DNA of 46,709 bases from Bacteroidales bacterium. Its GTDB lineage: Bacteria; Bacteroidota; Bacteroidia; Bacteroidales; WCHB1-69. Below are positions 1-46,709 of the stretch, piece by piece; positions within the stretch are counted from its first letter, which is position 1, and the number at the start of each line of letters is the position of its first letter. A program made the position numbers and the translations under genes. The stretch lies in the NCBI GenBank assembly GCA_017962275.1, contig JAGCVQ010000077.1, forward strand, positions 1 to 46,709, given 5' to 3'. A model generated the notes under the pieces. The model made no database searches, was not told where the DNA came from, and saw nothing but the letters and a program-made list of their open reading frames with translations.

Positions 1-34
1 CGTCACACGTGACACGTCACACGTCACACGTCAC
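1..34. repeat. Short tandem repeat at window edge
   Basis: Imperfect tandem copies of a unit resembling CACGTCA. The same kind of repeat (CACGTCT units) occurs at 23530-23564. It lies between the window edge and a leftward promoter element. No coding potential is seen. Confidence 0.7.
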
Positions 35-47
35 TAAGTTTCGGCGG

Positions 48-55
48 CAAAGGTA
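48..55 (-). promoter_or_regulatory. Leftward Bacteroidota -7 promoter element
   Basis: The minus strand reads TACCTTTG followed by CCGCC, matching the Bacteroidota -7 consensus TAnnTTTG. It would drive a gene lying off the left edge of the window. Confidence 0.45.
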
Positions 56-92
56 CGATTTTTCATGTTTCCGCGCATATCCGTAATTTGTG

Positions 93-100
93 TACTTTTG
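93..100 (+). promoter_or_regulatory. -7 promoter element of the metallo-hydrolase gene
   Basis: TACTTTTG followed by CCG, matching TAnnTTTG. It sits 23 bases before the start codon of the metallo-hydrolase gene, which supports the start at 123. Confidence 0.6.
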
Positions 101-122
101 CCGTCCGAATATCGGTTAGGAT

Positions 123-893
123 ATGATGAAGATAACGCTCTTAGGGACAGGTACTTCGCAAGGCGTTCCCGTGGTCGGATGCGGCTGCGAGGTGTGCCGT
201 TCGACGGATCCCCGCGACAACCGGCTCCGTACTGCCGCTTTCGTGGAGACCGAAGGCGCGCGCTTGCTCATCGACGCGGGCCCTGACCTGCGCCAACAGT
301 TGCTGCGCGGCTCCTTCTCCCAAGTTGATGCCGTCCTCATCACCCACGAGCACAAGGACCATCTGGCCGGCCTTGACGACATCCGTCCTGTCTATTTCCG
401 GCAGAAGCGGCCGATGGATCTCTATGCCATGCAGCGCGTGCTGAATGTGGTGCGCAAGGACTATGACTATGCCTTCAAGGAGAATCCCTATCCCGGTGCC
501 CCTGCATTCCAGCTGCATCCGGTCCGTTACGACAAGTTTTATGTCAACAACGTTGAGATTCAGCCTATCCAGGTCCGCCATCTGACGCTTCCCATCCTCG
601 GTTTCCGCATCGGGAAGTTCGCCTACATCACGGACGCGAGTTTTGTGGCGGAGACGGAACTTGCCTATCTTCGCGATCTGGAAGTGCTGGTCGTCAATGC
701 GTTACACCACGAAAAGCACTATTCCCATTTCAATCTGGAGCAGGCGTTGCAGTTCATTGATCTTGTCAAACCGCAGCGTGCATACCTCACCCACTCCTCC
801 CATCACATGGGGCTCTACGCTGATGTGCAGAAAACGTTGCCGCCGAATGTGACCTTGGGTTACGACGGGTTGCAGATCACTATCGATAAATAG
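123..893 (+). CDS. MBL-fold metallo-hydrolase, PhnP/phosphodiesterase-like
   Basis: Predicted cytoplasmic metallo-beta-lactamase-fold hydrolase of 256 aa, the usual length for the PhnP-like subgroup that cleaves cyclic phosphodiesters. The diagnostic metal-binding motif THEHKDH is at residues 74-80, with further histidines at about 199 (ALHHEKHYSH) and 225 (LTHSSHHMG). The N-terminus GTGTSQGVPVVGCGCEVC, with clustered cysteines, is typical of this subgroup and may hold a structural metal. The first two codons are both ATG, so the true start may be 126. A -7 element lies just upstream. The gene ends 14 bases inside the 3' end of the convergent lamin-tail gene. Substrate is not determinable; a phosphoribosyl 1,2-cyclic phosphate-type substrate is one possibility, but no other phosphonate genes are nearby. 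Confidence 0.85.
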   Translation: MMKITLLGTGTSQGVPVVGCGCEVCRSTDPRDNRLRTAAFVETEGARLLIDAGPDLRQQLLRGSFSQVDAVLITHEHKDHLAGLDDIRPVYFRQKRPMDLYAMQRVLNVVRKDYDYAFKENPYPGAPAFQLHPVRYDKFYVNNVEIQPIQVRHLTLPILGFRIGKFAYITDASFVAETELAYLRDLEVLVVNALHHEKHYSHFNLEQALQFIDLVKPQRAYLTHSSHHMGLYADVQKTLPPNVTLGYDGLQITIDK

Positions 894-2610
894 AGACCAC
901 CCTGCGTTTCCTCACGCTTTTCTGCGTGCGCAGGTTCCAGCATTCAATTTGCGCCACATACATTCCCGCCGGAGCGGGCTGGCCGTTGTCGTCAGTGCCG
1001 TCCCATCGGAACCGTGCTACGGATCCGCATAACACAGTGTTGGCCAGATGCTTGACGGGATCCCCCCGATTGTTATAGACCGTGATGCTCACGCGGTATT
1101 CCTCTTCCGTGAGTGAACAGATGATCTCGCAGTAATCCTCAAAACCGTCGTTGTCGGGGGAAAACACCTCCGGGACAATCTCATAATCATCCGTGGCTTC
1201 AGCGTTGCCCGATTGCGAGTTTTGGTATCCGGGCGTGCCGAAGCCGGCGCTCTCTGCCGCCGACCGCCAGTTGTTCTCATCTTGCGTGGGCATGTCCGCG
1301 TAGAGCCGCTCTAACGACACCCCCTTGGTGGTCAGCAATTTGGAGTAGTGCATCTCCTCGGTGTAAGCCAGCCGGTCTATAGGACGCAAGCTTCTGTCAG
1401 TCAAGTGGATGATGCCTTTCGAGATGGCAAAGTCCGGTAGCGAGTCACATTCGATCAGCGCCCGTTCGTCTTTGCAGATGTATTGCTCCTCGGTGATGCT
1501 TTTCTGTTTGCACAGCGCAATGTACGTGCCGGGCGGCATTTGCAGTCCTTTCGATACGGCAACGACCGCTTTCTGCGGCATCGTGTCGCCCCCGTAGCCG
1601 ACCTTGAACTCTTTGAGGTCGAGGATTTTGTCCGAACGGTTGTACAATTCGAGGTAATCGGCGTTTTCGTCACCGAGTGCGTTTGTCAGTACTTCGTTGA
1701 TTATCAAGTCGTTCTTTTCGGGCGGGGAAGCCCTTCCAAAGGGGATTTCCTGCTCAATCGGGCACTCGTTTCCGCCGCAGTCGTGAAAAGTGCCGGAAAT
1801 ACACAGTCGGTAGTCCGTCCGTGGTTTGACGCTTTCGGAAAGCTGAAGGTCAACGGAGGCGAATTCCGGCGGCACCTCGCTGACAGTCAGGATGTTGATC
1901 TCTGGTCGGATGCGAAACATCTCTGCTTGGGTCAGTACGTCTGCCGCCACGGTTTTTGAGAAGTGGATGCGCAGGGTAAAGGTGTCGCGTAAGGTTACCC
2001 CCGTGACGGTGAACAAGGTGTTGTCAACCAATGTGTTGCCGATGGAATTCGGCCGTCCTGGGGTGCCCCCGAGCGGGTCTGTGGAAGAATCCCAGTTCCA
2101 GCGGCCCGCGCACGGCCAGTTCTCGTCGATGATTTCCAATGACCAACCGCCCTCCTGCTTGATTTTCTCCGAATGCCAGGAAGACTTAAAACTCACATAA
2201 TGAATCACTTCGCCGTCTGAGTCGTAAAGTGTCAGCAACTGTCCGCCGTCGGTGATGGCCAGCGATGACAATGTATATATATGGTCGCAATAGGGGCTGA
2301 AGTCCTCCAGATTTTTCGCGGCAATGAGGACGGCGTAATCGCAACTGTCGAGCGTGATGTCGGGCAGGTTTTTGGAGGTGGAACCGATCGTCATCCGCCA
2401 ATTGCGCAACGTGACGGGGTAGGGGAGGCGGTTGTGCAGCTCGATGTACTCCACCGGCGGCAGCCCGATTCCCGGGGCCGGTTTGGCCATGATCTCGCTG
2501 ATGATGATGTCGTAACGCTCTGGTTTTGAGGTAGTCTCGCTCAGAACGGCGTTGGGGGTGGTCAGGATGCAAAACGTCAGCAGGAATGCTTTCAGAGTTT
2601 TTTTGATCAT
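880..2610 (-). CDS. Secreted lamin-tail-domain protein with FlgD-like C-terminal domain
   Basis: 576-aa exported protein. Residues 1-24 form a clear signal peptide (hydrophobic LKAFLLTFCILTTP, then VLS-E). Two lamin-tail-like domains are visible: one starts near residue 35 (DIIISEIMAKPAPG, EYIELHNR) and another near residue 300 (DLIINEVLTNALGDENADYLELYN). Between them is an Ig/big-like segment near 200-290. The C-terminal ~90 residues begin with VFSPDNDGFED and end with a FlgD-type Ig repeat (VYNNRGDPV, WDGTDDNGQPAPAGMYV), common at the end of secreted Bacteroidota proteins. Lamin-tail domains in bacteria usually belong to surface or extracellular proteins, some associated with nucleases, but no catalytic domain is visible here. 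Its promoter overlaps that of the divergent asd gene. The role is unknown; surface adhesion or scaffold is a guess. Confidence 0.8.
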   Translation of the reverse strand: MIKKTLKAFLLTFCILTTPNAVLSETTSKPERYDIIISEIMAKPAPGIGLPPVEYIELHNRLPYPVTLRNWRMTIGSTSKNLPDITLDSCDYAVLIAAKNLEDFSPYCDHIYTLSSLAITDGGQLLTLYDSDGEVIHYVSFKSSWHSEKIKQEGGWSLEIIDENWPCAGRWNWDSSTDPLGGTPGRPNSIGNTLVDNTLFTVTGVTLRDTFTLRIHFSKTVAADVLTQAEMFRIRPEINILTVSEVPPEFASVDLQLSESVKPRTDYRLCISGTFHDCGGNECPIEQEIPFGRASPPEKNDLIINEVLTNALGDENADYLELYNRSDKILDLKEFKVGYGGDTMPQKAVVAVSKGLQMPPGTYIALCKQKSITEEQYICKDERALIECDSLPDFAISKGIIHLTDRSLRPIDRLAYTEEMHYSKLLTTKGVSLERLYADMPTQDENNWRSAAESAGFGTPGYQNSQSGNAEATDDYEIVPEVFSPDNDGFEDYCEIICSLTEEEYRVSITVYNNRGDPVKHLANTVLCGSVARFRWDGTDDNGQPAPAGMYVAQIECWNLRTQKSVRKRRVVSIYR

Positions 2611-2637
2611 AATACTTTTTGTTTAGGTTTATGTCGG

Positions 2638-2645
2638 CAAAAATA
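2638..2645 (-). promoter_or_regulatory. -7 element of the lamin-tail gene, abutting asd promoter
   Basis: The minus strand reads TATTTTTG followed by CCG. It lies one base from the oppositely oriented asd -7 element, so the two promoters overlap and RNA polymerase could probably occupy only one at a time (inference). Confidence 0.6.
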
Positions 2646-2646
2646 A

Positions 2647-2654
2647 TACTTTTG
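2647..2654 (+). promoter_or_regulatory. -7 promoter element of asd
   Basis: TACTTTTG followed by CAGCG, about 52 bases before the asd start codon. It leaves a short A-rich leader. Confidence 0.6.
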
Positions 2655-2706
2655 CAGCGAAAAATCAAGTGTTGTTGATAACTTTTTTAAGAAAAATCAA
2701 GAAATT

Positions 2707-3690
2707 ATGAAAATAGCCCTTGTCGGAGCCACCGGTTTAGTGGGTGGAGTTATGCGTAATGTGTTGATTGAAAGAGGATTCGATAGCTGTGAGTTCATTC
2801 CGGCGGCATCCTCCAAATCAGTCGGGAAAAAGGTCCTTTTCGGAGACCGTGAGGTGGAGGTCGTGTCGGTGGAGGACGCCATCGCGGCCAAGCCCGATTT
2901 CGCCATCTTCTCGGCGGGCAGCGCAGCCTCGTTAGAGTACGCCCCCAAGTTCGCCGCGAACGGCACGGTGGTCATCGACAATTCTGCCGCCTGGCGCAGC
3001 GACCCCAATATTCCGCTCGTGGTGCCCGAAATCAATGGCGATGTCATTACTCCGAACGACAAGATTATCGCCAATCCCAACTGCTCCACCATCCAGATGG
3101 TGATGGCGTTGGCCCCGTTGCACAAACGCTTCGGAATCAAGCGGTTGGTAGTGGCTACGTACCAGTCTATCACGGGCACGGGCAAGAAGGCTGTCGATCA
3201 GCTGATGAGTGAGCGTGCCGGACTGCCTTGCGACCCCGCCTATCCGCACCCCATCGACATGAACTTGTTCCCTCACGGTGGTAATTTCACTGACAATGGC
3301 TATACCACCGAGGAAATGAAACTCTTGAATGAGACTCGCAAGATTCTGAGGGATAATGACATACAGGTGACTTCCACCGTGGTTCGCGTGCCTGTCACGG
3401 GTGGCCATTCGGAAGCTGTGAACGTGGAGTTCCGTGAGGATTACGATTTGGCGGAGATCTATTCGCTGCTGAACGATATGCCTGGTGTGAAGGTGTTGGA
3501 CGCCCCTGCCGAGAATGTCTATCCGATGCCGAAATACGCTGAGGGTCAGGATGATGTCTTCGTCGGCCGCATTCGCCGCGACTTCTCCCAGCCCAATTCG
3601 CTGAACCTCTGGGTGGTAGCAGACAACCTCAGAAAGGGCGCCGCGACGAATGCGGTGCAGATTATGCAATACATAATTCACAATCTATAA
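2707..3690 (+). CDS. asd: Aspartate-semialdehyde dehydrogenase
   Basis: 327-aa NADPH-dependent enzyme that converts L-aspartyl-4-phosphate to L-aspartate-4-semialdehyde, the branch point to lysine/diaminopimelate, threonine and methionine. Length matches the family. The N-terminal dinucleotide-binding loop is VGATGLVG (residues 6-13). The catalytic cysteine is C126 in NPNCSTIQ, and the substrate-binding region VRVPVTGGHSEAVN is near residue 227. The C-terminus LWVVADNLRKGAATNAVQI is typical. It is monocistronic in appearance, with its own promoter, and is followed 47 bases later by a gene that also has its own promoter. The sequence is intact. Confidence 0.95.
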   Translation: MKIALVGATGLVGGVMRNVLIERGFDSCEFIPAASSKSVGKKVLFGDREVEVVSVEDAIAAKPDFAIFSAGSAASLEYAPKFAANGTVVIDNSAAWRSDPNIPLVVPEINGDVITPNDKIIANPNCSTIQMVMALAPLHKRFGIKRLVVATYQSITGTGKKAVDQLMSERAGLPCDPAYPHPIDMNLFPHGGNFTDNGYTTEEMKLLNETRKILRDNDIQVTSTVVRVPVTGGHSEAVNVEFREDYDLAEIYSLLNDMPGVKVLDAPAENVYPMPKYAEGQDDVFVGRIRRDFSQPNSLNLWVVADNLRKGAATNAVQIMQYIIHNL

Positions 3691-3709
3691 ACCCTTACAA
3701 TATTTTTTG

Positions 3710-3717
3710 TACTTTTG
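3710..3717 (+). promoter_or_regulatory. -7 promoter element before the endonuclease/phosphatase gene
   Basis: TACTTTTG followed by CAG, about 20 bases before the start codon and immediately downstream of asd. It is preceded by a T-rich run. Confidence 0.6.
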
Positions 3718-3737
3718 CAGACTTTAAATACGTATCT

Positions 3738-4757
3738 ATGAGGAAGTTTGGTTTGTTTGTTTTAGCGATGATTTTGGCAGTTGTGGTGTTTGCGCAACCT
3801 GCTTATAACAAGGCGGTTATCGGGTTCTATAACGTGGAGAACCTTTTCGACACCATCGATGATCCGAACAAGAACGACGAACATTTCCTGCCGGATGGCG
3901 ACTACCGTTGGGGCTCTGCACGTTACAATGCCAAGCTGGAGGCTCTTTCCAAGGTGATCAGCGAGATGGCCGCGCTGGACGGCGGATTGGTCGTCTTGGG
4001 CGTCTCTGAAATCGAAAACGAACAGGTTCTGCAGGATTTGGTCGCCACGGAACGGCTCAAACCCTACCATTTGTCGGTCTGCCACCACGAGTCGCCTGAC
4101 CGCCGCGGCGTGGATGTGGCCTTCTTGTACGATGCGTCCCGTTTCAAAATCCTCAGCACCAGGGCCTTCCCAACGATTGTCCCCAACAATCCCGATTTCA
4201 TCACCCGTGACCAGTGGCTGATGACTGGCATTCTGGATGCTACCGATACGCTCGACATCGTGGTCAATCACTGGCCTTCCAAGTCCGGCGGCGAACAGCG
4301 CAGCCTTCCCGGCCGTTTGGCGGCGGGACAACTCGGTCGCCATATTGCGGATTCCGTCCTGAACTCCCGGCCCAACGCCAAGTTCATCTATATGGGCGAC
4401 CTCAATGACAACCCGACATCCAAGTGCATCATGCAGGAGATGGGCACCAAGACCAAACCCGAGAAACTGACATCCACCGACCTGTATAACCCGATGTGGA
4501 AGCTTTTCCGTGATGGAATCGGCTCTTACGCCTACCGCGATTCGTGGGAAATGCTCGACAATATCATCATTTCTGGCGGGTTGGTCAATGCGGCCCCCGG
4601 TACCTACAAATTCCGTTCGGCCCACATCTTCCGCAAAGACTATATGTTCACGAAGACCGGCTCCTATATGGACTATCCCTACCGCACCTTTGCCGGCGGC
4701 AACTACCAGGGCGGTTACAGCGACCACTTGCCGGTGTATATTGTGCTGACGAAATAG
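3738..4757 (+). CDS. Secreted endonuclease/exonuclease/phosphatase-family protein
   Basis: 339-aa protein with an N-terminal signal peptide (residues 1-19, LFVLAMILAVVVFAQP), so exported to the periplasm or cell surface. The body is an endonuclease/exonuclease/phosphatase fold: GFYNVENLFDTIDD (residues 29-42) carries the metal-binding Asn/Glu region, SEIENEQVL gives the catalytic glutamate region, MGDLNDNPTS the GDxN motif, and SDHLPVYIVL near the C-terminus the conserved Ser-Asp-His motif. All core residues are present. Members of this fold hydrolyse nucleic acids, inositol phosphates or lipids; the actual substrate cannot be told. Secreted Bacteroidota homologues with an FYNVENLFD start are often called secreted nucleases. 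Confidence 0.82.
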   Translation: MRKFGLFVLAMILAVVVFAQPAYNKAVIGFYNVENLFDTIDDPNKNDEHFLPDGDYRWGSARYNAKLEALSKVISEMAALDGGLVVLGVSEIENEQVLQDLVATERLKPYHLSVCHHESPDRRGVDVAFLYDASRFKILSTRAFPTIVPNNPDFITRDQWLMTGILDATDTLDIVVNHWPSKSGGEQRSLPGRLAAGQLGRHIADSVLNSRPNAKFIYMGDLNDNPTSKCIMQEMGTKTKPEKLTSTDLYNPMWKLFRDGIGSYAYRDSWEMLDNIIISGGLVNAAPGTYKFRSAHIFRKDYMFTKTGSYMDYPYRTFAGGNYQGGYSDHLPVYIVLTK

Positions 4758-4760
4758 ATT

Positions 4761-4868
4761 TAATTGATAATTGATAATTGATAATTGATAATGAGGACCC
4801 TACTCGCTTACCCCTTTAACCGTGTAACCGTGTAACCCTCTAACCCAATAACCCTATAACCCTTAAAC
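4761..4868. repeat. Two tandem-repeat tracts in the gap before the glycosyltransferase
   Basis: Positions 4761-4793 are several copies of ATTGATA. Positions 4815-4868 are degenerate TAACCGTG/TAACCCT units running up to the ribosome-binding region of the next gene. The same TAACC(A/G)TG unit recurs at 8167-8229 before deoC. Confidence 0.8.
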
Positions 4869-4873
4869 CAAAT

Positions 4874-5629
4874 ATGAAACGACTCGTTATTATCCCGACC
4901 TACAAGGAAAAAGAGAACATTGAGAACATCATTCGGGCGATTTTCGACCTGATCGATGTACATATATTAATAATAGATGACAATTCCCCGGACGGCACGG
5001 CGGATATTGTGAAATCGCTGATTCCCGAATTTGAGGGACGTTTGTTCATCGAAGAGCGCACCGGCAAGTTGGGGCTCGGTACGGCCTACATCCACGGTTT
5101 CAAGTGGGGACTGGCCCGCGGCTACGACTATCTTTTCGAGATGGACGCCGATTTCTCTCACGATCCGCACGACCTGCAACGGCTGTATGATGCTTGCGAG
5201 ACCCAGAACGCCGATGTCGCGGTGGGTTCCCGTTATTGTCAGGGGGTCAACGTGTTGAATTGGCCGATGGGGCGTCTGCTGATGTCGTACTACGGTTCCG
5301 CATACGTGCGCACGGTCCTGGGCGTGCCCGTGAAGGACACCACCGCCGGTTTCATCTGTTACCGCGCCGACACGCTGAACGCCATCGACTTCGACAAGAT
5401 CAAGCATATCGGCTATGGTTTCCAGATTGAGATGAAGTTCACGGCCTGGAAACTCGGTTTCAAGATTGTGGAAGTCCCCATCATCTTCAAGGACAGAACG
5501 TTGGGCGTCTCCAAGATGAGCTCCGGCATCTTCCGCGAGGCCATCTTCGGCGTCATCGGCCTCAAGATCCGCAGTTGGTTCAGGAAGTGGGAACGGGTAG
5601 ATAACCGCGCGAAGTTAGTTCAAAATTAA
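4874..5629 (+). CDS. GT2 glycosyltransferase, polyprenol-monophosphomannose synthase-like
   Basis: 251-aa family-2 glycosyltransferase of the DPM1 type, which moves mannose (or another hexose) from a nucleotide sugar to polyprenyl phosphate on the cytoplasmic face of the membrane. Conserved elements are IIPTYKEKENI (residues 6-16), the nucleotide-binding DDNSPDGTADI (near 36-46), RTGKLGLGTAYIHGFKWG (near 63), the catalytic EMDADFSHDP (about 90-99, DXD type) and the acceptor-side DTTAGFICYR (near 156). There is no C-terminal membrane span, so it is the short soluble type. The start codon directly follows a TAACC-type repeat and no canonical promoter is visible, so it may rely on the upstream gene. 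The exact sugar donor is inferred from family only. Confidence 0.88.
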   Translation: MKRLVIIPTYKEKENIENIIRAIFDLIDVHILIIDDNSPDGTADIVKSLIPEFEGRLFIEERTGKLGLGTAYIHGFKWGLARGYDYLFEMDADFSHDPHDLQRLYDACETQNADVAVGSRYCQGVNVLNWPMGRLLMSYYGSAYVRTVLGVPVKDTTAGFICYRADTLNAIDFDKIKHIGYGFQIEMKFTAWKLGFKIVEVPIIFKDRTLGVSKMSSGIFREAIFGVIGLKIRSWFRKWERVDNRAKLVQN

Positions 5630-5673
5630 GAATTAAGAATGATGAAAGGATAAACCCCAATGGTTTTGGAGTT

Positions 5674-5794
5674 ATTCCTTAAGCAGTCCCGGAGGGACAA
5701 AACGCACGAAGTGCAATTAACCCCACACAAGGCGATAGCCGCAGTGTGGGGCGTAACAGAAAGCCCCAATAAGGCGATAGCCGCAGTGTGGGGC
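5674..5794 (+). repeat. Dispersed hairpin repeat, family A, copy 1
   Basis: This copy has three potential hairpins in a fixed order. They are TCCC-GGA-GGGA, GCAC-GAA-GTGC, then a long stem CCCCACAC/GTGTGGGG enclosing GGC-GATA-GCC. The last part is repeated once more as AAGGCGATAGCCGCAGTG. Other copies are at 16828-16974 and 22815-22896. Comparison shows paired changes in the stems (see findings). Confidence 0.75.
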
Positions 5795-5844
5795 CAATCA
5801 CAAGCCTCAATAACCAATAACCTATAACCAATAACCATTATAAG

Positions 5845-7005
5845 ATGGAATATTTCGTGGCGAAGACGTTTGCCGGACTGGAGACGGAACTTTTCAAGGA
5901 GTTGCACGCATTAGGCGCGAAGAACTGCGAGAAGCTCAGTCGGGCTGTGGCCTTTGAGGGCGACATGGCGATGCTGTACCGTGCCAACTACTTCTGTCGC
6001 ACGGCATTGCGGGTCTTGTGGCGCCGCAAAAAGTTCACCTTCAGCAGTAACCGTCAGTTCTACGAACAGATTTTCGACTTCCCCGCAGAGGATGTCCTCT
6101 CGCCTGACGGCACTTTGGCAGTCCATGCCACTATCGTGGATTCCATCTTCAACACGCCGCTTTACGCCTCCGTGCTGGCCAAGGACGCTATTTGCGACCG
6201 TTTTCGCGACCGTTGCGGCCGTCGTCCTTCCGTGGACAAGGATTATCCCGACGTGCAGTTCCATTTGCACGTCTATAAGAATGAGGCACAGCTGTTTATG
6301 GACAGCTCCGGCGAATCGCTGCACAAGCGTGGATACAAGGTCCGCAACCATCCTGCGCCGCTGAATGAGGTCACGGCTGCCGCTATGATCCTGAAAAGCG
6401 GGTGGAAAGGCGATTGCGACTTCATTGACCCGATGTGCGGCGGCGGAACGCTCCTTATAGAGGCGGCCATGCAGGCGTTGAACATCCCCGCCGGCTTCTA
6501 CCGCCGCGAATACGGCTTCTACCAATGGAAGAATTTCGACCGCCAGCTTTGGAAATCGGTCCGCGACGAGGCTGACATCAAAGACGATGTGAGCATCAAT
6601 TTTTACGGTTCCGACATTGACGGCCGTCATCTTGATACCGCCCGTTCTAATGTGCAGAAAGCTCGTTTACAGGACTTTATCATCTTGGAGCGACAGGATA
6701 TCCGCCGTTCCTATCCCGAAAACAAACCTTCGTTGGTGATGATGAATCCGCCTTACGGCGAACGCCTTTCCGTGGACGATATCGGCACCCTCTACAAGGA
6801 GATCGGCGATACGCTTAAGCAGCGGTATGCCGGCTGCACAGCTTACATTATCAGTTCCGACAAAGAGGCCTTGAAGCGCATCGGGTTGAAACCGTCGCGC
6901 AAGTGGCCCATGCTGAACGGTTCCCTGGAATGCCTCTTCCAGGAATACGAGCTCTTTTCCGGCGAACGCAAACAGTTTGTCACCCAAAAGAACCAGCCTG
7001 AATGA
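5845..7005 (+). CDS. THUMP-domain 23S rRNA methyltransferase, RlmL-like
   Basis: 386-aa class I SAM-dependent RNA methyltransferase, probably methylating N2 of a guanine in 23S rRNA. The N-terminal ~155 residues form a ferredoxin-like plus THUMP RNA-binding region (MEYFVAKTFAGLETELFKEL at residues 1-20). The Rossmann methyltransferase region holds the SAM loop FIDPMCGGGTLLIEAAM (near 193-209), the acidic motif YGSDIDGRHLDTAR (near 254), and the catalytic NPPYGERL (N301). The length fits only the first half of E. coli RlmKL; no RlmK half is present, as is normal in Bacteroidota. Its stop overlaps the next gene's start by four bases (ATGA), so the two are translationally coupled. It is preceded by a family A hairpin repeat. 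Confidence 0.9.
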   Translation: MEYFVAKTFAGLETELFKELHALGAKNCEKLSRAVAFEGDMAMLYRANYFCRTALRVLWRRKKFTFSSNRQFYEQIFDFPAEDVLSPDGTLAVHATIVDSIFNTPLYASVLAKDAICDRFRDRCGRRPSVDKDYPDVQFHLHVYKNEAQLFMDSSGESLHKRGYKVRNHPAPLNEVTAAAMILKSGWKGDCDFIDPMCGGGTLLIEAAMQALNIPAGFYRREYGFYQWKNFDRQLWKSVRDEADIKDDVSINFYGSDIDGRHLDTARSNVQKARLQDFIILERQDIRRSYPENKPSLVMMNPPYGERLSVDDIGTLYKEIGDTLKQRYAGCTAYIISSDKEALKRIGLKPSRKWPMLNGSLECLFQEYELFSGERKQFVTQKNQPE

Positions 7006-8093
7006 AACGCGGTCTGCTCATATTGACGATGTTCCTGTCCGTTGTTCTTGGCGTTCAAGCGCAGAGCAAGTACAGCAACGAGTTCCTGTCGTTGGGGCTG
7101 GGGGCGCGTGGTCTGGGCATGGCCAACACGATGTGCGCCATCACCGACGATGTGACTTCCGCCTACTGGAATCCCGCCGGGCTGACCCGTATGGACAAAC
7201 GTTATCAGCTCGCGCTGATGCACGCCGAGTATTTCGCCGGCATTGCCAAATACGACTACGGCGGCATCGGATTCAAAATCGATTCCAACCAGGCGGTGGC
7301 CTTTTCCTACATCCGTTTCGGGGTCGATAACATTATGAACACCACCCAACTGATTGACGAGCAGGGAAATGTGGATTACGACCGCATCACCTATTTCTCC
7401 GCCGCCGACAACGCTTTCCTGTTGAGCTATGCCTACGCTTTCCCGCAGGTACCCGGGCTTTCCGTGGGTGCGAATGCGAAGATTGTGCACCGCAAAATCG
7501 GCAAGTTTGCGAAATCGTGGGGCTTCGGTCTCGACTTTGGGCTGATGTACAACCGCAAGGGCTGGCAGGCCGGCGTGATGTTGCGCGACGGCACCTCCAC
7601 GTTCAACGCGTGGCGCTATTCGCTGACCGATGACGTGATTGCGGTCTTTGAGGAGACTGGCAATGAGATTCCGGAAAATGATCTCGAATTGACACTTCCG
7701 GCGTTGATGTTGGGCGGCGGCAAGACGGTCCATTTCGGGAAGGGCTTCCACGGCACCTTCGCCCTCGGTTTGGACTGCACGTTCGACGGCAAGCGTAACT
7801 CGCTGATAAAAAGCAATGTCATCAGCATAGATCCGCATTTTGGGATGGAATTCGACTACAAGAAGATCGTGGCGTTGCGGGCGGGCATCGGCAATTTCCA
7901 GCGCGAGCCCGACTTTGACGGCAAGATGAAGACCACCCTGCAGATCAACTTCGGGGTGGGGGTGAACATCAAGAAAGTGGTGGCCATCGACTACGCCTTC
8001 ACGGACCTCGGCAACCTCTCCATCGCACAGTATTCGCATATTATTTCGTTGAAAGTCAGTATTGATAAGTTTAAAAAAGATGTTGGTAGTTGA
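7002..8093 (+). CDS. PorV/PorQ-family outer-membrane protein
   Basis: 363-aa exported beta-barrel-type protein. Residues 1-20 are a signal peptide (LLILTMFLSVVLGVQAQ). The family hallmark FLSLGLGARGLGMANTMCAITDDVTSAYWNPAGLTR (residues 27-62) matches the FadL/PorV-like start of type IX secretion outer-membrane proteins. The rest alternates short amphipathic strands with aromatic girdles, ending in a strand pattern rather than a classical C-terminal Phe. PorV and PorQ help type IX secretion cargo release and modification. Overlap of the start with the rRNA methyltransferase stop suggests coupled expression, although the two functions have no obvious link. Whether this is PorV, PorQ or a paralogue cannot be decided here. 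Confidence 0.8.
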   Translation: MKRGLLILTMFLSVVLGVQAQSKYSNEFLSLGLGARGLGMANTMCAITDDVTSAYWNPAGLTRMDKRYQLALMHAEYFAGIAKYDYGGIGFKIDSNQAVAFSYIRFGVDNIMNTTQLIDEQGNVDYDRITYFSAADNAFLLSYAYAFPQVPGLSVGANAKIVHRKIGKFAKSWGFGLDFGLMYNRKGWQAGVMLRDGTSTFNAWRYSLTDDVIAVFEETGNEIPENDLELTLPALMLGGGKTVHFGKGFHGTFALGLDCTFDGKRNSLIKSNVISIDPHFGMEFDYKKIVALRAGIGNFQREPDFDGKMKTTLQINFGVGVNIKKVVAIDYAFTDLGNLSIAQYSHIISLKVSIDKFKKDVGS

Positions 8094-8097
8094 TGGT

Positions 8098-8229
8098 TTG
8101 TGATATGTGACTTGTGACTTGTGATTTGTGAATTGTGATTTTTTATTTGTGATTAATAAACCCTCTTTAACCCCTTAACCATGTAACCATGTAACCGTGT
8201 AACCATGTAACCGTGTAACCCTTTAACCC
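8098..8229. repeat. Two tandem-repeat tracts before deoC
   Basis: Positions 8098-8152 are degenerate TGTGACT/TGTGATT units. Positions 8167-8229 are TAACC(A/G)TG units ending eight bases before the deoC start. No standard -7 element is seen in the gap. Confidence 0.8.
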
Positions 8230-8236
8230 ATCAAAT

Positions 8237-9106
8237 ATGTCAGAAAACCATAAAATAACCATTCAGAAATTCCCGTTTTCGGAGTCGCAGTTCATGCAGC
8301 GCGTGAAAAACGACACCACGTTCACCTATACCCCCGAAGAGGAACTGGCGATGTGCCGGACCATTTTGGGCAGCATCGACCTCACGACGTTGGAGGGCAC
8401 GGACAATACCGAGAAGGTGACAAAACTCTGTGAGACAGCCGTTTCCTTCCGCAATGAGGAACGTCAGATTCCTTCGACCGCTTCCGTGTGCGTCTATCCG
8501 CGGTTTGTGGCGTTGGCGAAGGCGAAATTGCAGGGCACGGACGTGAAGGTCGCTTCCGTGGCAGGCGCGTTCCCGGCGGGACAGCTTCCCATCGAGCTGA
8601 AAGTCGCCGAGGTGGAATACGCTGTGGCACAGGGCGCCGACGAAATCGACATGGTGATTTCCCGCGGCTCCTTCCTCGAAGGCAATTACCAGGAAGTTTT
8701 CAACGAAATCTGTGCTATTCGCAAGGCTTGCGCGGGCAAAACGCTGAAGGTGATCCTCGAAACCGGCGAATTGCAAAGTCCGCAGAACATCTTCCGTGCA
8801 TCGCAGCTGGCCATACACGCCGGTGCCGACTTTTTGAAGACTTCTACCGGCAAGATCGCCGTGAACGCCACCCCCGAGGCTTTCTGGGTGATGATGTTCG
8901 CCATCCGGCAGCATTTTCAGGATACCGGCAAGAAAGTGGGCATAAAAGTGGCCGGCGGTGTCTCCACTCTTGAGCAGGCATACACCTATTTGCACCTTTG
9001 GAAGCAGACCATGGGCCGGGAATGGGTCACCCCCGAACTCTTCCGGGTGGGCACAAGTCGCCTCGCCGGAAAGGTTTTCGAAAAAATTCAAGATTTTTTT
9101 GTATAA
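8237..9106 (+). CDS. deoC: Deoxyribose-phosphate aldolase
   Basis: 289-aa class I aldolase that splits 2-deoxyribose-5-phosphate into glyceraldehyde-3-phosphate and acetaldehyde, in deoxynucleoside catabolism. Diagnostic segments are VCVYPRFVALAK (near 84), VASVAGAFPAGQ (near 103), AQGADEIDMVIS (near 134), VILETGEL (near 171) and GADFLKTSTGK (near 194-204), which carries the Schiff-base lysine. VGIKVAGGVST (near 235) carries the second conserved lysine. It is somewhat longer than the ~220-aa E. coli-type subfamily at the N-terminus, as in the longer DeoC type. No nucleoside phosphorylase or deoB lies nearby. Expression signals are obscured by the tandem repeat directly upstream. Confidence 0.93.
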   Translation: MSENHKITIQKFPFSESQFMQRVKNDTTFTYTPEEELAMCRTILGSIDLTTLEGTDNTEKVTKLCETAVSFRNEERQIPSTASVCVYPRFVALAKAKLQGTDVKVASVAGAFPAGQLPIELKVAEVEYAVAQGADEIDMVISRGSFLEGNYQEVFNEICAIRKACAGKTLKVILETGELQSPQNIFRASQLAIHAGADFLKTSTGKIAVNATPEAFWVMMFAIRQHFQDTGKKVGIKVAGGVSTLEQAYTYLHLWKQTMGREWVTPELFRVGTSRLAGKVFEKIQDFFV

Positions 9107-9131
9107 GTGTTGGATTATAAAGAAATTATTG

Positions 9132-9139
9132 TATTTTTG
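9132..9139 (+). promoter_or_regulatory. -7 promoter element of the HU gene
   Basis: TATTTTTG followed by CAG, with a TTG-containing region upstream. It is 45 bases before the HU start codon and lies after the deoC stop. Confidence 0.65.
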
Positions 9140-9183
9140 CAGCCCGAAAATTTTTAGTACCAAACATTAAACATTTTAAGATT

Positions 9184-9468
9184 ATGACTAAAGCAGAAAT
9201 CGTTAATGAAATTTCCAATCGCACTGGTTATGAGAAAAATAGCGTGCAAACTATCGTCGAGGCTTTCATGGAAGCAGTGAAGAAAACCATGGTGGATGGT
9301 GAGAACGTATATTTGAGAAGTTTCGGCAGTTTCATCGTCAAACACAGAGCTGAGAAGACCGCCCGCAACATTTCCAAGAATGAAACCATCACGATCAAGG
9401 CTCACAATATTCCCGCCTTCAAACCTTGCAAGGATTTCGTGGATGCTGTTAAGAAGAACACAAAATAA
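9184..9468 (+). CDS. HU-family DNA-binding protein
   Basis: 94-aa histone-like nucleoid protein that binds and bends DNA as a dimer. It has the whole family pattern: TKAEIVNEISNRTGY (residues 2-16) helices, the VYLRSFGSFIVKHRAEKTARN segment with the GSF turn (near 40-60), and the beta-arm ending PAFKPCKDF near residue 85. In the arm the usual RNPxT tip is replaced by ISKNETITIKAHNIP, a normal variant. It has its own promoter and is followed 24 bases later by a 29-codon ribosomal-protein-like gene, then a strong terminator, so the two probably form one transcript. Whether it is HU or IHF-like cannot be told from sequence alone. Confidence 0.93.
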   Translation: MTKAEIVNEISNRTGYEKNSVQTIVEAFMEAVKKTMVDGENVYLRSFGSFIVKHRAEKTARNISKNETITIKAHNIPAFKPCKDFVDAVKKNTK

Positions 9469-9492
9469 GTCAAACATCAATATTTTTTCATT

Positions 9493-9582
9493 ATGCCTAG
9501 CGGAAAGAAACGTAAACGTGCGAAAATGAACACGCACAAGCGCAAAAAAAGACTCAGAAAGAACAGACATAAGAACAGATAG
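9493..9582 (+). CDS. 29-aa basic AURKAIP1/COX24-domain (mS38-like) ribosomal protein
   Basis: Very short gene of 30 codons including the stop. The product begins MPSGKKRKR and continues KMNTHKRKKRLRKNRHK, almost entirely Lys/Arg/His. It closely follows the pattern I know for the Bacteroidota AURKAIP1/COX24-domain protein, a homologue of mitochondrial small-subunit protein mS38. Its likely role is a small-subunit ribosomal protein binding rRNA. It lies 24 bases after the HU stop and is followed by a strong hairpin terminator. It is easy to miss because of its size. No strong Shine-Dalgarno sequence is visible, which is usual in this phylum. Confidence 0.85.
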   Translation: MPSGKKRKRAKMNTHKRKKRLRKNRHKNR

Positions 9583-9603
9583 TCTTTTTCGCGGAAAAAC
9601 AAT

Positions 9604-9647
9604 GAAAACTAAATGATTTACCCGTAAGTCATTTAGTTTTCTTATTT
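9604..9647 (+). terminator. Strong hairpin terminator after the HU operon
   Basis: A 13-bp stem GAAAACTAAATGA / TCATTTAGTTTTC with a 12-base loop spans 9604-9641 and is followed by TTATTT. It sits between the mS38-like gene and the RNase G/E gene, so the latter needs its own promoter or readthrough. Confidence 0.8.
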
Positions 9648-11240
9648 ATGTATATGGAGAATAAGCAAGAAGAAATCACAAAAGAGATCGTCATCACTTC
9701 CCGGGCCAACGAGGTGCAGGTCGCGCTGTTAGAGGACAAGAAGCTGATGGAGATCCATACGGAAAAGTCGTCGGCGCAGTTCTCTGTGGGCGACATCTAC
9801 CTTGGGAGGGTCAAGAAAATCATGCCCGGCCTCAACGCCGCGTTCGTTGATGTGGGCAGCGAGCGCGAGGCCTTCCTGCACTACCTCGACCTCGGCGTCC
9901 ATGGCCGTACCATCAACGCATTTGTCAGCCAGGCCATCACCACCGGCAAACGCAGTATCAGCCGCGTGCAGTACCTGGAGGAAATCCCCAAAAACGGCAA
10001 GATCAGCGATGTGCTGACTTCCGGACAGCAAATCATGGTTCAGGTGGCCAAGGAGCCCATCTCCACGAAAGGCCCCCGCATCACCACCGAAATATCCTTT
10101 GCCGGTCGCTATCTCGTATTGGTTCCGTTTAGCGACAAAGTATCTGTGTCACAGAAGATTAAGAGCGGAGAAGAACGCAAGCGTCTGCGCACGGCTGTGC
10201 AGAGCATCCGTCCCCGCAACTTTGGTATTATTATCCGCACGGTTGCCGAGAACAAGCCGATAGAAGAGCTCAATGCCGACCTCGACATGCTGCGCTACCG
10301 TTGGGACACCACCGTGGAGAACCTCTTCGCCTCCAAGGCCCCGCTGCGGCTCGCCCAGGAGGAAAACCGCGTCGCCTCGTTGCTACGCGATTTCCTCAAC
10401 GACTCCTTCCACGCAATCCACGTCGATACGCCCGAAATGTTCACCGAGGTGAAAAACTACCTGCACGTGCACGCGCCCGAGCAGGAATCGATCGTCAACC
10501 TCTACACCGAAAAACGTCCCATCTTCGACTACTTCAATGTGGCCAAGCAGATCAAGGGCTCTTTCGGCAAGGTGGTCACCATCAAAAACGGTGTCTATCT
10601 CATCATCGAGCACACCGAGGCCATGCACGTCATCGATGTGAACAGTGGCAATCGGTTGAAGTCGTCGCAGACGCCGGAACAGAACGCCTTGAACACCAAC
10701 ATGATAGCGGCGCAGGAAATCGCCCGTCAGCTGCGTCTGCGCGACATGGGCGGCATCATCACCATTGACTTTGTGGATTTGCACGATGCTGCCAACAAGA
10801 ATACCTTGAACAAGGCCATGGCGGACTTTATGCGCAACGACAAGGCCAAGCATACCATCCTGCCTCTCAACAAGTTCGGACTGATTCAGATCACCCGTCA
10901 ACGCGTGCGGCAGGCTACCATCATCGAGAACACGGAAGTCTGCCCGACCTGCAAGGGCACCGGCAAGATCAAACCGCCGATCGTCATTGAGGACGAGATT
11001 GCCAACGCACTCGACTTCCTGTTCGACAAACAGCATGAGCCCAAGATCACCGTGGTGACGCATCCCTTCGTATATGCCTATCTGACAAAGGGTTTCCCCT
11101 CCATCCGGTTGAAATGGTGCTGGCAGTACAAGAAAAATATCCGCGTTGTCTCAAACCAGAGCAGCCGCCTCACGGAGGTGCATTATCTGAATGAACACGG
11201 GGAAGACATTGTCTTGTGGAACGAACCCGCCCGCGATTAG
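9648..11240 (+). CDS. rng: Ribonuclease G/E family endoribonuclease
   Basis: 530-aa endoribonuclease of the RNase G/E family, for rRNA maturation and mRNA decay in the cytoplasm. An S1 RNA-binding domain lies at about 45-135 (VGDIYLGRVKKIMPGLNAAFVDVG), with the insertion typical of Bacteroidota. The catalytic DNase-I-like domain follows, with acidic residues in HVIDVNSG (near 327) and GGIITIDFVDL (near 367). The zinc-link CPTCKGTGKI is near 433-442. The length fits RNase G rather than RNase E, with no C-terminal scaffold. The start could be 9648 or 9654 (MYMEN); it lies directly behind the terminator hairpin. recX begins one base after the stop, suggesting one transcript. Confidence 0.92.
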   Translation: MYMENKQEEITKEIVITSRANEVQVALLEDKKLMEIHTEKSSAQFSVGDIYLGRVKKIMPGLNAAFVDVGSEREAFLHYLDLGVHGRTINAFVSQAITTGKRSISRVQYLEEIPKNGKISDVLTSGQQIMVQVAKEPISTKGPRITTEISFAGRYLVLVPFSDKVSVSQKIKSGEERKRLRTAVQSIRPRNFGIIIRTVAENKPIEELNADLDMLRYRWDTTVENLFASKAPLRLAQEENRVASLLRDFLNDSFHAIHVDTPEMFTEVKNYLHVHAPEQESIVNLYTEKRPIFDYFNVAKQIKGSFGKVVTIKNGVYLIIEHTEAMHVIDVNSGNRLKSSQTPEQNALNTNMIAAQEIARQLRLRDMGGIITIDFVDLHDAANKNTLNKAMADFMRNDKAKHTILPLNKFGLIQITRQRVRQATIIENTEVCPTCKGTGKIKPPIVIEDEIANALDFLFDKQHEPKITVVTHPFVYAYLTKGFPSIRLKWCWQYKKNIRVVSNQSSRLTEVHYLNEHGEDIVLWNEPARD

Positions 11241-11241
11241 C

Positions 11242-11685
11242 ATGACGGACATTCCCTCGGACATTATGACCAAAATGGAACGTTTCTGTGCCTGGCAGGA
11301 ACGTTGTGAGAATGACGTGAGAAGGAAACTCACGTCATTTCATTTATCGGAAAGTCAGGAAGATGCGATTGTCAAATCGTTGAAAGATAACCGTTTCCTC
11401 GATGAGGAGCGTTATGTGGAGATGTTCGTGCGAGGAAAGGTGAAGGCCGGTTGGGGAAAGCATAAGATTGTGGCGGCTCTGCGGGCGAAGGGCATTCCCT
11501 CAGAAATGATCGGCCGTTTTTGTGCGGATATTAGCGAAGAGGATTATGCCGATCGGCTTCGGAACGCCGTGGAAAAGTGGCGGCGCTCGCATCCCGACGA
11601 GGCCCCGAACAGCCCGAAGCTGGTGCGGCATCTGCTGTCGAAAGGCTATGGGATGGATGAGGCGATAAAAGCAGTTAGCAGTTAG
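11242..11685 (+). CDS. recX: RecX-family regulatory protein
   Basis: 147-aa protein with the RecX three-helix repeats, which in characterised bacteria binds RecA filaments and limits recombinase activity. Features: AWQERCENDVRRKL (near 15-28), LKDNRFLDEERYVEMFVRGKVKAGWGKHKI (near 45-75) and the third repeat ending LVRHLLSKGYGMDEAIKAV. I chose the ATG at 11242, one base after the RNase stop; an open frame reaches back to 11191 but those codons lie inside the RNase gene and add no family residues. ATG at 11266 is an alternative. The last codons (AVSS and stop) are made from a tandem repeat GCAGTTA that continues downstream. Confidence 0.85.
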   Translation: MTDIPSDIMTKMERFCAWQERCENDVRRKLTSFHLSESQEDAIVKSLKDNRFLDEERYVEMFVRGKVKAGWGKHKIVAALRAKGIPSEMIGRFCADISEEDYADRLRNAVEKWRRSHPDEAPNSPKLVRHLLSKGYGMDEAIKAVSS

Positions 11686-11713
11686 CAGTTAGCAGTTAGT
11701 AGTTGGTAGTTGG
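11671..11713. repeat. GCAGTTA tandem repeat overlapping the recX stop
   Basis: Four to five copies of GCAGTTA, decaying to TAGTTGG. The repeat encodes the final residues and stop codon of recX, so gain or loss of a unit would change the RecX C-terminus. Confidence 0.75.
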
Positions 11714-11732
11714 TCCCGGGCGACTCACCAAT

Positions 11733-11770
11733 CCCCTCCTTTGGAGGGGTGCCCGAAGGGCGGGGTGGTT
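11733..11770 (+). repeat. Dispersed hairpin repeat, family B, copy 1
   Basis: Two adjacent hairpins: CCCCTCC-TTT-GGAGGGG and GCCC-GAA-GGGC, then GGGGTGGT. A second copy is at 31057-31094 with the second stem changed on both sides to GGCC/GGCC. It sits just upstream of the secreted nuclease gene. Confidence 0.75.
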
Positions 11771-11781
11771 AAATACAAAGA

Positions 11782-12615
11782 ATGATGAATAGAAAGACAA
11801 CGATATTGATTGTGGCGGCGGTTTTGGCCGTCGCGGTGATGGCGGTGAGTTTCGCCACAAAGGGTAAGACTGAGCCCCGGACGGAGGCTGCATCCGCCGG
11901 TAATGCGGTTGTTATTCCGGACGGAGATCTCGAAATTCCCGCCTACAACCACTCGCGTGGCCATTCTCAACAGATTGAGCACAAGGCTTATACAGTGGAT
12001 TACAACGAGGAATGGCGGCTGGCGAACTGGGTGGCCTACTCCCTCGACAGTACCCAAACCAAAGGTCCGGTGGAACGGTACAACAAGTTCGACCCCGACC
12101 CGCAGGTAAAAGGTGCGACGGCGCAGTGGTGGGACTACAAGAACACCTCCTACGATCGCGGTCATTTGGTGCCCGCCGGCGACATGAAGTGGGATCAGAC
12201 GGCGATGCGCGAGTGCTTCTACCTGAGCAATGTCGCCCCGCAGAACCACACCTTCAACGAGGGTGACTGGAACTATCTGGAGAACCGAGTGCGCGGCTGG
12301 GCCAACTTCTACGGGAAAGTCTATGTGGTGTGCGGCCCGATTGTGTCGGAACACCCCGAAACGATAGGGGAGAACTGCATCGCCGTGCCCGACTCGTTCT
12401 ACAAGGTCGTGCTATGCAACATGCGCGGTGAATGGAAGGCCGTCGGTTTTGTCTGTGCCAATAACGCTACACATCACAATCTGAATCATTATTGCCGCAC
12501 GGTTGATTATGTAGAGAACCTTACCGGCATCGACTTTTTCCCGTCGCTGCCCGATGACATTGAGACTCGTGCCGAATCGGAAATTGACTGGGCAGCGTGG
12601 AGGATTAGAAACTAA
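11782..12615 (+). CDS. Membrane-anchored or secreted DNA/RNA non-specific endonuclease
   Basis: 277-aa beta-beta-alpha-metal nuclease (NucA/endonuclease G family). The N-terminus has one hydrophobic segment (TTILIVAAVLAVAVMAVSFA, residues 6-25), a signal peptide or membrane anchor, so the enzyme acts outside the cytoplasm. The catalytic motif YDRGHLVPAGDM (near 125-136) includes the general-base histidine; NVAPQNHTFNEGDWNYLENRVR (near 153-174) supplies the metal-binding Asn and the family's conserved helix. VYVVCGPIV and VPDSFYKVVL are typical core strands. Two adjacent ATG codons begin the frame. A nutritional or DNA-scavenging role is the family norm. It is preceded by a family B hairpin repeat; no clear -7 element was found. 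Confidence 0.9.
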   Translation: MMNRKTTILIVAAVLAVAVMAVSFATKGKTEPRTEAASAGNAVVIPDGDLEIPAYNHSRGHSQQIEHKAYTVDYNEEWRLANWVAYSLDSTQTKGPVERYNKFDPDPQVKGATAQWWDYKNTSYDRGHLVPAGDMKWDQTAMRECFYLSNVAPQNHTFNEGDWNYLENRVRGWANFYGKVYVVCGPIVSEHPETIGENCIAVPDSFYKVVLCNMRGEWKAVGFVCANNATHHNLNHYCRTVDYVENLTGIDFFPSLPDDIETRAESEIDWAAWRIRN

Positions 12616-12623
12616 AAAAATCG

Positions 12624-12631
12624 TACCTTTG
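12624..12631 (+). promoter_or_regulatory. -7 promoter element of uvrA
   Basis: TACCTTTG followed by CCGCCC, 26 bases before the GTG start codon of uvrA and just after the nuclease stop. Confidence 0.6.
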
Positions 12632-12657
12632 CCGCCCAAAAAAATCAGGAACCTATC

Positions 12658-15495
12658 GTGAAAAAGGAGAAGAACGCAGAGGCGGAGGATGCCTTGGTTG
12701 TCACTGGCGCACGCGAGAACAACCTTAAGAATGTGTCACTTACGATTCCGCAGCAGGAACTGGTGGTCATCACCGGACTGAGCGGGAGTGGGAAGTCGTC
12801 GCTGGCGTTCGACACGATTTATGCGGAAGGCCAGCGTCGATACATGGAGACGTACTCCGCATACGCCCGTCACTTCATCGGCAATATGGAGCATCCCGAC
12901 GTGGACAAAATCTCGGGTCTTAACCCCGTGATCTCCATCGAGCAGAAAACGGTGAACAAGAACCCGCGTTCTACGGTGGGCACCGTCACGGAAGTGTATG
13001 ATTTCCTGCGACTTCTCTACGCCCGTGTCGCCGATGCCTACTCCTACAACACGGAGGAGAAGATGGTTCACTATTCCGAGAAGGAACTCATTGACCTCAT
13101 TTTGGAACGCTACAAGGGCAAGTCGGTCACCCTGCTCGCCCCCGTGGTGAAACGCCGCAAGGGCCACTATCGTGAGCTTTTCGAGAACATCCGCAAACAG
13201 GGCTTCACCCGCGTGCGTGTGGATGGCGTGATGAAACCGCTGATAATGGGCATGCAGTTGGACCGTTACAAAATTCACGATATAGAGCTGTCGGTGGATA
13301 ACCTTACCGTGTCGGATTACTCGCAGAAGCGACTCTCCAACAGCGTGCAGATTGCGATGAAGTACGGCAAGGGAGCCCTCATGATTCTCGACAACGAATC
13401 GAAGGAGGTGAAGAATTACAGCAAGTTTCTGATGTGTCCCACCACCGGTATCTCTTATCCCGAGCCAGAACCCAACACCTTCTCGTTCAATTCGCCCTAC
13501 GGCGCATGCGAGTACTGCAACGGTTTGGGCAGCATTACGGAAATTGACATCGACAAGGTAATTCCCGACCGGAACAAATCCATCAAGGCCGGCGGTATTG
13601 CCATTCTCGGAGAATACAAGAACACGCTGTTGTTCAGGACGTTGGATGCATTGGCGGAGAAGTACGGCTTCTCCATGACCGAGCCCATCAAAAACCTGAG
13701 CGAACAGCAGCTGAACGCCGTGTTGTACGGCACCACGGAAATCCTGCATGTGAAGCGCGAGGTGGCCGGGCTTTCGCCAATGCGCAAGACCTTCGAGGGG
13801 GTGGTGAACTTCCTCGGCAACCTCAACGAAGAGGCCATGCCGGCATCGTTCAAGAAGTGGATTTCGCAGTTCGTGAACACGATTCCGTGTCCGCACTGCC
13901 ATGGCGCACGCCTGCGTACGGAGTCGCTGCACTTCCGTATCCTCGACAAGAACATCGCCGATCTTGCCCATTTGGACATGGCGGAGCTTCTGACATGGTG
14001 CAAGGCGCTTCCCCCGCATCTTGACCCAGCCAAACGGCACATCGCCTCTGAAATCCTGCGTGAAATTACTTTCAGGCTGGAGTTCCTTTGCAACGTGGGC
14101 GTACAGTATTTGTCGCTCGACCGTTCTTCGGCATCGCTCTCGGGCGGCGAGGCCCAGCGTATCCGTCTGGCCACGCAGATCAGCTCGCAGCTCGTCAACG
14201 TGATGTACATTCTTGATGAACCGAGCATCGGCTTGCACCAGCGTGATAACCACTATCTCATTGAGTCTCTGCGCAGTCTGCGGGACATGGGCAACTCCGT
14301 TATCGTGGTCGAGCACGATCGCGACATGATGAAAGCTGCCGACTATATTGTGGATGTGGGACCGGCGGCAGGCGAGTACGGCGGCGAGATTGTGGCGGCC
14401 GGTACCTACAAGGAAATCCTTAAAAGCGGCTCGTTGACAGCTGATTACCTCAAAGGCAAGAAAAAAATCAAGGTGCCGAAGCAACGGCGCAAGGGCAACG
14501 GCGAATGGCTGACCTTAGTCGGGGCGACCGGCAACAACCTCAAAAATGTCACGGCGGAGTTCCCGTTGGGCACCCTCATCTGCGTGACGGGTGTTTCAGG
14601 CAGCGGCAAATCGACGCTCATCAACGAAACCCTCTATCCCATTTTGAACCATCACATCTACCGTTCGGAGAAAAAACCGCTTCCGTACAAGGATGTGGTC
14701 GGGCTGGAGCATATCAACAAAGTCATCGACATCAACCAGCAACCTATCGGTCGCACGCCGAGATCCAATCCTGCGACGTATGTGGGTGTGTTTGAGGACA
14801 TTCGCAAACTCTTCACCCAGATGCCGGAGTCAAAAATCCGAGGTTACAAGCCCGGACGTTTTTCGTTCAATGTCACCGGCGGCCGCTGTGAGGAGTGCAA
14901 AGGCGCGGGCGTGAAGACCATCGAAATGAACTTCCTGCCCGACGTGTATGTCACCTGCGACAAGTGCGGCGGCAAACGCTACAACGACGAGACGTTGGAG
15001 ATACGCTACAAGGGCAAGTCCATCAACGACGTGTTGGAGATGGACATCAGTCAGGCCATCGAATTTTTCGAGAACATCCCGCTCATCGTGCGCGAGCTCA
15101 AGACGATGGCCGATGTGGGCCTCGGCTACCTGAAGCTCGGACAGCCCTCCACCACGCTCTCCGGCGGCGAGGCGCAGCGTATCAAGTTGGCGGCGGAATT
15201 GTCGAAAAAGGACACGGGCAATACCCTGTACATCTTAGATGAACCGACTACGGGTTTGCATTTCCAGGACATCGCGATTTTGTTGGACGTGCTGAACAAG
15301 CTCGTGGAGAAGGGCAACACGGTTGTTGTCATCGAGCATAATATGGATGTCATCAAGATGGCCGATTGGATCATCGACATGGGTCCCGAGGGCGGCCGCA
15401 GCGGCGGCGAAATTGTGGCCGTCGGAACACCGGATGATATTGTCCGTCAAGGTGTTGGCTTCACCGCCGAGTACCTCGCGAAAGAAATCCGGTAG
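12658..15495 (+). CDS. uvrA: Excinuclease ABC subunit A
   Basis: 945-aa damage-recognition ATPase of nucleotide excision repair, which forms UvrA2-UvrB on DNA. Two ABC modules are complete: Walker A GLSGSGKSS (residues 40-48) and GVSGSGKST (near 645), and two signature motifs LSGGEAQRIRLA and LSGGEAQRIKLA. Three zinc-finger cysteine sets are visible: CEYCNGLG (near 282), CPHCHGARL (near 412) and CEECKGAGVK with CDKCGGKR (near 745-780). Length is normal. The start is GTG: no ATG is available near, the promoter is only 26 bases upstream, and the conserved region starts at residue 14 (VVTGARENNLKN). Confidence 0.96.
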   Translation: MKKEKNAEAEDALVVTGARENNLKNVSLTIPQQELVVITGLSGSGKSSLAFDTIYAEGQRRYMETYSAYARHFIGNMEHPDVDKISGLNPVISIEQKTVNKNPRSTVGTVTEVYDFLRLLYARVADAYSYNTEEKMVHYSEKELIDLILERYKGKSVTLLAPVVKRRKGHYRELFENIRKQGFTRVRVDGVMKPLIMGMQLDRYKIHDIELSVDNLTVSDYSQKRLSNSVQIAMKYGKGALMILDNESKEVKNYSKFLMCPTTGISYPEPEPNTFSFNSPYGACEYCNGLGSITEIDIDKVIPDRNKSIKAGGIAILGEYKNTLLFRTLDALAEKYGFSMTEPIKNLSEQQLNAVLYGTTEILHVKREVAGLSPMRKTFEGVVNFLGNLNEEAMPASFKKWISQFVNTIPCPHCHGARLRTESLHFRILDKNIADLAHLDMAELLTWCKALPPHLDPAKRHIASEILREITFRLEFLCNVGVQYLSLDRSSASLSGGEAQRIRLATQISSQLVNVMYILDEPSIGLHQRDNHYLIESLRSLRDMGNSVIVVEHDRDMMKAADYIVDVGPAAGEYGGEIVAAGTYKEILKSGSLTADYLKGKKKIKVPKQRRKGNGEWLTLVGATGNNLKNVTAEFPLGTLICVTGVSGSGKSTLINETLYPILNHHIYRSEKKPLPYKDVVGLEHINKVIDINQQPIGRTPRSNPATYVGVFEDIRKLFTQMPESKIRGYKPGRFSFNVTGGRCEECKGAGVKTIEMNFLPDVYVTCDKCGGKRYNDETLEIRYKGKSINDVLEMDISQAIEFFENIPLIVRELKTMADVGLGYLKLGQPSTTLSGGEAQRIKLAAELSKKDTGNTLYILDEPTTGLHFQDIAILLDVLNKLVEKGNTVVVIEHNMDVIKMADWIIDMGPEGGRSGGEIVAVGTPDDIVRQGVGFTAEYLAKEIR

Positions 15496-15515
15496 GGGCG
15501 AATAATGATTCGCCC
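15496..15515 (+). terminator. Hairpin after uvrA
   Basis: An 8-bp stem GGGCGAAT/ATTCGCCC with loop AATG sits directly behind the uvrA stop. There is no T-run after it, so it may be a dispersed hairpin repeat rather than a true terminator. A TCCATTA tandem repeat follows at 15533-15550. Confidence 0.4.
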
Positions 15516-15612
15516 ACACGCCCCCGGTAATTATCCATTATCCATTATCAAACATCCATTTTCACTGGGTGTGAAATATTATTCTCGTCTTTACGTTAAT
15601 TGGTAAAATTTG

Positions 15613-15620
15613 TATTTTTG
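15613..15620 (+). promoter_or_regulatory. -7 promoter element of the SRPBCC-lptB operon
   Basis: TATTTTTG followed by CC, about 20 bases before the start codon of the SRPBCC gene. Confidence 0.6.
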
Positions 15621-15640
15621 CCAATTCAAAAACGAGTAAT

Positions 15641-16045
15641 ATGCTTCACATCAACAGTAATGAAGAGACCGTTGCGGCCAGCCCCGAGAAAGTTTACGAA
15701 GTGCTGACGCAATTCATGAACAAGGATTTGAGCCAGATTCCCGGCTTGAGGGGGCTGGAGACATTCGAGAACGGTTGCAGTTTCAGTGTCAACGACCAGA
15801 TTCACTGTCGGTTGGCGATCACCGATCAGGTGCCGTGCAGTCGTGTGGTTTATAAAGCGGAGACCGATAAGTCCATCTCCGCTGTGGCCACTTTCGACAT
15901 TGCGCCGGCAGGCGAAGGGAGTGTGCTGAAGGGCAGCGCCGATATCCAAGTGCCGTTTTTCTTGCAGGGCATGGTCAAGGGCGCCATCGACAAGTTCATG
16001 GGCACGGCGATGCAGTATCTGAAGAAGGCGATCGAGAACAGCTGA
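15641..16045 (+). CDS. SRPBCC-fold (START-like) protein
   Basis: 134-aa cytoplasmic protein with the SRPBCC/polyketide-cyclase-like fold: an N-terminal strand-helix [22 protein letters not shown] (residues 1-22) with the common SPEKVYEVL helix start, a run of beta strands, and a long C-terminal helix ending in [20 protein letters not shown] (near 110-130). Such proteins hold a hydrophobic ligand in a deep pocket; no catalytic residues are recognised. It lies one base before lptB and shares its promoter, so a link to lipid or LPS handling is possible but only an inference from position. Confidence 0.75.
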
Positions 16046-16046
16046 T

Positions 16047-16778
16047 ATGGAATACACGATACATACTGACAAGTTAGTCAAGAAGTATAAAAACCGTACG
16101 GTCGTTAACGAGGTCTCCATCAACTTCACGCAGGGCGAGATTGTGGGTCTGCTCGGTCCGAATGGCGCAGGCAAGACCACTTCGTTCTACATGATTGTGG
16201 GGTTGATCAAGCCCTTTTCCGGGCGTATCTTTCTTAACGACAAGGATATATCAGAAGAACCGATGTACAAGCGGGCGCAGATGGGCATCGCCTACCTGCC
16301 GCAGGAGGCCTCTGTTTTCCGGCAACTGACGGTGGAGGACAATATCAAGGCTATCCTCGAATTCAGTGGCAAGAGCAAGGCTGAGCAGAAGGAGGTGCTG
16401 GAAAACCTGATCGCCGATTTCAACATCGAGAAGGTGCGCCACAACAAAGGCAACAACCTTTCCGGTGGTGAGCGTCGTCGCGTGGAGATCGCCCGCTGCC
16501 TCGCCTCCGATCCCAAGTTTATCCTGCTGGACGAGCCCTTCGCCGGGGTCGATCCCATCGCCGTGGAGGACATCCAGGGCATTATCCGTAAATTGAAGGA
16601 GCGCAATATCGGGGTGGTCATAACCGACCATAATGTGCACGAGACGCTTTCCATCACCGACCGTGCTTATCTCCTTTTCGAGGGCCGCGTCCTCAAGGCC
16701 GGCACCGCTGAAGAACTCGCCGCCGACCCTGTGGTGAAAAAGGTCTATCTGGGCACGAATTTCGAGTTGCGGAAATAG
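16047..16778 (+). CDS. lptB: LPS export ABC transporter ATP-binding protein LptB
   Basis: 243-aa ABC ATPase that powers extraction of lipopolysaccharide from the inner membrane with LptFGC. Walker A is GPNGAGKTT (residues 37-45); the LptB-type Q-loop region reads [20 protein letters not shown] (near 84-103); the signature is [13 protein letters not shown]; Walker B with D-loop is [16 protein letters not shown]; the H-loop is [24 protein letters not shown]. All are intact and the close sequence match to LptB (DHNVRETL-type) distinguishes it from general ABC ATPases. It is the second gene of an operon with an SRPBCC protein. LptF/G and LptC are not in this window. Confidence 0.93.
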
Positions 16779-16827
16779 TAGGCAAAAGGCAAAAAGCAAC
16801 GGAAAAGTTACTGATATATAAAAAGAT

Positions 16828-16974
16828 ATTCCTTAAGCAGTCCCGGAGGTACAACACGCACGAAGTGCTAATAACCCCACACAAGGCGATAGCCGCAGTG
16901 TGGGGACCCGCAAGAGAAAGTAAACCGACAAGAATGCAACTAACCCCACACAAGGCGAAGCCGCAGTGTGGGGC
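16828..16974 (+). repeat. Dispersed hairpin repeat, family A, copy 2
   Basis: This copy has the same order of hairpins as 5674-5794: TCCCGGAGGTA (first stem partly decayed), GCAC-GAA-GTGC, and CCCCACAC...GTGTGGGG enclosing GGC-GATA-GCC. A second partial copy of the long stem follows at 16943-16973. An open reading frame runs through it into the TPR gene, but is probably not coding. Confidence 0.75.
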
Positions 16975-17014
16975 GGAAAGAGGAAGAGAATACGAAGAAA
17001 AAATTAATGATAAA

Positions 17015-20000
17015 ATGAAAAATAATCATCTATTCCAGACAATTACGATTCTCGCGATGGCGGTGATGCCATGGGTCGCGGGCGCGCAGGTCAAACAGGT
17101 GTACAAAGTGATCGATTTCGACACGAAACAGCCCGTTGCGGGCGCGACCACTCGTGTTTACGGCCAGAAAATTACCACTGACGCCAAGGGCGTGGCCGTG
17201 GCAACGCTTCCTGCTGACAAAAAAGATGCCTTCCTGCTGATGGAAGACGAGTGGACAAAGGATGGATATTTCCAAATCGGTCATGCGCCGGAATCCTTCT
17301 ACGTATATTTCCAGACCAAGGACACTGTCAAATTCTATATGGCCGAGAAAAAGGCCTATAGGGCGGAAGCAAGGGCTATGTTCGATGCATTGTACGGCTT
17401 TCTCTATGACACCGTGATCCGTTACACGTCGAAGGTGTATATGGATTCCATCGCCAAATACCCTGAGCAGACAAGTGTGCTGGCACAAGATTGGCTGCGG
17501 TCGTTTTGGCAGCTGAATCCGATGGCAAAACCTTGCATATCAGATGCTTATAGTATTAGCTATTACGGATGTTATGAGTACGACAAGCTTGCTTCTGATG
17601 AAATGAAACGGCTGGTGGCTTCTTCCGATGTCAACGATTTGAAGAAAACTACCTACGGTAAAGTGCTGGAAGTGTTGCGCTCTGGCGATGTCAACATGGC
17701 AGTGGAGATGGCGAAAGAGCGTATTGATTTGACCGACAACAGCCGTGCGAACCTTGAATGGATTGATTTTTACCGTTGGTTGCGCAGCCTTGACCTCTCC
17801 ACAAAGGACGAGGCCCCGATGAGCGACTACACTGCTCTGCTTTACCAAAATAAGTTCTCACCCTATTCCGTGGTTCACTACATTGCGGATCTGAACCAGA
17901 ACCTGCTTTACGACAAGGCTGATTCTATCATTCGGATTGAGAAAAGCGCGAATCTGAATCCGCGAAACAGTGTCGAAATGATTCCCAGCTATTTCCGTTA
18001 TATTCTTGTCGAGAAGGATAACGCCAAGTTGAAAGCCTTGGCCGAGCAGACGTTTGAAACCGCCCTCAAGACCTACCGCGACTACCCGTGCCGGGAGATG
18101 TTAGGCGACCTTTTCTGGAACTACAAGAACCTCTATTTCGTTTACGCCACCTTGGAGGACAGTGCCTCCGCCACCCATGCCATTGACAGCGCCATGGCCT
18201 GTATGCAGAAATACCTGGACCTCTACTATGCTGATGACGAATATGCCCGGAATCAGAAAAAAATCTCGATGTGCAATAATCTGATTTCAACGCTGAGTTT
18301 CAATCCTTCTTATATTCCGAAAGAGACCTATACGCGCATATATACGATGGTCTATGATGCTTCGAAAGCCAACTACGATGCCGATAAGTCGAATCGGATG
18401 CTGAAAATTCAGTTGGTTGAGAACGCGATGGAGTGGCTGAAAAATGTGGATGCGGATGAGGCCACCACCAAGCAATACGCCGAAATCCTTGGCCTGCTTG
18501 TCGATTTGGAGGCGGAACTCTCGCAGGAGCTTCCGGAATTTTATGCCGTGCAAAATATCCAGGTCGCATCGCAGTATCTGGGCAATGTGGTGACGCAGGA
18601 GGAGACCAGCAGCAACGAAATGCAGGAAGCTTTCCGCAAGTACGTGAACAGTTTCGACGTGGTGAACGCGCTCTATCCAAAGGTCTTCATCAGTGTTTAT
18701 CAACGAATGAACGCATTGATGGAGGAATACATGGCTAGTATCCAGCAAACGGTACTCGCCGCCGAGCTTGCCGCTTTCAACGACCGTTTGATCAGCATCC
18801 GCGAGGACAACGACCCGCAGAAGATCCTGGTCTCTAAAGCCGAATATGCCAACGGCATTGCCGAATCCCTTTACCAAAACGAAAGTTACGATGAGGCCAT
18901 CAGCTACTATCTGCAGGCCGACGAGTGGTACAAGAAGGCCATCCCGAACGACGAGAACCTCTGGATCCCCTATCTGCGCAATTATCTCCAGATGGGCGAT
19001 GCGCATCTCTACCAGAACCAGTTCGACAAGGCCGTGATGACCTATCAGAAGATTCTGGATTATGAATCTCAGATTCCGGCTTCCATGATGGCGCAATATA
19101 CCACGATGAAGGGCAATGTGAACTACTATATTGGGGATGTGTATAAGTCCACCGGTGACATGAAAAGTGCCGAAAAGGAGTACAAAATGGCGGAAAAGTG
19201 GTTCAAGAAGGCCGTTGCCATGGGTGACACTTCAGCTTACCATTCTTTAGGCGAAATGTACTGGGGCAAGGCTGTGGTTGCCGCCCAGCAGGAGGATTTG
19301 AAGAAATGCAAGCAGCTGATAGAGACTTCGGTCGGTTATTACGAAAAATGCACCATGGAGAGACCGCTGACGCGCTACGAGCGTGCAAAGTCCACTCTCA
19401 GTGCTTTTTACGAACGGGATGGTGAAGATGCCAAGTATTATGCCAACATGGTAGGCCTCACCGACTTCTATCGCAAGTTTGTGGATGTGGACGAGGATTA
19501 TGCCGTTGGACTGGTGCAGAGTGCCGAGGCAATGCTCAATAGCGGAACGGTTACCAATGAGGAGGCGCTGACCTACTCCAAAGACATTGTTGACGGCATC
19601 ATTGCGCTTGACTATGCGGGCAGGGATGTGGAGCTGCCCTATCTCCGAAGCCTTTTCAACCTCGCCAAGGTTTATGTGATTAACGACTCTGTGGAACGGG
19701 CCATTGACCTTTACCGCAACTGCGCCCGCGTTAGTGAATATATGTACGCCGACACGGCCATGAGTACGCATCAGGGCAACATGGCTGAAATCTATTTGAG
19801 GCTGGCCGATTGTTTCGAGCAGATGGCCGAAGAAATCGACACCGCGCATTCCGAAAACTGGTATTATCGCGCCATCGACACCCGCGATTCACTTATCGAT
19901 TTGATGAAGGAGCTCAACAATGACGGCGATGTGAACCTGACCTACAAGACCGCCATTCAGTATCGCAAAAACGGGGTGGTTTTCTATCATCTGGATATGA

Positions 20001-20335
20001 TTCCTTCTGCGCAAGATTATCTCGACAAGTCGAACGACCTGCTGATGATGCTCTACAACAGCGAGTTTAAGGCCGAGGTGGAGGATGATGTTATCCAGAA
20101 CTACTTCCTCAAAGGGGCGATTTATTACGAAAGCGATAACGAGGAAAAAGCCCTCGAGAACCTCCGCAGGGCTGTTAGCTTTGGTGAACGGGTCGAAGCA
20201 GGAGAAGTCTCCCCGTACTATGTCGCCACTATGGCTCAGCTGCTTGAGATTCTGGAAAAAGACAAATCAGCCAACGCCGCTGAGATTACAAAACTGACGA
20301 AGGCGATGAAGGAACAGTCTAAGAAACTGAAATAA
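17015..20335 (+). CDS. Large exported tetratricopeptide-repeat protein
   Basis: 1106-aa protein. I place the start at 17015, where MKNNHLFQTITILAMAVMPWVAGAQ forms a good signal peptide; the frame stays open back to 16865, but that part is the hairpin repeat. Residues ~26-110 look like a CarboxypepD-regulatory or Ig-like domain (VYKVIDFDTKQPVAGATTRVYGQ). The remainder is mostly helical with several TPR-like units, clearest near residues 610-760 (AEYANGIAESLYQNESYDEAISYYLQADEWYKKA; LGDAHLYQNQFDKAVMTYQKIL-type) and near 1030-1075. It is acidic and rich in Tyr/Asp/Glu. Probably a periplasmic scaffold for protein-protein interaction; no catalytic motif. The function is not recognised. Confidence 0.75.
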   Translation: MKNNHLFQTITILAMAVMPWVAGAQVKQVYKVIDFDTKQPVAGATTRVYGQKITTDAKGVAVATLPADKKDAFLLMEDEWTKDGYFQIGHAPESFYVYFQTKDTVKFYMAEKKAYRAEARAMFDALYGFLYDTVIRYTSKVYMDSIAKYPEQTSVLAQDWLRSFWQLNPMAKPCISDAYSISYYGCYEYDKLASDEMKRLVASSDVNDLKKTTYGKVLEVLRSGDVNMAVEMAKERIDLTDNSRANLEWIDFYRWLRSLDLSTKDEAPMSDYTALLYQNKFSPYSVVHYIADLNQNLLYDKADSIIRIEKSANLNPRNSVEMIPSYFRYILVEKDNAKLKALAEQTFETALKTYRDYPCREMLGDLFWNYKNLYFVYATLEDSASATHAIDSAMACMQKYLDLYYADDEYARNQKKISMCNNLISTLSFNPSYIPKETYTRIYTMVYDASKANYDADKSNRMLKIQLVENAMEWLKNVDADEATTKQYAEILGLLVDLEAELSQELPEFYAVQNIQVASQYLGNVVTQEETSSNEMQEAFRKYVNSFDVVNALYPKVFISVYQRMNALMEEYMASIQQTVLAAELAAFNDRLISIREDNDPQKILVSKAEYANGIAESLYQNESYDEAISYYLQADEWYKKAIPNDENLWIPYLRNYLQMGDAHLYQNQFDKAVMTYQKILDYESQIPASMMAQYTTMKGNVNYYIGDVYKSTGDMKSAEKEYKMAEKWFKKAVAMGDTSAYHSLGEMYWGKAVVAAQQEDLKKCKQLIETSVGYYEKCTMERPLTRYERAKSTLSAFYERDGEDAKYYANMVGLTDFYRKFVDVDEDYAVGLVQSAEAMLNSGTVTNEEALTYSKDIVDGIIALDYAGRDVELPYLRSLFNLAKVYVINDSVERAIDLYRNCARVSEYMYADTAMSTHQGNMAEIYLRLADCFEQMAEEIDTAHSENWYYRAIDTRDSLIDLMKELNNDGDVNLTYKTAIQYRKNGVVFYHLDMIPSAQDYLDKSNDLLMMLYNSEFKAEVEDDVIQNYFLKGAIYYESDNEEKALENLRRAVSFGERVEAGEVSPYYVATMAQLLEILEKDKSANAAEITKLTKAMKEQSKKLK

Positions 20336-20382
20336 GGGCTGTTAGTTGTTAGTTTTGAACTTTGAACCCTGAACTTTGAACA
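20336..20382. repeat. Tandem repeat holding the aroC start codon
   Basis: TTAGTTG-type units followed by three copies of GAAC(T/C)(T/C)TGAAC. The aroC start codon TTG at 20376 lies within the last unit. Confidence 0.75.
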
Positions 20383-21341
20383 CTCCCGACACCTTTGGAA
20401 AAATCTACCGCCTCACAGACTGGGGCGACACCCACGGCGAATCGCTGGAAGGCCTGATAGAGGGCTGTCCGGCCGGTTTGCGGGTGGATATGGACTTCGT
20501 GGCGGCCGAGCTGAACCGGCGTGCCCCGAGTAGTGACGCGCTCTCCACGAAGCGCCGGGAATCCGACCGGGTGGAGTTCCTGTCGGGAATTGTGGAAGGT
20601 GTTACCACCGGTGAGCCCATTCGTTTCCGCATTCCGAATGAAGATGTGAAGATTTCAGAGACAAACCGTTACGTGCTGAAACCGTCGCATGCGTCATACA
20701 CCTACATGCGCAAGTACGACGTGAAGGACAACGAACAGTGCGGACGGGCGTCGGCGCGACAGACGGTGTGCCGGGTGGTGGCGGGTGCCATTGCCAAACT
20801 GTGGCTGAAGGATAGGGGAGTGTCGATTACTTCTAAAGTGCTCAGCGTCGCGACACCCGCGTGCGAGGGCGACTCTGTAGGCGCGCTCGTGGAAGGCCGT
20901 GTCAACGGGCTGCCGGCGGGATTGGGAGAACCGGTCTATGACAAGTTTTCGGCGCGGCTGGCTTACGCGATGCTCAGTATCAACGCGGCGAAGGGCTTCG
21001 AATACGGTATGGGTTTCAAAGCAGCGGAGATGTCCGGCAGCGAATATCACGATGTGCAGAATCCCGATTTCTCGTTCCGCACCAACCACGACGGCGGCAT
21101 TCAGGGCGGCATCACCAATGGCGAGGAAGTCTGTTTCCGTGTGGCGTTCAAGCCGATACCGTCGGTGCGCTACGACCGGGAAACTATCGATTTTGAGGGG
21201 AATCCGACCGTGATGAAAGGTTCCGACCGCAACGACCTCTGCGTGGCGCCGCGTGTGCTTCCCGTAGTAGAGGCCATGGCCGCGATGGTCGCGATGGACT
21301 TTTGGCTAATGCGGAATAATGAATTACAACACCATCCGTAG
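20376..21341 (+). CDS. aroC: Chorismate synthase
   Basis: 321-aa FMN-dependent enzyme making chorismate from 5-enolpyruvylshikimate-3-phosphate, the last shared step of aromatic amino acid synthesis. Conserved segments: FGKIYRLTDWGDTHGESLEGLIEGCPAG (residues 7-34), the DRVEFLSGIVEGVTTGEPI block (near 64), HASYTYMRKYDVKDNEQCGRASARQTVCRVVAGAIAK (near 107-143), and DRNDLCVAPRVLPVVEAMAAM near the end. The start must be TTG at 20376: an in-frame TGA sits at 20370-20372, and the first ATG (residue 38) would remove catalytic sequence. The product is slightly shorter than the usual ~350 aa, mainly in internal loops. It lies 40 bases after the TPR gene, in the same direction. Confidence 0.92.
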   Translation: MNTPDTFGKIYRLTDWGDTHGESLEGLIEGCPAGLRVDMDFVAAELNRRAPSSDALSTKRRESDRVEFLSGIVEGVTTGEPIRFRIPNEDVKISETNRYVLKPSHASYTYMRKYDVKDNEQCGRASARQTVCRVVAGAIAKLWLKDRGVSITSKVLSVATPACEGDSVGALVEGRVNGLPAGLGEPVYDKFSARLAYAMLSINAAKGFEYGMGFKAAEMSGSEYHDVQNPDFSFRTNHDGGIQGGITNGEEVCFRVAFKPIPSVRYDRETIDFEGNPTVMKGSDRNDLCVAPRVLPVVEAMAAMVAMDFWLMRNNELQHHP

Positions 21342-21365
21342 AGACGCAAAATTTTGCGTCTCTAC
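21338..21365. terminator. Perfect palindrome after aroC, GTAGAGACGC family
   Basis: GTAGAGACGCAAAA/TTTTGCGTCTCTAC, a fully self-complementary 28-base sequence overlapping the last bases of aroC, between two convergent genes. It may act as a bidirectional terminator. A relative with the same outer arms is at 30125-30156. Confidence 0.6.
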
Positions 21366-21389
21366 AACCGTCACATGTTGCCTCTTGCC

Positions 21390-22769
21390 TTATTTTCCGA
21401 TGCAGAATTTCCCGAAGATGTTGTTGAGGATGTCGTCGCTGGTGACCTTGCCGGTGAGTTCGCCCAGATCGTGCAATGCCATACGCACGTCTTCGGCGAC
21501 CAAGTCGGTCGGTAGTTGCTGTCGCAGACCGTTTTCGGTGCGCTCAATAGAGGCGAGAATGCCATTCAGCAATGCTTGGTGTCGCTCGGAAGTGAGCAAT
21601 GTGATGTCACGGATGCCGTTCTCTTGGACGAAGCGGTCGATCTCATTGAGCAATAAATCCAAATTCTCCCCTTTCTTGGCGGAGATGTAAATAGCCTTTC
21701 CGATTTCTTCAGATTTGTCGGTGGCAAGATCGGTCTTGTTGCCGATAAGAATCAATTTTTTGCCATCCGATTCAAATAAACTGGATGTTTTGGAGATTTC
21801 CGTCCCTACTTCTTGGGCGGTTTTCCGTGCATCGAAGATCCACAGGATGACAGCGGCGCGACGGATAGTGCCAAGGCTTCTTTCGATGCCAAGTTGTTCA
21901 ATAGCGTCGCCGGATTCACGTATGCCGGCTGTGTCGATGAATCTGAATAGGGTTCCGTTGAGGACGAATGTGTCTTCGATAGTGTCGCGGGTAGTGCCTG
22001 GAATGTCGGATACGATGGCCCGCTCGCGTTGAAGCAGCGCGTTCAGCAGGGTGGATTTCCCCACATTCGGTTCGCCTACAATGGCCACGGGAATACCGTT
22101 CTTGAGCATTGTCCCCCATTTGTAGCTTTGAAGCAGTCGGTTCACTTCGCCTTTGATGTGTGCAAGCAGGTTGAGGAGTGCGGTACGGTCGGCAAACTCC
22201 ACCTCTTCTTCGCTGAAGTCCAATTCCAGTTCCAACAGCGACGCCATTTGCAACAGTTCCTCCCTCAGCACGGCCATCTTGTCGGAAAGTTCGCCTTGCA
22301 GCTGCTTCATCGCGGCGTGGTGGGCCGTCTCCGATTGCGCTTCGATGAGGTCCGCAATGGCTTCCGCCTGCGGCAAATCCAATTTTCCGTTGAGGAAAGC
22401 CCGTTGCGTGAATTCGCCCGGAGCAGCCATCCGGCAGCCGTTGGCAATCAGTAACTCGATGATTCTCTGCTGGATAAATATGGAACCGTGGCAGCTGATC
22501 TCCACCACGTCCTCGCCGGTGAACGAATGCGGCGCGGCGAACTTGGTCACCACCACCTGATCCAAAATCTCACGTTTTGAGGATTCTGGTTGTTCGGTAC
22601 CATAATTATATATAGTAGCAAATTTCGCGCGGTTCGGTTCTAACTCAGCAAATCCGGATTTCTCAGAGAATAACGTGTTGGAAATGCTAAACGCCTCAGA
22701 ACCCGAGATTCTGATCATCGCGGTGGCACCCAAGCCCGCAGGGGTGGATATGGCGCAAATGGTGTTCAT
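21390..22769 (-). CDS. mnmE: tRNA modification GTPase MnmE
   Basis: 459-aa GTPase that, with MnmG, installs carboxymethylaminomethyl or related groups on U34 of certain tRNAs. Domains in order: N-terminal folate-binding domain starting MNTICAISTPAGLGATAMIRISG (residues 1-22); helical domain; G domain with P-loop GEPNVGKSTLLNALL (near 232-246), switch DIPGTTRDT (near 260), IDTAGIRES (near 283) and NKTD (near 345); and the C-terminal end FGKFCIGK with the CxGK motif needed for modification. Complete. It is read leftward and converges on aroC. A family A hairpin repeat lies just upstream of its start, between it and the threonylcarbamoyl-AMP synthase gene. Confidence 0.96.
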   Translation of the reverse strand: MNTICAISTPAGLGATAMIRISGSEAFSISNTLFSEKSGFAELEPNRAKFATIYNYGTEQPESSKREILDQVVVTKFAAPHSFTGEDVVEISCHGSIFIQQRIIELLIANGCRMAAPGEFTQRAFLNGKLDLPQAEAIADLIEAQSETAHHAAMKQLQGELSDKMAVLREELLQMASLLELELDFSEEEVEFADRTALLNLLAHIKGEVNRLLQSYKWGTMLKNGIPVAIVGEPNVGKSTLLNALLQRERAIVSDIPGTTRDTIEDTFVLNGTLFRFIDTAGIRESGDAIEQLGIERSLGTIRRAAVILWIFDARKTAQEVGTEISKTSSLFESDGKKLILIGNKTDLATDKSEEIGKAIYISAKKGENLDLLLNEIDRFVQENGIRDITLLTSERHQALLNGILASIERTENGLRQQLPTDLVAEDVRMALHDLGELTGKVTSDDILNNIFGKFCIGK

Positions 22770-22814
22770 TTAATGAGTCATTAGCAATGAGTAATTAGTA
22801 ATAATTGAGAAAAC

Positions 22815-22896
22815 TTCCTTGAGCAGTCCCGGAGGGACAAGTGCTCGATAGAGCTTAATAACCCCACATGAGCGACGAAGGAGCGTAATGTGGGGT
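22815..22896 (+). repeat. Dispersed hairpin repeat, family A, copy 3
   Basis: This copy has the same layout as the other two but with changed stems. These are TCCC-GGA-GGGA (identical), GCTC-GATA-GAGC (instead of GCAC-GAA-GTGC), and CCCCACAT...ATGTGGGG (instead of CCCCACAC...GTGTGGGG). Both differing stems changed on both sides. It lies between two minus-strand genes, so its orientation to transcription differs from the other copies. Confidence 0.75.
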
Positions 22897-22900
22897 CGGC

Positions 22901-23518
22901 TCACAACAACGACACATCCCCTTTCCCTTCACGTACCACCTCGATCCCACCTCCGGTGCAATCCACAACCGTAGATGGCGTGTTGTCGCCATAGCCGCCG
23001 TCGATGACGATATCAACCATGTCGCCGTAGCGTTCGTAGATGAGTTCGGGGTCGGTGGTGTATTCAATGACCTCGTCGTCGTCTTTCACAGATGTGGAAA
23101 GGATAGGGTGGTCGAGCTGGCGCACGATCTCGCGGATGATGTTGTTGTCGGGAATGCGGATGCCGATGGTCTTCTTGTTGCTCTGCAGCAACTTCGGCAC
23201 GCTGTTGTTGGCCTCGAGAATGAAGGTGTACGGTCCGGGCAGCACCCGCTTCATCGTCTTGAACACGCTGTTGTCCAAAGGCTTGGTGTAGTCCGAAAGG
23301 TTGCTCAGATCGTGGCAGATGAACGTCAGCGCATCCTTTTTCTTTTTCTCGCCAAGGATGGAGATGATGCGCTCGATGCTCTTCTGCTTGAAGATGTCGC
23401 ACCCGATGCCGTAGATCGTGTCGGTCGGGTAGATGACGATGCCGCCGTCCCGCAGACACTCCACCACGGTGTTCACGGCTTTCGGGTTCGGGTTCTCGGG
23501 GTAAATTTTCAACAACAT
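22901..23518 (-). CDS. L-threonylcarbamoyladenylate synthase (YrdC/Sua5 family)
   Basis: 205-aa cytoplasmic enzyme making threonylcarbamoyl-AMP from threonine, bicarbonate and ATP for the universal t6A37 tRNA modification. The YrdC fold is evident: VVECLRDGGIVIYPTDTIYGIGCDIF (residues 19-44) with the conserved PTDTIYG, the KKKKDALTFICHDLSNLSDYT block (near 58-78), GPYTFILEANNSVPK (near 95), IGIRIPDNNIIREIV (near 117) and STSVKDDD (near 140). The length is that of the YrdC-only type; a Sua5 C-terminal domain is absent. The C-terminal stop lies beside a family A repeat. Together with mnmE it places two tRNA modification genes side by side, though both are read leftward with no obvious shared promoter. 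Confidence 0.92.
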   Translation of the reverse strand: MLLKIYPENPNPKAVNTVVECLRDGGIVIYPTDTIYGIGCDIFKQKSIERIISILGEKKKKDALTFICHDLSNLSDYTKPLDNSVFKTMKRVLPGPYTFILEANNSVPKLLQSNKKTIGIRIPDNNIIREIVRQLDHPILSTSVKDDDEVIEYTTDPELIYERYGDMVDIVIDGGYGDNTPSTVVDCTGGGIEVVREGKGDVSLL

Positions 23519-23529
23519 AAGCTAACTTT

Positions 23530-23564
23530 CAAGTTTCACGTCTCACGTCTTACGTCTCACGTCT
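23530..23564. repeat. CACGTCT tandem repeat
   Basis: Four copies of a 7-to-8-base unit TCACGTC/TTACGTC between the threonylcarbamoyl-AMP synthase start and the SRP RNA. It resembles the repeat at the left edge of the window. Confidence 0.75.
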
Positions 23565-23576
23565 AAAAACAAAGAA

Positions 23577-23674
23577 GGGTAAGCTACTCATATCGCATCG
23601 CTACAACCTTAATGCCCTTGCTACATTCCTGTCCTGGGGGAGTTATAAGGGAGCAGATCGTATGAGACTTACCC
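23577..23674 (-). ncRNA. ffs: Signal recognition particle RNA (small bacterial type)
   Basis: On the minus strand, the apical part reads CAGGACAGGAATGTAGCAAG, which aligns base for base with the E. coli 4.5S core CAGGTCCGGAAGGAAGCAGC: the GGAA tetraloop and the AGCA of the asymmetric loop that binds Ffh are kept. The ends pair (GGGTAAG at the 5' end with CTTACCC at the 3' end, and CATAC with GTATG near them), giving one long hairpin of about 98 nt. It has its own -7 element directly upstream and is followed by a T-rich stretch (TTCTTTGTTTTT). The loop-closing pair is A-T rather than C-G. Exact ends are estimated. Confidence 0.85.
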
Positions 23675-23678
23675 GCGG

Positions 23679-23686
23679 CAAAAATA
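23679..23686 (-). promoter_or_regulatory. -7 promoter element of the SRP RNA gene
   Basis: The minus strand reads TATTTTTG followed by CCGCG, a few bases before the RNA. The upstream half overlaps the end of the arginine-decarboxylase-like gene. Confidence 0.7.
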
Positions 23687-23707
23687 CAATTTTTTCGGTT
23701 CAATCGA

Positions 23708-25129
23708 CTAATAGCCCAAAATTTTCAGCATCGACTTGTAACTCTGCTCTTTAGCGAACAGTTTGGTGCAGAGTTCGCCCTCCTCGTCGCGGTAGATGAT
23801 GATGTGTTTCGGCGCGGGGGTCATGCAATGCTGTATGCCGCCGTAGCCGCCGAGGGCATCCTGATAGGCCCCGGTGTTGAAAAGTCCGATGTACTGGATG
23901 TCTTCCGGACTGTCACTCTCGGGGTAGTTTTTGGAGTCGATCTGCGGGAGGAAGACGGCGTTGAGGTGCGAGTCGGAATTGTAATAGTCGTGGCTGTCGC
24001 AGGTGAGGCCGCCGAGGAAAACTCTCTCGTACGCCTTGTCCCAGTTGTTGATGGCCAGGATGATGAACTGCTGGTTGATGGCCCAGGTGTCGGGCAGGGT
24101 GGTCATGAAGGAACTGTCGATCATGTTCCACAACTCCCTGTCGTTCTGACGTTTCTGTTGCAGCACGGAGAAAAGGGCCGCGCTGGCCTCGCCCACGGTG
24201 AACGATCCGAATTCCGTGAAAATGTCGGGTTCCTTCACGCCTTCGCGGTCGCAGATGATTTTGATCTGGGCGATGATCTCTTCGGCCATATACTCGTAGT
24301 CGTAGTCGAAGGAGAGCGAGTTCTTGATGGGGAAGCCGCCGCCGATGTTCAGCGAGTCGAGCTCGGGACAGATCTTCTTGAGATCACAGTAGAGGTTCAC
24401 GCACTTGGTGAGCTCGTTCCAGTAGTAGGCGGTGTCCTGGATGCCCGTGTTGATGAAGAAATGGAGCATCTTGAGCTCGAAGTTGGGGTTCTCCTTGATG
24501 CGGTCGCGGTAGAAGGGGATCACGTCGTTGTAGCGGATGCCGAGGCGCGAGGTGTAGAACTCGAACCGCGGTTCCTCCTCGGAGGCGATGCGGATGCCGA
24601 CCTTGCACTTCGTGTTGATCTCTTTCTTCAGGAGCATGTCGAACTCCTTCTTGCTGTCCAACACGGGAATCGTGTTCACGTATCCTTTGTTCAGAATATC
24701 GACGATGTTGTCGATGTAGATCTGCCGTTTGAAACCGTTACATATAATGTAGTTCTCCTTGTCGAACAATCCCGCTTCGTGCAGCGTCTCAATCAAGTTG
24801 ATGTCGAATGCGGATGAAGTCTCGATGTGCACGTCGTTTTTCAGCACCTCCGACATCACGAACTCGAAATGGTTGCTCTTTGTGCAGTAACAGTAGTGGT
24901 AACTGCCTTTGTAGTCGGATTTTGCGATGGCCACGTTGAACCATCTCTTCGCCTTCTGGATGTTGGCGGAGATTTTCGGCAGGTAGGTGATTTTCAGCGG
25001 CGTGCCGTACTGCTTGATGATGTCCATCAACGGTACTTCGTTGAATAACAGGTTGTTGTCCTCCACGTCGAACTCCTCCTGCGGGAAGTCGTAGGTTTGC
25101 GAAATCAGGTCGATGTACTTGGTTTTCAT
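23708..25129 (-). CDS. PLP-dependent arginine decarboxylase-like enzyme
   Basis: 473-aa fold-type III PLP enzyme, of the group usually called arginine decarboxylase in Bacteroidota, here about 160 aa shorter than SpeA of E. coli. The PLP lysine is K84 in YCTKSNHFEF. The barrel continues with HIETSSAFDINLI (near 106), KVGIRIASEEEPRFEFYTSRLGI (near 186), FFINTGIQDTAYYWNEL (near 233), and LNIGGGFPIKNS (near 271), the phosphate-binding glycine loop. The C-terminal beta domain contains GLTCDSHDYYN (near 388), with a conserved Cys-Asp, and GAYQDALGGYGGIQH. It probably makes agmatine for polyamine synthesis. Its own promoter is upstream. A diaminopimelate or other basic amino acid cannot be excluded as substrate. 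Confidence 0.8.
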   Translation of the reverse strand: MKTKYIDLISQTYDFPQEEFDVEDNNLLFNEVPLMDIIKQYGTPLKITYLPKISANIQKAKRWFNVAIAKSDYKGSYHYCYCTKSNHFEFVMSEVLKNDVHIETSSAFDINLIETLHEAGLFDKENYIICNGFKRQIYIDNIVDILNKGYVNTIPVLDSKKEFDMLLKKEINTKCKVGIRIASEEEPRFEFYTSRLGIRYNDVIPFYRDRIKENPNFELKMLHFFINTGIQDTAYYWNELTKCVNLYCDLKKICPELDSLNIGGGFPIKNSLSFDYDYEYMAEEIIAQIKIICDREGVKEPDIFTEFGSFTVGEASAALFSVLQQKRQNDRELWNMIDSSFMTTLPDTWAINQQFIILAINNWDKAYERVFLGGLTCDSHDYYNSDSHLNAVFLPQIDSKNYPESDSPEDIQYIGLFNTGAYQDALGGYGGIQHCMTPAPKHIIIYRDEEGELCTKLFAKEQSYKSMLKILGY

Positions 25130-25158
25130 CCTTCTGAACTTTTTAAATTAAAACGCCG

Positions 25159-25166
25159 CAAAAGTA
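25159..25166 (-). promoter_or_regulatory. -7 promoter element of the decarboxylase gene
   Basis: The minus strand reads TACTTTTG followed by CGGCG, about 30 bases before the start codon. Confidence 0.6.
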
Positions 25167-25284
25167 TATAAAAAAAGAATACGGAATGCGAAAAATTTTC
25201 ACATCCGAATGAATTGGATTGGTGCAAAAAAGAGAATGTAACTGAGTCGGATTGAATCTTGAGGCTTGAAGTGCGAAAGTCGGA

Positions 25285-27189
25285 TTATCGCGGCTGGTTC
25301 TCCCCGTTCCCTTTCTTCTTGCGTTTGGAACGGCGCTGTGTCCGTCGTTCCAGTCGAGCCTGACGGCGCTCCTCGATGCGCTGGAGCCGCTCTTCGATCC
25401 GCTGTTGGATTTCCCGATGGCGGTCGGCGCGTTCGGCACGGCGGGCGATGACATTGCTGCGCACCTCCGAGATGATGTCGCCGAGCACCAGCACCTGGAA
25501 CTTCCTGCGACGGCCCTCGTCCTGCATCAGCTGGTTGAACTTGAACTGTCCGTCGCGCATCCCCTCTTCCAGACAGGCCGCCTTGAATCGGGCGTAAGCG
25601 TTGTTGATGAGCCGGTGCGCCACGGGCGGGTTGAGCCGGAAACTGGCCCGTTTCGATTCGTATTCGATGTTGATGGCGCACAGCTTTTCGTCCACCACCT
25701 TGGCGAAATCCTCGGCCGTCTCCTGGGTGGTTTCAGGATCCTCAAATTCGAAGTAGAAATGATACACGGACTCATTTACGTCGGCGAAACCCACGAAGAA
25801 CGTGGTTTTCACGCCCGTTTCGGTCTCGGCCTGCTTCACAGCCTCGATGAACTGCGGTTCGTAGAGCTTCTCGCCGGTGAGCGACACGATGCCGTTGACC
25901 TTGCTCACCATGTGGATGGTCGGAGTCCCCTCGTATTTGCCGCCCACCTCGATGAGGTCGTTCATGTTGTATCGGAACAGCCCGGAGTAGGTGGTCACGT
26001 AGGCGCAGTAGCGGTGCCCGTACTCGAGCTCGTCCAACTGCAGGAAATGCTTGTTCGGGGAGTCGAGTTCCTCTTCCTCCACAAATTCGTAGTAGTGCAT
26101 GTGCGGGAACATCACCGATTCGTTGGTATCATCCAGGGCGAACCCGAACCGGCATTCCGTGGCGATATATCCAAGTTCTTGATAGAAAGTCTGTTCCAAA
26201 TCGAAGAAGTCGAGATACTTCTCCATATATACCTTTGTGTTACCGCATTTCCACGTACTGAGGATCTGGAGTTTCGGCCAGTACTGCCTGGGGAGGATGC
26301 GTCCGTTGTTCGCGTCGCGGAGCTGTCGCAGTTCGGCGGCGCGTTTCGGATTGGGGCGCATATAGCTGCGAAGCTCCTCGAGGATTTCGGGCGCGATTTG
26401 GAACTTGTCGGTCAGGGTGCCCCGCTCAATGTCGTCGATCATCGTGTCAAGATTCTCATCCACAGCGCGTTGTAACTCTAAGATGGTTGATGGGTTGGCG
26501 GTGGCCCAAAGGGTCACGTCCCAGTGTTGGACGGCCAGCCGCATGAGCGTGTAGTTACGGGCGGCGTAGTCCTCGATGGACATCACGCTGGCGGGGGCGG
26601 TGTAGCGTCGTTTGATGATGTGGGGGATGTCGCGCACCAGCACCCCGCTCACCGAACCGTAAATAGTGCCGTCGGGCGCGTAGCCTTCGCACTCCTTGCC
26701 CACGATGGGGAAGATGTGGCCCGCGAGCGCCAATGGGCGGTGTTTGATGAAGTTCCAAATCCACACGTGCGACATCTTCCCGTAAACATCCTTCAGGTAT
26801 TTGCGGGTCATGGGCACCCATTTGGGCTGTGCGGTGGTGCCGGAGGTGGTGGCGTACATGAGGGGGCGTCCGGGAAACAGGATGTTCTTTTCGCCGTTCT
26901 TGTGGCGTTCCACGAAGGGGCGAAGCGCCTCGTAGTCGTTCGGGGGAACTAAGTGCTGGTATAGGGAGAACAGCTCTTCGTCGGTGGGCGCGGAGAGGAT
27001 GTGCTCGAAGTGGTGAGTGTTTCCGTAGAAAGTGTGCTGGCTGATTTTCAGGATGTCGCGGAGGGTGTTCTCAGCGGCTAAACGCGGCCTTTGGGAGGCC
27101 AGTTTCAATCGTTGGGTCTGGATCCCGCCCGCCACGGAGAGCAGGAAGTTGATAGTCAGCGGATAATGTAGCCTTTTCGCCATAAGCAT
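25285..27189 (-). CDS. GH3-family acyl-adenylate/amidosynthetase-like protein with basic tail
   Basis: 634-aa member of the GH3 (auxin-responsive) family of ANL-superfamily adenylating enzymes, common in Bacteroidota, whose bacterial substrates are mostly unknown. The ATP-binding signature YATTSGTTAQPKWVPMT is near residues 111-127. Further conserved blocks are LQILSTWKCGNTKVYMEKYL (near 306), YIATECRFGFALDD (near 335), YSGLFRYNMNDLIEVGG (near 397) and NGIVSLTGEKLYE (near 424). The last ~60 residues are an added Arg/Glu-rich helix (RIEERLQRIEERRQARLERR) ending in a lysine cluster, which lies outside the usual GH3 domain. The start may be the second Met (27183). It has its own promoter. Confidence 0.85.
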   Translation of the reverse strand: MLMAKRLHYPLTINFLLSVAGGIQTQRLKLASQRPRLAAENTLRDILKISQHTFYGNTHHFEHILSAPTDEELFSLYQHLVPPNDYEALRPFVERHKNGEKNILFPGRPLMYATTSGTTAQPKWVPMTRKYLKDVYGKMSHVWIWNFIKHRPLALAGHIFPIVGKECEGYAPDGTIYGSVSGVLVRDIPHIIKRRYTAPASVMSIEDYAARNYTLMRLAVQHWDVTLWATANPSTILELQRAVDENLDTMIDDIERGTLTDKFQIAPEILEELRSYMRPNPKRAAELRQLRDANNGRILPRQYWPKLQILSTWKCGNTKVYMEKYLDFFDLEQTFYQELGYIATECRFGFALDDTNESVMFPHMHYYEFVEEEELDSPNKHFLQLDELEYGHRYCAYVTTYSGLFRYNMNDLIEVGGKYEGTPTIHMVSKVNGIVSLTGEKLYEPQFIEAVKQAETETGVKTTFFVGFADVNESVYHFYFEFEDPETTQETAEDFAKVVDEKLCAINIEYESKRASFRLNPPVAHRLINNAYARFKAACLEEGMRDGQFKFNQLMQDEGRRRKFQVLVLGDIISEVRSNVIARRAERADRHREIQQRIEERLQRIEERRQARLERRTQRRSKRKKKGNGENQPR

Positions 27190-27218
27190 TGTGTTGGTTC
27201 TCCATTCAATTCAAGCGG

Positions 27219-27226
27219 CAAAAATA
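27219..27226 (-). promoter_or_regulatory. -7 promoter element of the GH3 gene
   Basis: The minus strand reads TATTTTTG followed by CCGC, about 30 bases before the start codon. Confidence 0.6.
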
Positions 27227-27320
27227 CGATTTTTTTGGTATAAGGTGCAAGGTTCAAAGCTCAAGGTTCCGGCACTGTGAAAAAACTTTGCGGGGTGAGG
27301 AGATGTACGCACATTTTTTG

Positions 27321-27328
27321 TATTTTCG
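27321..27328 (+). promoter_or_regulatory. Probable -7 promoter element of ppdK
   Basis: TATTTTCG follows TTTTTTG, one base off the TAnnTTTG consensus, 45 bases before the ppdK start. The sequence before it (27236-27275) is a GGTTCAAAGCTCAAGG-type repeat. Confidence 0.45.
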
Positions 27329-27372
27329 CGGCCGTTTTTAGAGAAATATTTTTTATTCAAAACTACTAGAAA

Positions 27373-30096
<2,724 letters not shown>

Positions 30097-30124
30097 GCTT
30101 CGGATTACATAACCCCACATATCA

Positions 30125-30156
30125 ACGTAGAGACGCACGGCCGTGCGTCTCTACGT
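30125..30156. terminator. 32-base perfect palindrome after ppdK
   Basis: ACGTAGAGACGCACGG/CCGTGCGTCTCTACGT, followed by TTGTTTT, so it can serve as the ppdK terminator. It shares the outer arm GTAGAGACGCA with the palindrome after aroC, so the two belong to one dispersed family. Confidence 0.7.
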
Positions 30157-30196
30157 TTGTTTTAAAGAATATTAAGGAGCGTTATGGCGCTAACCC

Positions 30197-30928
30197 TTAG
30201 CCGAGGGCGACCGTGGTCAGATATTGCGAGCGGCCGTACTGGAAGCTCCCTTCGTCGGAGCGCATCATCAGCGTGTAGGCATAACCGTTGTCGGAGGAAT
30301 TTTCCGCCCCGTCGGAGCCGCCGGTGAGGCTGAGTCCCGTCGATGTGAGCGACATGGGCACGGCATAGATGTGCGCCACATTGCCGGTTTCGGTAGTTTG
30401 CGTGTCGAGGCTGATGGTGGTCTCCCCGGCGGGCAGCACCTCGTAAACAGTACGCGTGTAGAGGCCCACCGTGGTGTCGTAAACCACTGCGATCATCATC
30501 ACGGCGTCCACTTTTTCCGGCAGAGCGCCCAACGTTCCGCCCACCAGTCCGTCAGTAACGGTCATCTCGTTCACCGAGACGGGTGCGGCGACTCCTTGCG
30601 AGAACATGAGGTCGTTGGCGTTGAGTGTGGCTGTGACCGACCCGCCTGCAACGCTCACGTTCGCATGACGGATGATATTGCTGCTGAAAAGCGAGCGACG
30701 GCTCCGGCGTTCAGAGCTCATGCCCACCAGCACCTCTTTGGGCACAATCTTGTTGATCATGCCCGCGAGGGCGAATTTGGCACGGCTCGACATCTGCGCC
30801 GCTGTGCGCGGGTTGAACACTTCCTTTTTGTAAGGCACGATGACTTGTTTGCCATTCACGACTTTGAAAACTAAGCCGCCAATGCGGCCGGTCCATTGAC
30901 TGAGACCATTAAAATCGGTTTTTCCCAT
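30197..30928 (-). CDS. Uncharacterised protein resembling DUF6266-type proteins
   Basis: 243-aa protein without a signal peptide or membrane segment. The N-terminal third is polar and basic (GLSQWTGRIGGLVFKVVNGKQVIV, residues 8-31; SSRAKFALAGMINKIVPKEVL, near 47-67). The pattern, a short glycine-rich start, a VFKVVNGKQV strand pair and an FNPRTAAQMSSRAKF stretch, recalls Bacteroidota DUF6266-type proteins of unknown function. The remaining two thirds look like two beta-sandwich domains with many Thr/Ser/Val. No catalytic motif. Its leader is unusual: the nearest -7 element (31184-31191) is about 255 bases upstream with a family B hairpin repeat between. The function is not known. Confidence 0.6.
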   Translation of the reverse strand: MGKTDFNGLSQWTGRIGGLVFKVVNGKQVIVPYKKEVFNPRTAAQMSSRAKFALAGMINKIVPKEVLVGMSSERRSRRSLFSSNIIRHANVSVAGGSVTATLNANDLMFSQGVAAPVSVNEMTVTDGLVGGTLGALPEKVDAVMMIAVVYDTTVGLYTRTVYEVLPAGETTISLDTQTTETGNVAHIYAVPMSLTSTGLSLTGGSDGAENSSDNGYAYTLMMRSDEGSFQYGRSQYLTTVALG

Positions 30929-31056
30929 AGTGTTAAAATTTTAAGGGTTAATGAATAAGGTTAATTGTCTATGGTTGATGGTGTATAGTTTATAGTTTAT
31001 GGTTGAAAGTAGAGGCTTCATCGAATAGAGTCTTCATCAAGAAGTGGGAGGTAATC

Positions 31057-31094
31057 CCCCTCCTCTCAGGAGGGGTGGCCGAAGGCCGGGGTGG
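31057..31094 (+). repeat. Dispersed hairpin repeat, family B, copy 2
   Basis: CCCCTCCT-CTC-AGGAGGGG followed by GGCC-GAA-GGCC and GGGGTGGT. Same layout as 11733-11770, with the second stem changed on both strands. Confidence 0.75.
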
Positions 31095-31183
31095 TCTCGC
31101 CCGCAGCGGCCGTCAGGCCACTGCCAATTACTAGACAATATGTCAAAGAACGTCTGAAGCAGTTCGCGAACTGATTTCGACGG

Positions 31184-31191
31184 CAAAGATA
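31184..31191 (-). promoter_or_regulatory. Leftward -7 element upstream of the DUF6266-like gene
   Basis: The minus strand reads TATCTTTG followed by CCG. The only leftward gene it could serve is the one starting at 30928, which would give a leader of about 250 bases. Confidence 0.5.
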
Positions 31192-31287
31192 CAACCGGGG
31201 AGAAATTGTGGGTTTGAAAGAAACTTTGTGAAAGTCTCATACAAACCCTCAGTCTGATAGACAACAAGTTACGGATAAAAAAAGAAA

Positions 31288-31311
31288 GTTTGTAAGGTTA
31301 ACCTTACAAAC
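31288..31311. promoter_or_regulatory. 24-base perfect palindrome, possible operator
   Basis: GTTTGTAAGGTT/AACCTTACAAAC, fully self-complementary, between two divergent promoter elements (31184-31191 leftward, 31408-31415 rightward). It could bind a dimeric regulator or be another hairpin repeat. No T-run terminator pattern follows. Confidence 0.4.
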
Positions 31312-31407
31312 CCACAGTCTTTGGTTGGTAGGATTGGCCGCATCGCGACAACCCAACCACGCCCTTTTTTTTTCTCGCGCATTTTTGGTGCGCCGTGTTG
31401 TTTTTTG

Positions 31408-31415
31408 TACTTTTG
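31408..31415 (+). promoter_or_regulatory. -7 promoter element of the DUF1848 gene
   Basis: TACTTTTG followed by CGG, with TTGTTTTTTG upstream, about 57 bases before the start codon. Confidence 0.65.
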
Positions 31416-31472
31416 CGGCAGTAAATCGATTGAATATTCAATTCTTGAACAAGACAATCTTTCGCGCTGACA

Positions 31473-32537
31473 ATGGCAACCTGGAAAAAGATACGCATAC
31501 AGCGGGAGAATGGCGAAACGGTGGACGCGCAGGCGCCTGTGATAATTTCGGCCAGCCGCAGCACCGACATCCCCGCGTTCTACGCCGACTGGTTTTTCCA
31601 TCGGCTGAAAGTCGGCTATTCGGCGTGGACCAATCCGTTTAACGGGGTAAAGAGTTATGTTTTCTTCCAGAACACTCGGTTCATCGTGTTTTGGTCAAAG
31701 AATCCACGGCCGCTGCTCTCGCATCTCGACGAGTTGGAAGCGCGAGGCATCCATTGCTATGTGCAGTTCACGTTGAATGACTACGAGAAGGAAGGGCTGG
31801 AAAAGGGTGTTCCGCCGATAGGGGAGCGGATTGACACGTTTAAGGAATTGGTGGACAAGTTGGGACTGGGGCGTGTGGTATGGCGTTTCGACCCGCTGAT
31901 GCTGACCGACCAAATCGGCATTGACGATTTGTTGGCAAAGATCGAACGTATTGGCGAACATCTTGTGGGATATACGGAGAAGTTGGTGTTCAGCTACGCC
32001 GACATTGCGGCCTACAAGAAGGTGAAGTCCAACTTGGAGAAAAGCCGCGTGAACTATACGGAATGGACATTACCGCAAATGGAGGAATTCGCCAGACAGC
32101 TTTCGGAACTCAACCGCAAGTGGCATTACCAGCTGGCCACGTGCGGCGAGATGATCGACCTTGAGCGGTACGGCATTCAGCACAACCGCTGCGTGGACGA
32201 CGAGCTGATGATCCGTTTCGCGCACCACGACCTCCTGCTGATGGATTTCCTTGGCGTGGAGGTGAGAACCATTGAAAGTTCCCTTTTCGGCGAAGAAGCG
32301 CTCCCGGAGAATGCAATCAAATTAAGTCCTACCCTGTATGCCATTAAAAAGAAGGACAACCGCGACAAAGGCCAGCGCCACTTCTGCGGCTGCATCGCAA
32401 GCAAGGACATCGGCGAGTACAACACCTGCCCACACCTTTGTGAGTATTGCTACGCGAACACGAGCAAGGAGACGGCGATGAGGAGGTGGGGAGAGCACCA
32501 GAGTGATGGGTTTGGGGAGATGATTGCGGGGAGGTGA
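31473..32537 (+). CDS. DUF1848 protein with radical-SAM-like cysteine motif
   Basis: 354-aa protein of the DUF1848 family. The N-terminal core has IISASRSTDIPAFYADWFFHRLKVG (near 25-49), then FIVFWSKNPRPLL (near 70), HCYVQFTLNDYE (near 94) and VVWRFDPLM (near 130), in the layout of a TIM-barrel with substrate-binding loops. The C-terminus carries clustered cysteines in HFCGCIASKDIGEYNTCPHLCEYCYAN (near 304-330), whose CPHLCEYCY part has the look of an Fe-S radical-SAM cluster motif placed at the end instead of the start. A radical-SAM-like enzyme is therefore a reasonable inference; the substrate is unknown. It has its own promoter and no co-directional partner. Confidence 0.82.
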   Translation: MATWKKIRIQRENGETVDAQAPVIISASRSTDIPAFYADWFFHRLKVGYSAWTNPFNGVKSYVFFQNTRFIVFWSKNPRPLLSHLDELEARGIHCYVQFTLNDYEKEGLEKGVPPIGERIDTFKELVDKLGLGRVVWRFDPLMLTDQIGIDDLLAKIERIGEHLVGYTEKLVFSYADIAAYKKVKSNLEKSRVNYTEWTLPQMEEFARQLSELNRKWHYQLATCGEMIDLERYGIQHNRCVDDELMIRFAHHDLLLMDFLGVEVRTIESSLFGEEALPENAIKLSPTLYAIKKKDNRDKGQRHFCGCIASKDIGEYNTCPHLCEYCYANTSKETAMRRWGEHQSDGFGEMIAGR

Positions 32538-32557
32538 GTGTAGAATTGCCCTTCTGT

Positions 32558-32713
32558 CTAAATCCCTCTTCTCTGAAGCTCACGAATTCTCTCTTGGATT
32601 TCTTCTAACAAAACCTGATTATTCTTTGTGCCGGACATGTTTTTGTGGGTGTCACAAGGTCTTCCATCTACTATGGAATTTAAAAAACGTTTAATTGAGT
32701 TGAAAATGAACAT
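32558..32713 (-). CDS. Candidate 51-aa small protein downstream of the helicase
   Basis: A 52-codon open frame on the minus strand, starting 51 bases after the helicase stop. The product begins MFIFNSIKRFLNSIVDGRPC and ends in an amphipathic helix, NNQVLLEEIQERIRELQRRG. The composition looks coding: polar helix with regular Leu/Ile spacing. I recognise no family. No clear ribosome-binding site or separate promoter is seen, so it would depend on readthrough from the helicase gene. A remnant of a longer gene is also possible. Confidence 0.4.
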   Translation of the reverse strand: MFIFNSIKRFLNSIVDGRPCDTHKNMSGTKNNQVLLEEIQERIRELQRRGI

Positions 32714-32764
32714 ATTCTTGTGTTTTTTGATGTTAAAAATTCGTGTGTGTTCTTTGCAATGAAT

Positions 32765-34849
32765 TTATGACTCTTTCGTGTTAATTCTCCGTGCTCTTCG
32801 ACTAAATTTCTGAAACTCGGAACTGGTTTTGTCAGCCTCATTGAGTTGCTTTTCAAAGTCCGTATCAGAAACAGCTTTATCGTTGAATGCTAACACAAAA
32901 GCATTTTTCTCTTCTTCCTCATCTATTTCAATATGCAGGTCGTTAGCAAATGCTTCTTTGCGAATCATCATGTATGCGGGCAAATACTCAGGACAGAGCT
33001 TTACCAGATGTCGGCAAGTTTCAAGATTTGAACGACCAAGTTTTTGATTGAGTAGAGATTCAAACAAATACTGTTTCTTGTCAATAGCCATCTTTTCATC
33101 CGAATTAGTTGAAATTTCTCGGATATATTTAGCCATATTGTCAGCTTCTTCATATCGTTCCAAACGATACAATGCTTTAGCTTTGATAAACAAACCTTCA
33201 AGACAGGGACTCTTTTTTTGTGCCGTCTTTTTGTCAAACACAATATCCGAATACCCTATAGCTTCCTCATATCGCCCTCCGTAGAGGCACAACACCGCAT
33301 TCAAAAAGTCACAAGTCATGCTGCAATCTTTTAGCAATGGAACATTCTTTGTGGCATCATGCAGACATTCATCGTCAAGCATCACATCGAACATCCGTTT
33401 GGCTACGAGAGCTGCATTTCTGTAGTCTCCGCTCTTGATTTTGGCAATGACTTGTTTCATGCACACTTGAACAGCACCATCATAGTCCTGATCATTAAAA
33501 CATGTGGCAAACTCCTTGCCGAATTTGTACTCCTCATCTATCATAAGCAGATCGTTGAACGAATTGGCAAAAGCCTTAATCTCTGCATTTTGCTTGATAT
33601 GATACGAGCACAGCTTGTTACTCAAAGTAAGCCCCTCCAACGAACGCATTCGGCTGATGGCCACGTATGCTTGTCCGGGAGCGAAAGTTCCTCGTGTCAA
33701 ATCAAAATGCATACGGTCGAATGTCATTCCCTGTGACTTATGTATGGTAATAGCCCAAGCCAGCTTTAAAGGATATTGTGTGAAACGTCCAACAATTTTC
33801 GATTCAACCTTACGGGCCTCCTCGTTATACACACTTTCCTTGCTTTCCCATACCATTTTTTCCACATTGACTTTTTCGCCATCTTCCAAAACTACAACAA
33901 TCTGGTCATCAGTCAATTTACTTACTATGGCAATGGTGCCGTTAACCACACCTCTTAGATAATCATTGCGACAAAAGATGACCTGCGCGCCGATCTTAAG
34001 TTTCAGATTAACTGGTACAGGAGCATCTTGTATCTTGAATTTTCCATCCAAAACACCTTCATAACAGAATTCCTCTGCTTCTATCTCGTCTAACCTCATC
34101 TCATTAATGCTTTCCGCAATTCGATTATACGCCGTCAGGGTTACCGAATAATCACCCACTTTGTCATCAGAACTTACATGCTCATTGATGATTTCAAAAT
34201 CCTCTTGTTTATTCTCGCCCACACGCATACGGTCCAAGATGTCCAAGAATGGCTGATCTTTCTGACGATAAACCTTCTGAAACTCTATTTTGGGCAAATT
34301 CATTCGTTTCAGCGCGTACGCTTTGTAGAAATAAGGGGTGCCATTCCCATAAAAGTCCCGGAGCATATCTTCATCCGCCGTACCCCGCTTATATACTGGC
34401 GGCAATTGGAACAAATCACCTACAAACACCACCTGCTTGCCGCCAAAAGGCAAATGTGAATAGGTTAATGCCCTGAGGAACCGATCCATGCCATCCACCA
34501 TATCAGCTCTCACCATTGATGCCTCATCAACGATAATGGTATCCGTTTTCTCCAACACACGCCTTTTCTCTAATGACACCTCCATGTGAGAGGCAGGACC
34601 AATAATCTCCAATGGAAAACCGAAAAAAGAATGCATCGTTTGACCTCCGACATTGAGGGCGGCTATACCAGTAGGGGCAAGAACCAGAAAGTTTTTGTTG
34701 ATTTCCTTTTGGATCCTTTTCACAAAAGTGGTTTTGCCAGTACCCGCCTTTCCTGTAATGAAAAGACTGTTGTTGGTGTTTGCCACAATGTCGAAAGCTT
34801 TTTGCTGCTCGAAGTTGGTTGGGTCAAATGTGAATTCTTCTTTCTCCAT
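32765..34849 (-). CDS. Pif1/RecD-like helicase with C-terminal TPR-like region
   Basis: 694-aa superfamily 1 DNA helicase. Walker A is TGKAGTGKTT (residues 32-41), Walker B IIVDEASMV (near 106), motif III FVGDLFQLPPV (near 141), and the late motif WAITIHKSQGMTFDR (near 371-385) followed by YVAISRMRSLEGL, the Pif1/RecD2-type arrangement. After about residue 430 the helicase core ends and a ~200-residue helical region follows with repeating YEEAIGY/ALYRLERYEEADNMA-type units, resembling TPRs, then an acidic stretch (EIDEEEEKNAF) and a basic tail. The helicase-plus-TPR form occurs in Bacteroidota. Own promoter at 34873-34880. Role in repair or in defence cannot be decided; context is accessory. 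Confidence 0.85.
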   Translation of the reverse strand: MEKEEFTFDPTNFEQQKAFDIVANTNNSLFITGKAGTGKTTFVKRIQKEINKNFLVLAPTGIAALNVGGQTMHSFFGFPLEIIGPASHMEVSLEKRRVLEKTDTIIVDEASMVRADMVDGMDRFLRALTYSHLPFGGKQVVFVGDLFQLPPVYKRGTADEDMLRDFYGNGTPYFYKAYALKRMNLPKIEFQKVYRQKDQPFLDILDRMRVGENKQEDFEIINEHVSSDDKVGDYSVTLTAYNRIAESINEMRLDEIEAEEFCYEGVLDGKFKIQDAPVPVNLKLKIGAQVIFCRNDYLRGVVNGTIAIVSKLTDDQIVVVLEDGEKVNVEKMVWESKESVYNEEARKVESKIVGRFTQYPLKLAWAITIHKSQGMTFDRMHFDLTRGTFAPGQAYVAISRMRSLEGLTLSNKLCSYHIKQNAEIKAFANSFNDLLMIDEEYKFGKEFATCFNDQDYDGAVQVCMKQVIAKIKSGDYRNAALVAKRMFDVMLDDECLHDATKNVPLLKDCSMTCDFLNAVLCLYGGRYEEAIGYSDIVFDKKTAQKKSPCLEGLFIKAKALYRLERYEEADNMAKYIREISTNSDEKMAIDKKQYLFESLLNQKLGRSNLETCRHLVKLCPEYLPAYMMIRKEAFANDLHIEIDEEEEKNAFVLAFNDKAVSDTDFEKQLNEADKTSSEFQKFSRRARRINTKES

Positions 34850-34872
34850 CGTTGTTCTTTTGATTTCGGATG

Positions 34873-34880
34873 CAAAAGTA
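34873..34880 (-). promoter_or_regulatory. -7 promoter element of the helicase gene
   Basis: The minus strand reads TACTTTTG followed by CATCC, 23 bases before the start codon. It separates the helicase from the five-gene operon that ends at 35050. Confidence 0.6.
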
Positions 34881-35049
34881 CAACGATGGTGCGAAGTCTA
34901 TTTTCGCAAGTTTTCTGTTAGGGAAAAGTAAAGCAGATTATGGTGTGAGTCCGCCTTATGTATCAAACATTCCCTCGTATTTCGTTTATTTAAACAACAA
35001 TGAGAGAACCAGTTTTATCTGATTAATACTTATATACATTAGTAGAAAC

Positions 35050-35991
35050 TCATAAATCAAACAAAGTCGTTCTATTTAACACAAAGCTACATATTTCTTC
35101 GATTGATTTTGTTGAAATCACACGCACGCTTGACTCTTTTAACAATTCTCTATTGAGGTCAAATTGGGCATTATCGTGATCTATTTCGGGGTTGTACATC
35201 ACATATCTTTGTCTATTGTATTCTTTTGCTTTTCCCATAGCATGGCGAGAGCCACTGTCGTTTCCTTGGTCGTTTGGAGCATAGCTCGCAGCCAAACAAA
35301 TTGCCTTACAAAACATTGCTTGTAATCTATCTCTTTTTACATACCGATCAACAAGTTCTTTCTTCGATGATGCTTCTTTGTAATATTCAGTTACAAGTAA
35401 TCCGTTTTTTGATACAATTTCATCTGATAATAATCTATTCTCAGAAGGGATAATGTTCTTTAATGTGCCCGGCAAAATAGCTATAGTTTTACCATTAGAA
35501 TCAAGTGCTTGCTTATGTGAAATGCTATCACAGCCTTTAGCAAGACCACTTACAATATTACATCCTCCTGTAACTAAAGCCTTCACAAAAGCACGTTCTC
35601 TTTCTTCTATGCCATGTTCCGGGTTAAGCACCCCAACAACAGCAACATTCTTATCCATTTTATGAAGTAATGATATGTTCCCTTTATAAAACAATACGAC
35701 AGGTCTTTCTCCTCCCTTAACCGTATCAGGAACAACAGGGAAATCTTCATCGCCATACGCCACCACACCGTCTAAACTACATTCTTCCGAATTAAATAAC
35801 GTCTCTATGTCATTTCTTTTCCGAAGGAATATTTCGTATGATAGTTCGAAGTTTTTTGTTGCATAAGATATCATTTTCCAAATTGTGCGCAAATCTTGGC
35901 CTCTTCGAATGTTTTTATAAATCCAAGCAGGACCAATACCTTTACATTCTAACGCAGTAAGAACATTTAATGCATTCTCAGTGTATATCAT
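35050..35991 (-). CDS. DprA/Smf-like (SLOG-fold) protein, last gene of five-gene operon
   Basis: 313-aa protein with a DprA-type Rossmann domain. Key blocks: VVAYGDEDFPVV (near 76-87), VVLFYKGNISLL (near 98), VAVVGVLNPEHGIEERERAF (near 116), the core NIVSGLAKGCDSISHKQAL (near 145-163), and KTIAILPGTLKNIIPSENRLL (near 168-188). These match the nucleotide- or ssDNA-binding face of DprA, but the N-terminus is not the usual HhH-SAM region in full and the C-terminal ~100 residues differ, so this is a DprA paralogue and not the housekeeping transformation protein. It starts two bases after the PRTase gene stop and so is co-translated with it. In the described ShosTA defence system a DprA-like protein is the antitoxin of a PRTase-domain toxin (from memory), a suggestive parallel. 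Confidence 0.75.
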   Translation of the reverse strand: MIYTENALNVLTALECKGIGPAWIYKNIRRGQDLRTIWKMISYATKNFELSYEIFLRKRNDIETLFNSEECSLDGVVAYGDEDFPVVPDTVKGGERPVVLFYKGNISLLHKMDKNVAVVGVLNPEHGIEERERAFVKALVTGGCNIVSGLAKGCDSISHKQALDSNGKTIAILPGTLKNIIPSENRLLSDEIVSKNGLLVTEYYKEASSKKELVDRYVKRDRLQAMFCKAICLAASYAPNDQGNDSGSRHAMGKAKEYNRQRYVMYNPEIDHDNAQFDLNRELLKESSVRVISTKSIEEICSFVLNRTTLFDL

Positions 35992-35993
35992 TT

Positions 35994-36929
35994 CTATTCC
36001 TCCTTTTTTAATGTTTTTGCCACACTATAAAACGTTAAAGTCTTTGGTTTATTATCCATTATGGTTTGCAAAGAATCTTCATCTATGTTAACTCCATATG
36101 TATATATGTCATCTATGAAAAGTATATTTTTCCCTTCTATTTCTGAAGAGACATTGCAAGTTTCTTTTATTATCCCAGGATAAATAACTCCTTTTTCTCC
36201 CAAATGTGTTGTGGGTGTATCGGTATGGCGAATAATGTAATTACAGCCATTCTCAAAACCTTCATTTACATGTTCATCACACCAATCAGATACAGTTTTT
36301 CGTAATTGTTGATACCATTCTTCCTGATTTGCTTTTGCTCTAGGCGCAAGAACAATTGTGAGTGTGTTACAATTAAGTCTTTCTTTTATTGTTGGGAGAT
36401 TTGTACTCAAAACAGCTTTTAATTCAGAAGCTGCTTGCTCTAACTGAGATGACGGTGTGTTCCCAAACTGATTCTTTAATACATTTAGATAATCAGGATT
36501 CCCTTCCGCGTGATAAGATTTATAATCCGTATGATAAAAGCCTGTTATTTCTGATTGTAAAAAGTTGTTATTTTTTATCTTAAACTCATTTAATTCACTA
36601 GGTTCCACTCTGATTTTATAAAATATTCTCTTATGTCTAATATCCAATTTCGTATCAATGAAAATATTATCATTTTCCATATAGTTTGAATTGAAAGCAT
36701 TCAGCCTTCGTTCTGGAGGGGTGATTTCTGAAAACTTCGCCCAAATTTCGCCAATGTGAAATCCGCATCCAAACTGATTGTCATACGTTGAAACCCTTTG
36801 TACACCATGGCCTTTGGCAAAATGATGTAGGATCGCAGATTCAATCGTCACATACGGTTGACCTTCAATGTTTATAGAATATTTTTTTACGAGTTTGTCA
36901 AACTTCTCTTGAGATAGTGTTATTGCCAT
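35994..36929 (-). CDS. Phosphoribosyltransferase-domain protein
   Basis: 311-aa protein. The C-terminal part has a type I phosphoribosyltransferase fold: the PRPP-binding loop is ILFIDDIYTYGVNIDED (near 269-285; acidic pair D273-D274), preceded by a LTIVLAPRAKA strand (near 190-200). The usual TTG of the loop is TYG. The N-terminal ~170 residues are a separate domain I do not recognise (GHGVQRVSTYDNQFGCGFHIGEIWAKFSE near 40-68; DIRHKRIFYKIRVEP near 95). The gene lies five bases after the HAD gene stop and two bases before the DprA-like gene. PRTase plus DprA recalls ComF/DprA and ShosTA partnerships. A toxin acting on nucleotide pools or RNA is possible but unproven. Confidence 0.7.
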   Translation of the reverse strand: MAITLSQEKFDKLVKKYSINIEGQPYVTIESAILHHFAKGHGVQRVSTYDNQFGCGFHIGEIWAKFSEITPPERRLNAFNSNYMENDNIFIDTKLDIRHKRIFYKIRVEPSELNEFKIKNNNFLQSEITGFYHTDYKSYHAEGNPDYLNVLKNQFGNTPSSQLEQAASELKAVLSTNLPTIKERLNCNTLTIVLAPRAKANQEEWYQQLRKTVSDWCDEHVNEGFENGCNYIIRHTDTPTTHLGEKGVIYPGIIKETCNVSSEIEGKNILFIDDIYTYGVNIDEDSLQTIMDNKPKTLTFYSVAKTLKKEE

Positions 36930-36934
36930 GTTAT

Positions 36935-37477
36935 TTATGATTTATAGATATTTCTTTGAGGAACTCCAAAATATATAGCATCTGCTATTGCTTTTTTATC
37001 ATTTTCAAACAATATGATCTTATCCGAAGAATAATGCTGTTCATTAATCAAATAGTCAAATTTGGATTTGCCCAAGTAACTGTCCCTATAGTAAACATTG
37101 TCAAATAGCGATGTTATCCCATAATATTCAAGCACCGACTTCGCTCTTTCTCGTCTAGCGTATGTCAACAACACATTGTGCGTGTTTTTTAGGTGTTGCA
37201 ATATAAAAAGAGCAGGTAAAGGTTGTGTACAAACTAAGTATTCGGTAAACAATTTTTCTTTTTTAACAATTATTTCTTGAAGGATGTTGTCACTTACATT
37301 AATTCTATTATTCAATGAATCTCTTGTGATACGACAGTTATCAATGTCGATAGTTATTCCTGAAACATCGTAAACAGACCGTTGGTATGCCATACTATTT
37401 GCTTTGTCCGTATTGACAAGAGTGCCATCAAGGTCAAATGCTATAATGTAATTTTCTATGTCCAAAAATTTTGCCAT
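36935..37477 (-). CDS. HAD-superfamily phosphatase
   Basis: 180-aa HAD hydrolase. Motif I is IIAFDLDGTLVNTDKA (nucleophile D15 and D17). Motif II is the threonine in VLLTYARRERAK (near 104). The motif III lysine is in LGKSKFDYL (near 133), and motif IV is IILFENDKKAIADA (near 153), with an END instead of the more common GDxxxD. A helical cap of about 60 residues sits after motif I, as in phosphoglycolate-phosphatase-like or 5'-nucleotidase-like members. All catalytic positions appear present. It is the third gene of the five-gene operon, between an unknown protein and the PRTase, so a phosphorylated sugar or nucleotide linked to PRPP chemistry is a plausible substrate (inference). Confidence 0.8.
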   Translation of the reverse strand: MAKFLDIENYIIAFDLDGTLVNTDKANSMAYQRSVYDVSGITIDIDNCRITRDSLNNRINVSDNILQEIIVKKEKLFTEYLVCTQPLPALFILQHLKNTHNVLLTYARRERAKSVLEYYGITSLFDNVYYRDSYLGKSKFDYLINEQHYSSDKIILFENDKKAIADAIYFGVPQRNIYKS

Positions 37478-37510
37478 TTTATTATTTTCAACAATTCTAT
37501 AAAAGTAGTG

Positions 37511-38428
37511 TTAATCTACCAAATCAAACAATCGGTTTATTCTATCACCCCAAAAGTTCAGAGTTCGATCATTTATTTCTTTTGTTTTTTTTATCCCAAG
37601 ATTATACTCAGTTTTTTGGCCTATTGCAGTTGGGTAAAGTAACTTTATTGCTGTGCTGTTTTGTGGTTTGCCCTTGTTGTTAAATAAGGCGAATCCCGCT
37701 CCAACAGTTATCAGAAAGGTGTTAGAGATAATAAATCTGTCATGGAGAGTAGTATAACAAAGGGTAAACAATGTGTTATTAACAAAGTTCTGCGAACGAA
37801 CAGATAACACGGCATCCTTAATGTCGTTAAATATGGAATCACCATTAGAGTTTATCTCACTAAAAACTGAAAGATGAAACGGCATGTCGGTTTCATAAGG
37901 CAACAACAAATCCAGAATCTCTTTTAATGCGGGATTCATGTACCCTTTGTTGCATAAATATTTGTCATTTATAATCAGCGCATTACAGTGTTTATTTGAA
38001 AATACTGGTTCAAATAATTTATGCTTCCAACCTTGAAAATACTTTTGGTCTTCGTCTATTTCTTGTACATGAATTTCGAAAACATCATTCTCATTGGAGT
38101 ACTGATTGTTATTCAAGACAATAATTCCTCTCGAATTTGTCTTCTCATCACAAAACAAAGTATCTTTATCAAATAAATAAATTGATGACAATGCTACAAT
38201 ATCGTCAGATTCAATGTAATCTGCAATGTTTTTGTTCCAAAACAAACGTCCTCCTGTTTCGTTATAAACATCGGATAAATCAGGATCTGTACCAACATCG
38301 TTTTTCTGAAAATCGGTATATATTGCAGAATGGGAACGAATTATTCTATCAATAAAAACATATCGTTCTCTGCCTGCTTTTATTTTCATCCAAAATTTTT
38401 TCTCTAGAAAAATCACCCCTTCTTTCAT
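37511..38428 (-). CDS. Unknown 305-aa protein of the five-gene operon
   Basis: I do not recognise the family. It has no signal peptide or membrane segment. The sequence starts MKEGVIFLEKKFW and is rich in Asn/Asp/Ile/Phe. Two features stand out: KHCNALIINDKYLCNKG (near 144-160), and THDR-like TTLHDRFIISNTFLITVGAGFALF (near 226-249), where an HDR followed by a hydrophobic strand and a G-x-G recalls the half-motif of phospholipase-D-like or MIT-C-type domains. The resemblance is weak. It sits five bases after the DUF3696 ATPase stop, so it is likely the direct partner or effector of that ATPase, and 33 bases before the HAD gene. It is A+T-rich like its neighbours. Confidence 0.6.
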   Translation of the reverse strand: MKEGVIFLEKKFWMKIKAGRERYVFIDRIIRSHSAIYTDFQKNDVGTDPDLSDVYNETGGRLFWNKNIADYIESDDIVALSSIYLFDKDTLFCDEKTNSRGIIVLNNNQYSNENDVFEIHVQEIDEDQKYFQGWKHKLFEPVFSNKHCNALIINDKYLCNKGYMNPALKEILDLLLPYETDMPFHLSVFSEINSNGDSIFNDIKDAVLSVRSQNFVNNTLFTLCYTTLHDRFIISNTFLITVGAGFALFNNKGKPQNSTAIKLLYPTAIGQKTEYNLGIKKTKEINDRTLNFWGDRINRLFDLVD

Positions 38429-38433
38429 TGTCT

Positions 38434-40056
38434 CTATTTATTTAGAGTAAACAATTTTCTCGAAAGACTTCCTGCTTCATCAAAGAAGCCGTCTCCAAAA
38501 CTACTTCCAAGCCTTCCGTCTTCCATAATTTCTATTTTTCGATTGGTCGAAACCCCATTTTCATCCTTTTCCACATAGTTGAGCGAAACATCATTGGGCG
38601 AAAGCGCATGTTTTTTGTCGGCTATCATCACCTGAAGTTTACGTATCAGATATTCGCTATGGGTCTCAATAATGAATTGGATATTGTACTTTTGGTATGC
38701 TTCCACAAACATTTCGGCCAGCAAAGACTGATATTTAGGATGGAGATGAACTTCTGGCTCTTCAACACAAATTACTTGAGGGTATCTTTCAAAATAGAGA
38801 TTTTTATGATCTGGTTTGCCGTCATGCCATGGTGTTTGAGGATTTTTCTCGTCGGCTGGCTTAATAGAATTGTCTATTAACAAAAGCAAAGAAACGAGTT
38901 GGGTGATACCATACCCTTCGTCCGCAAGCAATTGTTTTTCACCATTTCTTTCAATAAACACTTTAATGCGTCCTTCATCATCGCCTGTTGTAAAAATTTT
39001 ACAACCATTGCCAAGGAATTCTTCCAGCCAATGGTTCACAAAACTGCCTGGCTTATGATAATATGGATGAAAAATATCGGACCACTCTTTGTCGATTATT
39101 TTCGCACTATTAAAATCAAACAAAGCTTTGCTCATTTTATTGCTATCCTCAACAGAATAAGTGCGCCTAATTGCTGCTGAACCCGAATCAATATATTCCA
39201 CGTTTTCAGTAAACATAGGGGAAAACACTTCATCTACAACCAATTCTAAATAATGTTCTATTATTTGTCTTTCTGGGTATTGTGTCGTCAAAAGATCCTC
39301 AAACTCTTCATCAGTCTTGCAGTAAGGTTTCCAGTCCTTTATTTCCTTATCTCTATTATAAATCCACTGATCCCAGTCAGATAGTTGTCTGATATTGTAC
39401 ATTTCAACATTGATGTCGCTTACTTGTATTTGTGACACAATGTCTTTTAACTCTTGGGAATAATGAGCATATTTGTTTTGAGATTCCTCGTCATTTCTTT
39501 TTATTAATAAATCAACTACTTGAACTAATTGTTGGTATTTACTTACCAAAGAGAAAGCGTTGAAATTTTGAATAATAGAATCTATGTGTTTGTTGTAGTG
39601 TTCTTCGTCTTCCATTTCCCAAAGGGCTGTGTTCTCCTCAAAGATTATTGTTCCATCAGTTTTTTCTATGGAGTACTTATACAAATAACCATCTTTAAGA
39701 TCGTCGTTCTTCTTAGACTTGAAAAAACGCTTGACACGAACATCTTCTTGAAGATAGTTAGACCATACTTTATATGCAAATACTATCTCATTGTCAGCCG
39801 CGTTTTTATGAAGCACCTTCTCATAGTTACCAAGTCTGAGGTCTTTTGTGTAGAGTTTTAATGAGGGCGATACGACTCTTCTGTGATTAGGCATTCGGCT
39901 TAATAGCACAAGTGCTTTTGCCATAGAACTCTTGCCGGCACTATTGCATCCGGTCAAAATGGTGATAGGGGCGAGTTCAAAATCGGCACCTTCTTCGCCA
40001 AAAGAGCGGAAGTTTTTCAGACTGAAAACCGGGTTCATGTTTTTACTATTGTTCAT
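38434..40056 (-). CDS. DUF3696-type AAA (ABC/OLD-like) ATPase, first gene of the operon
   Basis: 540-aa ATPase of the SMC/ABC-like group. Walker A is TGCNSAGKSSMAKAL (residues 35-49). After a ~300-residue helical insertion come a signature-like LLADEGYGITQLVSLLLLI (near 375-393), Walker B VICVEEPEVHLHPKYQSLLAEMF (near 428-450), and the switch FIIETHSEYLIRKL (near 458-471). The end, LGSSFGDGFFDEAGSLSRKLF, matches the DUF3696 C-terminus. Related ATPases serve as sensors in OLD, Septu, PARIS (AriA) and similar defences. No nuclease domain is fused to it, so it would need a partner, and the next gene is five bases away. Own promoter at 40080-40087. The start could also be the second in-frame Met (residue 7). 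Confidence 0.85.
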   Translation of the reverse strand: MNNSKNMNPVFSLKNFRSFGEEGADFELAPITILTGCNSAGKSSMAKALVLLSRMPNHRRVVSPSLKLYTKDLRLGNYEKVLHKNAADNEIVFAYKVWSNYLQEDVRVKRFFKSKKNDDLKDGYLYKYSIEKTDGTIIFEENTALWEMEDEEHYNKHIDSIIQNFNAFSLVSKYQQLVQVVDLLIKRNDEESQNKYAHYSQELKDIVSQIQVSDINVEMYNIRQLSDWDQWIYNRDKEIKDWKPYCKTDEEFEDLLTTQYPERQIIEHYLELVVDEVFSPMFTENVEYIDSGSAAIRRTYSVEDSNKMSKALFDFNSAKIIDKEWSDIFHPYYHKPGSFVNHWLEEFLGNGCKIFTTGDDEGRIKVFIERNGEKQLLADEGYGITQLVSLLLLIDNSIKPADEKNPQTPWHDGKPDHKNLYFERYPQVICVEEPEVHLHPKYQSLLAEMFVEAYQKYNIQFIIETHSEYLIRKLQVMIADKKHALSPNDVSLNYVEKDENGVSTNRKIEIMEDGRLGSSFGDGFFDEAGSLSRKLFTLNK

Positions 40057-40079
40057 ATTCTTCTCTGTTTTTTCGTTTG

Positions 40080-40087
40080 CAAAAATA
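40080..40087 (-). promoter_or_regulatory. -7 promoter element of the five-gene operon
   Basis: The minus strand reads TATTTTTG followed by CAAAC, about 24 bases before the ATPase start codon. No other -7 element was found inside the five genes' short gaps, so they are likely one transcript. Confidence 0.65.
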
Positions 40088-40104
40088 CAACCGCCTCACG
40101 CAAC

Positions 40105-41340
40105 TTATTTGCGCGCACCCTCTTTTTTCCTTTCCTCCAGCTCTTTTACCGTGCGCTCCACCACTTCTTCTAACTGATATGTGGATACGCCAAGTGGCTT
40201 GTTGATGTCGCGCAGAGACCACTCCACAACGGTTTTGTCAGTTGATTTGCAAATAAGCAAACCCACAGTTGGATTGTCACCGTCGCCACGCATTAACTCG
40301 TCGATAGCGGTCACATAGAAATTCAGTTTGCCGGCAAATTCGGGGATGAATTTCACCACCTTCAATTCGATGACCACATAACGGTGCTGGGGTATGTGAT
40401 AGAACAACAAGTCGGGAAAGAATGTCTGTCCTCCGGGCATTTGCAACTCCATCTGACGACCTACATACGAAAAACCCTGACCTAACTCCATCAGAAACCG
40501 TGTGACATTGGACACCAACGCATCTTCAAGGTCCTGTTCGTCGTACTCTTCTTTCATAGTCAGGAATTCGAAATGATACGGGTCTTTCAGCAATTCTTTG
40601 GCCAACTGGCTCTGTGGTGCGGGTAGCGTATGTTCGAAGTTGGTGATGGCGGCACCTTGACTTCCGAACAGATTGGCTGCCACTTGGTCTTCAAGTCTGC
40701 TGCGACTCCAGCCCTCTTCCACAACCCTGTTAATGTAGAACAGAGCTTCATCAAGAGATTGGCATTTGGAGATGATATGGACATGGTGAAACCAGGGTAT
40801 TCTGCCAAAGATCTCAGGCATCTCTAATTGGCCACTCGGTTGGTGGCTTTTTTCGTCAGCAAGATGCTGACAAATTGCAGCACCTAATTCGTCAGCAGGT
40901 TGCTGACGAATTGCAGCACTTAATTCGTCAGCAACCTGCTGACGAATTACAACATCTTGTTTATCACCAGTTTTAGGAGCAAGAGCGACATTAAATTCGT
41001 CACCAGCTTGGTGACGAATTGCAACTCTATCACTATAAAAGGCATACCAACGTTTCATGTATTTAAGGTTGGTTACAGAGAACCCCGTTTCGTTAGGAAA
41101 TGCAGTTTTCAAATCAAGGGACAACTGGTTAAAGAAACCATTTCCCCATTTGCTTTCTGCACGAAGTTCAACAATGTCTCGTCCCAGACTCCAATAAAAC
41201 TCAAGCATGGCGGTGTTTACATGGACGGACGCCTTTACTTGGCTTTGGCGAAAACGCTGCTTGGTGTCAGCCATCCATTGTACGTAACCTTCGTCGGCGG
41301 TCATCTTCTCTCGGAATGTAAATGTCGGTTTTTCAGTCAT
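40105..41340 (-). CDS. PDDEXK nuclease-domain protein, DUF1016/YhcG family
   Basis: 411-aa protein. The N-terminal DUF1016 half begins near residue 18 (YVQWMADTKQRFRQSQVKASVHVNTAMLEFYWSLGRDI) and includes FSVTNLKYMKRWYAFY (near 85-100). The C-terminal PDDEXK nuclease domain has FFPDLLFYHIPQH (D310) and VVIELKVVKF (E325, K327), all catalytic residues present. Between them, about residues 107-165, lies a low-complexity linker with the repeating phrase RQQVADEL/RQQPADEL, made by a set of short DNA palindromes (40831-41018). The family is linked to mobile DNA and often found beside restriction or defence genes. Own promoter at 41364-41371. Parts of a near-identical second copy lie at 44380-44850. 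Confidence 0.87.
   Translation of the reverse strand: MTEKPTFTFREKMTADEGYVQWMADTKQRFRQSQVKASVHVNTAMLEFYWSLGRDIVELRAESKWGNGFFNQLSLDLKTAFPNETGFSVTNLKYMKRWYAFYSDRVAIRHQAGDEFNVALAPKTGDKQDVVIRQQVADELSAAIRQQPADELGAAICQHLADEKSHQPSGQLEMPEIFGRIPWFHHVHIISKCQSLDEALFYINRVVEEGWSRSRLEDQVAANLFGSQGAAITNFEHTLPAPQSQLAKELLKDPYHFEFLTMKEEYDEQDLEDALVSNVTRFLMELGQGFSYVGRQMELQMPGGQTFFPDLLFYHIPQHRYVVIELKVVKFIPEFAGKLNFYVTAIDELMRGDGDNPTVGLLICKSTDKTVVEWSLRDINKPLGVSTYQLEEVVERTVKELEERKKEGARK
40831..41018. repeat. Array of in-frame palindromes in the DUF1016 linker
   Basis: Hairpins lie at 40831-40847 (GCCAC/GTGGC ends), 40852-40873 (CGTCAGCA-AGA-TGCTGAC), 40888-40910 and 40924-40946 (TTCGTCAGCA/TGCTGACGAA), and 40996-41018 (TTCGTCACCA/TGGTGACGAA). 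In the last one, both arms changed together. Each encodes a variant of RQQVADE. Related units recur at 44758-44776, 44798-44814 and 44819-44841. Confidence 0.85.
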
Positions 41341-41363
41341 CTTGTTGTTGGTTTAGTGAAATG

Positions 41364-41371
41364 CAAAAATA
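41364..41371 (-). promoter_or_regulatory. -7 promoter element of the DUF1016 gene
   Basis: The minus strand reads TATTTTTG followed by CATT, 24 bases before the DUF1016 start codon and adjacent to the stop of the WYL gene. Confidence 0.65.
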
Positions 41372-41380
41372 CAAAAAAAA

Positions 41381-42445
41381 CTATATCAAAGATTGATACG
41401 CTTGAAATTGAGCTGCAACATAATTTTTCACTTTCTGTTGGATATAGGCAGGAGAGAGGACAATCAATTCTTTTCCAAACGAAGTCAGTTCACGAATAAG
41501 TTCGTAGTTCTCAATGCATTCGATAGAGAAAAAGCAACCTCCTTTTAGCATTGGGTACTGCTGACGCAACTCTGCCTCTCTCTCGCCACGATAATGGCGT
41601 TGCGATTCGTGTAAGGGCTTGGTGGCGACATAGTTCTTGGAATAGTTGCTTACCCAGAAGATAATGGTTTGCAAAGGTCTGTCGTCATAAAGGGAAACAC
41701 CAATAATATCCTCAAAACGCTCATTCAGGTCTCCCGGATATGGAATATATCGATGACTTGATAGCATATCGAATTGGTCAATCTGATCCAACCTGAAGTT
41801 AAGCAACTTGCCAGTATCCTCCGAAGAGCCAAAAAGATACCATCTGCGATTGTACTCTTTCAACAAGTGTGGATGAATGATTACTTGTTTCACATTGTCG
41901 AGTGTATCAAAGGTATGATAATGGAGTTTCAACACCTGTTGCTGAGAGATAGCGGTAAAAAGCTCTCCGAACAGAGTTGAGTTCTCCAACGGATTCTTGG
42001 TAAAAGAGACGATTTGGCGTTTTTCTTTAAGATTCAAGCTGCCTTTCAGCCTCTCTAATCCGTCAAGATTCGGAAGACCATCAAACTGTCCCAGCAACGA
42101 CAACGCCTCCGAAAGCAGATACTTCTCATCCTCGGTCAATGGTTTCTTAAAGATGGAGAACGATGGGTCTGCATAACGCAAGCATTCTTTTTTCACCGTA
42201 AGATCAGGATTCTTTTTGCTGACCACATCAATTTGATAACGTTCAATATCTGCAAGAAAGGGACCCTCTTTTTCTATATAGTTGATGTCGTATTGGATTG
42301 TGCGAATGCTGGCTTTCATATCCCTCTCTTCTAATTCTTCATTCACCAATTCACATATATCGGCAACAGAATAGTTCCTGTAGCGATTGGCAAGCAACTT
42401 GTCAATAATATAGTATCTCGTGACTGCGTTTTTATTGGCTGGCAT
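41381..42445 (-). CDS. WYL-domain transcriptional regulator
   Basis: 354-aa regulator with an N-terminal helix-turn-helix (ANKNAVTRYYIIDKLLANRYRNYSVADICELVN, residues 3-35, then SIRTIQYDINYIEKEG). The WYL domain begins near 170 (LHYHTFDTLDNVKQVIIHPHLLKEYNRRWYLFGSS), with the R-WYL signature; a WCX-like C-terminal region follows (FGKELIVLSPAYIQQKVKN). WYL domains bind nucleic-acid or nucleotide ligands and often control phage-defence loci. An open frame runs up to 42499, but the -7 element lies at 42476-42483, inside that extension. I therefore choose the start at 42445 (MPANKN). It is read in the same direction as the ATPase/TOPRIM-like pair upstream and may regulate it. Confidence 0.88.
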   Translation of the reverse strand: MPANKNAVTRYYIIDKLLANRYRNYSVADICELVNEELEERDMKASIRTIQYDINYIEKEGPFLADIERYQIDVVSKKNPDLTVKKECLRYADPSFSIFKKPLTEDEKYLLSEALSLLGQFDGLPNLDGLERLKGSLNLKEKRQIVSFTKNPLENSTLFGELFTAISQQQVLKLHYHTFDTLDNVKQVIIHPHLLKEYNRRWYLFGSSEDTGKLLNFRLDQIDQFDMLSSHRYIPYPGDLNERFEDIIGVSLYDDRPLQTIIFWVSNYSKNYVATKPLHESQRHYRGEREAELRQQYPMLKGGCFFSIECIENYELIRELTSFGKELIVLSPAYIQQKVKNYVAAQFQAYQSLI

Positions 42446-42475
42446 ACTGTTTACTGTTTTATCGTTTTTCGCCGG

Positions 42476-42483
42476 CAAAAATA
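42476..42483 (-). promoter_or_regulatory. -7 promoter element deciding the WYL gene start
   Basis: The minus strand reads TATTTTTG followed by CCGGC. It lies downstream of the most upstream possible start codon (42499) and 31 bases before the ATG at 42445, supporting the shorter protein. Confidence 0.65.
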
Positions 42484-42535
42484 CAACTTTCCCGCGCAAT
42501 CTATTTGCACAACCTTCCTGTTTTCCCCATCCCCG

Positions 42536-43087
42536 CTAATTCTCGTATGATTCCTCTAACTTCCTCTTCAGCCCCTCAACCCCATAATAATCCAGTGCAT
42601 AAATGGGAAATGCACTTAGCACGGCGACTTCAGGGCATTTGTGGGTGATGTGTTTCTCCAGTTGCTTTTTAAAAATGTTGCTTTGAGACTCTATTTGTTT
42701 GGGCAAATCATAGACATCATTCACCAAATAGTTCATTCCGTTTTCGGTTTCGTTGTCGAAATAGTCAAGCATCTCCTGTAGTTTGCCATCATCAGCCATG
42801 GTGGAATGGGCATCATAGTCGAAAAACAGATAAACAGATGCAAAACTGTCGCGATTGTACTCGTGCAAGATGGCGGCGTTATCTTCGCTGCGTTCTTTGA
42901 GGAGGTCAACCATGTCGTATGCAAAATCCTCGGCCTTCAGTTGCTTGTATAGCTGGTAAATTTCGGCTTCATAGACACACTTCACCGAAATCCTTTTGCC
43001 GAGAAAATGCTGTTCGAGTTTGTCCACATAGATGGACTCTGCCCGAACACCCTCAAGCACAAACAGATGTAACTCACTATTCGACAT
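42536..43087 (-). CDS. RloB/TOPRIM-like protein, partner of the AAA ATPase
   Basis: 183-aa protein. The start ELHLFVLEGVRAESIYVDKLEQHF (residues 4-27) has the glutamate-led first strand and helix of RloB-type, TOPRIM-like proteins, and SVYLFFDYDAHS (near 101-112) supplies the D-x-D strand. Late, VLSAFPIYALDYYGVEGLKRKL forms the last strand and helix. I place the start at 43087 because this ATG overlaps the last codons and stop of the ATPase gene by 11 bases (CCATGTCGAATAG), a clear coupling; the frame is open to 43129. With the ATPase it resembles two-gene systems such as RloA/RloB or PARIS (AriA/AriB), whose second protein is a TOPRIM-type nuclease. Nuclease activity is inferred only. Confidence 0.7.
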   Translation of the reverse strand: MSNSELHLFVLEGVRAESIYVDKLEQHFLGKRISVKCVYEAEIYQLYKQLKAEDFAYDMVDLLKERSEDNAAILHEYNRDSFASVYLFFDYDAHSTMADDGKLQEMLDYFDNETENGMNYLVNDVYDLPKQIESQSNIFKKQLEKHITHKCPEVAVLSAFPIYALDYYGVEGLKRKLEESYEN

Positions 43088-44180
43088 GGAAGGCATTGGC
43101 TCTATAGATTTTCTCGATGTTATGGCCAAATCTCAACTCTTTCTCTGTGCAAGCCTGAAGCGGCTTTATCTTGTTGTTCTGAAGGATGAAGTTGCAGTCG
43201 GGACGTAGCAGGTCGTTCGTCATCAGGTAGGTGTTGTGGGACGAAGTGAAGACTTGGCAATCCATGTTGAACAGCTGCTTGCACACCTCAAACGAGAGTC
43301 TGAAATGATAGAAAGCGTCGAATTCGTCGATGAAAACAAACGATGCTGCCGTCATTCTCCTAATCCAAACATAGAGCAATTCAAGTGCTTTCGTGCCTGT
43401 TGAGGCGATAGACAGGAATGGAATCGTGTTGTCGCCGATTTGGCAATATAAGATTTTGTCGCCTTCTTTGGAAGAGGCGAACTTGAACTCCTGTTCGCTC
43501 ACGTTGGCCAGGAACCGTGAGAAATCTTCGATGCATTGGTTTTGGATGATAAACTCTTCCAACCCGAAACTCGATGTTTCAAGACCAATAAACTCGCGGC
43601 TGTCTAAATTCTTGAACCACAGCATGGAATTGACGAACATAATCAGTTTTACAATATAATGGTCCTGCGGCAAAGGATAAGAGGCTGTCAGGAAGTTGAT
43701 GACAGAAATGCTATTCACGTTCTGCTTGAAATTCTCCTTGACCGTAGCGTCAATCTTGAATTGTCCGTCATCGATTTCAAAAACGGTGTTGTCTCTTTTG
43801 AACACTTGCTTGCGGTTCACCATCAGCGATTCAGCGACGAGCAATCCGACGGAATTCTTCGCATAGCTGTATTCCAAGATGTCATTGTCAAACTTGAACA
43901 CATATTCAAATTCCACGGGAGCGTTTGGATTGCCTGTATAGACGAAATTTGAATAGTAATCCGGTTTCTTCCATTTTGCGGAAAGATGATTCTCGATATC
44001 AAAAATGGCCAGCGCAAAGTTGGATTTTCCTGATCCATTGGGCCCATAAACAATACCATTCTTGATAATGCCATCCTTTATGGCGTTTTTGTTGAACTCA
44101 TAATTGCTTGGATGCGACAAGTCCCATTCTATCCTTTTGGCAAACCCGCGGAAGTTTTTTACGGCAAATTTAACTAGCAT
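43077..44180 (-). CDS. AAA15/21-type ABC ATPase of a two-gene defence-like module
   Basis: 367-aa ATPase. Residues 1-16 (MLVKFAVKNFRGFAKR) form the first strand typical of AAA15/21 and RecF-like proteins; Walker A is YGPNGSGKSNFALAI (residues 45-59). Walker B is SFVFIDEFDAFYHFRLSFEV (near 280-299) and the switch strand VFTSSHNTYLMTNDLL (near 307-322), with His replacing the usual T-H-S order (SSHNT). No nuclease domain is fused. The gene has its own promoter at 44206-44213 and overlaps the RloB-like gene by 11 bases, so both are made together. It is likely the sensor or motor part of an anti-phage module, by analogy with RloA and AriA (inference). Confidence 0.83.
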   Translation of the reverse strand: MLVKFAVKNFRGFAKRIEWDLSHPSNYEFNKNAIKDGIIKNGIVYGPNGSGKSNFALAIFDIENHLSAKWKKPDYYSNFVYTGNPNAPVEFEYVFKFDNDILEYSYAKNSVGLLVAESLMVNRKQVFKRDNTVFEIDDGQFKIDATVKENFKQNVNSISVINFLTASYPLPQDHYIVKLIMFVNSMLWFKNLDSREFIGLETSSFGLEEFIIQNQCIEDFSRFLANVSEQEFKFASSKEGDKILYCQIGDNTIPFLSIASTGTKALELLYVWIRRMTAASFVFIDEFDAFYHFRLSFEVCKQLFNMDCQVFTSSHNTYLMTNDLLRPDCNFILQNNKIKPLQACTEKELRFGHNIEKIYRANAFHVE

Positions 44181-44205
44181 AACATTTTATACTTTAATCA
44201 CGTTG

Positions 44206-44213
44206 CAAAAATA
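44206..44213 (-). promoter_or_regulatory. -7 promoter element of the ATPase/RloB-like module
   Basis: The minus strand reads TATTTTTG followed by CAACG, 26 bases before the ATPase start codon. Confidence 0.65.
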
Positions 44214-44292
44214 GTATTTTTTTTTGAATTGCCGTAATTTTTTTACAGAGAAAAACATAATGCGTGTTTGAGTCTGACAACACCTGTGTTTA

Positions 44293-44331
44293 TCTCCTCG
44301 GGGAATATAAATGCCGGTTTTTCGTTCACCT
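44293..44331 (-). pseudogene. N-terminal scrap of a DUF1016 gene
   Basis: The minus strand can be read as KVNEKPAFIFPEE, resembling the DUF1016 start TEKPTFTFREK at 41300-41337, followed upstream by the same TGAAATGCAAAA leader phrase (near 44347-44359). No further DUF1016 sequence follows downstream, so it is a remnant of a second or third copy. Confidence 0.4.
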
Positions 44332-44379
44332 TACTATAGTAATTTTGTGAAATGCAAAAGCCTAACCGCCTCACGCAAC

Positions 44380-44712
44380 TTATTTGCGCACTCCCTCTTT
44401 TTTCCTTTCCTCCAATTCTTTTACCGTGCGTTCCACCACTTCTTCTAACTGGTATGTGGATACGCCAAGGGGCTTGTTGATGTCGCGCAGAGACCACTCC
44501 ACAACGGTTTTGTCAGTTGATTTGCAAATAAGCAATCCCACGGTCGGATTGTCACCTTCGCTACGCATTAACTCGTCGATAGCTGTCACATAGAAATTCG
44601 ATTTGCAAGCAACTCGGGAATTGATGTCACGACCTTCAATTCGATGACAACATAACGGTGTTGGTGTATGAGATAGAATGAGGCCATTGTGTTCTGCCAA
44701 ATACTCAGACAT
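44380..44712 (-). pseudogene. Broken DUF1016/PDDEXK copy, C-terminal part
   Basis: The last ~75 codons (FYVTAIDELMRSEGDNPTVGLLI to KEGVRK) are nearly identical to the end of the intact DUF1016 protein at 40105. Upstream, the nuclease core is frameshifted: the codons for VVIELKV are still there near 44628-44650, but in another frame. The first residues of the open frame (MSEYLAEHNG) are not DUF1016 sequence. A large part of the nuclease and N-terminal domains is missing. It lies on the promoter side of the ATPase module and just before the IS element. A protein from the open frame is possible but would lack the catalytic core. Confidence 0.75.
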
Positions 44713-44854
44713 TTTAATTGGTTAATGACTCGTTGGCCTTTTTTAACGCCTCCAATTGATCAGCAACTTGTTGATCTTTCCCCACACCCTTAATTCGGTC
44801 ACCAACTTGGTGACTTTTTTCGTCAGCAACCTGCTGACGAATTGCAGCATCCAA
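44713..44854 (-). pseudogene. Broken palindrome-linker fragment cut by the IS element
   Basis: The minus strand reads LDAAIRQQVADEKSHQVGDRI, then DQQVADQLEALKKANESLTN and a stop. The IRQQVADE phrase matches the linker of DUF1016 proteins, and the DNA carries the same palindromes (44758-44776, 44798-44814, 44819-44841). The upstream part of this frame is cut off by the IS1182 end at 44854/44855. The stretch after QQVADQ does not match the intact DUF1016 copy, so the source could be another gene using the same linker repeat. Confidence 0.6.
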
Positions 44855-44945
44855 GAGGGTGTGTCAAAAGTCACGCACCCTCTTTTTTATGCATAAAAAG
44901 CCCTGACTTTGGCGAGCCAGGGCTTCGTCGTGTCAAAGATTTTTG

Positions 44946-44953
44946 TATCTTTG
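44946..44953 (+). promoter_or_regulatory. -7 promoter element of the transposase gene
   Basis: TATCTTTG followed by CACC, 17 bases before the transposase start codon, within the IS element. Confidence 0.65.
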
Positions 44954-44970
44954 CACCATAACAAAAAGCG

Positions 44971-46527
44971 ATGGCAAAGATACAATTTAAATCATATCCC
45001 CAAGGGCAGACGGTACTTTTTCCTTCAGATTTAGGTGAGAACATCCCCGAGAACGACCCCGTGCGCATCGTCAGCCGCATAGTTGACGGCCTGAACATAG
45101 ACTCCCTGATAGAGACCTACGAGGCGTTCGGCTGCCCACCCTATCATCCCCGAATGCTGCTGAAGGTGGTATTCTACGCGTACATGAACAACGTGTACTC
45201 GTGCCGCCGCATAGCACGCGAGATGCTCCATGACATATACTACATGTGGCTGTCGGGCAACGAGCACCCCTCGTACAGCACGATCAACCGCTTCCGCAGC
45301 GAGCACGTGAAGGATCAGGTCAACAGCCTGTTCGTGCAGGTGGTGAAGAGCTTGGTGGAGATGGGGGTGCTGAGCCTCGACGTGCAGTATATCGACGGCA
45401 CGAAGGTGGAGTCCGTGGCCAACAAGTACACGTTCGTCTGGCGCAAGACGGTGGAGCGGAACAAGTCGAAGCTGGAGAAGAAGATCCTCGGCGTGCTGCG
45501 GCAGATAGAGGAAGGCATCGCCCAAGACAACAGCGAGGAGCCTGAGTCCGAGCCCGTCGCCATAGACTCGGCCTCACTGCAGGGTATCGTGGACAAAATC
45601 AACGCGGAGAACGCCAGGATGCCGGAAGGCACGAAAGAGGAGAAAAAGGCGAAGAGGGAGCGTGAGAAAGTAGCCAAGGAGTTGGGCAAGATGCAGGAGA
45701 AACAGGCCGAGTACGAGCGTCATCTGGAGACGATGGGCGAGCGCAACAGCTACTCCAAGACAGACCCCGACGCGACGTTCATGCGGATGAAGGAGGACGC
45801 GATGAACAACGGGCAGACCAAGCCGGGCTACAACCTGCAGATAGGGACCAGCTGTCAGTTCATCACCAACTACGCCTTGTATTGGAACCCCACGGACACG
45901 ACCACGATGCCCGACTTCCTGTCGCGCCACGAGCAGGCCTACGGCGCCTTCCCGAAGAAGGCGGTGGCGGACTCGGGCTACGGCAGCGAGGAGAACTACG
46001 AGTTCATGGAAGCCAACGATGTGGAGGCCTTCGTCAAGTACCCGCTCTTCCACAAGGAGCAGCACCGCCCGTTCCTGCAGGACATCTCCAGGCCGGAGAA
46101 CCTCCACTACAACGAGGAAGAGGACTATTACGTGTGCCCCATCGGGCAGCGGATGCACAACATCGGCACCTACCGCAGAAAGAACGACAACGGATACACG
46201 AGCTACATCACGAACTACGAGGCGCAGAACTGCGGGGGATGCCCGCTCAGGTGCGTATGCTACAAAGGGCAACAGGGCAACAGGATCCTCAGCGTGAACC
46301 ATCATCTGAGAAAATACAAGCAACGGGCGAGGGAGAAGCTGCTCGGCGAGGAGGGCCTGATGCACAGGAGCAAGCGGCCGATAGAGCCGGAGGCCGTCTT
46401 CGGTCAGATGAAGTTCAACAAGCAGTACAAGCGGTTCAGGCACCGGGGAAAGGACAAGGTCAACATGGATTTTGGCCTCTTCGCCATTGCCTTCAACATC
46501 CAAAAATATGCCCGGATAACGGCATAA
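44971..46527 (+). CDS. IS1182-family DDE transposase
   Basis: 518-aa transposase, full length for the family. The N-terminal DUF772-like region includes DLGENIPENDPVRIVSRIVDG (near 20-40), YHPRMLLKVVFYAYMNNVYSCRRIA (near 58-82) and WLSGNEHPSYSTINRFR (near 93-109). The catalytic core shows YIDGTKVES (D142), a coiled basic/acidic insertion near 165-265, ADSGYGSEENYEFM (near 331), and the C-terminal VFGQMKFNKQYKRFRHRG with the glutamate-bearing helix just before it (RPIEPEAVFG). Paired cysteines CGGCPLRCVCY (near 428) form the usual late zinc-like cluster. No frameshift or stop, so it is probably active. Codon usage is much more G/C-rich than in the neighbouring defence genes. Confidence 0.95.
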   Translation: MAKIQFKSYPQGQTVLFPSDLGENIPENDPVRIVSRIVDGLNIDSLIETYEAFGCPPYHPRMLLKVVFYAYMNNVYSCRRIAREMLHDIYYMWLSGNEHPSYSTINRFRSEHVKDQVNSLFVQVVKSLVEMGVLSLDVQYIDGTKVESVANKYTFVWRKTVERNKSKLEKKILGVLRQIEEGIAQDNSEEPESEPVAIDSASLQGIVDKINAENARMPEGTKEEKKAKREREKVAKELGKMQEKQAEYERHLETMGERNSYSKTDPDATFMRMKEDAMNNGQTKPGYNLQIGTSCQFITNYALYWNPTDTTTMPDFLSRHEQAYGAFPKKAVADSGYGSEENYEFMEANDVEAFVKYPLFHKEQHRPFLQDISRPENLHYNEEEDYYVCPIGQRMHNIGTYRRKNDNGYTSYITNYEAQNCGGCPLRCVCYKGQQGNRILSVNHHLRKYKQRAREKLLGEEGLMHRSKRPIEPEAVFGQMKFNKQYKRFRHRGKDKVNMDFGLFAIAFNIQKYARITA

Positions 46528-46687
46528 AAAGGTCAGAAAAGCACTTTTTTACAAAAAAACGCACTGACAGTCCTCATCATGAACCAGATCGTGGTCGATC
46601 AAGAAAACACGACACGGAAAAAATCACGACAAAAACTTTTAGAAGCCTCACCACATCGCCACATAAAAAACAAGGGTGTGCCAAAAC
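46528..46687. other. Non-coding right end of the IS element
   Basis: 160 bases between the transposase stop and the right inverted repeat. It is A-rich, with no open frame of note. Confidence 0.7.
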
Positions 46688-46709
46688 GTGACTTTTGACA
46701 CACCCTCTA

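Follow-up and report, generated by a model that had tools for sequence, protein, structure and literature searches.

We conclude that the five minus-strand genes described here quite probably make up two defence modules that share one promoter in a modular island. Module A, an ATPase gene followed by a gene for a protein with a phospholipase-D (PLD) fold, resembles an OLD-type pair. Module B, which encodes a HAD-family hydrolase, a PRTase-like protein and a DprA-like protein, resembles a ShosTA system whose toxin is split. The analysis shows the gene order, the separability of the two modules and their separate histories, conserved active sites in the HAD protein and the PRTase-like protein, and a predicted PLD fold. 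Most likely, the two modules came to adjoin each other within a gene-swapping defence island.

Organization of the locus

The window (the whole stretch of 46,709 nucleotides of Bacteroidales contig JAGCVQ010000077.1 that was analysed) contains the following features.

42536..44180, minus strand, second ATPase pair of two genes (PDC-M12A/B, AbiLi-like), lying upstream of WYL (PADLOC, 3e-134 and 4.1e-52)
41381..42499, minus strand, WYL-domain regulator (Pfam WYL, 6.7e-12)
40105..41340, minus strand, DUF1016/YhcG PDDEXK nuclease-like gene with its own -7 element at 41371 (Pfam YhcG_C, 2.2e-54; PADLOC PDC-S02, 2.2e-133)
40080..40087, minus strand, TAttTTTG, putative -7 promoter element for the five genes (sequence motif, 31 nt ahead of the first ATG)
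38434..40056, minus strand, module A gene 1, 540-aa ABC/OLD-type ATPase with DUF3696 at its C terminus (AAA_15, 1.9e-23; DUF3696, 4.7e-8)
37511..38428, minus strand, module A gene 2, 305-aa protein, C-terminal half with a PLD fold (predicted model; MITD1 match)
36935..37477, minus strand, module B gene 1, 180-aa HAD-family hydrolase (HAD_2, 2.2e-6, above the Pfam cut-off)
35994..36929, minus strand, module B gene 2, 311-aa PRTase-like protein (PRPP-type motif, alignments, hhalign to ShosT)
35050..35991, minus strand, module B gene 3, DprA-like (ShosA-like) protein, 313 aa (DNA_processg_A, 1.1e-35, above cut-off; PADLOC ShosA, 6.3e-49)
32765..34849, minus strand, PIF1-like helicase beyond the trio, with its own -7 element at 34880 (Pfam PIF1, 5.4e-35)

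The ORF coordinates bear out the layout that a sequence-only reading of this DNA had described, five genes on the minus strand with gaps of 5, 33, 5 and 2 bases in order. The A+T-richer composition that it reported also holds (G+C is 33-37% over 35-40 kb versus 50-59% in most of the initial 31 kb), and the single -7 element that it placed ahead of the first gene is present. TAttTTTG was called against what we take to be the -7 consensus. The 411-aa gene and the PIF1 gene each have the motif at this same distance from their start. The HAD, PRTase and DprA genes have no -7 motif in the 150 nt preceding their starts, and the 305-aa gene has one 75 nt ahead of it, within the ATPase gene. Because the minus strand from 32 to 45 kb carries 12 such motifs and 5.3 are expected from base composition alone, the motif and its spacing are more than chance, if not proof. 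One transcript may extend over all five genes. Read from the sequence, the probable true start of the WYL gene is ATG 42445, 38 nt behind a -7 element at 42483.

The five-gene set is not unique to the window genome, because locus L007, apparently on a contig of a different species of the same genus (G282), carries the same eight genes, from WYL to PIF1, in the same order. We postulate that the WYL regulator, the ATPase-PLD pair and PIF1 form the backbone of this modular island.

An ATPase paired with a PLD-fold protein

Both the AAA_15 and the DUF3696 matches of the ATPase exceed the Pfam cut-off. No TOPRIM family was found in the ATPase or its 305-aa partner (Pfam, E values up to 1). The partner, left as an unknown by the sequence-only reading, can now be placed. 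A predicted model gives it a PLD fold over approximately residues 118-305 and matches the restriction nuclease SauUSI structurally, and human MITD1, to which this C-terminal half is related (E = 4.5e-6), is its sole sequence match in the PDB. The usual PLD (HKD) motif is HxK-x4-D. This canonical form is absent from the 305-aa protein, which has H229-x-R231-x4-N236 instead, and PLD-type catalysis is unsure because of this departure. Nevertheless, H is kept in 24 of 24 homologues, R in 24 of 24 and N in 23 of 24, and such retention points to an active site, given that the nine homologues compared share 15-29% identity with the window protein.

It is possible, though not the reading that we favor, that the partner is a non-catalytic sensor that binds membranes or nucleic acid, as in MITD1, and not an effector. 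By its title, Hadders 2012 (cited in PMC9477494) reports that the PLD fold of MITD1 binds membranes. This binding, the HxR-x4-N form of the motif and the lone PDB sequence match to MITD1 speak for a sensor. Against it stand the retention of H, R and N in such distant homologues and the predicted structural match to SauUSI.

The ATPase gene lies directly ahead of the gene for the 305-aa homologue, on the same strand, in 34 of 34 mapped loci. L006 (G089), G319 and the three weakest Bacteroidales matches (G045, G232 and G013) were set aside, and L083 and L084 were rejected as homologues of the 305-aa protein, having no profile match. The pair matches 19 of 393 sampled Bacteroidales genomes. Searches of phages and plasmids with tblastn found no relatives of the 305-aa protein, and scans of viral contigs found none of it or of the PRTase. 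Given this distribution and fixed order, and since the second gene has no match in PADLOC (three members scanned), the pair is a concrete candidate defence family, for which we found no name.

The HAD, PRTase and DprA-like trio

The trio recurs by itself across many phyla. Among 43 loci, DprA is found in 42 and HAD in 34; the sole locus without DprA (L030) ends at a contig edge, and two of the nine without a detectable HAD (L018 and L043) begin at contig ends. Duplicates, recognized by the length of their contigs and the genes on them, were dropped (L003 and L086, from the contig of L028; L096, equal to L007; and L095, equal to L043), and L086 still stands as a row in one tabulation of loci. 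A PRTase match is present in 5 of 104 genomes of the family, the window's own included. The trio is also present on a Synechocystis plasmid; tblastn of plasmids with a second PRTase gave nothing beyond that same plasmid, and tblastn of phages with the Synechocystis PRTase gave no match.

The catalytic residues of the HAD protein are intact, with D15, D17, T19 and E158 in 31 of 31 sequences, T105 in 30 and K139 in 29. The PRTase-like gene comprises a catalytic part (35994-36590) and an extra N-terminal domain (36591-36929) that is clearly common only to the window, L007 and L008. The motif DD-x-YT-xx-VNIDED is well conserved, with D273, D274 and T277 in 39 of 39 homologues. Assignment to the PRTases rests on this PRPP-type motif, weak profile matches and the company that the gene keeps: the PRTase family of Pfam does not match the 311-aa protein, a PDB profile search with it gave nothing significant, and it is weakly ComF-like (TIGR00201, E = 0.072). 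In a tree of 18 of the 42 trio DprAs and eight DprAs of the household type, the two sets separate, the trio proteins grouping as a clade with support of 100/100.

The trio is ShosTA-like by its gene content, with the toxin apparently split into two genes, because the ShosT annotated in phage PfAC02a (L066) combines a HAD and a PRTase domain, both scoring above cut-off, in a single chain adjoined by a DprA protein. In the P2_4C9 protein (L068; PADLOC ShosT, 973 bits), both domains also lie in one chain, each below cut-off. The window HAD profile aligns to ShosT with a probability of 92% (E = 5.4e-7), and the PRTase with a probability of 76% (hhalign, E = 2.2e-5, over 47 columns only). The sequence-only reading was right that PRTase and DprA together point to ShosTA. 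The HAD brings no further novelty to that arrangement, because annotated Pf ShosT already contains this domain. The PADLOC ShosT match of the window PRTase (8.4e-7, 27 bits) was rejected as proof of membership because this model finds a match almost everywhere, frequently with a higher score: in 102 of the 104 genomes of the family, where scores reach 57 bits, and in 13 of 14 controls. These matches are presumably household PRTases such as ComF. The window trio differs from ShosTA of P2-like and Pf phages in having HAD and PRTase as separate ORFs, a distant PRTase sequence with the extra N-terminal domain, and DprAs of a separate clade, although the defence-island or mobile context is shared. 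Because HAD and PRTase are separate proteins here, their roles can be tested singly. The ShosTA mechanism is treated in a review passage that cites Pu et al. 2025 (PMC12593503).

One system or two

The sequence-only reading had proposed a single system in which the ATPase senses infection for the PRTase, with two systems in tandem as its fallback, and had suggested a genome-neighbourhood search in which finding the genes usually apart would argue against one system. In that search the ATPase pair and the trio are separate at most of the other loci examined, and the fallback fits best. The ATPase-PLD pair is present in 3 of 43 trio loci (40 lack the 305-aa family in the stretch examined), and the trio in 3 of 34 pair loci (31 lack it in the stretch examined). 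After L007 the closest relative is L008 (PRTase identity 67%), which has the trio and the PRTase N-terminal domain without the pair. Conversely, L137, from the same family, has WYL-YhcG-ATPase-PLD-PIF1 without the trio, with WYL 90% and PIF1 89% identical to the window; L119 has the same arrangement, and the trio-less congener L138 has an ATPase 87% identical to that of the window. The genomes of L137 and L138 (G299 and G280) are outside the five with a PRTase match. Explaining which rows carry the trio takes 3 changes on the ATPase tree, with the 7 other labelled rows as the reference; the corresponding number for the pair on the PRTase tree is 2. An apparent clade of trio-linked ATPases (3 of 4 rows) was lost with more sampling, leaving 3 of 13 rows in a wider, unstarred clade.

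These co-occurrence counts, the changes on the ATPase tree and the identities at L138 and L007 reject an obligate five-gene system. An integrated five-gene system, with the ATPase and the PLD-fold protein as infection sensors that license a split ShosTA toxin, is unlikely. It would account for the tight gaps and the lone -7 element ahead of the first gene, for the order kept in L007, and for the PRTase N-terminal domain diverging between the window and L007 alongside the ATPase (49% identical) and its partner while HAD (97%) and DprA (100%) stay nearly the same. ATPase-PLD pairs also lie repeatedly near PRTase-DprA systems: the pair has come together with the trio on separate occasions, in window/L007 and in L033, with different trio lineages, and in L116 a PsyrTA pair adjoins the ATPase-PLD pair. 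However, the rarity of co-occurrence, the 87% identical ATPase of L138 and the pairless L008 count against it. The repeated joining could reflect a preference instead of chance. A doubtful extension would make the pair an unnamed family that joins type I restriction-modification, PsyrTA, split ShosTA and PIF1, often behind WYL, and that prefers PRTase-DprA toxins, docks on the PRTase N-terminal domain and guards or triggers the toxin.

Still less probable is that the trio handles nucleotides or DNA, like ComFC and DprA in transformation, and is not a toxin-antitoxin. ComFC (PMC9005727) and DprA (PMC9122126) are both required to handle incoming ssDNA, and the PRTase is weakly ComF-like. Nevertheless, the trio is patchily distributed in the family and occurs on one plasmid, its DprAs cluster away from the household type, and Pf ShosT has the same HAD and PRTase make-up.

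Proposed activities and related systems

From this analysis we infer the enzymatic steps, trigger, toxicity and defensive role of each module. Module A would work like PARIS-type pairs: the PLD-fold protein would be kept in check by the ATPase until the latter senses a phage product and frees or activates its partner, which would then attack nucleic acid or membrane lipid. In module B, the PRTase and HAD would, when triggered, disturb the PRPP/purine-nucleotide pool, and the DprA-like protein would restrain or counter their toxicity, at DNA.

Several known systems share parts of this design. PARIS (AriA/AriB) and other OLD-type pairs likewise have an ABC ATPase gene directly followed by an effector-like gene, but the window partner has a PLD fold and not TOPRIM, and the window ATPase has DUF3696 (the PARIS mechanism is discussed in part of PMC12409363). 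The top PADLOC match of the ATPase is NsnB (1.2e-44), a likeness to Menshen. The other Menshen partners are NsnA and NsnC. The PADLOC models, whether or not both NsnA and NsnC are modelled, gave no other Nsn match for the five genes (for the ATPase, among the best 25 of 109). Unlike MITD1 and its C-terminal domain (MIT_C), the window protein is bacterial and ATPase-paired, and no MIT domain was found in it. PsyrTA/RqlHI also combines a PRTase toxin with a DprA-like partner, but PMC4670107 describes that toxin as a RecQ-type helicase fused to PRTase, whereas no helicase above the Pfam cut-off is present in the window 311-aa protein. A literature search of limited depth turned up no account of either a split ShosTA or this ATPase-PLD combination. 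Lastly, genes, and perhaps single domains, are exchanged between congeners at this locus.

Probably two modules in tandem

We conclude that the five genes most likely constitute two modules in tandem, a pair (ATPase and 305-aa protein) and a trio (HAD, PRTase and DprA-like protein):

38434-40056, minus strand, DUF3696 ATPase
37511-38428, minus strand, 305-aa protein, predicted phospholipase D (PLD) fold
36935-37477, minus strand, HAD protein
35994-36929, minus strand, PRTase
35050-35991, minus strand, DprA-like protein

The sequence-only reading had favored one five-gene system, with two tandem systems as its fallback, and it is the fallback that fits best. The 305-aa family occurs in 3 of 43 PRTase loci (the window, L007 and L033), a co-occurrence that is no fair measure of enrichment because the window was picked for its two modules and the PRTase search led to L007 and L033. 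The locus is of interest as a ShosTA-like variant and for modular exchange, not as a new five-gene system.

The earlier description of the genes themselves was borne out by an ORF and composition check: five genes, gaps of 5, 33, 5 and 2 bases, and low G+C. The motif TAttTTTG, presumably a -7 element, starts 31 nt upstream of the ATPase ATG. It has identical spacing ahead of the YhcG-like gene and the PIF1-like helicase gene, and lies 38 nt upstream of the probable start of the WYL regulator. One copy is 75 nt upstream of the 305-aa gene, within the ATPase gene, and none is found within 150 nt upstream of the HAD, PRTase and DprA starts. The element before the ATPase and its absence before the last three genes indicate that the five genes are probably a single transcription unit.

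The trio and its resemblance to ShosTA

The HAD-PRTase-DprA trio is a module. A PRTase search of genome contigs turned up 39 loci, spread over Bacteroidota, Pseudomonadota, Chloroflexota, Spirochaetota, Planctomycetota, Fusobacteriota, Bacillota and Campylobacterota; adding the window, a Synechocystis plasmid and two further genomes makes 43 separate loci. Of these, 42 have DprA (the exception, L030, stops at a contig edge) and 34 have HAD, and 7 of the 9 loci lacking HAD have space for it. HAD follows DprA in L025 and L040. The trio is rare and patchily distributed, its PRTase turning up in 2 of 247 genomes from the order and 5 of 104 from the family, own genome counted in each. PRTase and/or DprA genes are duplicated in L045, L036 and L040.

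Judging from sequence comparisons, the trio is most likely a split, ShosTA-like variant. The annotated ShosT of Pf phage PfAC02a carries both HAD and PRTase domains on one chain, each scoring above cut-off, and ShosA comes next. In P2_4C9, whose pair matches PADLOC ShosT (973 bits) and ShosA (765 bits), both domains are again on one chain, each under its Pfam cut-off. The top PADLOC match of the window DprA is ShosA. Aligned to ShosT, the HAD profile reaches 92% probability; the PRTase profile (37 of 39 rows) aligns over 47 columns only, with 76% probability. In a tree that took in 18 of the 42 trio DprAs, these form one clade (support 100/100) separate from eight household-type DprAs. The nearest outsider is the Pf ShosA, though the support is weak (84/72) and the branches are long; the P2 ShosA is placed elsewhere.

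Published accounts report that a DprA and PRTase pair encoded by P2 protects against T7 and lambda (PMC9122126), that ShosT is both a PRTase and a pyrophosphatase and upsets the purine pool, that ShosA binds DNA (both in a review, PMC12593503), and that the PRTase domain of RqlH becomes toxic when RqlI, its DprA-like partner, is missing (PMC4670107). From these families, the PRTase and HAD, once released, would most likely drain or alter PRPP or purine nucleotides, and the DprA-like protein would restrain or repair their effect. Similarly, the ATPase would most likely control the PLD-fold protein, by analogy with PARIS, in which AriA is described as controlling AriB (PMC12409363).

The ATPase-PLD pair

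The ATPase and its 305-aa partner are also a module, a candidate for which we found no name. Homologues of the 305-aa protein give matches in 19 of 393 Bacteroidales genomes, a count that takes in the own genome and the three weakest matches. For every one of the 34 homologues mapped, the gene immediately ahead, on the same strand, encodes a DUF3696-type ATPase, and in 9 the two genes overlap by 4 bases. A WYL regulator is within four genes in 20 of the 34 and a PIF1-like helicase in 9. Other neighbors differ between loci and include type I restriction-modification genes (L085, L117, L124, L125), AAA_14/DUF4143 proteins, a Schlafen-type protein, and UvrD- or NERD-type helicases.

At L085, L117, L124 and L125, the WYL gene and pair precede hsdM and adjoining type I genes, and the ATPases of these loci, L077 and L139 form one well-supported clade. 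An early tree had also hinted at a single clade of trio-linked ATPases, which wider sampling broke. At L116:5733-8913, PsyrT (849 bits) and PsyrA (257 bits) lie directly upstream of an ATPase-PLD pair.

Probable exchange within the island

Comparison with related loci looks like gene and domain exchange within a defense island rather than inheritance of one five-gene unit. L137, a locus of the same family, retains WYL (90% identity), YhcG, ATPase (59%), the 305-aa protein (33%) and PIF1 (89%) and has no trio; the WYL-YhcG-ATPase stretch matches the window DNA at 78%. L119 shares this gene order and likewise lacks the trio. In L138, a congener without the trio, the ATPase is 87% identical and its partner only 27%; the partner seems to have been swapped as a unit. 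The DNA match to L138 over window 38473-40125 is 90% identical and stops near the ATPase gene end. The trio label requires three changes on the ATPase tree, counted against seven other labeled rows, and the pair label requires two on the PRTase tree.

L007 has the same eight genes from WYL to PIF1 as the window. Its HAD (97%), DprA (100%) and PRTase beyond residue ~180 (100%) nearly equal those of the window, versus 49% for the ATPase, 31% for the 305-aa protein, 29% for YhcG, 69% for WYL, and 27-63% per 30 residues for PRTase residues 1-180. DNA identity is about 56% in window 36500-36898 (the PRTase N-terminal part), 97% in HAD and 99-100% in the remaining PRTase and DprA, a mosaic pattern suggesting that just one domain was exchanged. 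It may instead stem from mis-assembly, since both contigs are drafts.

Some results nevertheless favor the other, unlikely reading of a single system. Pair and trio have joined more than once, as the window/L007 and L033 trios belong to different lineages, and at L116 a different PRTase-DprA system, PsyrTA, adjoins a pair. The PRTase N-terminal domain, unlike the catalytic part, diverges alongside the ATPase and 305-aa protein, which could mean matching partners. However, L008 has this domain and no pair. We retain two tandem modules as the most likely arrangement.

Other features of the island are:

31473-32537, DUF1848 gene flanking PIF1
42536-44180, two-gene defense candidate (PDC-M12A/B, with an AbiLi-like ATPase) lying upstream of WYL
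44353-44679, probably what is left of another YhcG gene, with 85% DNA identity to a part of the L137 YhcG/DUF1016 gene
44971-46527, DDE transposase (DUF772/DDE_Tnp_1_6), at the island edge

The YhcG remnant lies outside the intact YhcG gene. A gene 74% identical to the DUF1848 gene is found in reverse orientation just behind the pair in L138 (8401-9465), and its PADLOC match is RTasDUF1848.
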